Shown: in pieces, positions 1 through 38,278 of the stretch
Numbering within the stretch: the first letter of the stretch is position 1
How the letters are laid out: every line of letters starts with the position of its first letter
Origin: a virus
IMG/VR virus record: IMGVR_UViG_3300046722_000089
Location: 1-38,278 of that record
Reading direction: 5' to 3' (one strand)
DNA length: 38,278 bases
Made by a program: the position numbers and the translations under genes
The notes under the pieces: model-generated
Databases searched by the model: none
Told to the model about the DNA's origin: nothing
What the model saw: only the letters and a program-made list of their open reading frames with translations

Positions 1-127
1 TGCACTAAGTATTAATTTGTTGTAAAGATAATAATTATTTCGTTACGGCAACGCCTAAAATTTCGGAACTAACGGCAACTTTTTGTAAAATCTGTAAATA
101 ACGTAACCTATAAATATTATTAAAGTT
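1..127. repeat. Left copy of 127-bp terminal redundancy
   Basis: Bases 1-127 are identical to bases 38152-38278. The copy covers the 3' end of the spanin gene and its downstream noncoding sequence. Exactly 127 bp equals a common assembler k-mer size, so this probably reflects a contig that closes on itself (circular map) and not a biological terminal repeat. True unique length is then 38,151 bp. Confidence 0.95.
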
Positions 128-615
128 CCTATAAATGCTATTCCAAAGTGATTAAACTGCTTTTTATACACTTGTTTTGAATTCTCTTTCTTTACTGATG
201 TATTTGTATGTTTAACGGCTTTTTGTTCCTTAAAAACGCTGTTTTGTTTTATTTCTGAATTCTCTGTTTTGTTTGTTTGTGTATTATTCTTTTGAGTAGT
301 TTTCTTAACTGTTTTTTTAGCGTTATTTAAAACCGTTTTAGTTCCGTCTTTTTCAATTATAAAAGCCTCTTTTGTCGGATCTGTAGGTGTGTAAGTTGTT
401 TCCTCAGTAACCGTTTCGTTTTTATCGTCTGTCTTAACAGTTGTTTCTGTTTTAATGTTGGTTTCTGACTTATTTTCTATTATTGAATTATCTGTTGACT
501 CAGTTTTAGTTTCTTCTTTGGTTTCTGACTTTGAAACTTTACGCGCACCGCATGAACACATCGAAAGCAACAAAACAAATATCAAGCAACCGTAAATTAT
601 ATTTAGTTTTTTCAT
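55..615 (-). CDS. Probable unimolecular spanin (lipoprotein with C-terminal membrane anchor)
   Basis: The 186-residue protein has a lipoprotein-type signal peptide (basic MKK, hydrophobic stretch 5-19, Cys20 or Cys22 as lipidation site). A long hydrophilic Lys/Thr/Glu/Asn-rich linker (about 25-150) follows, then a single transmembrane helix (about 157-175) and a short basic tail. An N-terminal lipid anchor plus C-terminal membrane helix is the architecture of u-spanins such as T1 gp11, which join outer and inner membranes at lysis. It overlaps the endolysin gene by 4 bases (ATGA) and is the last gene of the late operon, as expected for a spanin. The lipobox is imperfect (Met or Ser before Cys). 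Function is inferred from architecture and position, not homology. Confidence 0.6.
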   Translation of the reverse strand: MKKLNIIYGCLIFVLLLSMCSCGARKVSKSETKEETKTESTDNSIIENKSETNIKTETTVKTDDKNETVTEETTYTPTDPTKEAFIIEKDGTKTVLNNAKKTVKKTTQKNNTQTNKTENSEIKQNSVFKEQKAVKHTNTSVKKENSKQVYKKQFNHFGIAFIGTLIIFIGYVIYRFYKKLPLVPKF

Positions 616-1103
616 AAGTTTTTAATTATGGTTTTAGCTACTGATTTCAATGTGTTTGCGTAGTTAGGATCTGTTGCGTATCCTGCCTTTTGCAATTCCT
701 CAAACCATTTATTGTAATCGCTACGAACTGCCAAAGCATTTTTATAACGTGGATTTTCAAAAAAGAACCTTGAATGATCTTTAAATGAATCGGCAGGAGT
801 TTTATATTTACGAAACCAATCTTTTACTTTATAACTCCACGTCCCATTTTTATTATCTACAATTGAAATTACTTCCGGAAACTTAGCGTTAGGAGTTTTT
901 AAAACCTCTCTAGTTGTTATTAATTGCTTTTCTGTATCAGTACTTTTTGCTTTAATTCCAAAAAACATATTTCCTGGCACTGCTTTTGCCCATCCTGTTT
1001 CAAGTGCTGCCTGTGTAAGTGTAGCAACATGATGTATTCCTGTTGTCCGTTCGCATTCTTTTGCATCGGCTAAAAAAGCTTTATTAAATTCTTTTGGTGT
1101 CAT
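612..1103 (-). CDS. Endolysin, glucosaminidase (FlgJ/LytG-like)
   Basis: The 163-residue protein is a single peptidoglycan glucosaminidase domain (Pfam Glucosaminidase family). Visible hallmarks are the AALETGWAK segment with probable catalytic Glu35, the NMFFGIKA segment after it, and the C-terminal GYATDPNYA motif (about 141-149) with its conserved Tyr. It would cleave the glycan strands of the host wall. No signal peptide is visible, so export probably depends on a holin. It overlaps its neighbours by 4 bases on each side (612-615 and 1100-1103), so it is translationally coupled to the membrane protein before it and the spanin after it. Confidence 0.88.
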   Translation of the reverse strand: MTPKEFNKAFLADAKECERTTGIHHVATLTQAALETGWAKAVPGNMFFGIKAKSTDTEKQLITTREVLKTPNAKFPEVISIVDNKNGTWSYKVKDWFRKYKTPADSFKDHSRFFFENPRYKNALAVRSDYNKWFEELQKAGYATDPNYANTLKSVAKTIIKNL

Positions 1104-1375
1104 TTCTTTAAGTTTTCGTGGTTATCTTCAGTAAGTGATTCTTTAAATTGTCTAAAACTAAATTTTTTATCAATCCAAATTTCTTTTGATTCTTTTGCCC
1201 TTCTTTCTTTTCTGATATACCATTGATTTGTAATTTGCAATACTAGCAAAGTCAAACTTAACATCGATATTATAGATTTAAAAACAATGTCCGCATCAAA
1301 ATATTCATATAAAAAATATAAAAATGTAGAAAACCAAGTACCGGTATTAAAAGCTTTTTCTAGTGCGTGGTGCAT
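1100..1375 (-). CDS. Small membrane protein of the lysis cassette
   Basis: The 91-residue protein has an aromatic hydrophobic stretch (about 14-26), a clear transmembrane helix (about 30-50) and a highly charged Lys/Glu-rich C-terminal half. It lies directly before the endolysin with a 4-base overlap. One or two membrane spans with a charged tail fits a holin or antiholin, but I recognise no family. It is one of three adjacent small membrane proteins, so the holin cannot be assigned with certainty. Confidence 0.6.
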   Translation of the reverse strand: MHHALEKAFNTGTWFSTFLYFLYEYFDADIVFKSIISMLSLTLLVLQITNQWYIRKERRAKESKEIWIDKKFSFRQFKESLTEDNHENLKK

Positions 1376-1376
1376 G

Positions 1377-1682
1377 TTATTTAGGTTCTAATTTGTAAAA
1401 GGCTACGGCTATTAATAAAAATATTAAACCGTTTAAATAAGTCAATAATTCCTGATCTAAAGATATAAAGAATTTTAATACAGAAAACAAAAGTATAGAC
1501 AACGATAAAGACGTGCCTAAATTACTAAGATGCCTATCTTTTTGTTCAAAAAATAATAAAGCCATTATAGCGTAATTAGAAACAAAAAAAGAACCGTTCC
1601 AAAAAGGCGTATCTGATGCAAACATCATGTAAATTGATGTAAACATTAGCAAAGCGTATAAAGGAATTGATTCTAATTTCAT
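1377..1682 (-). CDS. Four-helix small membrane protein, holin candidate
   Basis: I place the start at the ATG at 1680-1682, four bases after the stop of the preceding gene; an upstream in-frame ATG at 1745 would overlap that gene by about 60 bases. The 101-residue product has hydrophobic segments at about 6-22, 35-47, 54-72 and 81-98, so three or four membrane spans. Only one base separates it from the next gene. Size, topology and position suggest a holin or lysis regulator; no family was recognised. Confidence 0.6.
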   Translation of the reverse strand: MKLESIPLYALLMFTSIYMMFASDTPFWNGSFFVSNYAIMALLFFEQKDRHLSNLGTSLSLSILLFSVLKFFISLDQELLTYLNGLIFLLIAVAFYKLEPK

Positions 1683-1686
1683 AACA

Positions 1687-1950
1687 TTATCCTTTTGGTC
1701 CTTTTCCTGGAATCGGATCTCCGTCTGGTGCGTCAGCCTGAGCATTTGAACTTAAGTCAGATATTGTTTTGTCTTTCGCTTCGCTTCCTTTGCTAGATCC
1801 GAAAAAATACTGCATTGGTTGTCCAATAAAACCGATTAAAGCACCTAAAACCATTTGCTCTAAATGCAAAAAGCACATTGCAACCATTCCAAAAACAATT
1901 ATGAATAACGCCAAAATTGATTTTACATTAAACTCTTTGAACTGCATCAT
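1687..1950 (-). CDS. Two-helix small membrane protein, holin candidate
   Basis: The 87-residue protein has two close transmembrane helices (about 11-29 and 33-50) joined by a short turn, then a hydrophilic tail rich in Ser, Asp, Gly and Pro ending in a basic GKGPKG. A helical hairpin under 100 residues is the layout of class II holins. It opens the group of three membrane proteins before the endolysin. Two adjacent ATGs could serve as start. The holin role is an inference from topology and context. Confidence 0.6.
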   Translation of the reverse strand: MMQFKEFNVKSILALFIIVFGMVAMCFLHLEQMVLGALIGFIGQPMQYFFGSSKGSEAKDKTISDLSSNAQADAPDGDPIPGKGPKG

Positions 1951-1975
1951 TTCCTATATTTATTTAATTGTTTAA

Positions 1976-3865
1976 TTAGGGTTTTTGATAAATTGTCCGG
2001 CTCCCTGTTATTTTATAAAATCCCCCAGATGGAAGCCCGGCATCTGCGTCCGCTGCTGCGTCATTTGCGTAGGTGCCTATGTTGGCTACTGACATATTTA
2101 ATACTCTAAAATAACCGGTTAGTTTATTGAATGACGCTGATATCCCAGTAGTTCCACCGCCTGCTCCGCCATAATTGTATAGATTAAAATTAGAAGAACC
2201 ATCGCCAGCACCCTCTGATAAAACCCAGTGATTAACGCCTGCCACTTTATGGGTCAAACCTCCTGTGTTTGCAGTGCTAGGTGAATCAAAAACTAAATCT
2301 TTCAAACTGCCTTTTATGACCAGGCTCTCTGGTGTTTCTATAGCCCCCGTATTACTTATTTTTGTTAACGATTTATTTAAACTCCCCTTCGAATCGATAG
2401 AACTTATAAAATCGGTAGATGTAGAATTGTTAAACAACAACGTTCCTGTTTGACTACCTATTCCTTTCTCTTTGAATTGACCGTACACATTACCTACAAT
2501 AGTAGACCCACTAGGGTTATCTGAAACACAATTATATAGATTTATAGAGCTTGCATTTAAGGCGGACATATCAAAGCCGAAACTTGAATTTTCGTAAGAC
2601 CTACAGTTTACCAAGTTAATATCTGGTCTTGTCGATGTGAAGTCCTGATATGTTTTAAATCCCGTCGTGCCTTGTCTTTGTTCTATGTTAGATAAGTTTG
2701 AGTATAAAAAATTAATATCTAAATCAATACCTATACCCTGAGTTTTATAAATATCTACATTCGAAATATTATTACCTTGCACTATACCCGTATTTGCTAT
2801 ACCGTATGTAGTATATTCAATAGTACCGTTTGACAGGTTGTTAAATAAGCACGTAGTACTGTTCTCAGAAACGTAATTGACCCCACCCCCGTCATTGGTT
2901 CCGATAGATGTAATATAAAAATTAGAAACGCTATTTCCTTGTCCGTAAGCGTAATCGTTAGCCTTAAATATAAGTCCGTTTGAAGCGTGCCCGTGAGCGT
3001 CCAACCCGTTAACGGTACAACCTATTGATTTTATTACAAGTCCGTGAGTTCCGTAATAAGTAGATACGTTTGATACTTTAGCGTTTATTGTGTTTTCTAC
3101 AAGCATTGCGTGTACGGGGTCTGTTGCTCCTTTACATAATGCTGAAACATTACTGATAACAATACCTGTTCTTGGCGGTGAATTACTTTGTAATTGATGT
3201 AATCCGTCCTGAGAAGGTAGCCCTCCGGCTAAATTATAAAGTTGCCCAAAAAAAACAGCTTCCTGCGCTACTCCTGCAGCGTAGGCGTTACAGTAGTCTA
3301 AACCGCTGTCGACTCCTAAATCGTGCAACTGTATTCCGTCTTTTAACGAGCCGTCGAAAATTCCCAGTAATATGGTACCTCCTACTAATTTTGTAGGACT
3401 TGTTATTGTTGGTTTAACTCCTACTGATGTATATGTTATTATACTGTTCGTTATAGGCTTTCCGCTACCTATAAAAGCGACATTGCTTTTTATTTTAGCC
3501 TTTACAGGGCTTAAAAACGACCCTATACCTATTTTTACTATTCCGCCAGTTGACGGCAAAGCATCTAAAGCAGCGTCTATTGTTAAGAAGGCTTTTTTAT
3601 TGTTTCCAATCTGAGCCGTTGTATTGTTCCCGTTTGATTCTACATACACAACATCTACGTTATTTAGTCCAATTAAATTAACAGGGTCAATTTTACTAAC
3701 AGTAATCCCATCCGCATCAAAAGCCGGTAAAAAATTAACGCTTGTAACCGTTGAGGGTGTTTTAATTTTTAACGTGTTGGTAGTTGTATTTCCAAAAGTT
3801 GGATTCTGCAAAGTCTGCCCGTATCCGGCAACCGTAAGTAATAATATTAAAATGTATTTTTTCAT
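1976..3865 (-). CDS. Beta-helix tail fibre/tailspike-like protein with Sec signal peptide
   Basis: The start at 3863-3865 leaves one base after the previous stop. It gives a 629-residue protein beginning MKK, then a hydrophobic core and an AGYGQ cleavage-like site, a textbook type I signal peptide. The segment after about residue 65 has the VYVESNGNN...AFLTIDAALDAL pattern followed by many short Asn/Gly/Ser-rich beta repeats, typical of right-handed parallel beta-helix (pectate-lyase-fold) tailspikes. The C-terminus (ANDAAADADAGLPSGGFYK) resembles the ending common in Bacteroidota phage virion proteins. It is the last of the tail-tip genes, consistent with host-surface binding or polysaccharide depolymerisation. 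A longer in-frame start at 3943 would overlap the upstream gene by 77 bases and bury the signal peptide. Confidence 0.7.
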   Translation of the reverse strand: MKKYILILLLTVAGYGQTLQNPTFGNTTTNTLKIKTPSTVTSVNFLPAFDADGITVSKIDPVNLIGLNNVDVVYVESNGNNTTAQIGNNKKAFLTIDAALDALPSTGGIVKIGIGSFLSPVKAKIKSNVAFIGSGKPITNSIITYTSVGVKPTITSPTKLVGGTILLGIFDGSLKDGIQLHDLGVDSGLDYCNAYAAGVAQEAVFFGQLYNLAGGLPSQDGLHQLQSNSPPRTGIVISNVSALCKGATDPVHAMLVENTINAKVSNVSTYYGTHGLVIKSIGCTVNGLDAHGHASNGLIFKANDYAYGQGNSVSNFYITSIGTNDGGGVNYVSENSTTCLFNNLSNGTIEYTTYGIANTGIVQGNNISNVDIYKTQGIGIDLDINFLYSNLSNIEQRQGTTGFKTYQDFTSTRPDINLVNCRSYENSSFGFDMSALNASSINLYNCVSDNPSGSTIVGNVYGQFKEKGIGSQTGTLLFNNSTSTDFISSIDSKGSLNKSLTKISNTGAIETPESLVIKGSLKDLVFDSPSTANTGGLTHKVAGVNHWVLSEGAGDGSSNFNLYNYGGAGGGTTGISASFNKLTGYFRVLNMSVANIGTYANDAAADADAGLPSGGFYKITGSRTIYQKP

Positions 3866-3866
3866 G

Positions 3867-4658
3867 TTATATAAATTGAATTCTTTTTCCTGATTCCGGT
3901 ATAAAACCGAACGCAATGCTTGATCCTGTTTGTACCCAGTCATCGCCTATTAATGGTGCTCCCTCTAACAATATAAGTGTTGCTAATGCTGTAGTTCCTA
4001 TATCGAAAAGGTTTGTTATTCCATCTCCAAATCTTTCTGTTTTGGGTGGTATTCTTGGAGATACTGAACTTGCTAATGTTGTCAATGCTTGATAAACAGC
4101 ATCTTCACTTGGTGCAGTTGTTGTATTCCCTGAAGTTATTGTCTGTGTTACAATATTTACAGTTGGGTAAAATTCATAAGCGGTTCCCGCTGAGTTTACT
4201 CTTATTGACTGTAACGGCTGTAATGGCGAAGGAAATAAATTTAAGTATGTAACGTCAGGTAATTGAAATGGAATCAATTTTAATTGTGATTCGTCAACTA
4301 TAGGCACCATTCCATCATTTCCAAAATACTCAAAAGTATCGGCTAATTCGTCGAATCTATCAACTCCACTACCACCCGTTGTAAGCCAATCCCAAAAACC
4401 AACTGATCTAAGTTTTACGCGTAAATCTAATGGATTTGAAGCAACAGGCAATGTAGCGCCGTCAACAATTGTAACCTCATTGTACAATATTTGCTGAAGC
4501 TTAATTAAATTAGCTCCGTTTGACGTTTTAAAATGAGCTTCATTACCAACCGTAGTCATATCGTTACGAAGATTTGTAATTGTATTTACAGTATCCCCGT
4601 TAACTACGAAAGAAAACGAATCATCAGATAATTTTGTTATTAGTAATGAATTTGCCAT
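3867..4658 (-). CDS. Tail fibre-type structural protein
   Basis: The 263-residue protein is rich in Thr, Asn, Leu and Pro. A segment near residues 170-195 (ITSGNTTTAPSEDAVYQAL) resembles a short repeat common in fibre and receptor-binding proteins. No enzymatic motif is visible. It sits between the collar-domain protein and the beta-helix protein, with one-base gaps on both sides, so it probably contributes to the fibre or tip complex. Assignment is from context and composition. Confidence 0.55.
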   Translation of the reverse strand: MANSLLITKLSDDSFSFVVNGDTVNTITNLRNDMTTVGNEAHFKTSNGANLIKLQQILYNEVTIVDGATLPVASNPLDLRVKLRSVGFWDWLTTGGSGVDRFDELADTFEYFGNDGMVPIVDESQLKLIPFQLPDVTYLNLFPSPLQPLQSIRVNSAGTAYEFYPTVNIVTQTITSGNTTTAPSEDAVYQALTTLASSVSPRIPPKTERFGDGITNLFDIGTTALATLILLEGAPLIGDDWVQTGSSIAFGFIPESGKRIQFI

Positions 4659-4659
4659 T

Positions 4660-5157
4660 TTAAATTATTTTTTGAACAAATAAAGTTACTCGATATGGAG
4701 GTAAGTTTTTACCTACTCCACTTTCTCCTGCTGAACTTGTATTAATTGGCGTTCCTCCTGTTGCCGATGACGATTTAGCTGTTACGTATCCAAGTGCATC
4801 GTTTGGAGAAGTTGCAACAGAATGTGTATGCGCAACCAAAACAGCATCTTTTGACCCACCAATAGCTCCTAATGTTGGATAATTTACAGAATCATATCCT
4901 AATGGTGTTCTTCCGCGCCAATCCCTTGTTCCGTTTTGACCGTTGCAAATTGCATAACCTACCATTTCATTAGTTCCTAATCCGGATCCGTCAAAATTAG
5001 CAGCAATGTAAGAAGTGTCAACTTCCATAGCTTTCATTTCTCCGGTAAAAGTTGCGCCATCTGCCAAAGCTCCTAAAATATTACGAACAGTTGCAGCGGT
5101 ATTAGGTTGGTTATCTGCCAACGTATCTATTAATGTTTGATATTCTGATCTTGTCAT
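4660..5157 (-). CDS. Tail collar-domain fibre protein
   Basis: The 165-residue protein carries features of the phage tail collar/short tail fibre domain. These are a GYAICNGQNGTRDWRGRTPLG segment in two parts (about 67-88), an AHTHSV motif (about 109-114) and the C-terminal NLPPYRVTLFVQKI ending shared with microcystin-dependent and short tail fibre proteins. The N-terminal 40 residues probably attach it to the tail. It is a likely receptor-binding or fibre-tip component. Confidence 0.75.
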   Translation of the reverse strand: MTRSEYQTLIDTLADNQPNTAATVRNILGALADGATFTGEMKAMEVDTSYIAANFDGSGLGTNEMVGYAICNGQNGTRDWRGRTPLGYDSVNYPTLGAIGGSKDAVLVAHTHSVATSPNDALGYVTAKSSSATGGTPINTSSAGESGVGKNLPPYRVTLFVQKII

Positions 5158-5163
5158 AGTATT

Positions 5164-5994
5164 TTATGTATAAATGTAAAAATCATCCACTAGCCAATCA
5201 AAACTTGCGAAATCGCCTTGACTAACAACCGATTCATTATAAGTTTCATTTGGATGCATAACTAAATAATAATCCATTGTAGTGAAGTTTTGTCTGCTAT
5301 TTGACCAAGCCAACTCCGGTGCTTCGTAATAGTTTGCGCGAACCGAATCAACGTAAACAAAAGGCAGTCCTAATATTTTTTTAAGTTGTATAAGATTATC
5401 ACGGCTCATGTTTTCAGTACTCCACCATTCTATATTATCGTACTTTATAGCGGATGAAACCGTACTTTTAGCTGATTCTTGGTAATAAGTTGTAATTTCT
5501 TGTGGCAATCCTTTTTCACGGAACCAAGTAGTAAACTGAATTGTTTGAAATGGTTCTGATTTTTTATATTTGTAGGCGATAAACGCTGTTTTTTCTTCGT
5601 CAATTTCCGTTATTTTAAACGGGTTTGTGTAGAAAGTTTCGCCTAGTGCCTGAGTTATTTCAAGGTAAATTAAACCCCATCCAAAGTCCTGAGGTATATT
5701 GGTTAAACTCCAAATAAATTGCGGGTTTCCGTTATCTGAATTGGTTAATGATTCCACCATGAAAGATTCGGTAATATCGCCTAATTCAGTCCCGCACAAA
5801 GAAAATACTTTAACTGTCCAATCTTCTAAATTTATACCGCCTGTTGTGTTGGTAACTTGAATGTATTTGTTTGGATTGTTGGGTAATAGTTGAACACCGG
5901 AAAAATCAAATTCCTGGTTGAGCCATGAATTTTTGAAGTACATAGCTTCGTCTAGCGACTTAAAAATATTTATTACCGGCGAAACTAAACTCAT
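5164..5994 (-). CDS. Tail-tip structural protein, unrecognised
   Basis: The 276-residue protein is acidic and aromatic with many predicted beta strands (repeated W, Y and F with T/N/S) and no membrane segment or catalytic motif. It lies between the large tail protein and the collar-domain protein, so a baseplate or distal-tail role is likely. Its ATG overlaps the stop of a 23-codon upstream reading frame (5991-6062) and it follows a terminator and -7 promoter box. Confidence 0.6.
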   Translation of the reverse strand: MSLVSPVINIFKSLDEAMYFKNSWLNQEFDFSGVQLLPNNPNKYIQVTNTTGGINLEDWTVKVFSLCGTELGDITESFMVESLTNSDNGNPQFIWSLTNIPQDFGWGLIYLEITQALGETFYTNPFKITEIDEEKTAFIAYKYKKSEPFQTIQFTTWFREKGLPQEITTYYQESAKSTVSSAIKYDNIEWWSTENMSRDNLIQLKKILGLPFVYVDSVRANYYEAPELAWSNSRQNFTTMDYYLVMHPNETYNESVVSQGDFASFDWLVDDFYIYT

Positions 5995-6062
5995 AAATCC
6001 CTGTTATCACAACGTTGATTAAAAACAATCAATACTAATGGAATCCCGCCATTGCTTTCCAT
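5991..6062 (-). CDS. Possible 23-residue leader ORF coupled to the next gene
   Basis: An ATG at 6060-6062 opens a 23-codon frame (starting MESNGGIPLVLIVF) whose TGA overlaps the ATG of the 276-residue tail gene as ATGA. The frame stays open 15 further codons upstream to a TAA at 6108-6110, without an ATG. It lies about 45 bases after the -7 promoter box. Composition looks protein-like. It could be a coupled leader peptide or the remnant of a longer gene. Confidence 0.35.
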   Translation of the reverse strand: MESNGGIPLVLIVFNQRCDNRDL

Positions 6063-6111
6063 GTAAATATGGCTGTACTCAGTGTTATACGATATATTGA
6101 TTATTGTTTAG

Positions 6112-6119
6112 CAAATATA
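6112..6119 (-). promoter_or_regulatory. Bacteroidota -7 promoter box TATATTTG
   Basis: On the minus strand the sequence reads TATATTTGC, matching the Bacteroidota -7 consensus TAnnTTTG. It lies directly after the terminator at 6126-6154, and would restart transcription for the fibre and lysis genes. I do not find a matching TTG at the usual -33 distance. Confidence 0.55.
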
Positions 6120-6120
6120 A

Positions 6121-6154
6121 ATAAAAAAACCTACATAATTAGTATGTAGGTTTT
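6121..6154 (-). terminator. Rho-independent terminator after the large tail gene
   Basis: A perfect 11-bp stem (6126-6136 with 6144-6154) encloses a 7-base loop. On the minus strand it is followed by a run of seven T. It sits 12 bases after the stop of the 876-residue tail gene. Confidence 0.85.
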
Positions 6155-6166
6155 AAAATGATTTTA

Positions 6167-8797
6167 TTAAGCTAATGTTGAATCAAATTTTTCGCCTATT
6201 AAATTCATTCTGTCGATAAATTCAGATAAATCATTAGTAACAGAACCGTTTATACTCGTTTTATAATAGTACACGCCTTGATAGAGCCTTTGTCTTTCCA
6301 AATCAAACAATTCAAGTTTTCTATCGATTAAATCCCATTTCAACACAGTAACAATTGTTTCGTCATTTACAACAATATTACCGTCCTCATTTGTGATGGT
6401 TAAATAAGCTTTAATAAACTTCTCGTTACCATCCATTACAATTGAACGCGTATCGTTTTGATAGCTCAGTTTAGCCGGATATATTTTTAACAAGCGTCTA
6501 TTAATGTCTTTCATTGTAATATACCCGTGAAACTGTCTTAAACGATTGCATAAAGCTACAAATTCCTCAAAATCTACATTTGCAAATGTAATACCCTCAT
6601 ACCAATTTGATGTATAAATAGGATCAACATCAGGTGAAAAGTTTTCTTTTTCTGTAATCTGCAGCCCATCATAATCAGTATAACATTTACCATTGTTTTT
6701 ATAATAGGTGTTTTGTATGTCCGATTCCGGCTTCCACAACGTACAACCCGCTAAAAACTTAATCCATCGTTTACGAATAATTCTTTCAACTGAGTAACGT
6801 AAATTACTGTATTTTTCAGGAGATATTAAATTGAGTACAGATACAAAACCCTCGTTTGTTCTGTTTGTTAATGGAATGGTTTCTACTTTTATTTCGTAAA
6901 TGTATTTAGTCAATCTAACGCCATCATTTGCCGGATTCCCGCCACCCGTTAAACGTAACTCAGTATTAAACACTTCAGAAACATTGTAAGAACCAAAATT
7001 GCCATCGGGTAATAATATTTGAAAAGTTGTTCCTGGTCGAATACCCAACACCAAAAAGTTTACGCTACCGTTGCTTTTTAATGATAAATAAGCATTCGTG
7101 TACGTGTGTTGTAATTCGGTGGTTTCGGTAAACTGCTGGTCGTTTTCGGTTGCAATAGTATCAATTGCGAATATTTTATCATCGTCTTTCGTGGCTGTGT
7201 CTTTGCTTACAACTGTAGATAATCTTTGTTGTACATCCAGTAAAATAGCGTCCCGAATCCAAGGTATTTTAACCTCCAGCGAACCTTCAACTTCTTTATT
7301 CGGCAATGTCAAAATTGTTTCTCCATGAATTGTGCTTCCGGAATCCGGTTCCGTGTTTTCCTTCATAGATTGATAATTCGAGAAGCTCAGTTTAAAAGTA
7401 TTCAACGCCATTTTAGCATCTGTTTCTTTTGCTAAACTATCAAACTGAATATCTTCAAAAACACCACATTCAACATCCGTGTAAAAATCATCTTCAGTAC
7501 CTACGAAAATATCGCCATTCAAACTAAGTTCATATCCTGAATTCCCTTCACCTTTAACCGAAGCAAACAAATCTTCCCATGAAACATAAAACGGATCTGT
7601 AATATTTCCGCCCAACATTTTACCGTTCGTTAAAACAGTATCGTAAAACTCGCCTCCAATATTGTAACGAGGGGCGAATATAGGAAGTCCTGCAGTTGAT
7701 TTGCTAATTTGGTTCATTACATCGATTAAACGAAACGATGGAACTATAGAGTTATAGGCAGAGGATTCGCCCGTAACGACAACATTACCACCGTTAAAGA
7801 TTTTTGTTAATACCTCAAAACGTGGAGTAGCACCAATGACAACGTTTGTAGATTGTCTTACTTCAAATTCGTAAAACATCCATACTGATTCACCACGTTG
7901 GACGCTACCAATATTTAAAGGTGTAAAACTTCCATCATAATCATACGATTCGTTTTCTTGTTTGAATACTGACAATAAAATATATTGCGTTGCCGTTGCC
8001 CATGATAAACCTTTGTAAATACGTATTTTAAAGTTTACAAACCCATTACCTCCATTATCTACATCAGTATCGAAATGTATTTTAAAGTTCTTTAAACTTA
8101 CCGTTACGTTGTTTAAATTCGATTGAGCTAAAAATAATTTAAAATCACTATCATTAAACGGCTCCGGCTTTTTACTTACAGTATCATTAAAAAAAGTATA
8201 AGTATCTTTTATTTCTGATTGCTTTAAATTAATAACCGGATTTACCTGATACCAAGTCGTAAGCGAACTACCAACAGAAGATAAATTACGTTCGTAATCA
8301 TCCACCTGCTCCCATTCAGAAGTTTGAATACTCGGTTTAGCCTGAAGCAACATATTTACCGGAACTAACGGCTCAATGGATTCTCCCGTAATTGCCAACG
8401 AAGAAAACATATCAACCTTAGTCTTAATCTGACGCTTAAATGTTTGTTTACTACTTTCTGTAATGGTTGTAAATTCAAAGTAACTAAAATCATCCGTTGT
8501 GGATGTTTCAAAATCAATTTGCGTGATTAATTCCTCTCCATTTTCAAACAATATTCCAAACTTTACATTTGCTTCAAATCCGTATCTATCACGATAATAA
8601 ACCATTTCAGGTAATTGATGATCTCTTTGGTCTGATAATGTAAAACGGTTTTCGTCGCCGTTCAAGCTAACATCTAAACCCATACCGTCCTCTTGACGTT
8701 GCAAAATAAATGGCACGCCTCGGTAACCTATTGGTTCGTCAATAAAACGCTTTGTATTAGGTTGTTCGCCAAATATAAAATAAAACTTTTCTCCCAT
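6167..8797 (-). CDS. Large tail-tip protein (distal tail/Tal-like position)
   Basis: The 876-residue protein directly follows the tape measure gene with a one-base overlap (8797). That position is usual for the distal tail or tail-associated baseplate protein of siphophages. It is rich in beta-type sequence with scattered acidic patches, and the C-terminal third (about 650-870) has a distinct character with many aromatic residues and Lys/Asp. No lysozyme, peptidase or other catalytic motif is evident. It is transcribed up to the terminator at 6121-6154. Function is inferred from position and size. Confidence 0.6.
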   Translation of the reverse strand: MGEKFYFIFGEQPNTKRFIDEPIGYRGVPFILQRQEDGMGLDVSLNGDENRFTLSDQRDHQLPEMVYYRDRYGFEANVKFGILFENGEELITQIDFETSTTDDFSYFEFTTITESSKQTFKRQIKTKVDMFSSLAITGESIEPLVPVNMLLQAKPSIQTSEWEQVDDYERNLSSVGSSLTTWYQVNPVINLKQSEIKDTYTFFNDTVSKKPEPFNDSDFKLFLAQSNLNNVTVSLKNFKIHFDTDVDNGGNGFVNFKIRIYKGLSWATATQYILLSVFKQENESYDYDGSFTPLNIGSVQRGESVWMFYEFEVRQSTNVVIGATPRFEVLTKIFNGGNVVVTGESSAYNSIVPSFRLIDVMNQISKSTAGLPIFAPRYNIGGEFYDTVLTNGKMLGGNITDPFYVSWEDLFASVKGEGNSGYELSLNGDIFVGTEDDFYTDVECGVFEDIQFDSLAKETDAKMALNTFKLSFSNYQSMKENTEPDSGSTIHGETILTLPNKEVEGSLEVKIPWIRDAILLDVQQRLSTVVSKDTATKDDDKIFAIDTIATENDQQFTETTELQHTYTNAYLSLKSNGSVNFLVLGIRPGTTFQILLPDGNFGSYNVSEVFNTELRLTGGGNPANDGVRLTKYIYEIKVETIPLTNRTNEGFVSVLNLISPEKYSNLRYSVERIIRKRWIKFLAGCTLWKPESDIQNTYYKNNGKCYTDYDGLQITEKENFSPDVDPIYTSNWYEGITFANVDFEEFVALCNRLRQFHGYITMKDINRRLLKIYPAKLSYQNDTRSIVMDGNEKFIKAYLTITNEDGNIVVNDETIVTVLKWDLIDRKLELFDLERQRLYQGVYYYKTSINGSVTNDLSEFIDRMNLIGEKFDSTLA

Positions 8798-11274
8798 TAT
8801 CGTTTTCCGTTTGCTCTGTTATGGATTCTTCGTGTAATATTGTTTCGCTTAATAGTGTATTTAGAAAACCCGTTAGCGTCTAAATTATAACGCTCAATTA
8901 TTTGCCCTCCTAACGTTTCGCTCATTACATCGTAAAAATCTTCTTTAGTCATTCCTTGCGCTTGTGTTGGATTGTATCGATTAATACCGTTTCCGCGTAA
9001 CATATCGGTTAATGTATCATTCCATTGGTCGTGCGTAAAAATCTGTGTTCCTGCCGGAGCGTTCATAAGCACGTTTTTACCTTGTGGTTTATGAATTTGA
9101 CCGTCTGGCGTAACAATAGTTTCTTTAAAATTTGCACCTGCTCCATCATTAACCATCATTAAACCGCCTTCATGCGTTCCGCCCATCCAATATTGTGGCA
9201 CTTTAGTACTAGATACAATTACTGCCTGAGCAAGTCCAAACGCTGCTACTATTCCAGCAAGCACAAAGTTAGGCAATGCAGCAACAACCGCCTGAGCTGT
9301 ATCAATGGCAATATTATAAATCGCTTGTTGTTTCTTTGCTTTTGCTTCCCTGTTGGCGATATCTTTCTTTTTAGCCTCTAAATCTTTTGCTAATTTTTCT
9401 TCGGCTTCTTTGTTTCCGTTAGCAAATCCTACTGCAACATCGTACTGAGCCTGTAAACGTTCTTTTTCCGCGTCAAAATTGGCTTGTGAAGCGTTATTTA
9501 TGAAATTATACATTTCCTGCGCTGATTCTACAATATCAACCGTAGTAGCTTGCCAATTCTCTTTAGTAAATGCTAAACCGTCTTTTATCTTACTGAACAA
9601 AGAATTTTCATCATTAATGTCAAACGAATCAATTAAATTTTTCAATCCTGCATTAGATGAAAAATCATCAATAAATGTTTTTAAATAACGTTTTGTTTCT
9701 TCTGAAAGTTCTTTTATTGCTTCAGTTGATTTTTTTACGTTGTTTATTATTTTAACATCAGTCTCAGGCAAATCGTTTAATTGCTTTCTAAGCTTAATAA
9801 GCATTTCTAACTGAAAGTTTACTGCAGGTAACGCTTCTTTATCTCCTACAATTCTTTCTGTTGTTAATCTGTCTATTTCTTTGTCAATTTCTTGGTTTAA
9901 AGTTCCTCTAGCTTTAATCAATGAATTAAAATACTCTATATCTTCTTTCTTTTCTGCTTTTGTTTTCTTTGTTTTTTCTTCTTTGTAATCTAAAAGAATA
10001 GATTCTTTTTGTTTTTCAATAGCATAAGAACTAAGTCTGTTATTTACCTCATTTAATGCGTTTATTTTCTCCTGTACTGATTGCAAACTTCTTCTTGCAC
10101 TTGCTACTTTATTAATAGCTATAAATTCAGGATCGTATGTTCCTGGAACCGTACCACCCGAAACTTGTCCTGTTAGTTTTTTAGCACTTGCAAGCTCTAA
10201 TTCAGCATGTGTTAATTGTTTAGATATTTTTAACTTTTCTTCTTCTAAATCAATAACTTGACTTTGATTTTCTGTTATTTTAGCAGTTGCCGCCTGTGCT
10301 TTAGCTCTTGACAAAATAGCCTCTGTTAAACTTTTTTCTGCTGCGGCTGTATTTCCTGCTAATATTTGTTCTTTAGAAAGATTAGCGAAATAAGCAGGAT
10401 ATGTATTTTGCAAATCCTTAACCGCAATCATACGTTCTTTATAAGTTAAAGTGGTATCTTTTGCTATATCCAAAAGAGCCTGAACCTTTAAAGTTTCTTC
10501 TACTGCATTTTTTTTACCCTCAACATTAATTTGGTTTAATTGTCTTTGACTTTCGGCAATTGAATTAATAGCTTTTGAGCCTTTAATTAAGTTAGAAACC
10601 CATTCGATTATTGGTTCGGCTGCAAAAGATAAAATTCCGGCAATACCAATCCCCGGCAATATATTTGCAATCAGTCTAAGTCCTGAAAACGCTTTTGTTA
10701 ATACTCCTGAATAATTACCAACATTTCTTTGGCTGTCTCCTACTGATTTATCGACTGATTTAATCCTTGCATCTAAATCTAACGCGGCTTTAGTTGCTTC
10801 TTGTGCTTTTTTACTGTTTTCTCCATAAGCAATTGCAGCATCTTTAGCTTCCTTTTTCAACACGAGCAGTTGTGCAGATGCTTTTGCGTATGCACCGCCT
10901 AAATTTGTAGTTGCTCTGATATTTCTATCTGTTTCGACTCTTAATATTTGCTGAGAAACCGCCTGTTGTCTAGTGGCGTTTGTTTGGTTATTCGTATTTT
11001 TTGTTATAGAAACCTGTTGTTGTGATAACGTTTTTAAATATTGCGATTGCTTATTTATAGCGTCATTTAATGAAATATATTTTGTTTTTAACTCAGAAAG
11101 TTGCGCGCTTGCAATTGCATTATCTCCCCCTGATTTATTTAATGCTCCGGGTGTTGAAATACTAGATAATGTTCTTCCTGCATTCAATGCATCCTGAGAA
11201 AGCTTAATAAGTTCAGCACGTAATTCCTGAACTTCTTTTATTGCTTTTGTTCCTATTGTAATTTCATCAGCCAT
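8797..11274 (-). CDS. Tape measure protein
   Basis: The 825-residue protein has a long Ala/Gln/Lys-rich coiled-coil N-terminal half, a hydrophobic segment at about 196-229, a further coiled-coil region (about 240-650) and a second hydrophobic stretch at about 655-694. A Gly-rich domain follows (WMGGTHEGG, then a VTPDGQIHKP segment), seen in Bacteroidota phage tape measures. It would set tail length and take part in DNA delivery through the inner membrane. It is the longest coiled-coil protein in the window and sits between the chaperone-position genes and the tail-tip gene. At roughly 1.5 angstrom per residue a tail near 120 nm is expected. Confidence 0.88.
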   Translation of the reverse strand: MADEITIGTKAIKEVQELRAELIKLSQDALNAGRTLSSISTPGALNKSGGDNAIASAQLSELKTKYISLNDAINKQSQYLKTLSQQQVSITKNTNNQTNATRQQAVSQQILRVETDRNIRATTNLGGAYAKASAQLLVLKKEAKDAAIAYGENSKKAQEATKAALDLDARIKSVDKSVGDSQRNVGNYSGVLTKAFSGLRLIANILPGIGIAGILSFAAEPIIEWVSNLIKGSKAINSIAESQRQLNQINVEGKKNAVEETLKVQALLDIAKDTTLTYKERMIAVKDLQNTYPAYFANLSKEQILAGNTAAAEKSLTEAILSRAKAQAATAKITENQSQVIDLEEEKLKISKQLTHAELELASAKKLTGQVSGGTVPGTYDPEFIAINKVASARRSLQSVQEKINALNEVNNRLSSYAIEKQKESILLDYKEEKTKKTKAEKKEDIEYFNSLIKARGTLNQEIDKEIDRLTTERIVGDKEALPAVNFQLEMLIKLRKQLNDLPETDVKIINNVKKSTEAIKELSEETKRYLKTFIDDFSSNAGLKNLIDSFDINDENSLFSKIKDGLAFTKENWQATTVDIVESAQEMYNFINNASQANFDAEKERLQAQYDVAVGFANGNKEAEEKLAKDLEAKKKDIANREAKAKKQQAIYNIAIDTAQAVVAALPNFVLAGIVAAFGLAQAVIVSSTKVPQYWMGGTHEGGLMMVNDGAGANFKETIVTPDGQIHKPQGKNVLMNAPAGTQIFTHDQWNDTLTDMLRGNGINRYNPTQAQGMTKEDFYDVMSETLGGQIIERYNLDANGFSKYTIKRNNITRRIHNRANGKR

Positions 11275-11277
11275 AAT

Positions 11278-11913
11278 CTAATTTTTTTTAGCTTTTTCTT
11301 GTACTAATTTGCCTATCTCAATCCATTCTGCGACAACCATAATTCTAGGGTTCATTTCTCCGTAACCCGGGAGTGCCATTTTAGCAATAGCAATCTGTTT
11401 AAATAGATTTGATTGCTCTTTTTTACCATCATCTTTTAACTCATTAGATAACATCCCTATTTGGGTTTTAATACCATCTAAAGATGTTCTGTACTGAATG
11501 ATTAAATCTCGATCGTCAATTACGTGATTTAATTCCGGGAACTTAAAACCCCAAGATTTTAACTGCTGAATAATCAAATAACGCTGATTCATTTCAGTTT
11601 CATCATTACCGAATCCTTGCCACATAACCCATAATAAAGCGTCAACAGTATCATATTTACGCTGTAGCCAATCCATTTTTGCCCATTTCTGTAACTTTAC
11701 CGTAAACACTCTATCATCAACAGCTTTAAAATATTGGTCTTGTAAAGATTCTTCTACCGCATTTAATCCGGCGTGTTCAATTTTAGGCTGTCTGCCATCA
11801 TAATCCACTAAAAACCAATTATTATCTTTGGTTTGCGTGTATTTATCCCATCTATACAATGTCAAATGGTCGATAGTTGCGTAATGGTTTGGTAGTGATG
11901 TTACTTTTTTCAT
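11278..11913 (-). CDS. Tail gene in the chaperone GT position (possible -1 frameshift partner)
   Basis: The 211-residue protein, if started at the ATG at 11911-11913, overlaps the upstream gene as ATGA. An in-frame ATG at 11929-11931 gives 217 residues. The protein is soluble, helical and rich in Trp and Lys, and I do not recognise it. It lies just before the tape measure gene, where siphophages carry the second tail-assembly-chaperone gene. Its frame is -1 relative to the upstream gene, and an A-AAA-AAG slippery heptamer sits at 11919-11925 in the overlap, so it may be made partly as a fusion. Confidence 0.6.
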   Translation of the reverse strand: MKKVTSLPNHYATIDHLTLYRWDKYTQTKDNNWFLVDYDGRQPKIEHAGLNAVEESLQDQYFKAVDDRVFTVKLQKWAKMDWLQRKYDTVDALLWVMWQGFGNDETEMNQRYLIIQQLKSWGFKFPELNHVIDDRDLIIQYRTSLDGIKTQIGMLSNELKDDGKKEQSNLFKQIAIAKMALPGYGEMNPRIMVVAEWIEIGKLVQEKAKKN

Positions 11914-12350
11914 AGGTACTTTTTTATCCATTCAAGCAATTCTGGACGTATTATTTCGTAGTTTAAAATATATTCGTTTCGTGAATCCAATCCGAATAAA
12001 TTTGTATATCCTGCAAAGAAAAGTGATTTTTCGCCAGATCCTTTTCCCGTGCTGTCAATTAATATAGATGTATTGTTAGGCTCAATATAAACATACATTC
12101 CTCTTATAAAAGCTCCTGTTTCGTAAAAATCATATAATCCTTGCTTTTTATAACCCTGATTATAAATACCATCGTATTGGCGTTGTGTATTAAATAAATC
12201 CTTATCATTACTTCCGTAACCGTCTGTAAATTGGTTCTTATTCAGGTTTATTATTTTATCTTCGTTTCGTTTTATAATACGTGCTTGCTCCGATAACATA
12301 TTCGCTATCACGTAATCACAAGCTTTTATTTTATCCTGAATTGTTGACAT
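11910..12350 (-). CDS. Tail gene in the chaperone G position
   Basis: The 146-residue protein has a helical N-terminus, a middle region with a GLYDFYETGAFIRGMYV segment and a C-terminal TNLFGLDSRNEYI segment. I do not recognise the family. It lies between the major tail protein and the tape measure, where the first tail-assembly-chaperone gene is expected, and ends in the slippery heptamer described at 11919. Its ATG is only a few bases after a -7 box, suggesting a very short leader. Confidence 0.6.
   Translation of the reverse strand: MSTIQDKIKACDYVIANMLSEQARIIKRNEDKIINLNKNQFTDGYGSNDKDLFNTQRQYDGIYNQGYKKQGLYDFYETGAFIRGMYVYIEPNNTSILIDSTGKGSGEKSLFFAGYTNLFGLDSRNEYILNYEIIRPELLEWIKKYL
11919..11925 (-). 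other. Candidate -1 ribosomal frameshift site A-AAA-AAG
   Basis: In the frame of the 146-residue gene the minus strand reads ATA AAA AAG, giving the canonical slippery heptamer A_AAA_AAG five codons before the end of the frame (AAA, AAG, TAC, CTA, TGA). Slipping back one base continues directly into the downstream frame (GTA CCT ATG AAA), which stays open to 11278. Position between major tail protein and tape measure matches the conserved G/GT frameshift of siphophages. Lys-Lys codons are common in this AT-rich genome, so chance is possible. Confidence 0.45.
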
Positions 12351-12354
12351 TATT

Positions 12355-12362
12355 CAAAATTA
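12355..12362 (-). promoter_or_regulatory. Possible -7 promoter box TAATTTTG
   Basis: The minus strand reads TAATTTTG, a match to TAnnTTTG, directly after the terminator at 12368-12396. A TTG lies 23 bases upstream inside the hairpin, longer than the usual spacing. The box is four bases before the ATG, so transcripts would be almost leaderless. AT-rich sequence makes chance matches likely. Confidence 0.35.
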
Positions 12363-12364
12363 CG

Positions 12365-12396
12365 AAAAAAAGGCTTTACATTACGCAAAGCCTTTT
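12365..12396 (-). terminator. Rho-independent terminator after the major tail protein gene
   Basis: A perfect 10-bp stem (12368-12377 with 12387-12396) and a 9-base loop are followed on the minus strand by seven T. It lies 24 bases after the stop of the major tail protein gene and would limit transcription of the lower-abundance tail genes beyond it. Confidence 0.88.
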
Positions 12397-12419
12397 CAAA
12401 ATAACAACCCTAACCAATA

Positions 12420-13325
12420 TTATACTACAACCGCAGTTGCTGTGTTTGATTTGTAAAGCGTTCCAAGAGGTGTTAAAACAATGTTTTTAATTCTTGCTGT
12501 AACAACATCCGCAGCGGTATTCGCTGTAACTGTAAACGTGTATTTTTTAGTTGTTGAACTCTGTACTACTGTTTGCGCTAAAACAACGCCGTTTCGTGTT
12601 AGTTCCCAATCAGTAGTTAAAAGTCCGTCAACTGAATGCGTACCATCCAACAAATACGCATCAACTACGATTGTTGTAGATGCCGCAACAATTGGAGCAA
12701 TACTAATCAATACTTCATTCACCCCTTGCAAATCTTCAGAAGAAAAATCTAAATTATCGCTAGTTACCCAGCTTAATTGAGAATCAATTTCGTAGCGGTT
12801 TACTAATTGGAATGTAATTGTTTGACTTGCTGCATTTGTTCCGTCTCCATTCAAGTATTTACCTGCTTCAAACATACCCGCAGTAAATCCTTTAAATTCT
12901 CCGTCTTTAGTAGATGTAAACCAAATATTGTTGTTTACGTCCATAAAGAATAAATCGCAAGAATTATAAGAAGATAGTGATGTAATTGCTTTTTGAAAAT
13001 TAACACCGTTGTCAAACGTTGCTACTTTTTCATACGGCATTTTACCCGCTACTCTTTTTAATCCTGAACCATCACGCGTAATGATAGTGTCGTCGGCTGT
13101 TTGATCTACAAAAGAAACCACACCCTGTAGAATGTCTACAATTCCGGCTTGTTCTAATTCTCGAATGTATTCAAGCGAAATCTCTTCTGTAAACTTATAA
13201 CCTCTTTGCTTTATGTGCCCAATAAGAACTGTACGCTCCCAATCAATGCGACATCCGGCAAGTCCTGCTCCAATAGTGCCTTTAGCACCGCAGTCAATTT
13301 TATTTACCTGTGTTAATAAACTCAT
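12420..13325 (-). CDS. Major tail protein
   Basis: The 301-residue protein sits between the head-tail connector genes and the chaperone-position genes, and is followed by a strong terminator, as usual for abundant tail-tube proteins. The N-terminal two thirds look like a tube subunit. From about residue 210 a Thr/Val-rich segment (LDGTHSVDGLLTTDWELTRNG, then alternating hydrophobic strands) looks like an Ig-like decoration domain. Its ATG overlaps the stop of the 58-residue gene before it (ATGA). Assignment rests on position, composition and terminator. Confidence 0.72.
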   Translation of the reverse strand: MSLLTQVNKIDCGAKGTIGAGLAGCRIDWERTVLIGHIKQRGYKFTEEISLEYIRELEQAGIVDILQGVVSFVDQTADDTIITRDGSGLKRVAGKMPYEKVATFDNGVNFQKAITSLSSYNSCDLFFMDVNNNIWFTSTKDGEFKGFTAGMFEAGKYLNGDGTNAASQTITFQLVNRYEIDSQLSWVTSDNLDFSSEDLQGVNEVLISIAPIVAASTTIVVDAYLLDGTHSVDGLLTTDWELTRNGVVLAQTVVQSSTTKKYTFTVTANTAADVVTARIKNIVLTPLGTLYKSNTATAVVV

Positions 13326-13498
13326 TTGATTAATTTATTAGAAATTAATGTATCTCTTAGTTTTCCTTTAGGCAAATAAATAACATTACCAGGAATCAAA
13401 GGTTTGTCCAATGTAAATGGAGCTTTAACCTTGAATGCGCTTACTTCTTCGGCTTTTGCCGTTTCAACGACTTCTTTATCTTTTTTATCTTCTGCCAT
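13322..13498 (-). CDS. 58-residue protein between neck and major tail genes
   Basis: An ATG at 13496-13498 opens a 58-codon frame with a charged N-terminus (MAEDKKDKEVVETAKAEE) and a C-terminal part with hydrophobic and basic residues (LIPGNVIYLPKGKLRD). The stop overlaps the start of the major tail gene (ATGA). It fills what would otherwise be a 180-base gap, and its position suggests a small virion or assembly factor. I recognise no family. Confidence 0.7.
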   Translation of the reverse strand: MAEDKKDKEVVETAKAEEVSAFKVKAPFTLDKPLIPGNVIYLPKGKLRDTLISNKLIK

Positions 13499-13503
13499 TT
13501 TAA

Positions 13504-14004
13504 TTAAAATTTAATGGTGTTTAAGCATTTATTACCCTCTATTTTAACTTCAATATCTACCGATAATGCGTTCCAAATAGTAATTAAACCGTCTTTGTTG
13601 TTAAATGAAAAATTAGGCACAATTTCGCAATCGTGTTCGTTTCCTATAACCGTACTTATTGAGCTACTATCCAATGCTTTGATTAAATTCTCATAAGTTG
13701 GAATCAATATTTTTACATAATCTGTTTGATACTGAAACTCGTTAAATTCATCAACTTTATTAGATCGTGTTGCGATAATAAAACGCGCTCTACTTGATAC
13801 TGTGTTTCGTATTCTGTCCTGTGTTCTTGACCCTGTTACAAGCCAAATCAAAGGATATTTGGAAACATTTTCTTTTAACAATAAGAACTTATTCAAAACG
13901 TCAATAGTTCCCCAATCGTAACGAATCGGAAAATTGCCATTTCCATCTACGAAAGCCGGCATTTGTTTTACTAATTCACGAATTTTCTCTTCAAATGAAA
14001 TCAT
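13504..14004 (-). CDS. Neck/tail-completion protein
   Basis: The 166-residue protein overlaps the preceding connector gene by 4 bases and precedes the major tail protein. Short helix-beta proteins in this slot are usually head-tail joining or tail terminator proteins. A segment near residues 52-100 (PLIWLVTGSRTQDRIRN, then ARFIIATRSN) looks like a compact alpha/beta core. No catalytic motif is present. Function is inferred from gene order. Confidence 0.55.
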   Translation of the reverse strand: MISFEEKIRELVKQMPAFVDGNGNFPIRYDWGTIDVLNKFLLLKENVSKYPLIWLVTGSRTQDRIRNTVSSRARFIIATRSNKVDEFNEFQYQTDYVKILIPTYENLIKALDSSSISTVIGNEHDCEIVPNFSFNNKDGLITIWNALSVDIEVKIEGNKCLNTIKF

Positions 14005-14624
14005 AATCCCATACTGTTTTGAGTTTCGTAAACCCTAAAATTATCCTGCTTCCATTCTGGAAAATCAGCCGTTTTGTCAACTAAATAACCGTACAAACTT
14101 TTCTCTATTTCTTCGCCACAACCAAACCAATCAACGAAATTTCCTATAACAATAGGATCGTGCAAATACTCTCCTTGGTATTGTTTGATAAATCGTTGGT
14201 TAGCCGTCGAAATTAAGTATTTTGGCGTTTGCTGTATAGCGTTTTCGCCTTGTACTTGTTTTGCCCCCGTAGCAGATAAACGAATAGCCGTTTCAATATT
14301 AAATCGTTCAAATACACGATACGCAATTAATGAGTAATCGTTGTCTAAACCAAGCCAAATCTTTTCGTCATATTCATCACCCTGTACAAGTTTTTTCCAA
14401 CGTTCGTTTTCTGGTAACTCAATTGTATTTTCGTCAAGCGAATAAAGCTCGTTATAAAGCGTCAATCCTAATGCATTTAGCAAAATATCTCTTTCAATCT
14501 GAATACATAAATTGTCTATCCCTGTTGCGTTGTCAGGCGTAACCGATCCAGAAGGATCAGCAACCGATAACGGTATAAAAAGATAGTTTTCTTTCTGAAA
14601 ATAAGATTTATTTACTATTTGCAT
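14001..14624 (-). CDS. Head-tail connector protein (DUF6712-like)
   Basis: The 207-residue, mainly helical protein follows the capsid gene and a 57-residue gene, where phages encode the first head-completion or adaptor protein. The pattern of an N-terminal ILLNALGLTLYNEL helix and a central YRVFERFNIETAIRLSATGAK helix resembles the Bacteroidota phage family I recall as DUF6712; this naming is from memory. It overlaps the next neck gene by 4 bases. Confidence 0.55.
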   Translation of the reverse strand: MQIVNKSYFQKENYLFIPLSVADPSGSVTPDNATGIDNLCIQIERDILLNALGLTLYNELYSLDENTIELPENERWKKLVQGDEYDEKIWLGLDNDYSLIAYRVFERFNIETAIRLSATGAKQVQGENAIQQTPKYLISTANQRFIKQYQGEYLHDPIVIGNFVDWFGCGEEIEKSLYGYLVDKTADFPEWKQDNFRVYETQNSMGL

Positions 14625-14641
14625 TAGGACTTAACTTTAAA

Positions 14642-14815
14642 TTATTTATTAGCTCTTTTCTTGCTTAATATGGTTTTTGCAACCGCTCCTGATTGGTCGG
14701 GGTCTAAAATAGCTACTCCCTCGTCTATCAGTTGTCTGGCTAACATACCATCTACTACAATCTTATCGCCTATCACTTTATTAGCAAAATCGGCGGTAAA
14801 TACAACGCCTTTCAT
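14642..14815 (-). CDS. 57-residue head-region protein
   Basis: An ATG at 14813-14815, two bases after the capsid gene stop, opens a 57-codon frame (MKGVVFTADFANKVIGDKIV...). The product is a compact alpha/beta-type sequence ending in a basic SKKRANK tail. The tight spacing after the major capsid gene suggests a head decoration, head-tail joining or assembly factor, but I recognise no family. Confidence 0.7.
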   Translation of the reverse strand: MKGVVFTADFANKVIGDKIVVDGMLARQLIDEGVAILDPDQSGAVAKTILSKKRANK

Positions 14816-14817
14816 TA

Positions 14818-16023
14818 TTATGTTGCTAAAGTTACAAGCGCAGCAGAAATAGAAGTTACTTTTCTAAAGCCTGTTTGATCTACTGTACGAATTAAGAAAG
14901 CCATTCTTTTACGAGCTTTAAGCGTAAGCATATCACTTGTAAATTGAGAACCTGTGTAACCTTCAGACAATACAACGCCGCCCATTTCATAGATTCTAGC
15001 AAAACGAGAATCTCCAAGATAAAGCGTATTTGCTGTTACGTGGTTATCTTCTATAATGTTCAAAGAACCGATTCTAGGATCGTTAAAGTTAAACACATAG
15101 TTGTTTGTAGTATCTTTTTTCAACTTCAATTTGTTGATGTCTGCAATGTTCATCGCTACGAAATCAGGATTATATTTTGCCCCACCAACAGAAGTAATAG
15201 ATTCAGATACTTTAGCAACTAAATCGTAAATGTTTGCGTCTGTAATTCCAGAAGCTACAGGAGTGTAAGCTGGAACGCTTGCTGTTAACCCTTTCAAGTT
15301 AGATCCTGTTCCGTCTCCTGTTACAATTTGCGTGTCAATAACATCATTTACGTTAGTTTCTAAGAACATATCAAGTTCCGCAGCTGCTAACATTTCATCT
15401 TCGAAAAATTCTTCAGATACAGGTAAAGTATCGCCAATCTTTTGTAATTGCAAAGTATAACCTTTGAATTTTGCCGTTGATTCAGGAAACGCAGCGCCTT
15501 CAGCAACCATAGTGGCGGCTTTTACAGTTGTAGCTTCATCCCAATCCACATACGCAATAGTTCCATTGTGATTGCCTTTTGCTACCGGAATTTTACGGAA
15601 AATGTCGTACAAACTACGTTTTACGCGTTGTAATTGTCCAATACCATCAATTAATAAATCATGTGGATTCGTAGCGATAGAAGCTCTTAAAGTGTTAGCT
15701 TTAACAGTAATTTCTTCTTTTGCTCCTTTCGCAATGTTCTTGATTTCTTCTCTTTTCTCTTTAAGCTCTTTTGACAGTTCGCTTTCTAAAGAAGATTGAC
15801 CGCCTTTAGCTTCAATTTCTTTCACTTGCAATGCAAGTTCAGTAATATCTTCTTTGGCTTTATCAATGATAACCTGCATTTCTGCCTTTGTTTCTGAAAT
15901 AGCTTTATCAATAGAATCTTGATGCTGTTTTTGCTCAAATTCTCTTTGAGCTTCTTTGTAAGTGTCTGCCTCAGAATCACTCATTTTGTCAATTTCTGCT
16001 TGACTTTTGTAAGTAAATTTCAT
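14818..16023 (-). CDS. Major capsid protein, HK97 fold, with N-terminal scaffold-like domain
   Basis: The 401-residue protein has a highly charged coiled-coil N-terminal region (about 1-115, rich in Glu, Lys and Ala) like the delta/scaffold domain of HK97 gp5. The shell domain (about 120-401) shows the family pattern: a VAEGAAFPES segment, KIGDTLPVSEEFFEDE (E-loop and spine region), a TGDGTGSNLKGL motif and a C-terminal RTVDQTGFRKVTSISAALV. The N-terminal arm is probably removed by the protease encoded just upstream. No separate scaffold gene is seen. Confidence 0.92.
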   Translation of the reverse strand: MKFTYKSQAEIDKMSDSEADTYKEAQREFEQKQHQDSIDKAISETKAEMQVIIDKAKEDITELALQVKEIEAKGGQSSLESELSKELKEKREEIKNIAKGAKEEITVKANTLRASIATNPHDLLIDGIGQLQRVKRSLYDIFRKIPVAKGNHNGTIAYVDWDEATTVKAATMVAEGAAFPESTAKFKGYTLQLQKIGDTLPVSEEFFEDEMLAAAELDMFLETNVNDVIDTQIVTGDGTGSNLKGLTASVPAYTPVASGITDANIYDLVAKVSESITSVGGAKYNPDFVAMNIADINKLKLKKDTTNNYVFNFNDPRIGSLNIIEDNHVTANTLYLGDSRFARIYEMGGVVLSEGYTGSQFTSDMLTLKARKRMAFLIRTVDQTGFRKVTSISAALVTLAT

Positions 16024-16039
16024 TTGTGTTTAAATTTAA

Positions 16040-16855
16040 TTAAATATTTCTTTTACGTTTCGTCTGAGTGACTTCGATTGTCGGCTCTTCTTTATTATCT
16101 TCAAGTGATTTCTCGGCTTGTATGCTTATTACTGGTGTAGCGTAGTTCGATCCTTTTACAACCGCACTACCTTCTACTATCTTTGCTTCAGTTACCGCCC
16201 AAAAATAACCCTGGTTTTCGGCAACTTCTTTGTTTACAATCTTGTCAATGTATTTATCCCAAACAGCTTTTTCTTCTTCGTCCCATTTAGATTCTGAATT
16301 AATAGCTAAATCAAGTTTTACATATCGCATTCCAACAGAATGTTCTTTTACATATCCCTTGTTATATTGGTCAAACATAAATTCGTTTCGGCTTTTATCA
16401 ATCTCGGTATCAAAAACTAAAACCTCTGTACTTCCTTCAAAATCAAAACCTAATGATTTCCATGTCATTTTTTTAACAGAAACAACTACGTTATCAGAAA
16501 TAATAGCACCGAATTTCATTTGATGCTCTTGCAAAAGTAAAACATTTTTCTGCTCCTTTGCTGATTTATTCCATGTACCGTCAAAATGAACATCTGAATG
16601 ACTATCCATTAAGTTAGTCGTATTGATTGCTAATTTAGCCTTTAATTTATTTACATCAGGAACCGTAACGCCTTCTTCTTTGTTAGATTCATCTTTCTCT
16701 GGTTTTTCAATCTCAACATAATGAATAGTAGAATCAGATTCTTTAGTAATCATTTTCTTTTGAGCAATAAGAATAGATTTGTTCTCTCTTAACGCTTTGA
16801 ATAATTCTTCTTTTGAAGCAAATTCTTTATCCGGAAATTCTTTTACTACTATCAT
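16040..16855 (-). CDS. HK97-type prohead serine protease
   Basis: The 271-residue protein lies between portal and capsid genes, the normal place for the prohead protease. A TTNLMDSHSDVHFDGTW segment (His86 or His90 as likely catalytic His), a GYVKEHSVGMRY segment (Ser173 as likely nucleophile, matching the family's G-S-F/V-G pattern) and the following beta strands fit the herpesvirus/HK97 assemblin fold. The last 30 residues are charged. It would mature capsids by removing the N-terminal arm of the capsid protein. Sequence match is distant, so I rely on motif spacing and order. Confidence 0.65.
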   Translation of the reverse strand: MIVVKEFPDKEFASKEELFKALRENKSILIAQKKMITKESDSTIHYVEIEKPEKDESNKEEGVTVPDVNKLKAKLAINTTNLMDSHSDVHFDGTWNKSAKEQKNVLLLQEHQMKFGAIISDNVVVSVKKMTWKSLGFDFEGSTEVLVFDTEIDKSRNEFMFDQYNKGYVKEHSVGMRYVKLDLAINSESKWDEEEKAVWDKYIDKIVNKEVAENQGYFWAVTEAKIVEGSAVVKGSNYATPVISIQAEKSLEDNKEEPTIEVTQTKRKRNI

Positions 16856-16962
16856 TTCTTAACTACTTTATCAAATTGCTTTTGTTTATCCTTTTTCAAT
16901 TTCTCAATAGCTTCTTTACTTAGTTGCTTTTGAATCTCGTTATTACTTAATTTAGTACTCAT
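16852..16962 (-). CDS. 36-residue coupled microprotein between portal and protease
   Basis: An ATG at 16960-16962 overlaps the portal stop as ATGA, and its TGA overlaps the ATG of the protease gene in the same way. The 36-residue product is a single charged helix rich in Lys, Gln and Glu (NNEIQKQLSKEAIEKLKK). Double stop-start overlap argues that it is translated. Role unknown; a small assembly factor or purely a coupling element are both possible. Confidence 0.6.
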   Translation of the reverse strand: MSTKLSNNEIQKQLSKEAIEKLKKDKQKQFDKVVKK

Positions 16963-18155
16963 AAGTTAAAAGTTAAGATTAATGAATCAGTCATTTTTTT
17001 AGCTTCTGCAGGCGATATTGTACCGTTTTCAGCACCTATCTTAATTGTCTCCTGCATAGCTTTAAGAGTTGCAATCTTTTCATTTATAATACCAGACATT
17101 ACAGGTAAATGAGCATAAGAAGCGATTAATTTTTCTCCTTTATCAATCAACCCCCATTGAGCATTAAAAGAGTTCATTCTTTTATCTGCATCAGGCTGAA
17201 CCATGTTTTGAATATAGTTTTGCATTGCCTTTTCTTCATTGTCGTAAGTGCTTGCACCGTTAGCAAAGTAATTTAAAACGTCCCTGCTCATTCCGAACGC
17301 TAAAACACAAGTTAATGCGTCTGAACTAAATTGTTCGTCTAAATACAATCGTTTCATATCAGAAACCAAATGTGTTGCATTTACATTGGCGTTTGTAATC
17401 AAAACGTCTTTACGGCTGATTTTATCGAAAATATCTTTTCTATCCCCGTCTTGTATTTGAGCCTCATTCCCTGTTGATTTATTCCCAACAAGATACTTCT
17501 GAGACATTTTAAGATTTACATTTTTTGCTTTGGTATTCTCGTCAATATTGCAAAGTACCTTTTCAATCCCTTTGATTCTGCTTGGGGAACGCATAAAAGA
17601 ATCACACGTTAAGCCATTTGCGAGATCGTAAGAAGCGATTAAATCATCTATCTTAAAATTATATTCCTGACCGTCTAAAGTGTATTTTATTGTTTGTTCA
17701 CCAAATGCTTTAAAGTCTGCTTTTGTAGTAATAAACTTTTTTAATTTATTGGTTTTAATGTAATCAGTACTCTGAGGAATAAGGTTGTATAATGCTTTTA
17801 CCTCATTCAAAGCTTTTACCTGATATGTTAGGCACGTTCCGTCAACTGATTTAAACCACATTTCCTGAAACAAAAAGTCTTCTTGGCTTTGGAAATAGTT
17901 AGGCTGTTTTAATAGCTTTACGTATGGACTATTCTTAACTTCTTCGCCGTTTGAATTAACATGAATGATTTTCATTTGAGAATAAACAGAGCACCTCAAA
18001 GCTAAAATAGCCAATAATACAGGATTTTCCAATGACCATTCAAGGTAGTTTTTATTAGGCTGAAAACCATCATTTCGCATAAAAGTATAGGTAAATACTC
18101 CGTTGCGGTCTCTTTCAACCGAATAACGTCTACCAAGAAAATTAAATGATCCCAT
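16959..18155 (-). CDS. Portal protein, HK97 family
   Basis: The 398-residue protein directly follows the large terminase gene. It has the portal pattern: an N-terminal hydrophobic helix (ENPVLLAILALRCSVYSQM), a central LLKQPN...FLFQEMWFKSVDGTCL region, a DLIASYDLANGL segment and a long helical C-terminus. It would form the dodecameric DNA channel at the capsid vertex. I start at the ATG at 18153-18155; a TTG four codons upstream is the only extension, and the -7 box at 18175-18183 puts the transcript start very near it. The stop overlaps the microgene at 16852. Confidence 0.85.
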   Translation of the reverse strand: MGSFNFLGRRYSVERDRNGVFTYTFMRNDGFQPNKNYLEWSLENPVLLAILALRCSVYSQMKIIHVNSNGEEVKNSPYVKLLKQPNYFQSQEDFLFQEMWFKSVDGTCLTYQVKALNEVKALYNLIPQSTDYIKTNKLKKFITTKADFKAFGEQTIKYTLDGQEYNFKIDDLIASYDLANGLTCDSFMRSPSRIKGIEKVLCNIDENTKAKNVNLKMSQKYLVGNKSTGNEAQIQDGDRKDIFDKISRKDVLITNANVNATHLVSDMKRLYLDEQFSSDALTCVLAFGMSRDVLNYFANGASTYDNEEKAMQNYIQNMVQPDADKRMNSFNAQWGLIDKGEKLIASYAHLPVMSGIINEKIATLKAMQETIKIGAENGTISPAEAKKMTDSLILTFNL

Positions 18156-18174
18156 AGTTTTATACAATATTAAA

Positions 18175-18207
18175 GCAAATATAATGAAAAAATCTTTATA
18201 TCGACAA
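18175..18207 (-). promoter_or_regulatory. Promoter before the portal gene
   Basis: The minus strand has TTG (18205-18207), 21 bases, then TATATTTGC (18175-18183), a strong match to the Bacteroidota consensus. It overlaps the end of the terminase gene and would give a leader of about 10-15 bases before the portal ATG. It would let structural genes be expressed above the terminase level. Confidence 0.65.
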
Positions 18208-19599
18208 TCTTCTTGTTTTTACATACCAACTTACCCCCATACGACAACAATCGAGTAAGTGATCGTTTTGATTATCTTCAGGTACGTCCATTTGAAAGCC
18301 TTGGTAAATCTTCCATGAATAGTCCTCGTATTCGTTTTCTAAATCAGTTGAGCAATCAGTATAATAAATATTACATTTCTGTAAAGTCTCTATTCCTGAG
18401 TTTATAGATCCGGCTCCCTTTATTGCGCTAATGACGTTATATTCTGAATTACGGAGCTTTCGCGTCTCTTCTTTGTTTAATTCGTTCCCAGAATCGCAAA
18501 TATTCTCTTTACTCTTTACCGTGTTCAATGATTTGAATTCATCAGACAAAGAACCTTCCATTATATTCATTGGCTTGTAAAGCCTTTGGTGAAAGAAAAA
18601 TGTTTTATCCCCGTCAAATTTAAACTCTAAATTAGCGGTTGGTGCCGATAAACCAAAATCAGTTGCGTAATAACTTTGATATGGTAATTCGTAAAATTCT
18701 TTTTCTTTAAGCGTTTTCCATCCTTTGAATATTCTATTTGGTTTTTCCGACTTCTCGCCCATTCCAAACACCATCCAATGATATAAACTCGCGCTTTCTG
18801 TTTTTTCGTTGTATTGACAGCGCTCTAATTCTTTTAATTGCCTTGGCGTGAATTTAAGGGCGTTTTCTTCTATTGAATAAATTAAAGCCAATTCTTTTTT
18901 AATTAATCCCGTTTTTACTACTTCGGCTTCTTCTATAGGCTGATAAGATAATATTTGAATCCTACTTTCTTTTGGGCAAAACGGATTGTCTTTGAATGTA
19001 GAATGAAGCGTAATAGTGTTGTCTTTCTTACGCTCAATATCAATCCAATGGTTTTGTTTCGGGTTCCAATCGAATATAATGTATTTTGATGTCCTTTGGG
19101 AAAGTTGCTTATAAACCTCATGCGAGAACTTGTAAGGCTCATTAATCCAGCAAATATCCTGAGTCATTCCCATCGCATCATCTTCATCGTCTAGTCCCGT
19201 AAAACGAATAAATGAGTTGTTGTGCAGAAAAGTCCAAGTATGGTTTGTTTTATTTCTTAAGAAGTATTTAAGTAATGATTCTTTTTTAATTAATCGGTCA
19301 AACTCCTGGATGGTTATTTTTTTATCGGCTAATTCTTTTTTTCTTCCCATTGGATCGGAAAGCCATTTTACAAAATCAACCTCTATAATTTCACGACAGC
19401 TTTTTTGTGTATCTCTAAGAATTGTACACGTTGTCATTGGATTTTCGTATAAGTCTAAAAACAAAACTTGGAAATCACTCCAAGTTTTAGAACTTCTAGA
19501 ACTTCCTTTTTGCTCTATAAGTTTATATTTTCCGCTTTGAGAAGCTTCCCATGTATCGGCAAAGACTTTAGTCGATAAAAATTCAATATCATCATTCAT
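18196..19599 (-). CDS. terL: Terminase large subunit
   Basis: The 467-residue packaging motor has an N-terminal ATPase and C-terminal nuclease. Walker A is GSSRSSKT (32-39), Walker B is DICWINE (148-154, Glu154 catalytic), and DWNP (177-180) is probably the coupling motif. The nuclease acidic residues are probably Asp314 (ATDFGLSAPTA), Asp369 (ICDSGNE) and Asp446/Asp450 (NDHLLD). The pattern matches the Terminase_3 and Terminase_3C families (PBSX/SPP1-like). It overlaps the small-subunit gene by 8 bases. It packages concatemeric DNA into proheads; the cutting mode (cos or pac) cannot be read from this sequence. Confidence 0.93.
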   Translation of the reverse strand: MNDDIEFLSTKVFADTWEASQSGKYKLIEQKGSSRSSKTWSDFQVLFLDLYENPMTTCTILRDTQKSCREIIEVDFVKWLSDPMGRKKELADKKITIQEFDRLIKKESLLKYFLRNKTNHTWTFLHNNSFIRFTGLDDEDDAMGMTQDICWINEPYKFSHEVYKQLSQRTSKYIIFDWNPKQNHWIDIERKKDNTITLHSTFKDNPFCPKESRIQILSYQPIEEAEVVKTGLIKKELALIYSIEENALKFTPRQLKELERCQYNEKTESASLYHWMVFGMGEKSEKPNRIFKGWKTLKEKEFYELPYQSYYATDFGLSAPTANLEFKFDGDKTFFFHQRLYKPMNIMEGSLSDEFKSLNTVKSKENICDSGNELNKEETRKLRNSEYNVISAIKGAGSINSGIETLQKCNIYYTDCSTDLENEYEDYSWKIYQGFQMDVPEDNQNDHLLDCCRMGVSWYVKTRRLSI

Positions 19600-20044
19600 C
19601 TTCTTCTAGTGGTTTTACAATGGTAACTTTAATGTTTGGAGCTGAGCTTTGTATTTTATCGCCTCCGGTAGTCATGTCTAATTTATCGCCGTACTTTTTA
19701 GGATTCATTTTACTTAACGCCCATTTACGAGCATCAACACGAAGCCTACTTCTCTGCACATGTTCAGAATTAAATTTTTCCACTTGAATACCGTCTCCTA
19801 AATCAGCTAACGTAAAATCATTACTTGCATCGTCAGCAATATCGAATATCTCCTCAAATATTGCGTCGGCTCGTTTTTCACACGCGCGCGCGTAATGTAA
19901 AGCTTTTTCTTTGTCGTTATCTACCCATTCATAGAACGTTGTACTTGTTGGCATACCTTCACGCTTTAAAGTAGAACGCAAAGAATTTCCTTCTTCAATC
20001 GACAAAAGTATCTGTTTAAAAGTATTTTCTATATCGTATGCCAT
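19592..20044 (-). CDS. terS: Terminase small subunit
   Basis: The 150-residue protein has an N-terminal helix-turn-helix type region (TFKQILLSIEEGNSLRSTLKREG in two helices, then TSTTFYEWVDND) and a central helical segment. The C-terminus has the KMNPKKYGDKL motif with TTGG, common in small terminases that accompany Terminase_3 large subunits. It would recognise phage DNA for packaging. It heads the late operon, just after a terminator and a -7 box, and overlaps terL by 8 bases. Confidence 0.85.
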   Translation of the reverse strand: MAYDIENTFKQILLSIEEGNSLRSTLKREGMPTSTTFYEWVDNDKEKALHYARACEKRADAIFEEIFDIADDASNDFTLADLGDGIQVEKFNSEHVQRSRLRVDARKWALSKMNPKKYGDKLDMTTGGDKIQSSAPNIKVTIVKPLEEDE

Positions 20045-20048
20045 GCCC

Positions 20049-20080
20049 CAAAATTACACATTCCAATCGTAAAAAGCAAA
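20049..20080 (-). promoter_or_regulatory. Candidate late promoter before terS
   Basis: On the minus strand TTTG (20077-20080) is followed after 20 bases by TAATTTTG (20049-20056), matching Bacteroidota -33 and -7 elements. It lies between the terminator at 20080-20103 and the terS ATG, which is only four bases after the box, so the mRNA would be leaderless or nearly so. Confidence 0.5.
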
Positions 20081-20103
20081 AAACACGTAACTAAACGTGT
20101 TTT
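20077..20103 (-). terminator. Rho-independent terminator separating early and late genes
   Basis: A perfect 9-bp stem (20080-20088 with 20095-20103) with a 6-base loop is followed by TTTTTTG on the minus strand. It lies 19 bases after the stop of the DUF5662-like gene and marks the end of the early gene block. Confidence 0.85.
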
Positions 20104-20121
20104 GGGTGTTAAAAATTAATA

Positions 20122-20577
20122 TCATAGTCGATTAGCCGTGTTATTAAATATATCAACTATCTGATCAGATAATTTAAATCTGTCTTTATTTATTTCAATT
20201 GATTTATAAATATTTCCGTCAGCGTGCCTTTCTCCTGCTGCTTTCCAATCGAAAAACATTTCTATTAAATCGAATAAGTCAAAACCATTTACTCCGTTTT
20301 CATAGTGTTCAGGATGATGTGAGTTTTTAACATAGTGACTATCTAATGCAACTTTTAATTCTTTTAAATACCCTTTATATTCATCGCTTCCGTAAGTGCA
20401 ATGTTTTAGTTTAGGAGTTAGTTCATCGAACAGCTCTTTTTCAGGACTTAATAATTTTGAATTATCGTGAACATTAGCACGATTAATTAATTCAATAGCT
20501 CCTTGTGTTAACAGTTCAGATACCCTTTTTATGTGTAGTAACGTGTCTGCTTTGCTATCGTAATTTTCTTCTTTCAT
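20122..20577 (-). CDS. DUF5662-like protein, putative metal-binding
   Basis: The 151-residue helical protein has the pattern HDNSKL (about 37-42), SHYVKNSHHPEHYENG (about 80-95), FDLIEMFFDWKAAGERHADGN split over about 100-122, and a final NKDRF segment. This His/Asp spacing is what I recall for DUF5662, a phage and bacterial family with a likely HD-like metal site. Substrate unknown. It is the last early gene, ending at the terminator at 20077. Confidence 0.65.
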   Translation of the reverse strand: MKEENYDSKADTLLHIKRVSELLTQGAIELINRANVHDNSKLLSPEKELFDELTPKLKHCTYGSDEYKGYLKELKVALDSHYVKNSHHPEHYENGVNGFDLFDLIEMFFDWKAAGERHADGNIYKSIEINKDRFKLSDQIVDIFNNTANRL

Positions 20578-20585
20578 AATCTACT

Positions 20586-20813
20586 TTATTTGTAATTCGT
20601 ATTTAGGTTTTGTTGTTCGTAGTTTTTTATTTGTTTACGCATTTTAAAATAAATAATTGTAAAAACTATACCTGCAATTATCACAATACACCAATCCCCT
20701 ATTTGATTTAATGCTTTGTATGATAAAATAAATGTTGTTATCCAACACATTATCGAACACCATTTCATTTGTCTTTTGAAGTTTTTAGCTTCTTTTATAA
20801 ATTCGCTTTCCAT
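20586..20813 (-). CDS. Small two-helix membrane protein
   Basis: The 75-residue protein has two transmembrane helices (about 18-33 and 41-57) flanked by Lys-rich ends. No family recognised. It is preceded by the repeated leader TTAACCAAGTAAA (20823-20835), shared with two other genes in this block. Confidence 0.65.
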   Translation of the reverse strand: MESEFIKEAKNFKRQMKWCSIMCWITTFILSYKALNQIGDWCIVIIAGIVFTIIYFKMRKQIKNYEQQNLNTNYK

Positions 20814-20822
20814 CCCTAATAA

Positions 20823-20835
20823 TTTACTTGGTTAA
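20823..20835 (-). repeat. Repeated 13-bp leader motif, copy 1
   Basis: The minus strand reads TTAACCAAGTAAA about ten bases before the ATG of the two-helix membrane protein gene. Identical copies lie at 21070-21082 and 23281-23293. Confidence 0.7.
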
Positions 20836-21059
20836 ACATAAATAGTCCTCTTTGCTCCAAAATAATTGCTGTCATTTAAGCATTTACCTGTTTTGGCACA
20901 AAATTTACGATTTTCTTCGCCTGTTTCACTATCGAAAGTTTCGTTAGTATAAATAACATCATTTTCAAACTTCACCACTTTTAAATCTTCTTGACTTATA
21001 ACTCCTGCACAATGAAAATTCATTATAATTGAATCTCCTTTTTTATATTCTTTTTTCAT
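20832..21059 (-). CDS. Hypothetical 75-residue protein
   Basis: Soluble, acidic-basic mixed protein with three Cys and a beta-rich pattern (KGDSIIMNFHCAGVI, EDLKVVKFENDVIY). No family recognised. It follows a copy of the TTAACCAAGTAAA leader (21070-21082). Confidence 0.6.
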   Translation of the reverse strand: MKKEYKKGDSIIMNFHCAGVISQEDLKVVKFENDVIYTNETFDSETGEENRKFCAKTGKCLNDSNYFGAKRTIYV

Positions 21060-21069
21060 AACATTGTTT

Positions 21070-21082
21070 TTTACTTGGTTAA
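21070..21082 (-). repeat. Repeated 13-bp leader motif, copy 2
   Basis: TTAACCAAGTAAA on the minus strand. Here it also encodes the last codons and stop of the upstream gene (Leu-Thr-Lys-stop) and precedes the next ATG by about ten bases. Confidence 0.7.
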
Positions 21083-21298
21083 ATTGTTGTTGCTTTTTTC
21101 TTTAACATATTTGCTTATAAGAACCAATCTATGTTTTGGACATAAAGTAGAATGATTTGAAAGTTTGTTGCTCATATTACTTTCAATAAACATGACTCTT
21201 GATGTATAATTACATTTTTTTAACGGGCAACAAACTGTTATTTTATGACCATATTTACCTAAATGTGATTTATGCTTATATCCTTCTCTTCTTTTCAT
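21071..21298 (-). CDS. Small basic protein with possible zinc site
   Basis: The 75-residue, Lys/His/Arg-rich protein contains CCPLKKC (about 23-29) and a later CPKH (about 53-56), a layout that could bind zinc, with the pattern of a small nucleic-acid-binding protein. It overlaps the upstream gene by 4 bases. No family recognised. Confidence 0.6.
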   Translation of the reverse strand: MKRREGYKHKSHLGKYGHKITVCCPLKKCNYTSRVMFIESNMSNKLSNHSTLCPKHRLVLISKYVKEKSNNNLTK

Positions 21299-21522
21299 GG
21301 TTTTATCTCTATGTATTTACTTAAAAAATCATCTAAACTTGGATCGCATCTCATTTCTAAAGCCTTTAGAGCGTCAAAATAGTTAGCATTTTTATTTATT
21401 ACAATATCAGTTGAAAAACTATTATAAGTCATTCGTAGTCTAATATTTTCATCCCCAGATTTACGAAAATTTATTTCTAATCCTTTTTCTAAAAGTTCTG
21501 ATATTCTTTTTTCTAATTCCAT
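21295..21522 (-). CDS. Hypothetical 75-residue protein
   Basis: Acidic alpha/beta-type protein with an N-terminal amphipathic helix (ELEKRISELLEKGLEI). No motif recognised. Its stop overlaps the ATG of the following small basic protein gene by 4 bases. Confidence 0.6.
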   Translation of the reverse strand: MELEKRISELLEKGLEINFRKSGDENIRLRMTYNSFSTDIVINKNANYFDALKALEMRCDPSLDDFLSKYIEIKP

Positions 21523-21539
21523 AATTACAGTTTGTTTGA

Positions 21540-21902
21540 TTAAATTCCTATTTGAAGCTTTGTCGAATCTGTTAAGGTTAAATTATAAGGTATCAGCTTT
21601 TCTACAGTAACGCCTTTCCAAAAACTAGGATAATTTATAGTAGATAATGATTTACAAATCCTTACAATAGAATATGAGCTTTCATGTTTGGCTTCTACGT
21701 ATTCTATTCCCTCGAATAAAACCCTGTGTTTTGCGTACTGATATTCTGTGCATTTACTACTTGAAGCTAATTGGCTTGTATATCTATCTTTTGTTTTGCC
21801 ATCTGTGTTATTAGCTATATAAACATCTTGCCAATTTTTCCATCCTTTTGGCTCTTCCAAAACAACCCAAACACCATTAACTAACTTACAAGGAATAAAC
21901 AT
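21540..21902 (-). CDS. Hypothetical 120-residue protein
   Basis: I start at the ATG at 21900-21902, since the upstream extension of eight codons begins with TTG. The 120-residue protein has a VNGVWVVLEEPKGWKNWQDVYIAN region in two strands and several aromatic residues. No family recognised. It is separated by 45 bases from the preceding 35-residue membrane microprotein. Confidence 0.55.
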   Translation of the reverse strand: MFIPCKLVNGVWVVLEEPKGWKNWQDVYIANNTDGKTKDRYTSQLASSSKCTEYQYAKHRVLFEGIEYVEAKHESSYSIVRICKSLSTINYPSFWKGVTVEKLIPYNLTLTDSTKLQIGI

Positions 21903-21947
21903 TTCTAAGGATAACTTTCGAGACAAAGTCGACCATTGATGCCAAGG

Positions 21948-22055
21948 CTACCATATCCAAACTGATTTACCAGTTGCTAAAGAATATATTGTTACTCCGA
22001 TGCAGATTGCTACAATCAGCAATACAATTCCATTAGTTATAGTTTCTTTTTTCAT
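21948..22055 (-). CDS. 35-residue single-pass membrane microprotein
   Basis: An ATG at 22053-22055 opens a 35-codon frame with a charged start (MKKETITNG), one transmembrane helix (about 9-27) and a short tail ending in WIW. It fills the gap between two recognised frames with a 4-base distance from the upstream gene. Small single-span proteins are frequent in early phage blocks and often act on the host envelope; no specific role is visible. Confidence 0.5.
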   Translation of the reverse strand: MKKETITNGIVLLIVAICIGVTIYSLATGKSVWIW

Positions 22056-22059
22056 GGTG

Positions 22060-22281
22060 TTAGTTTTTAAGTCCGTTTATTCTGTTGCCAAACGTTTTGA
22101 GATAATTGTTAGTTGCTCTCTTACGTGTAATTTCCTTTTTAAGTTGTTCACACCTTTCGTTGTGAATTATGAATAAATGCAATTCTAGGTAGTTTTTAGA
22201 CGCAAACTCTTTCGCTTGGTCTTCTGATACCTTTTCACCTTTTATTTGGCTTACAGCTTGAATCAATGATGTTGCTTTCAT
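22060..22281 (-). CDS. Hypothetical 73-residue helical protein
   Basis: Mostly helical, Lys-rich protein (SLIQAVSQIKGEKVSEDQAKEF, then a basic C-terminus). Its ATG overlaps the stop of the 37-residue membrane protein gene before it. No family recognised. Confidence 0.6.
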   Translation of the reverse strand: MKATSLIQAVSQIKGEKVSEDQAKEFASKNYLELHLFIIHNERCEQLKKEITRKRATNNYLKTFGNRINGLKN

Positions 22282-22391
22282 TTGTTTTGGTTTTTATCAA
22301 TCATGTAACATACAAACACTCCAAATATGAATCCTGCTATACAACAACACGCAATAAACATGTATAGTTGCTCGGTGGTTAGGTTTGTCAC
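22278..22391 (-). CDS. 37-residue membrane microprotein with GTG start
   Basis: A GTG at 22389-22391 opens a 37-codon frame, overlapping the stop of the previous gene as GTGA and ending by overlap with the next ATG. The product has a short polar start, a Cys-rich transmembrane helix (about 11-31, with CCC at 15-17) and a KNQNK tail. The two overlaps support translation. Function unknown. Confidence 0.5.
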   Translation of the reverse strand: MTNLTTEQLYMFIACCCIAGFIFGVFVCYMIDKNQNK

Positions 22392-22507
22392 GGTTTAGTT
22401 GTTATATTATAAAGTCCTTGAAAGAAATAAACGTTTTCAGCGTTTTTAATTTCTAACGTCCTGAAAGAATCAGTCACGTAGATTGTTTTGCTTTCTGTTG
22501 TTTTCAT
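22388..22507 (-). CDS. Hypothetical 39-residue protein
   Basis: An ATG at 22505-22507 opens a 39-codon frame (MKTTESKTIYVTDSFRTLEI...), ending in a GTGA overlap with the next microgene. Soluble and beta-type in composition. Several early genes here share an MKT start. No family recognised. Confidence 0.5.
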   Translation of the reverse strand: MKTTESKTIYVTDSFRTLEIKNAENVYFFQGLYNITTKP

Positions 22508-22564
22508 CTTACTTTTGTTTTATTGGTTTTAAATAGCGGGCTTTTACACTCGCTTGTATTTGGT

Positions 22565-22753
22565 TTACTTTCTTTTTTCGTGATTTTCTAAGTCTTCCAA
22601 AAGAGTAATAATATCTTCCTTTGTATATTCATAAGGAACAAATCTTTTATCTCCTTTGAACCTAACTTTAAATTCAGTCTTACCAAATTTAATTTTTTCA
22701 ATCAATCCGTTTTGAAGTAAATTTCCAACGAATAAAAACGCTTCTGTGTACAT
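22565..22753 (-). CDS. Hypothetical 62-residue protein
   Basis: Small soluble protein with a basic central part (KIKFGKTEFKVRFKGDKRF) and an acidic C-terminal helix (KEDIITLLEDLENHEKRK). No family recognised. It follows the 42-residue gene after 4 bases. Confidence 0.55.
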   Translation of the reverse strand: MYTEAFLFVGNLLQNGLIEKIKFGKTEFKVRFKGDKRFVPYEYTKEDIITLLEDLENHEKRK

Positions 22754-22757
22754 AATT

Positions 22758-22886
22758 TTAATTTTTAGGTTTATTATTATCCTCGTGCTTTTGGTTAATT
22801 AACACGGCTTGTTTTCTTATTTCGGCTATTGTTTCTTTATAAGCTCGAACAGGAAACGGTTTAGTTTCTTTTTTATTTCTTCCCAT
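22758..22886 (-). CDS. 42-residue basic protein, possibly DNA-binding
   Basis: An ATG at 22884-22886 opens a 42-codon frame starting MGRNKKETKPFPVRAYKETI. A basic start of the GR-N/P-KK type followed by a helix (AEIRKQAVLINQKH) resembles the beginning of small ribbon-helix-helix or GRPK-type DNA-binding proteins, but the product is too short to assign. It lies 3 bases after the preceding gene. Confidence 0.5.
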   Translation of the reverse strand: MGRNKKETKPFPVRAYKETIAEIRKQAVLINQKHEDNNKPKN

Positions 22887-22889
22887 TTT

Positions 22890-23270
22890 TTAGTCGTTTA
22901 ATGCAATTCCTAAAATACCCAAAGACACATCATCCCATTTTGTGTCGTAATCAAATCTTTCGTTTTCTTCAATCCAACATTCAATATCTTCCCCATCTAT
23001 TTCTAAAGTAGGCTTTGCCCAATTAGAAGATAGGTAGGTGTAGTTTTCATTTGTTGGTTTACCTTCTTCAAAAATAATACCTCCTGTATAACTCCAGTCA
23101 CCTTGCAGTCCTGCTTCAGCAACTAGATCAGGATTTGTTTTTAATCTTTCTTTTATTATTTCGGCTGCTTTATCCCAGTCAAAAGCCATTTGAATATCGC
23201 CTCTTTTTTTTGATTCTTGCGCTTTTCCGCATGTGAAACCTTCCATAAATGTTAACTCTGATTTTTTCAT
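22890..23270 (-). CDS. Hypothetical 126-residue acidic protein
   Basis: The protein is strongly acidic (pattern DWDKAAEIIKERL, EIDGEDIECWIEENERFDYD) with a Trp-rich middle. No family recognised. It is the first gene behind the internal promoter at 23302-23331 and carries a copy of the repeated TTAACCAAGTAAA leader (23281-23293), so it is probably well expressed early. Confidence 0.6.
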   Translation of the reverse strand: MKKSELTFMEGFTCGKAQESKKRGDIQMAFDWDKAAEIIKERLKTNPDLVAEAGLQGDWSYTGGIIFEEGKPTNENYTYLSSNWAKPTLEIDGEDIECWIEENERFDYDTKWDDVSLGILGIALND

Positions 23271-23280
23271 AATAAATATT

Positions 23281-23293
23281 TTTACTTGGTTAA
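23281..23293 (-). repeat. Repeated 13-bp leader motif, copy 3
   Basis: TTAACCAAGTAAA on the minus strand, between the promoter at 23302 and the ATG of the 126-residue gene, so here it lies in a true 5' leader and not in coding sequence. Confidence 0.7.
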
Positions 23294-23301
23294 TTATTTG
23301 A

Positions 23302-23331
23302 CAAATATAAGAATACTTTTTAAATAAACAA
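23302..23331 (-). promoter_or_regulatory. Internal early promoter with TAAAAAGTATT element
   Basis: TTG (23329-23331), 19 bases, TATATTTG (23302-23309) on the minus strand is a near-perfect Bacteroidota promoter. The spacer contains TAAAAAGTATT (23312-23322), also present at the promoters at 29035 and 33571. A second copy with one change (TAAAAAGTACT) lies just upstream at 23331-23341. Confidence 0.75.
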
Positions 23332-23344
23332 GTACTTTTTAATT

Positions 23345-23566
23345 TTATTTCCCCCTTTCAGCGTAAACCGTTTTGATTCCGTAGTACAGGAAATCCAATT
23401 CAGCCTGTACTGCTCTTGCTTCAATGAGTTTACCAGATGCATATAATTTATTTTTCTTTGCTTCCAAGTCCGAAAAGAATTTGTGAACAATTGTATTAAT
23501 TTCTAAATTACATTTTCTGCATCTGGTTTTCATTAGCTCCGGATTACGGCATTTACAGTATTTCAT
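23345..23566 (-). CDS. Small Cys-rich (zinc-finger-like) protein
   Basis: The 73-residue protein has Cys at 4, 6, 16 and 19 (YCKCRNPELMKTRCRKC), a plausible four-Cys zinc site, then a long amphipathic helix. It overlaps the preceding gene by 4 bases. Probably a small nucleic-acid or protein-binding factor; no family recognised. Confidence 0.6.
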   Translation of the reverse strand: MKYCKCRNPELMKTRCRKCNLEINTIVHKFFSDLEAKKNKLYASGKLIEARAVQAELDFLYYGIKTVYAERGK

Positions 23567-23721
23567 GATTCCGGAAACATATCAAGTTGATTAACCGTTA
23601 ACTTTTCGAGTTCTTCCAAAACATCTTCTTTCTGGTCGATTTGTTTTTGAATACCGTTTCTTTCGTATTTAAGCGCCTTTATTTCAAGGCGCAGCTCTTT
23701 TATTCTTTCTATTAAATTCAT
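23563..23721 (-). CDS. 52-residue coiled-coil protein
   Basis: I start at the ATG at 23719-23721, four bases after the previous stop, preceded by an AGAGAG purine run. A longer frame would run 135 bases into the upstream gene. The product is one charged coiled coil (ERIKELRLEIKALKYERNG...) ending in DMFPES. No family recognised. Confidence 0.6.
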   Translation of the reverse strand: MNLIERIKELRLEIKALKYERNGIQKQIDQKEDVLEELEKLTVNQLDMFPES

Positions 23722-23725
23722 CTCT

Positions 23726-23914
23726 CTAAAGTTGTTTAAATAGCTTAATTGAAGTCTTTTTAATGCCAATAGGTGTTTCGCTTCCGTTGTGTGCCACAAG
23801 TGTAAGCAACATGAATGCATGTTTTGTTTGCAATTCATCGTAAATGTGCTGTACACTTTCTTTTACGGTTAAGTTCTCGTAACTCTTAATTGTTGTTTTT
23901 ACTGCTGTTTTCAT
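23726..23914 (-). CDS. Hypothetical 62-residue protein
   Basis: Small soluble alpha/beta protein with a central TKHAFMLLTLVAHNG hydrophobic core. Begins MKTAVKT like other small proteins of this genome. No family recognised. Confidence 0.55.
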   Translation of the reverse strand: MKTAVKTTIKSYENLTVKESVQHIYDELQTKHAFMLLTLVAHNGSETPIGIKKTSIKLFKQL

Positions 23915-23965
23915 ATTTTTTATTTATTTAGGTTATTCCAATTCCGTTAATAGTTAATAGCTGTT

Positions 23966-24241
23966 TTAGGGGTTAGTATTGTTCTTCTTATCGTTATATT
24001 CTTTAACTCGTTTTATTTCTGCTTCTCTATTCTGTTCTATCCATTTTAACGAAATAGCTTTTATCTTATCAGGATTATTTTGAGCATATTTTAACCTGTA
24101 TTTTTTTCCTTTTATATTGTCGCATTTAGTACAAACATTGGACTTTCCTAATTTGCAAGATTTAGCTGTCTTGAAGTCTTTAAGTAATTTTTGTTCACCA
24201 CAAATCTTGCATGTTTTTTGTATTACATCTTCCGGTGTCAT
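23966..24241 (-). CDS. Zinc-ribbon protein (endonuclease VII/HNH-like N-terminus)
   Basis: The 91-residue protein has CKIC (11-14) and CTKC (37-40) separated by a Lys-rich loop (KLLKDFKTAKSCKLGKSN), then a basic helix (KKYRLKYAQNNPDKIKA). This is the zinc-ribbon segment often found at the front of phage recombination endonuclease VII or HNH proteins, but the nuclease part is absent. It probably binds nucleic acid. Confidence 0.65.
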   Translation of the reverse strand: MTPEDVIQKTCKICGEQKLLKDFKTAKSCKLGKSNVCTKCDNIKGKKYRLKYAQNNPDKIKAISLKWIEQNREAEIKRVKEYNDKKNNTNP

Positions 24242-24277
24242 AATTTATTTTTTTAATGTTATTTAAAATAAGGTTGG

Positions 24278-24520
24278 TTAGTCTATAGGATGAAAATTTG
24301 TTACGTATTTTTCAAAATCTTTATCTCCTAAATAATAAAGTAAAACTTCTTTAAAGGCGTGTTGATGATCGCTTTTTCTTTCAACACATGATCTGTACTT
24401 TTTTATTAAATCTTCAACTGTGATTTTTAAAACTTGCCTCCAATCGATTTTTACTGTTACATCTAAACTATCTTTTAGTGATTGATGTGTTTCTATTAAT
24501 GATATTTTCGCTTCGTTCAT
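24278..24520 (-). CDS. Hypothetical 80-residue protein
   Basis: Helical, charged protein (KITVEDLIKKYRSCVERKSDHQ) ending in a HPID tail. No family recognised. It lies between the zinc-ribbon gene and the 36-codon frame at 24528. Confidence 0.55.
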   Translation of the reverse strand: MNEAKISLIETHQSLKDSLDVTVKIDWRQVLKITVEDLIKKYRSCVERKSDHQHAFKEVLLYYLGDKDFEKYVTNFHPID

Positions 24521-24527
24521 AATTTCT

Positions 24528-24638
24528 CTATTTATTTTTAGTTTTCAAATAAGGCTCAATTTTTGGGTAAGGGAAGGATTCGAATTTATTTGTGTCCAAC
24601 CAAAATATTGTTGCGTGTGTTTCGTCGAATCCTGACAA
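24528..24638 (-). CDS. 36-codon frame with TTG start, protein-like but no ATG
   Basis: After the VRR-NUC stop the minus strand has an open frame from TTG (24636-24638) to TAG (24528-24530). The translation (SGFDETHATIFWLDTNKF...SFPYPKIEPYLKTKNK) has the amino acid balance of a real protein, unlike random AT-rich frames. The same frame is open eight codons further upstream, overlapping the VRR-NUC gene, and has no ATG. It could use TTG, be reached by +1 frameshifting from the nuclease, or be a truncated gene. Confidence 0.45.
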   Translation of the reverse strand: MSGFDETHATIFWLDTNKFESFPYPKIEPYLKTKNK

Positions 24639-24639
24639 T

Positions 24640-24990
24640 CTAAACTGTCGGTTGTTTTTTGATTAAAATGTTTTGAAATTCATTTAGTGATCGTATTAAG
24701 TGATATTCAAATCCTAAAAGTTTTACACGTTGTTCAAAATCTTTCTGAACTTCGCTTTGTATTCCTTTTTCAATCTTCAGCTCTATGAACAATGTTTTGT
24801 TTGGTTGTAAAATTATGAGGTCGGAAACACCAGGAAGCAAACCGGTATCTTTCATTTTTTTTGCTTCTATAACGTTCCGTGATCCTCCATTTGGTACGCT
24901 AAAAATAACGTGTCTTGGATTATGGTTTTTCAAACAAAATGTATTGTTGTACCATGTGTAAATTTGTTGTTGTAATTGATCTTCTGTCAT
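24640..24990 (-). CDS. VRR-NUC domain nuclease
   Basis: The 116-residue protein matches the stand-alone VRR-NUC (PD-(D/E)XK) family. It shows an N-terminal helix with Glu3, PNGGSRN (33-39), the catalytic core GVSDLIIL with Asp57, FIELKIEKG with Glu70 and Lys72, and Gln82 in the following helix. Such phage enzymes are holliday-junction or flap-type DNA nucleases in replication and recombination. It lies beside the primase-helicase and helicase genes. A full set of catalytic residues is present. Confidence 0.85.
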   Translation of the reverse strand: MTEDQLQQQIYTWYNNTFCLKNHNPRHVIFSVPNGGSRNVIEAKKMKDTGLLPGVSDLIILQPNKTLFIELKIEKGIQSEVQKDFEQRVKLLGFEYHLIRSLNEFQNILIKKQPTV

Positions 24991-25200
24991 AAGGTAAGGT
25001 TTTTAAGGGTAATAATTTTATTTTTGGAGAGATATAGAAAATAATTAAAATTCATTATTATGTATATTTATGTAAAATGAAATGTATATTTAAAAGTTTA
25101 TAATAAATTTACCTTACCTTCTTACCTTTTAGCTTAAGCCTAGCGATTATTGGTATTAGGAGGTAATGTTTTTTTATTACCTTTTTATTACTTTATTACC
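24991..25200. repeat. AT-rich intergenic region with GGTAA/TTACC repeats, candidate origin or control site
   Basis: This 210-bp gap between the primase-helicase and VRR-NUC genes holds eight copies of GGTAA/TTACC (24993, 25008, 25109, 25114, 25122, 25162, 25177, 25196). It also has a 9-bp inverted repeat pairing 24991-24999 with 25112-25120, a hairpin GGTAAT/ATTACC (25162-25167 with 25176-25181) and a perfect 8-bp palindrome GCTTAAGC (25132-25139). The middle is almost pure A/T. A 22-codon frame (24987-25055) ends by overlapping the VRR-NUC ATG but looks composition-driven. Repeats beside replication genes suggest an origin or a protein-binding site. Confidence 0.5.
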
Positions 25201-27378
25201 TCAAAAAGGCACATCTTGTTCATTTTGAGGCGTTTGCACAAAAATAGGTTCTGCAAATAAACGAACTCCAAAAATAACTTTTCCTGCTCTCTTGTATGAT
25301 TTATAAGTAATTTTGTTTTTTGTAAAAATATCTTTCACATCGTACTTTGTAATATTTACGGAATGAATAACATTTAGGTATTGCAAAATTTGACCCTGAT
25401 TTAATATTCGTTCTTCCGTTTTTTTATCTTCCGGCTCTATAGAATAAATATTAAAAAACATTTCTTCAACGGGCATAATTTCAATATTTGATCCGGTGTT
25501 TTCGTTTAAGAAATCAACATCTTCGCTATTGTAAATTTTCCAATCAAAATCGTTTCGCCACATATTAAAAACTTCTCTCCAAAGATCATCTGTACTTATT
25601 TTAATCATAGAATCATAATCTATCGATTCTACGTTTATAGGTAAAATTCTTCTATTTCCGGTAACATCTTTTAAAACATCACTCTCATTACTCGTTCCGG
25701 CTAATGATGCCTTACGTTTCATTTTTGAATAAAAGGCAGAGTAAGGCAATCTTATATCTATTAAATTTGCATCAGCTATCTTTTTAAAATCTTTCACGTC
25801 TTTTGTTGCTAGTCCTCCAAATTCATCATCTAAAACAATCAACCCCTTTACCAAGTTGTAAATACTGTCTTTATCTTTTGCGTCTATTCTGTGCTCAATT
25901 AAATACTTTCTTAGTTCTTTTGGCAGAAGGTTACGAAAAAAAGAGGTTTTTCCGGTTCCCTGTTTTTGACCACAAAGTACTAAAGTAAGTGGAGAGACTT
26001 TTGTTTCATGTATTGGACTAATCCAATTATGAACAGATCCTACAAGCCATTTTTTAAACGCCCAACGGTTATAATCGCTATTAGGTTTTATGCAGTCTAC
26101 ATATTTATCAATGTTCCCTGTCTCAAATTCTTTATTACTAAAAAAATCGTTTAAAGGATTAATAACCGGTGTAGCTTCAGAATTAATCATATCGCGTACA
26201 TCTGATTTATTTACATTAAAATCCAAACAGTTTTTTGCAGAAAAATAAATAGAATTTAATTTTATATCATCTAAAACTTTACCACTTATAAATATTTCAT
26301 TTGTGATATAGTCACGAGTTGGATCATAATTATCTAATATAAAATTCTTCAATTGGCTTACTTCGCTGTCTTCGCTTTCTACTGAAAAATCAGTTTTCGA
26401 ATCAATTAAGCTTTGTATTAATTCATCTGCCGGAGCTTCTAATTTTAAAACTTCTGTAACATGTCTTTTTACACTTTCTACTGTTGGTGTTCCCTGTGTT
26501 TTTTGAAGCGCAACCGTCGAAATAACTTTCTTGGTAAGGTTTGAATAAACCTCGATACCTTCTTCTTTTACGTAATGATAAAAAGTACCAATTGTTATTT
26601 GTCCAGGTCGGCAAAAGTTTTTATAATGTTTTTCAATATCCTTTTCATTATACTTAGACCCATTTTGGCAAATAGCTTTAAAATAATTTAATCCTGATTC
26701 TCCAAACTTAGAACCGATAGCAAAACCAATATCGCAATATCTTTTATAATCATCTTGGCAAATGTCTATTGATTTTAATTTTTCTACTATTTCCCCGAAA
26801 TCATCCTGTACAAAAACAAATTCCTGTTTTTTAGTTTTGGCTAACTTTGATTTAGCAATAAACTTATTTGCTTTTTCATTATGGAAAATGTAAGGATCAA
26901 AAGAAAGATAGCGTAAACGGTTTTTGTTTTTACATGATTGGTCAATCATTATATTAAAATTATCCCAATAGTATTGCCCTAATTCATTAAACGATTCTAA
27001 GAACTTATTAGGATTAATTTTAACAAAAATACATAATCCTTCACCGCCAAAAGAACGGTGAGAAACGAATGTATATTTATCTTCATTTATTTTATTGAGT
27101 AATTTTAAATCTACATCATCATCAATATCAATTACAATTAATCCGTTCAATTCTAATATATTACTTTCTACTTTTGAACCCTGATTCATTACAGCAGATC
27201 CGGTTATTGCCGGCATCATGTTTTTAAGCTCTTTGTATCGTGCCGGTTCTTTTTTTATTGCTCGCGCTGTTAAAACTACATCCTGATACTTTCCATTCTT
27301 AATAAGATCAATATATTCATCAAGTGAAATATCTGTTTTATTGGTGTCTTTAATGTTTTGGTAAAAGCTAAATTTCAT
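25201..27378 (-). CDS. Primase-helicase (BT4734-like/PriCT plus VirE-type ATPase)
   Basis: The 725-residue protein has an N-terminal primase-like domain (about 40-170) of the BT4734/PrimPol type, with VIDIDDD (82-88) supplying acidic metal ligands and SHRSFGGEG (106-114) as the nucleotide-site segment. A PriCT-like helical region follows (about 200-270, YKRYCDIGFAIGSKFGESGL). The C-terminal virulence-associated-E family SF3-like ATPase (about 420-640) has Walker A GQKQGTGKT (470-478), Walker B VLDDE (515-519), sensor AGTSNE (560-565) and Arg-finger GNRR (574-577). It would prime and unwind DNA in phage replication. It overlaps the helicase gene by 11 bases. Confidence 0.88.
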   Translation of the reverse strand: MKFSFYQNIKDTNKTDISLDEYIDLIKNGKYQDVVLTARAIKKEPARYKELKNMMPAITGSAVMNQGSKVESNILELNGLIVIDIDDDVDLKLLNKINEDKYTFVSHRSFGGEGLCIFVKINPNKFLESFNELGQYYWDNFNIMIDQSCKNKNRLRYLSFDPYIFHNEKANKFIAKSKLAKTKKQEFVFVQDDFGEIVEKLKSIDICQDDYKRYCDIGFAIGSKFGESGLNYFKAICQNGSKYNEKDIEKHYKNFCRPGQITIGTFYHYVKEEGIEVYSNLTKKVISTVALQKTQGTPTVESVKRHVTEVLKLEAPADELIQSLIDSKTDFSVESEDSEVSQLKNFILDNYDPTRDYITNEIFISGKVLDDIKLNSIYFSAKNCLDFNVNKSDVRDMINSEATPVINPLNDFFSNKEFETGNIDKYVDCIKPNSDYNRWAFKKWLVGSVHNWISPIHETKVSPLTLVLCGQKQGTGKTSFFRNLLPKELRKYLIEHRIDAKDKDSIYNLVKGLIVLDDEFGGLATKDVKDFKKIADANLIDIRLPYSAFYSKMKRKASLAGTSNESDVLKDVTGNRRILPINVESIDYDSMIKISTDDLWREVFNMWRNDFDWKIYNSEDVDFLNENTGSNIEIMPVEEMFFNIYSIEPEDKKTEERILNQGQILQYLNVIHSVNITKYDVKDIFTKNKITYKSYKRAGKVIFGVRLFAEPIFVQTPQNEQDVPF

Positions 27379-28918
27379 ATTTTTTCTTTTTAGTCTCAGT
27401 GATTATTTTTTCAGTATAAGAGTCGAATTTAACATGCTTGCTATCTTTTAAAATAGAGCGCAAAATTTGTAAATATAAAGGTCTTAGATATTTAGTAAAT
27501 CGGTCTTTGAATGATCCTTTGCGTTCGTGATATTCAAAGTTTTGCAAAGTGATATCAAATTTACATAAAAAAGTAACCCATTTTTGTTTTAGTATCTTAA
27601 ATGTTTCAAACTTAGTATGTCCTTTTTCAATATGAAAATTTATATCTAAAGTTGGAATTACCGGAGCCGATTTTTGACCTTTAATTTTAAATTCTTTTAC
27701 CGGTTTATCATCTTCATCTTCGTCAAATTCTTCTATTTCTGGAATCGCTCCGCAATTTGGGCAGCTTTTGTCTCTTTTAGGGTATCTAAAACCGCATTCG
27801 TCGCAATCTATTTCTTCATTTAAAAAACTTTTGCGTTGCCTGTCAAAGAATATCTTTCGCCAATCCCGATCGAAAGAAAATATTCCGTGTTCTTCATTAT
27901 TATTTCCACCATCAATCAACAAGAAATAAGGTTTTTCTATTTTTGAAGTTTTACGCGCCCCGCGTCCGGCTATCTGAATCCATAAAGAAAGGCTTTTAGT
28001 TGCCCTTGCCATTAAAATAACTTCTACATCACAAACATCAAAACCTTTTGTAAAACATCCTGTATTTATTAAAACAGCATCCGGTGTGTTTTCAAACCAT
28101 TGTACAACATCTTTTCTTTTTTCTCCATCTGTTTTGCTGTCGTATGTTTTAATGTTCTTATCTGAAAATAATTCTGCGTACAATCGATTAGTTTCAATTG
28201 CAGAGGTAAAAATCATTGTCTTTTTACCATCACATAATTTATCAAAAGTTTTGCGTAATGATTTAGTATAACTTTCAGATTGAAATACTTTTTTCAAAGA
28301 TGCTGCAGTAAATTCGCCTGAAGCATCCGTTTTTAATCCGGAACTATCAAAATCAATATATTCATCTTTTTGCCTGATTAAATAACCGTTTTCCATTAAC
28401 CATGAAATAGGTTTTCCACAAACTATATCTTCATACCAATCACACATAACTTCAACTTCAGTATGTAAATCGTCTACTTTATGACGCGCTAATCTTACTG
28501 GTGTAGCTGTAAATCCAATTCTCTTGCATCCTGGCAAATAAGCGAATATTTTATTGAACTCCCAAATATGGCACTCGTCAATTATGCAATATTTAAACAA
28601 TGGGAGTTTTGAACGTCTGTTCCAAAGCGATTTTATCATTGCAACAATCACTTTATTTTCAGGTATTTTTATATTACCGGCTAAAACACATCCAACGTCA
28701 ATGCCCTGCTTTGAAAATGTTTTAACGGTTTGTCTTACTAAATCTTCACTATCGACTAATATTAATGTTTTAGCGTCTAAAAAATCAACAAGCTCAGTAA
28801 AAATAACAGTCTTACCTCCACCGGTGCTAAGTTGCACGCATAAGCTTTCAACCGTATCAAGTTTATAAATTATTTCGTCTAAAAGTTCTTTCTGGTAAGG
28901 GTATAAAGTTTTTTTCAT
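27368..28918 (-). CDS. SF2 DEAD/DEAH-like helicase with zinc ribbon
   Basis: The 516-residue helicase has a Q-like N-terminal YPYQ segment, Walker A STGGGKT (31-37), DECH box (114-117), TATP motif III (137-140), a TKGFD segment (290-294) and motif VI QIAGRGAR (315-322). A C-terminal zinc ribbon has Cys at 372, 375, 386 and 389, followed by an acidic stretch. It resembles phage type III restriction-like/UvsW-type helicases used in replication and recombination restart. It is the first gene after the structured leader at 28939-29022 and the promoter at 29035, which suggests separate control. Confidence 0.88.
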   Translation of the reverse strand: MKKTLYPYQKELLDEIIYKLDTVESLCVQLSTGGGKTVIFTELVDFLDAKTLILVDSEDLVRQTVKTFSKQGIDVGCVLAGNIKIPENKVIVAMIKSLWNRRSKLPLFKYCIIDECHIWEFNKIFAYLPGCKRIGFTATPVRLARHKVDDLHTEVEVMCDWYEDIVCGKPISWLMENGYLIRQKDEYIDFDSSGLKTDASGEFTAASLKKVFQSESYTKSLRKTFDKLCDGKKTMIFTSAIETNRLYAELFSDKNIKTYDSKTDGEKRKDVVQWFENTPDAVLINTGCFTKGFDVCDVEVILMARATKSLSLWIQIAGRGARKTSKIEKPYFLLIDGGNNNEEHGIFSFDRDWRKIFFDRQRKSFLNEEIDCDECGFRYPKRDKSCPNCGAIPEIEEFDEDEDDKPVKEFKIKGQKSAPVIPTLDINFHIEKGHTKFETFKILKQKWVTFLCKFDITLQNFEYHERKGSFKDRFTKYLRPLYLQILRSILKDSKHVKFDSYTEKIITETKKKKYEI

Positions 28919-28938
28919 AACATATTATAAAAGTAAAA

Positions 28939-29022
28939 TTCCATTAAGTCGGCAGTAATGTGAGACGTGCCTTCCTAATGGAACCTTTATAATATTTTCG
29001 TGATGTATGTATCGCGTCTCAC
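28939..29022 (-). ncRNA. Structured 5' leader of the helicase mRNA (hairpin plus loop pseudoknot)
   Basis: Reading the minus strand, GTGAGACG (29022-29015) lies at the transcript 5' end. Then comes a hairpin: TTCCATTA (28983-28976) pairs with TAATGGAA (28946-28939), and inside it GGCA (28971-28968) pairs with TGCC (28954-28951), separated by a 4+4 internal loop. The 13-base apical loop begins CGTCTCAC (28967-28960), exactly complementary to GTGAGACG. The two 8-bp helices interleave, giving a pseudoknot. The outer stem includes the ATG of a 9-codon upstream frame (28944-28942) whose stop overlaps the helicase start. No known Rfam family is assigned. Confidence 0.55.
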
Positions 29023-29034
29023 TTCAATACACTG

Positions 29035-29042
29035 CAAATATA
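29035..29042 (-). promoter_or_regulatory. -7 promoter box before the helicase leader, with TAAAAAGTATT
   Basis: TATATTTGC on the minus strand (29034-29042) matches the -7 consensus. The element TAAAAAGTATT (29042-29052) directly abuts the box, three bases closer than in the promoters at 23302 and 33571. No TTG is seen at -33, so activity may depend on a factor that reads the extra element. Transcript start is expected near 29028, just before the structured leader. Confidence 0.6.
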
Positions 29043-29124
29043 ATACTTTTTATTTAATCAGCCTAATTTTCACTAGCCTTAATTATTTGTAAAGATAGGC
29101 GGGTGTTGTTAGATTTTTCAATTG

Positions 29125-29367
29125 TTATTTAAAATATTCTTCAAAATAAACTACTCTTAATTCGTGTGATATGTGATAATCAGAACTTCCAACACTTCCT
29201 AATGACAATCCTGTTTTCTTTTTTGAAAAAATCACTATTGCAGTTTCTTTTAACGTCATATTTGAATGATATTCTAAATAAACATTCTCTTTTCCTAAGA
29301 AGTCTACTAATTTGTAATATTGTTCTTGACTGGTAAATATTACCGATAATCCGCTATTATTTTTCAT
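29125..29367 (-). CDS. Hypothetical 80-residue protein
   Basis: Soluble beta-type protein (GLSVIFTSQEQYYKLVDFLG) with Ser/Gly stretch near 55-62. No family recognised. The 205 bases downstream of it hold the promoter at 29035 and a possible weak GCCTA/TAGGC hairpin, then the helicase leader. Confidence 0.55.
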   Translation of the reverse strand: MKNNSGLSVIFTSQEQYYKLVDFLGKENVYLEYHSNMTLKETAIVIFSKKKTGLSLGSVGSSDYHISHELRVVYFEEYFK

Positions 29368-29403
29368 AATCCTAAATTTTATGCCTATTGGCGTTAGTGG
29401 GTT

Positions 29404-29712
29404 TTAAATATCCAACACGAAAAACTTATTAAATAAAGCTATATCGTGTCCGTTTCCATGTTCTGGTTTATAATAAATTCCTGTAGGTGTTATTTCGATA
29501 CTGCTCCATGAACAAATACGAATTTTAGTAGGTAAATCGTTTTCAATGTATTTATAAACAGTGCTACTATCTTCTAAAATATCGTCGTATTTTCTTTCAA
29601 TACAAATATCTTTTAATACTTTTAGTAATTCGTCTTTTTTAAGATTGAATAATTTTTCAAATGTTGGAAATCCTATTCTATGTTTTTCTATATATTCCTT
29701 TATTGCATCCAT
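29404..29712 (-). CDS. Hypothetical 102-residue protein
   Basis: Helical N-terminal half (KEYIEKHRIGFPTFEKLFNL, then KKDELLKVLKDICIER) and a beta-type C-terminus with GNGHD. No family recognised. Its start is 6 bases after the previous stop. Confidence 0.55.
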   Translation of the reverse strand: MDAIKEYIEKHRIGFPTFEKLFNLKKDELLKVLKDICIERKYDDILEDSSTVYKYIENDLPTKIRICSWSSIEITPTGIYYKPEHGNGHDIALFNKFFVLDI

Positions 29713-29718
29713 CCCAAT

Positions 29719-29952
29719 TTATTTTAAAGTTTCTTTGTTTGTTGTGTAGGTGCGTTCGTAGTACTCGTGCGCACTTGAGTAAGGCGATTTGTCGAAGTTT
29801 GCCCCGTGTGTTGCAGCATCAATAATTTGCTGTTTTTCGGTTTTTAAATTTTTATGCATAATTGAAATTATTTTGGTCATGTAACCGATTTCGACTTTAT
29901 CAATTAATTCGACTATAATCTCGTTGCATGCGGTCTGGATAGCTGTTTTCAT
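29719..29952 (-). CDS. Hypothetical 77-residue helical protein
   Basis: Helical protein beginning MKTAIQTACNEI, with a charged C-terminal part (SSAHEYYERTYTTNKE). No family recognised. It follows the 116-base intergenic stem-loop region. Confidence 0.55.
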   Translation of the reverse strand: MKTAIQTACNEIIVELIDKVEIGYMTKIISIMHKNLKTEKQQIIDAATHGANFDKSPYSSAHEYYERTYTTNKETLK

Positions 29953-29991
29953 AATTTTAATTTAAGTTAGTTTTGTGTTGGGTTAGAAATA

Positions 29992-30049
29992 AACTTGCTA
30001 ACGGTGTTTAATCCTTATTACACTCAAGATGGGCTGTATTTAGCAAGTT
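29992..30049. repeat. Nested stem-loop in the 29953-30068 gap
   Basis: A perfect 10-bp inverted repeat (29992-30001 AACTTGCTAA with 30040-30049 TTAGCAAGTT) encloses 38 bases. These contain a smaller hairpin: GTG pairs with CAC (30004-30006 with 30021-30023) and TAAT pairs with ATTA (30009-30012 with 30017-30020). No T-run follows on either strand, so this is not a simple terminator. Confidence 0.55.
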
Positions 30050-30068
30050 GTTCATTTCCGTTTAGGTT

Positions 30069-30566
30069 TTAATTAATTTTTTGATGGGTTAGTACTTTAT
30101 TACGTTCTTTTATTTCATTGTTTTTAACTGTCAATTGACATGCTCCGAAATATTGTTTCCAGTTGTTTTGGCGCGATATTTTAGTCAATAATTTAATAAT
30201 ATCATGCTTAAATTTGTGTATTATTTTAGGTTTCTGAATTATTATAAAACCCTTTTCAGAATAATAAATCAATCCCATGTAAGGTTTTATTTCATGTGGC
30301 ATAATTAAACCATCAGGGCAAGCATACCAAAAATAATTTGGAATTTGTTTTTCTATCTTGTTGTCAAAGAAATACCATTTACGTTTTTTAGAATCAGCTT
30401 TAAAATCAGAACGGCTTATTTTAACTTCAAACTCTGAAACATAACCTGATTTGTTCAAAGAAACAACATCTAATTCTCCTATAAAGAAGTAATTAAAGTT
30501 TTCTGTAACAATATTGCCTTTTTCTATTTCAAGCATTGCAATTGCCTTTTGAATATCTTTTGTCAT
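30069..30566 (-). CDS. Putative PD-(D/E)XK nuclease (MmcB-like)
   Basis: The 165-residue protein has GELDVVSL (30-37, Asp33), EFEVKISRSDF (45-55, Glu47 and Lys49 as E-x-K) and a YFWYACPDGLIMP segment (about 78-90), then a KPKIIHK strand. This is the fold pattern of MmcB-like and related restriction-type nucleases found in Bacteroidota phages. Its role may be DNA repair, recombination or host-DNA cleavage. Catalytic residues are inferred by eye. Confidence 0.65.
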   Translation of the reverse strand: MTKDIQKAIAMLEIEKGNIVTENFNYFFIGELDVVSLNKSGYVSEFEVKISRSDFKADSKKRKWYFFDNKIEKQIPNYFWYACPDGLIMPHEIKPYMGLIYYSEKGFIIIQKPKIIHKFKHDIIKLLTKISRQNNWKQYFGACQLTVKNNEIKERNKVLTHQKIN

Positions 30567-30573
30567 ATCGTAT

Positions 30574-30699
30574 CTAATTTAAACAAACGCCTATCTCTTT
30601 AATAATTTTACGTAACACTTCTCTATTTGTCGTTTCCGACAACAATCTTTTTTTAAGGGCGTTGTTGAGGTTTGCGAATATTTGTTGGGTTGTTTTCAT
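30574..30699 (-). CDS. Hypothetical 41-residue helical protein
   Basis: An ATG at 30697-30699 opens a 41-codon frame (MKTTQQIFANLNNALKKRLLS...) with two predicted helices and a basic middle. It fills the gap between the nuclease and the 146-residue gene, 2 bases after that gene's stop. No family recognised. Confidence 0.6.
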   Translation of the reverse strand: MKTTQQIFANLNNALKKRLLSETTNREVLRKIIKEIGVCLN

Positions 30700-30701
30700 A
30701 G

Positions 30702-31142
30702 TTAATTTAGATTACGCATTAATATTCCGTAATTAATAATGGCCTGTTCGAATGTTTCCCCAAATGCATAATTATTAGACTCTTGTAAATTTTCGAAGTC
30801 CAATCCATGACAACAAAATTCGTTACCGTCTTTTTCGACTTGTATTTTCCACCATTCTTTATTTACGTCCTTATTTCCACATGCATTGCACACGAAAAAA
30901 CCTCCGTATTGAAAAGGAAAACACCCATCTTGTTTACACTTAAAAACATGAGTAAATGCTATTCCATTATCTTCTGCCATTTTTCTAGCGAAATCATAAC
31001 CTTGTGTTATTAATCCCCACTCAGAAACACATCCGTAATCTGATCTTTTTGGTTGTGAGTGCCCATTTATAAATGAATTGAATCCGCAATTAACTGACGA
31101 ACTTGCTTTTATTAAATCCTGTGCATATTTTAAATTTTTCAT
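30702..31142 (-). CDS. Hypothetical 146-residue Cys-rich protein
   Basis: The protein has a probable zinc site made of CKQDGC (about 69-74) and CNAC (about 85-88), plus FCCHG near residue 110, and a Gly/Phe-rich centre. Such arrays suggest a metal-binding fold. No family recognised. Confidence 0.6.
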   Translation of the reverse strand: MKNLKYAQDLIKASSSVNCGFNSFINGHSQPKRSDYGCVSEWGLITQGYDFARKMAEDNGIAFTHVFKCKQDGCFPFQYGGFFVCNACGNKDVNKEWWKIQVEKDGNEFCCHGLDFENLQESNNYAFGETFEQAIINYGILMRNLN

Positions 31143-31185
31143 AATTCTATTTTTAGTGATTTTATTTATCTGTTTGTTTTACTCG

Positions 31186-31386
31186 CTATTGTCTGTTATA
31201 GCGATCGAGTAGGTATGATCTGATTGACTCGTATTTTTGAATGTTTTTATGAGAGTTAGATAAAACTCTAGTCAGTCCTTTAAAATTTCTTATAAAGCTT
31301 TTCTCTTTTCTGATTCTATCTGTACACTCCTCAATCATTTCAATAATTGCTAATTTTCTGGTATGATATGCTTTTTGATCTTTCAT
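31186..31386 (-). CDS. Hypothetical 66-residue basic protein
   Basis: Helical, Arg/Lys-rich (TDRIRKEKSFIRNFKGLTRVL). Its leader has TTAACCACTTAAA (31397-31409), a variant of the repeated leader motif found at 20823. No family recognised. Confidence 0.55.
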   Translation of the reverse strand: MKDQKAYHTRKLAIIEMIEECTDRIRKEKSFIRNFKGLTRVLSNSHKNIQKYESIRSYLLDRYNRQ

Positions 31387-31440
31387 AATATTTATTTTTA
31401 AGTGGTTAATTAATCGTTGTTGAAATGATAATTAAGACTG

Positions 31441-31629
31441 TTATTTATTGTCTTCTATGTACATATTCTTAACAGTCTCAATAATAGATTCGATAGCCTC
31501 TTCTTTTGTGCTGTAGCTTTCTTCTCTATTTGCCCATCCAAAACCATTGTTTTTTGTACAACCTCCATCAATTCTGTATCTTGTATGGTCTTTTATTATT
31601 TTAAATGTAATGCTTCCTAATACTTTCAT
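31441..31629 (-). CDS. Hypothetical 62-residue protein
   Basis: Small alpha/beta protein with a beta N-terminus (GSITFKIIKDHTRYRIDGG) and acidic helix (SYSTKEEAIESIIETVKNM), a layout common in small phage proteins. Its leader has TTAACCAATTTAA (31641-31653), another variant of the repeated leader motif. No family recognised. Confidence 0.55.
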   Translation of the reverse strand: MKVLGSITFKIIKDHTRYRIDGGCTKNNGFGWANREESYSTKEEAIESIIETVKNMYIEDNK

Positions 31630-31649
31630 AATTTCTATTTTTAAATTGG

Positions 31650-31928
31650 TTAATCTCCGTTATAAGCGCCTATTCCGTAATCGTGTCTTGCGCCTGAGTT
31701 GTTTACCGATTCTCTACTCACAACAATATTAGTAAAAACCAATTCATTAAAGTAAACCGTTTCGTATCCTATACCAACGCTTTTTACCAGGCGATTACAC
31801 TTCATTACAATAGCTTTAACGCCTTGTTTCGTCTTTTTCCACGCCAAGGTCAAAGCCTCAGAAAAAGTTACGTTTTGCATTTTGAATATTGCGTGGGCGC
31901 TGGTCATTACGATTTGTTTAGTTTTCAT
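31650..31928 (-). CDS. Hypothetical 92-residue protein
   Basis: I start at the ATG at 31926-31928, because the promoter at 31950 makes an upstream in-frame start (31952) impossible. The protein begins MKTKQIVMTSAHAIFK and has a FSEALTLAWKKTKQG helix near 29-43, a pattern common in small phage proteins of unknown function. No enzyme motif is visible. It is the first gene from its own promoter. Confidence 0.65.
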   Translation of the reverse strand: MKTKQIVMTSAHAIFKMQNVTFSEALTLAWKKTKQGVKAIVMKCNRLVKSVGIGYETVYFNELVFTNIVVSRESVNNSGARHDYGIGAYNGD

Positions 31929-31949
31929 GGTTTCTTTGTTTTTGTTTGT

Positions 31950-31979
31950 CAAAGATATAACTAATAATTAGATAAACAA
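31950..31979 (-). promoter_or_regulatory. Internal early promoter TTG-N19-TATCTTTG
   Basis: TTG (31977-31979), 19 bases, TATCTTTG (31950-31957) on the minus strand match the Bacteroidota consensus with standard spacing. Transcription would start near 31943 and give a short leader before the 92-residue gene. The region overlaps no accepted gene. Confidence 0.7.
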
Positions 31980-31981
31980 TA

Positions 31982-32131
31982 TTATTTTTCAATTATTTTA
32001 GAAATATTTTTTGCAAATTCACGAACCTCCTTTATTTTAGTGGGGTGACATTGTATAAAATATCCTTTGTTTTCGTTTTTTGGTCGTCCTGCGCCTGGTC
32101 TTTTACCGCCTCTTTTACTTTCTTGTTTCAT
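31982..32131 (-). CDS. 49-residue basic DNA-binding-like protein
   Basis: An ATG at 32129-32131 opens a 49-codon frame. The N-terminus KRGGKRPGAGRPK (6-18) is an AT-hook-like GRP motif often found at the front of small phage DNA-binding proteins, followed by a helix (TKIKEVREFAKNISK). It lies 7 bases after the methyltransferase gene stop. Confidence 0.65.
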   Translation of the reverse strand: MKQESKRGGKRPGAGRPKNENKGYFIQCHPTKIKEVREFAKNISKIIEK

Positions 32132-32138
32132 GTTGTAA

Positions 32139-33542
32139 TTAATTTTTATGTTGCTCTGGTAATGAAAATCCTTTTAGTTCTCCGTAAGCTTTGTTTAGCA
32201 TGTACCAATCGTTTAAATCTTTAAATTTAATATGCATAGTTCCTTTTTTAAAGAACTTCATTTCAAAAAATCCCCATTCATACCATGTATTAGGTAAAAT
32301 ATTTATTTGGTTTGGTTTGCCGTATTCAGGATTTTTAATACTATTCCAATTGTATATCCTACCGTAATTGTCGTAATTTTTTGCAGTAATATTACAAAGT
32401 ACTTTTATAAGATCATCCATTTTATCGCTACCGTAAGAAGAATAACGCATACTTAAACCTTCTCTATTATATTTTTCTTCTACCATACCATTAACAATAA
32501 ATTTTTTGTTAAGCATGTGCCCCGAATTGGTTTTCCATCCCTCAATATTGTACCTATTTTCGTGGGTATGTTTTGTAAAATTGTCTATAGCTTCCTCTAA
32601 AGCCCTATTGTAAGTATTTTGCCTTGTACCTACAATTATTTGAAACATTCTATAAATGTTTTTCATTGTAAACGGAACTTTTTCCTGTGTTTCAACAAAT
32701 TTATTTATATCCTTCATAACTCCAGAAGTTACATATTTATCCATCTTCATTGTTGAAAAAATATATTTCCATGATTCTTTTTGAAGAGTTTTAGAAAAGT
32801 CTTCTTTATTGGCAACTGATTTATTGTAGCCTATTTGTAAATCAATTTTACTCATGTTTATTCCAGAAAGTAGTCTATTTACGTTTTCGACTTCTTCTTT
32901 CATTAAATCGAACGCTTTCATTGTTCCAACGTATCTATTGACCAAAGCTCTAACTTCATTAAATTCCATTATTCCAATACCTTGCTCCTCTTCTTCATCT
33001 TCACCCATAAAAAAGCCTTCAAATTCGGCTCCTTCGCTTAATATAGGTTTGTAAAGTTTTATTAATCCTATATCAATTCCCGTGGTTCTTTCAGCAGTTG
33101 AGAATACATCACCTATATTTTCTGTAATTCCGTTTTTTAATATTACAGAAAGCTTGCCGTATCTATTGAAGTTTTCAATTGTTTGCCAATTACACAAAGA
33201 AACTATTTCGCAACCTTCAGGAGCAATTTCCCATGCATGCAAAATATGTTTATGTGCATCACTAAAAGGAGGGTTCATATAAATGCAGTCAACATGAGAA
33301 ATCATTTCAGCTGTACAATTAAAAAAATCTTCTCCTATTAATTTTATCTGTTTATCTTTTAAAATAGACTGACATCTTTCGTTTATTTCAATTGCTATAA
33401 TTTCTTTTGCCCCTATTGTTTTGCTATACTCTAAAATATTTCCAAATCCTGCATGAGGATCTAAAACAATTTTTCCTGTGCAATCAAGTTGCATAATTTC
33501 TAATACATGTAATGGTGTTGGGTAAAGTTCATCGTGATACAT
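32139..33542 (-). CDS. N6-adenine DNA methyltransferase with DUF4942 domain
   Basis: I start at the ATG at 33540-33542; a longer frame would begin at a TTG next to the promoter's -7 box. The 467-residue protein has SAM-binding motif I DPHAGFG (28-34), IEIN (51-54) and catalytic motif IV NPPF (90-93), characteristic of N6-adenine methyltransferases. The C-terminal part (about 225-460) resembles DUF4942. No restriction partner is adjacent, so it is probably an orphan methylase that protects phage DNA or regulates packaging. It has its own promoter (33571-33600). Confidence 0.82.
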   Translation of the reverse strand: MYHDELYPTPLHVLEIMQLDCTGKIVLDPHAGFGNILEYSKTIGAKEIIAIEINERCQSILKDKQIKLIGEDFFNCTAEMISHVDCIYMNPPFSDAHKHILHAWEIAPEGCEIVSLCNWQTIENFNRYGKLSVILKNGITENIGDVFSTAERTTGIDIGLIKLYKPILSEGAEFEGFFMGEDEEEEQGIGIMEFNEVRALVNRYVGTMKAFDLMKEEVENVNRLLSGINMSKIDLQIGYNKSVANKEDFSKTLQKESWKYIFSTMKMDKYVTSGVMKDINKFVETQEKVPFTMKNIYRMFQIIVGTRQNTYNRALEEAIDNFTKHTHENRYNIEGWKTNSGHMLNKKFIVNGMVEEKYNREGLSMRYSSYGSDKMDDLIKVLCNITAKNYDNYGRIYNWNSIKNPEYGKPNQINILPNTWYEWGFFEMKFFKKGTMHIKFKDLNDWYMLNKAYGELKGFSLPEQHKN

Positions 33543-33570
33543 AATTTTATTTTTATCGGTTATCTGAGTA

Positions 33571-33600
33571 CAAATATACAAATACTTTTTAGATATACAA
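33571..33600 (-). promoter_or_regulatory. Internal early promoter with TAAAAAGTATT element
   Basis: TTG (33598-33600), 19 bases, TATATTTG (33571-33578) on the minus strand. The spacer holds TAAAAAGTATT (33581-33591) in the same place as at 23312-23322, and the two 19-base spacers agree at 15 positions. It lies between the terminator at 33640 and the methyltransferase ATG. Confidence 0.78.
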
Positions 33601-33638
33601 TATTATATTTCAAATTATTTTATTTTCCGCATATCACT

Positions 33639-33664
33639 AAAAAAAGCCGAAGTGAATCGGCTTT
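33639..33664 (-). terminator. Rho-independent terminator before the methyltransferase promoter
   Basis: An 8-bp stem with GC core (33643-33650 with 33657-33664, loop 33651-33656) is followed by seven T on the minus strand. It lies 6 bases after the stop of the 99-residue gene and splits the early region into transcription units. Confidence 0.88.
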
Positions 33665-33670
33665 GGGTTG

Positions 33671-33970
33671 TTAGGTTAGTTTTGATTCGTCGTAACTTTC
33701 GAATGTCATTATTGCTTTTGTTTTAAACATTTTACCGTTTTTAAAATAAGCTTTCCAAATATCTCCTGTTTCCTCTCCTTCTCCTTCTAAGCAAAAAACG
33801 GTATCAGGATATTTTAAAGAATATGATTTCATATCTTTTACGTGGTCATACCATTTTATTTCATCATCGAAACAACTATGATAATCTGCTGCTTCAGAAA
33901 TTTGTTTTTCATGGTCTGTGCTTTTATCGCCTGATACGATGGTTAATTCGTGTCGTGTGTAATATCCCAT
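33671..33970 (-). CDS. Hypothetical 99-residue MGYYT-type phage protein
   Basis: The protein begins MGYYTRHELTIVSG, an N-terminus shared by a widespread phage family of unknown function. The rest is acidic with a central SCFDDEIKWYDHVKDM segment and a beta-type C-terminus. It is the last gene before the terminator at 33639. Confidence 0.6.
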   Translation of the reverse strand: MGYYTRHELTIVSGDKSTDHEKQISEAADYHSCFDDEIKWYDHVKDMKSYSLKYPDTVFCLEGEGEETGDIWKAYFKNGKMFKTKAIMTFESYDESKLT

Positions 33971-33974
33971 AATT

Positions 33975-34202
33975 TTATTGATTATTTAATTTAGATTCTA
34001 TTATTAAAAATTCTCCGTTTTCAGTAAAGTAAAAATGAGGCGATCTAATGTATTTGTATGCTCTCATTCTTTCAACTTCTGATTTTGTAAACTTCCATTG
34101 AAACCCGTGTTTTTTAATACCTAATTTATCAGCTCTGAACTTAACAGTTGGTTTGCTTATATTAAGTATATTCTGCAATTGTTGTCCGCTATAAGTTTCC
34201 AT
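33975..34202 (-). CDS. Helix-turn-helix DNA-binding protein (MerR/excisionase-like)
   Basis: The 75-residue protein has an N-terminal winged-helix pattern (YSGQQLQNILNISKPTVKFRADKLGI, about 4-29) followed by a basic WKFTKSEVERMR segment, as in excisionases and MerR-type HTH_17 proteins. It overlaps the upstream gene by 14 bases. A control role in the early region is plausible. Confidence 0.65.
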   Translation of the reverse strand: METYSGQQLQNILNISKPTVKFRADKLGIKKHGFQWKFTKSEVERMRAYKYIRSPHFYFTENGEFLIIESKLNNQ

Positions 34203-34452
34203 CTGCCTCTACTGTTTCAGGGTCTATTACTTCGATGTTGTTTTTGGTCTTTATAATTAAATTATCTTCATCATCATATGAATAGCATTTAGAACAATAA
34301 TCCATTCCGTCTTCAACTACCCAATCGGCATTTACCGCTACATCTCTGGCAATTGAACTATCTCCCCAACATGAATAATCAGTATATTCGTCTGCAGACT
34401 TTCCGCAACCATCACAAATACATGTGTACATTTCTATTTTTTGTATTGACAT
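34189..34452 (-). CDS. Zinc-ribbon protein
   Basis: The 87-residue acidic protein has CDGC (about 13-16) and CSKC (about 53-56), spaced for a zinc ribbon with an acidic tail. The N-terminal TCICDGCGKSADEYTDYSC segment is typical of small phage zinc proteins. Its reading frame overlaps that of the HTH gene by 14 bases. Confidence 0.6.
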   Translation of the reverse strand: MSIQKIEMYTCICDGCGKSADEYTDYSCWGDSSIARDVAVNADWVVEDGMDYCSKCYSYDDEDNLIIKTKNNIEVIDPETVEADGNL

Positions 34453-34454
34453 AA

Positions 34455-34736
34455 TTAAATTGTTTTAAATTCCACTCCATCTTTTATTTTCCTATCCATT
34501 ATAACCTTACAAAATCCGTTTTGTCTTCTGCATTCAGATATAGAAGGATATTCAAAACCGTCACTAATTCTAATAACCTTTACAGAATTAACCGCTTTCC
34601 AATTGCGTTTTTTCTTCTCTTTAAGTTTATCAAATTCTTTCTTTTCTTGGTCAGTCCATTTGCTTACTGGCTTATCCCAAAGGCTATGATGTGGGTTTTT
34701 AATCATAGCCTGTCTGATTTTTTGAACGGTTAGCAT
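34455..34736 (-). CDS. NUMOD1-like DNA-binding protein lacking an HNH domain
   Basis: The 93-residue protein has a basic linker (about 30-50) and a C-terminal segment VIRISDGFEYPSISECRRQ...GVEFK (about 53-90) that looks like the NUMOD1 DNA-binding module of homing endonucleases. No HNH or GIY-YIG catalytic part is present nearby, so it may be a remnant or an independent binder. It starts one base after the exonuclease stop. Confidence 0.55.
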   Translation of the reverse strand: MLTVQKIRQAMIKNPHHSLWDKPVSKWTDQEKKEFDKLKEKKKRNWKAVNSVKVIRISDGFEYPSISECRRQNGFCKVIMDRKIKDGVEFKTI

Positions 34737-34737
34737 G

Positions 34738-35589
34738 CTATAAATTTAACATTGGTATTAATTCATTTTCAATATATTTTCGACAAGCTAAAACCATTTT
34801 CTCGGCTTTTTTAATGTAGGCTTCATCATATCCAAACTCAAAAACTTTCTTTCTTAGTGAATCAGGCAAATTATCGTAACTAAGCATTTCAACTGCGATA
34901 TCCCAATCTTCGATATCAGGTTCATCTTTACCTAAATCTCTGGATAAATCCCACGAAAGTTTATTTATTTGTTCTTCGCTTCCGTTTTCAAGACAATAAC
35001 ACAAACTACCTTTTTTTAATTCTTTCAATTCCTGGTAAACTTGAATTTGACCATAATAATTTTTATCCGCTTCTGTTTCAAAATAAGGGAATGTGAAACA
35101 ATCAAAAGGTACTTTTGCATCAATAACTACTTCAGGCGTATTAGTATCGTAAGTTCCTGTGAAATATTCGTTTTCTAATGGCTCTTCGTTTTTTACTAAT
35201 TCTAAGCCGTAATGCTTAGATATTCTTTCAATAGCCTTTTCCTCCATTGCTTTACCGCGAGCAAGGTATTTAGACCTAATGTCTTTTTTCTTGCCTGTAA
35301 TCTCAGAAATAAGCCATTCTTTGCAGTATGATTTTGCAGTTTCGCTTAGTATAATTTCATCGACTAACGGTAACAATATTTCTATTTCTTTTTCGGTTTC
35401 CGGAAGTTTAATATTTTCAATTTCAATTGCCGATTTACATTCCTTGTTTTTAAAACCGTTCAATCGTTCATTAAATGATTCTTTTTTAGACAAAGCATCA
35501 TCGTACTGCTCTTTATATGATTTTCCTGTGTGATTGGTCATTAATAAACCAATCTTTGAAGCCCTGCATTTAAATTTTTTTATCTCCAT
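34738..35589 (-). CDS. YqaJ/lambda-exonuclease-like recombination nuclease
   Basis: The 283-residue protein has the YqaJ core: ARGKAMEEKAIER (110-122, Glu116 or Glu117), FTGTYD (143-148, Asp148), VIDAK (155-159, Asp157 and Lys159) and YYGQIQVYQEL (178-188, Gln181). This is a PD-(D/E)XK 5'-3' exonuclease for double-strand-break end resection in phage recombination. It overlaps the Cys-rich microgene by 20 bases and forms a cassette with the conserved protein at 35697. Confidence 0.85.
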   Translation of the reverse strand: MEIKKFKCRASKIGLLMTNHTGKSYKEQYDDALSKKESFNERLNGFKNKECKSAIEIENIKLPETEKEIEILLPLVDEIILSETAKSYCKEWLISEITGKKKDIRSKYLARGKAMEEKAIERISKHYGLELVKNEEPLENEYFTGTYDTNTPEVVIDAKVPFDCFTFPYFETEADKNYYGQIQVYQELKELKKGSLCYCLENGSEEQINKLSWDLSRDLGKDEPDIEDWDIAVEMLSYDNLPDSLRKKVFEFGYDEAYIKKAEKMVLACRKYIENELIPMLNL

Positions 35590-35710
35590 CTTTTGAATAA
35601 TGTTTAAATTCTTTACAACCTAGTTTTGCTTTGTTTATTTTAGGATCTCGTATTTTACATGTTTTTTCTTTGTCACAATATCCGCACCCGATTTGGTCAG
35701 ACTGTTTCAT
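35570..35710 (-). CDS. Cys-rich microprotein A (46 residues)
   Basis: An ATG at 35708-35710 opens a 46-codon frame starting MKQSDQIGCGYCDKEKTC. Four Cys (9, 12, 18 and 32) suggest a zinc knuckle. Residues 7-29 match microprotein B at 36220 and are encoded by an exact 68-bp nucleotide repeat (35628-35695). The flanks differ. It overlaps the exonuclease gene by 20 bases and the upstream gene (35697) by 14. Confidence 0.7.
   Translation of the reverse strand: MKQSDQIGCGYCDKEKTCKIRDPKINKAKLGCKEFKHYSKDGDKKI
35628..35695. repeat. 68-bp perfect direct repeat, copy 1
   Basis: Bases 35628-35695 are identical to 36278-36345 (offset 650). The repeat encodes the conserved core of Cys-rich microprotein A. 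Sequence outside the repeat differs quickly, pointing to a recent duplication or a conversion tract. Confidence 0.9.
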
Positions 35711-36215
35711 CTTGCAAAGCTTTTAATTGTTCTTCTGTTAAGTCGTATTTTTCCAAAATTGCTTCAAGTGTAGCTTTTTTGTCCTTTATAGCTTTTTTAG
35801 CTCCCACCAAATCTTTTAATTCAACCAACGGCAAAACATCGATAGTCATTGGAATACGTTTGTTTTTCGAAGCTGTAACCAAAACACGTGTTGATTCTGG
35901 TAAATGTGAAGCGTGGCTAATTCTGATTCCTCCCGTTTCTACACCCGCCCATTTTACCGTATCATCACGATAAATTGTTAATCTTCTGCCGTGGAATATC
36001 GAACTTTCAGAACCCCACAATTGCACCAACACTCTACGCATTGATTTGCACGGCTTAAAAGGCTTGTTGTTGTCTCCGTAGAAGTAAATTGATACGGGTT
36101 GCGCTTCATCTTCGCCTCCTTTGATGTTTCTAATTTTAATTGTTTTTGACCCCGATATTAAATCGTCTGCGTTTAATTGGTCAGATTTTGGTATAATTGT
36201 TTTTGATAAGTCCAT
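35697..36215 (-). CDS. Conserved phage protein of the recombination cassette
   Basis: The 172-residue protein begins MDLSKTIIPKSDQLNADDLI, the signature start of a widespread phage family of unknown function found near recombination nucleases. Later features are PVSIYFYGDNNKPFKPCKSMRRVL in two pieces (about 40-64), GGIRISHASHLP (about 94-105) and a helical, Lys-rich C-terminus. Context beside a YqaJ exonuclease suggests a single-strand DNA-binding or annealing role, but the sequence itself does not prove this. It lies exactly between the two copies of the 68-bp repeat. Confidence 0.65.
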   Translation of the reverse strand: MDLSKTIIPKSDQLNADDLISGSKTIKIRNIKGGEDEAQPVSIYFYGDNNKPFKPCKSMRRVLVQLWGSESSIFHGRRLTIYRDDTVKWAGVETGGIRISHASHLPESTRVLVTASKNKRIPMTIDVLPLVELKDLVGAKKAIKDKKATLEAILEKYDLTEEQLKALQDETV

Positions 36216-36219
36216 AATT

Positions 36220-36360
36220 TTATTTTATTGGTTTTTTAGTGTTTTCAAAATGGTTATAATCTTTACAGCCTTGTTTGGCTTTGTTTATTTTAGGATCTCG
36301 TATTTTACATGTTTTTTCTTTGTCACAATATCCGCACCCGATTTGTTTTTGTTCTTCCAT
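36220..36360 (-). CDS. Cys-rich microprotein B (46 residues), paralog of A
   Basis: An ATG at 36358-36360 opens a 46-codon frame starting MEEQKQIGCGYCDKEKTC. Cys at 9, 12, 18 and 32 match microprotein A. Both share an identical core but differ at the N-terminal six residues and after about residue 29. A and B bracket the conserved recombination-cassette gene, and B lies 4 bases before it. Confidence 0.7.
   Translation of the reverse strand: MEEQKQIGCGYCDKEKTCKIRDPKINKAKQGCKDYNHFENTKKPIK
36278..36345. repeat. 68-bp perfect direct repeat, copy 2
   Basis: Second copy of the repeat at 35628-35695, in the same frame and orientation within Cys-rich microprotein B. Recombination between the copies would delete the gene at 35697-36215 and fuse A to B. 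Confidence 0.9.
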
Positions 36361-36377
36361 TATTTCTATCTTAGGGT

Positions 36378-36527
36378 TTAAATTATTTTACTGAATGAAT
36401 AGGTTGTTGAAAAGAAGCCACGATTTTTACATGTGAGTATCCATCCTTCACTCGTTAATTTGGTTATTGTGTTTTTCGCTTTAGATACCTTTCTGTACGG
36501 TATTTTTATGTGGACTGTGATGTACAT
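36378..36527 (-). CDS. Hypothetical 49-residue basic protein
   Basis: An ATG at 36525-36527 opens a 49-codon frame beginning MYITVHIKIPYRKVSKAKNT. The product is a basic beta-type sequence with one Cys and an aromatic C-terminus (GFFSTTYSFSK). It is 2 bases from the previous stop, which supports translation. No family recognised. Confidence 0.55.
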   Translation of the reverse strand: MYITVHIKIPYRKVSKAKNTITKLTSEGWILTCKNRGFFSTTYSFSKII

Positions 36528-36529
36528 GG

Positions 36530-36799
36530 TTATTCAGATAACCATTTAAAGCATTTTTTCATGGTATCGAACACATAAACCTCGCTAATTGAAACAGATG
36601 TGCTAATATACATTTGTATGTTTTTGCTAGTAACCATTGCATCATTTTTAAAGTTACAAACTTCAATAAGCCTACCTTCAAAATTCAAATAAGTGGTTTT
36701 TTCGTTGTCTTGCCATAAAATACCAACTATGCTGTTATCGTTTAAATCTGATAACCTTAATTCTTTTTTATCTTCTAATATCACTTTTCTCATAATCAT
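36530..36799 (-). CDS. Hypothetical 89-residue protein
   Basis: Soluble alpha/beta-type protein (SIVGILWQDNEKTTYLNFEG) with no recognised motif. Starts at 36799 (or at 36793, the next Met). Its frame overlaps that of the following gene by 32 bases. Confidence 0.55.
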   Translation of the reverse strand: MIMRKVILEDKKELRLSDLNDNSIVGILWQDNEKTTYLNFEGRLIEVCNFKNDAMVTSKNIQMYISTSVSISEVYVFDTMKKCFKWLSE

Positions 36800-37001
36800 A
36801 TTTATTTATCTGGTTATTAATAATATTGTTTTTAAATACTTTTGCCTGTTGTTTTAATTCTTTGGCGTAGTGGGTTGTTGTTTGGATTGTTTGTATTGCG
36901 CCATTTTTAGACACTACAACAAACTTCAACGACTTTCTGTACACTCGCTTTGATTTCTTTCGGATTTGCGTTCCGTAGTGCTTGAATAGTTCGGGGTTCA
37001 T
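36768..37001 (-). CDS. Hypothetical 77-residue basic protein
   Basis: Very basic protein rich in Lys, Arg and Gln (TQIRKKSKRVYRKSLKF), which suggests nucleic acid binding. No family recognised. Its ATG overlaps the previous stop (ATGA). Confidence 0.55.
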   Translation of the reverse strand: MNPELFKHYGTQIRKKSKRVYRKSLKFVVVSKNGAIQTIQTTTHYAKELKQQAKVFKNNIINNQINKYDYEKSDIRR

Positions 37002-37252
37002 AATCCTGTAGACTTTTTTAAATCTTCTTTAAAATGCTCAATTACTTTTTTACAGGTATAAGAAACATAACAACCTTTTGAGTATTTTTCTCGATACTCT
37101 GTAACGATATCCTTAACTGTCCAATCATACCCATTTTCTTTTATAAATTCTTCGATACGATTATCTAAATCTTCAATAAACGCATCCATTTGATGCAGAC
37201 CATTTGTAATTAAGTCGTCCATCTGATTTTGCATATAACTTCCTGTATCCAT
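36998..37252 (-). CDS. Hypothetical 84-residue acidic helical protein
   Basis: Acidic, Met-rich start followed by a long helix (DAFIEDLDNRIEEFIKENG) and a C-terminal pair of Cys near residues 61 and 67. No family recognised. Confidence 0.55.
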   Translation of the reverse strand: MDTGSYMQNQMDDLITNGLHQMDAFIEDLDNRIEEFIKENGYDWTVKDIVTEYREKYSKGCYVSYTCKKVIEHFKEDLKKSTGL

Positions 37253-37258
37253 AAGTAT

Positions 37259-37483
37259 TTAATTAAGTTGATTTATATTATTCTCGACCGCTTTAATAAT
37301 CGCATTGACATTCGGCATCTTGACCGAGTTGCTTTTATTCACGTAGTCGTTGAATTGGTGTTGATAAACTTCATTAAGTGATGATACTTGGATGAAGTTG
37401 TCTGATTCTCCCGAGTAAGAATGTTCTAATCTATACTGATTAAAATCTCGGTAACTTGGTGTGATAACGGCTATTGTTTTCAT
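37259..37483 (-). CDS. Hypothetical 74-residue protein
   Basis: I start at the ATG at 37481-37483, one base after the previous stop; an upstream frame would overlap that gene by 38 bases. The protein begins MKTIAVITPSYRDFNQYRLEH, an alpha/beta start that recalls glycosyltransferase-like or NTP-loop proteins but is far too short for either. No reliable family. Confidence 0.55.
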   Translation of the reverse strand: MKTIAVITPSYRDFNQYRLEHSYSGESDNFIQVSSLNEVYQHQFNDYVNKSNSVKMPNVNAIIKAVENNINQLN

Positions 37484-37484
37484 A

Positions 37485-37694
37485 CTACAATATTTTATCA
37501 AGTTTGTAATGATTCTTAACATGACTTACATTTTCAGGATTTTTAAAATGTTTGCTTGTTTCTTCCAATGCTTCAGTAACTTTTAATTTAGCGAACTCAA
37601 TCATTGTTTCAACTTCTGACAAACCTCTAAACTGCGCTCTATTTAAAAATTCCTGAGCTGTAATTGATTCCGTTTTTTCTTTTTTAGTTTTCAT
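37485..37694 (-). CDS. Hypothetical 69-residue helical protein
   Basis: Highly charged, helical (TAQEFLNRAQFRGLSEVETMIEFAKLK) with a basic C-terminus. It overlaps the ribbon-helix-helix regulator gene by 11 bases. No family recognised. Confidence 0.55.
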   Translation of the reverse strand: MKTKKEKTESITAQEFLNRAQFRGLSEVETMIEFAKLKVTEALEETSKHFKNPENVSHVKNHYKLDKIL

Positions 37695-37956
37695 AACTGG
37701 TTGCTTTTTTAATTGATGGTCTTACTTTTCTAAGAATGAAGTCTATTTCTTTTTCGCTGTGACCTGATAAAGTTAAACTTCTTGTTACGTAATCTTCAAT
37801 GTGAATTAATGCTTCTAACATTGACGGCTCGTCTTCTTTTGCTTTATCGGTTAATATTTTCTGAACCAACTCCTTGAAAGTGGTTTTTTCTTTGACTGCC
37901 TTGATAGTCAGAATCTCGATGACTTTTTCATCTAAGTGAATTTGCTTTGCTTTCAT
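37684..37956 (-). CDS. Ribbon-helix-helix (CopG/Arc-like) regulator
   Basis: The 90-residue protein has an N-terminal ribbon-helix-helix pattern (KQIHLDEKVIEILTIKAVKEKTTFKELVQKILT in strand, helix, helix; about 3-36), then a second helical part. It is the first gene of the early operon, 22 bases after the -7 box, so autoregulation or control of early transcription is likely. A CopG antitoxin-like role is possible but no toxin is adjacent. Confidence 0.65.
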   Translation of the reverse strand: MKAKQIHLDEKVIEILTIKAVKEKTTFKELVQKILTDKAKEDEPSMLEALIHIEDYVTRSLTLSGHSEKEIDFILRKVRPSIKKATSYEN

Positions 37957-37977
37957 ATCTTATATGTTTTATGTATT

Positions 37978-38008
37978 GCAAATATACAAGATATATTTAA
38001 TTACACAA
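37978..38008 (-). promoter_or_regulatory. Main early promoter TTG-N19-TATATTTGC
   Basis: TTG (38006-38008), 19 bases, TATATTTGC (37978-37986) on the minus strand is the best consensus promoter in the window. It drives the ribbon-helix-helix gene and the genes behind it, and lies just beyond the terminator at 38038-38067 that closes the late operon. Confidence 0.85.
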
Positions 38009-38037
38009 TAGCAAAAGTGTTAAATTTTATAAAAAAG

Positions 38038-38067
38038 CAAAACCGCTCCAATTAAGAAGCGGTTTTG
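38038..38067 (-). terminator. Late operon terminator at the genome junction
   Basis: A perfect 10-bp stem (38038-38047 with 38058-38067, loop of 10) is followed on the minus strand by CTTTTTT. On the circular map it lies after the spanin gene, so it ends late transcription just before the early promoter. The opposite strand also has a T-run, so it may work in both directions. Confidence 0.85.
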
Positions 38068-38151
38068 ATAATAATCCCCAAAAACGTAGGAAACCACCCC
38101 TACACTAAAATAAATCGTAATTATGAAAGAAAAACACCAAGTAAACAGAAA

Positions 38152-38278
38152 TGCACTAAGTATTAATTTGTTGTAAAGATAATAATTATTTCGTTACGGC
38201 AACGCCTAAAATTTCGGAACTAACGGCAACTTTTTGTAAAATCTGTAAATAACGTAACCTATAAATATTATTAAAGTT
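38152..38278. repeat. Right copy of 127-bp terminal redundancy
   Basis: Identical to bases 1-127. It shows that the two ends join, so the operon order is continuous across the junction: lysis genes, terminator, early promoter. Confidence 0.95.

Follow-up and report, generated by a model that had tools for sequence, protein, structure and literature searches.

Two short four-cysteine genes in a phage genome share an identical core, probably through recent recombination

How two short genes of one phage came to be identical over 68 nucleotides, while their ends differ, is the question raised by the locus described here. The analysed stretch of DNA, called the window below, is 38,278 bases long; it is a virus record with an exact direct repeat of 127 nt at its termini (1-127 and 38152-38278). 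A terminal repeat of this exact length is the mark of a circular contig assembled with k=127, and the window is probably a complete circular map. Among named phages, its capsid protein matched Tenacibaculum and Flavobacterium phages best, at 49% identity across 95% of the query and 59% across 77%, and its terminase matched Flavobacterium phages best (45% identity); the hosts are probably flavobacteria. The genes of interest follow one another on the minus strand in the order m2, 172-aa gene, m1 and exonuclease gene, m1 overlapping the 172-aa gene by 14 nt and the exonuclease gene by 20 nt (Table 1).

Table 1. Positions in the window of the two microgenes, their shared tract and the neighbouring genes
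Feature	Coordinates	Strand	Basis or position
Microgene m1, 46 aa, four-Cys protein	35570..35710	-	between 172-aa gene and exonuclease gene
Microgene m2, 46 aa, four-Cys family, second sub-lineage	36220..36360	-	4 nt upstream of 172-aa gene
172-aa gene, phrog_11517, function unknown	35697..36215	-	profile match
Exonuclease gene, 283 aa, phrog_5715	34738..35589	-	profile match
49-aa ORF	36378..36527	-	upstream of m2
Exact 68-nt tract, copy in m1	35628..35695	-	repeat search
Exact 68-nt tract, copy in m2	36278..36345	-	repeat search
Diverged homologous continuation of the tract in m1	35592..35627	-	partner is 36242-36277

The exact 68-nt repeat within m1 and m2 had been claimed in an earlier note on this DNA, and both its existence and its coordinates were confirmed. 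The two copies lie in the same orientation at a spacing of 650 nt and are embedded in 104 nt of 91% identity. The terminal repeat aside, no further exact same-strand repeat in the window exceeds 18 nt (three pairs of 16-18 nt were found), so the tract is not due to chance. The start codons of both ORFs lie 15 nt ahead of the tract, and its reading frame is the same in the two.

The same note described the tract as bracketing a recombination gene. The copies do flank the 172-aa gene; the recombination label holds solely by association, through a neighbour whose product matches an exonuclease family (E 5.1e-33, residues 6-275). The 172-aa protein itself matched its family over residues 1-160 (E 1.3e-49), and 184 named phage records contain relatives of it. 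When three of these records were opened, two showed an annotated exonuclease or endonuclease next to the gene, and the third showed hypothetical neighbours only. A structure search with the AlphaFold model of the protein (pLDDT 80.5) gave no significant PDB match (best E 0.052, Z 4.5). A single-strand DNA-binding protein with an OB fold was considered as a candidate identity, several of the weak rows (Trbp111, PrgE, HIN domains) being OB folds. A profile search against PDB sequences returned one match (E 0.23), which was judged to be chance. As for the exonuclease gene, two lengths were seen in the window and L002-L034, 281-284 aa (the form of the window) and about 216-237 aa, mixed among near relatives; the short form seems to be without the stretch before residue 81. 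Elsewhere in the window, the product of 32139-33581 (480 aa) weakly matches methyltransferases at its start and contains a DUF4942 domain (E 2.6e-23); it also matches phrog_32703 (E 6.2e-139).

The products of m1 and m2 belong to a family whose 15-row alignment contains 12 invariant columns (Q6, G8, C9, G10, Y11, C12, E15, C18, N26, A28, C32, H37), four of them Cys and one His. Near members are 43-55 aa long and some members are longer. Over the core codons, m1 differs from the gene at the same site in L034 by 8 silent and 0 amino-acid-changing differences, and m2 differs from the L084 gene by 10 silent differences and 1 amino-acid-changing one. The mostly silent differences indicate that m1 and m2 are both real genes, and the excess of silent changes that selection acts on the micro protein.

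In IMG/VR, a scan with one alignment detected 14 loci and a scan with another 13, all of the latter on contigs that the former had also found; diverged members may have escaped, as both scans require a motif that is nearly exact. A scan of bacterial genomes detected a single locus, L095. Within 395 genomes of the phylum of L095, six matches at E up to 0.01 were obtained, of which one was the genome of L095 itself and five were partial (E 0.002-0.004) and taken as chance. At E limits of 1 and 0.5, no match was found in the named phage collection (queries m2, L085, L090 and L094) or in the plasmid collection (query L095). The family reached no curated cut-off in Pfam and NCBIfam, and nothing convincing was found for it in PHROGs, PADLOC or the PDB sequences. 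The weak matches set aside were TrbK (L091, E 0.0046), a Toxin_18 model (L086, E 0.014) and CDCA (L085, E 0.29) in Pfam; LarAH (L093, E 0.0047) and SoxR (E 0.05) in NCBIfam; phrog_23489 (m2, E 0.23), phrog_4541 (L090, E 0.063) and phrog_13498 (L092, E 0.085) in PHROGs; and PDB chains with a best E of 0.028. Among the titles listed in literature searches, none concerned this family, and absence from print is not claimed. In phages, this family is rare and accessory, and its presence is scattered.

Of 461 relatives found with the 172-aa protein, the best 80 were taken, and at the m1 site the junctions were compared in the nearest 33 (L002-L034). Between the 172-aa gene and the exonuclease start, the junction was direct in 27/33, counting L022, which ends shortly past it, and L018, whose 172-aa gene ends at a shifted stop. 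A micro gene was present in four relatives (L006, L023, L031, L034), and the two others showed a different insert (L030) and a deletion fusing the frames of the 172-aa gene and the exonuclease (L024). Direct junctions, that of L003 included, are 121 nt shorter than the window at m1. The left junction of the micro gene is common to the window, L006, L023 and L034; L031 differs in junction and tail, which suggests a separate event. On a tree of the 172-aa gene, micro gene presence requires 4 changes and a single clade of the window, L006, L023 and L034 was rejected (AU p 0.0003), so the insert at this site has been lost, gained or exchanged several times. Shuffled labels were equally clustered on this tree in 111 of 500 cases, its L030 branch is long, and recombination inside the 172-aa gene, the halves of which are unevenly identical, could blur it. 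In the micro gene of L006 (2313-2450), a TGA in frame stands in place of Gly10, a residue invariant elsewhere, owing to decay or to a sequencing error.

At the other site, m2 was absent in 32/32 relatives with some upstream sequence, L013 and L021 showing 105 and 122 nt only. The earlier note had named relatives with two diverged copies as evidence that would speak against its reading of the identity; among 45 related records searched whole, many of them fragments, one copy was found in 16 and two in none, against two in the window. The gap between the 49-aa ORF and the 172-aa gene measures 22 nt in L002 vs 162 nt in the window (140 nt shorter), and the flanks of the m2 site are 85-88% identical in these two. 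DNA homologous to the 49-aa ORF adjoins the empty site in L002 and is also present in L003, where the gap upstream of the 172-aa gene contains different sequence. The last 15 nt of m2 also precede the 172-aa gene in L003; the tail of m2 was perhaps written over the leader of that gene, but a tail resembling that of m2 occurs in L084 at another place. The 121- and 140-nt inserts hold only the 46-aa ORF and encode no nuclease, transposase or integrase, by which an autonomous mobile element or a homing endonuclease was ruled out.

Five relatives have, upstream of the 172-aa gene, a short hairpin whose loop reads CTGACC and whose stems differ in sequence (L014 3956+/3907-, L021 79+, L028 3957+/3909-, L032 1882+/1836-, L033 3113+/3065-; the plus-strand hairpin of L032 was identified by eye). 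In four of the five, a second hairpin lies on the opposite strand, 46-49 nt off. The scan also matched unrelated places (21 distinct of 294 loop sites across all loci), the same scan found no such hairpin in the window, and no Rfam family matched it; it is perhaps a regulatory RNA or an operator motif.

To compare the core with what follows it, seven sequences were used: m1, m2, L006, L023, L034, L031 and L084. Between m1 and m2, 0/68 core sites differ, and in the next 34 nt, which are homologous, 9/34 differ. The other 20 pairs differ at 6-17 of 68 core sites, with silent differences outnumbering the other codon differences in 19 pairs and equalling them in one. The claim of the earlier note that the identity is recent or kept by conversion is supported by these counts. 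Past the tract, the sequences closest to m1 are the same-site genes of L006, L023 and L034 (2-3 of 34) and the one closest to m2 is L084 (4 of 34), whereas the window core differs from the same-site genes at 6-8 of 68 sites and from L084 at 11 of 68. As to the direction of the exchange, the evidence is divided: at the two core sites where all three same-site genes agree against the window, the window matches L084, yet its core taken together lies closer to the same-site genes. A run-length permutation gave p values of 0.0009, 0.0006 and 0.0004 for the identical run (5, 7 and 11 sequences, respectively), to be read with the facts that it treats sites alike, ignoring differences of constraint along the gene, that the case for conversion depends on silent sites in a small number of sequences, and that a core more constrained than the ends lengthens the identical run. 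As the tail of m1 resembles the same-site genes and that of m2 resembles L084, this mosaic is better fitted by partial gene conversion than by a plain recent duplication.

We thus consider it rather likely that m1 and m2 represent two sub-lineages of an accessory family, that their cores recombined recently and that the micro protein is a metal-binding adaptor or modulator. Short genes for Cys4-His proteins would drop into tight gene junctions and leave the neighbours unbroken. Accordingly placed, m1 would have entered where the stop of the 172-aa gene overlaps the exonuclease start, and m2 in the variable gap that precedes the 172-aa gene. A recent recombination event, either gene conversion within the genome or exchange with an incoming copy, would then have made the 68-nt core identical, the agent being perhaps the recombination functions of the phage itself.

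The main rival to conversion is a recent duplication that placed a copy of m1 in the upstream gap, or a copy of m2 at the m1 site, after which the ends diverged fast or were replaced. The identical tract with its shared orientation and spacing, the start codons at the same distance from it and the occurrence of m2 in the window alone are what a duplication would leave. However, the 9 differences past the tract change the amino acid in 6 codons while 68 nt remained without a silent change, and m2 is closer there to L084 than to m1. Because the ends have diverged, the plain form is not favoured, and we regard duplication, with later replacement of the ends, as unlikely but deserving of serious consideration.

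A further reading makes the family itself a minimal mobile gene, a conserved core of ~70-100 nt that phage annealing recombination carries from phage to phage and from site to site, and whose frame is completed by the boundary where it lands. The micro gene of L031 ends in HYQDETV, QDETV being the end of the 172-aa protein in relatives without the insert, and the stop of m1 falls within the exonuclease start; both would be snapshots of this process, to which we give a small chance.

Very improbable, in our estimation, is an artefact of assembly or strain mixing, in which the microgenes of two strains were joined or homogenised by the assembler. The record does come from a public contig collection and no second record with the same 68-nt core was found in a collection from which near-identical records may be missing; however, the terminal repeat points to a k of 127, which exceeds the 68-nt repeat, and the flanks match relatives on both sides (those of m2 match L002, as given above, and those of m1 match L006 at about 84%).

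The earlier note had also proposed that recombination could delete the enclosed gene. Such an event is possible, as the loss of 650 bp would turn the two microgenes into a single in-frame ORF of 46 aa, and it was not seen: a search with the exonuclease, which made no demand for the 172-aa gene, gave 26 loci (24/26 contigs, by name, already found via that gene), with the 172-aa gene upstream in 25, the remaining locus, L143, being cut at the contig end. In all 25 informative loci this gene immediately preceded the exonuclease gene or was separated from it by one insert. With no loss in these 25 and at most one copy in each of the 45 related records, so that the arrangement is not conserved, direct repeats serving as a functional switch that removes the 172-aa gene are extremely unlikely.

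Returning to the favoured reading, recent recombination between two accessory genes, the neighbourhoods of the family bear on the role of its product. The micro gene lies directly ahead of the exonuclease gene in the window, L006, L023, L031 and L034. In L085 and L090 it directly precedes a phrog_3657 gene, behind which lies a gene of 700-709 aa; that of L085 matches FtsK-like and exonuclease families and its L090 counterpart is 55% identical. In L095 it comes after the end of a gene 67% identical to the C-terminal part of that of L085, and owing to these homologous genes, L085, L090 and L095 constitute one type of context. An exonuclease gene is found upstream of it in L086, with three small genes between, and its other neighbours are a primase (L084), a terminase (L089, L093) and a polymerase exonuclease subunit (L092). 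The link to DNA metabolism is common, not universal, and the members near terminase and primase genes argue against a dedicated role in recombination.

The invariant Cys and His residues suggest a metal site. The earlier note had proposed that the four-Cys core may be a zinc module partnering the cassette proteins; the invariant residues are in keeping with metal binding, and the occurrence of family members beside primase and terminase genes weighs against such a partnership. From the alignment, the micro protein most likely binds metal via C9, C12, C18 and C32, perhaps with H37; its structure model is poor (pLDDT 60.7). As a best guess of low confidence, it would act as a small adaptor in phage DNA metabolism, or as a modulator there.

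Known systems resemble this one in part. Moron-like accessory genes and boundary mosaicism are known from tailed phages. Like such genes, the micro gene is optional and small, lies between conserved genes at stop/start junctions and occurs in scattered relatives, the m1 site being occupied in only 4/33 near relatives and the m2 site empty in L002. Unlike them, m1 overlaps both neighbours and one genome has two copies sharing a core. A weak likeness to the SoxR [2Fe-2S] region (TIGR01950, E 0.051 for m2 and 0.13 for m1) was noticed. SoxR/MerR [2Fe-2S] regulators combine a CX2CXCX5C cluster motif with a DNA-binding domain; membership was ruled out by the CX2CX5C spacing of the micro family, its 46 aa without a MerR domain and a score of 13.3 bits vs a cut-off of 116.9. 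Similarly, QIGCGYCkkEktC aligned with QFTCPFCNHEKSC of an Elf1-type zinc ribbon (PDB 1wii and relatives; E about 0.045, 23 residues). The Elf1 ribbon has two CxxC knuckles, while the micro family has one CxxC followed by single Cys at 18 and 32, and this fold was also ruled out.

Taken as a whole, the locus is a modest addition to what is known of phage mosaicism, together with a small protein family undescribed in the libraries searched. It delimits that four-Cys family and, within one small phage genome, offers a readable case of what is probably partial conversion of one accessory gene by another, the sites being empty in near relatives. Should the core prove to be mobile on its own, it would illustrate how small a piece of sequence suffices for a phage gene to travel.
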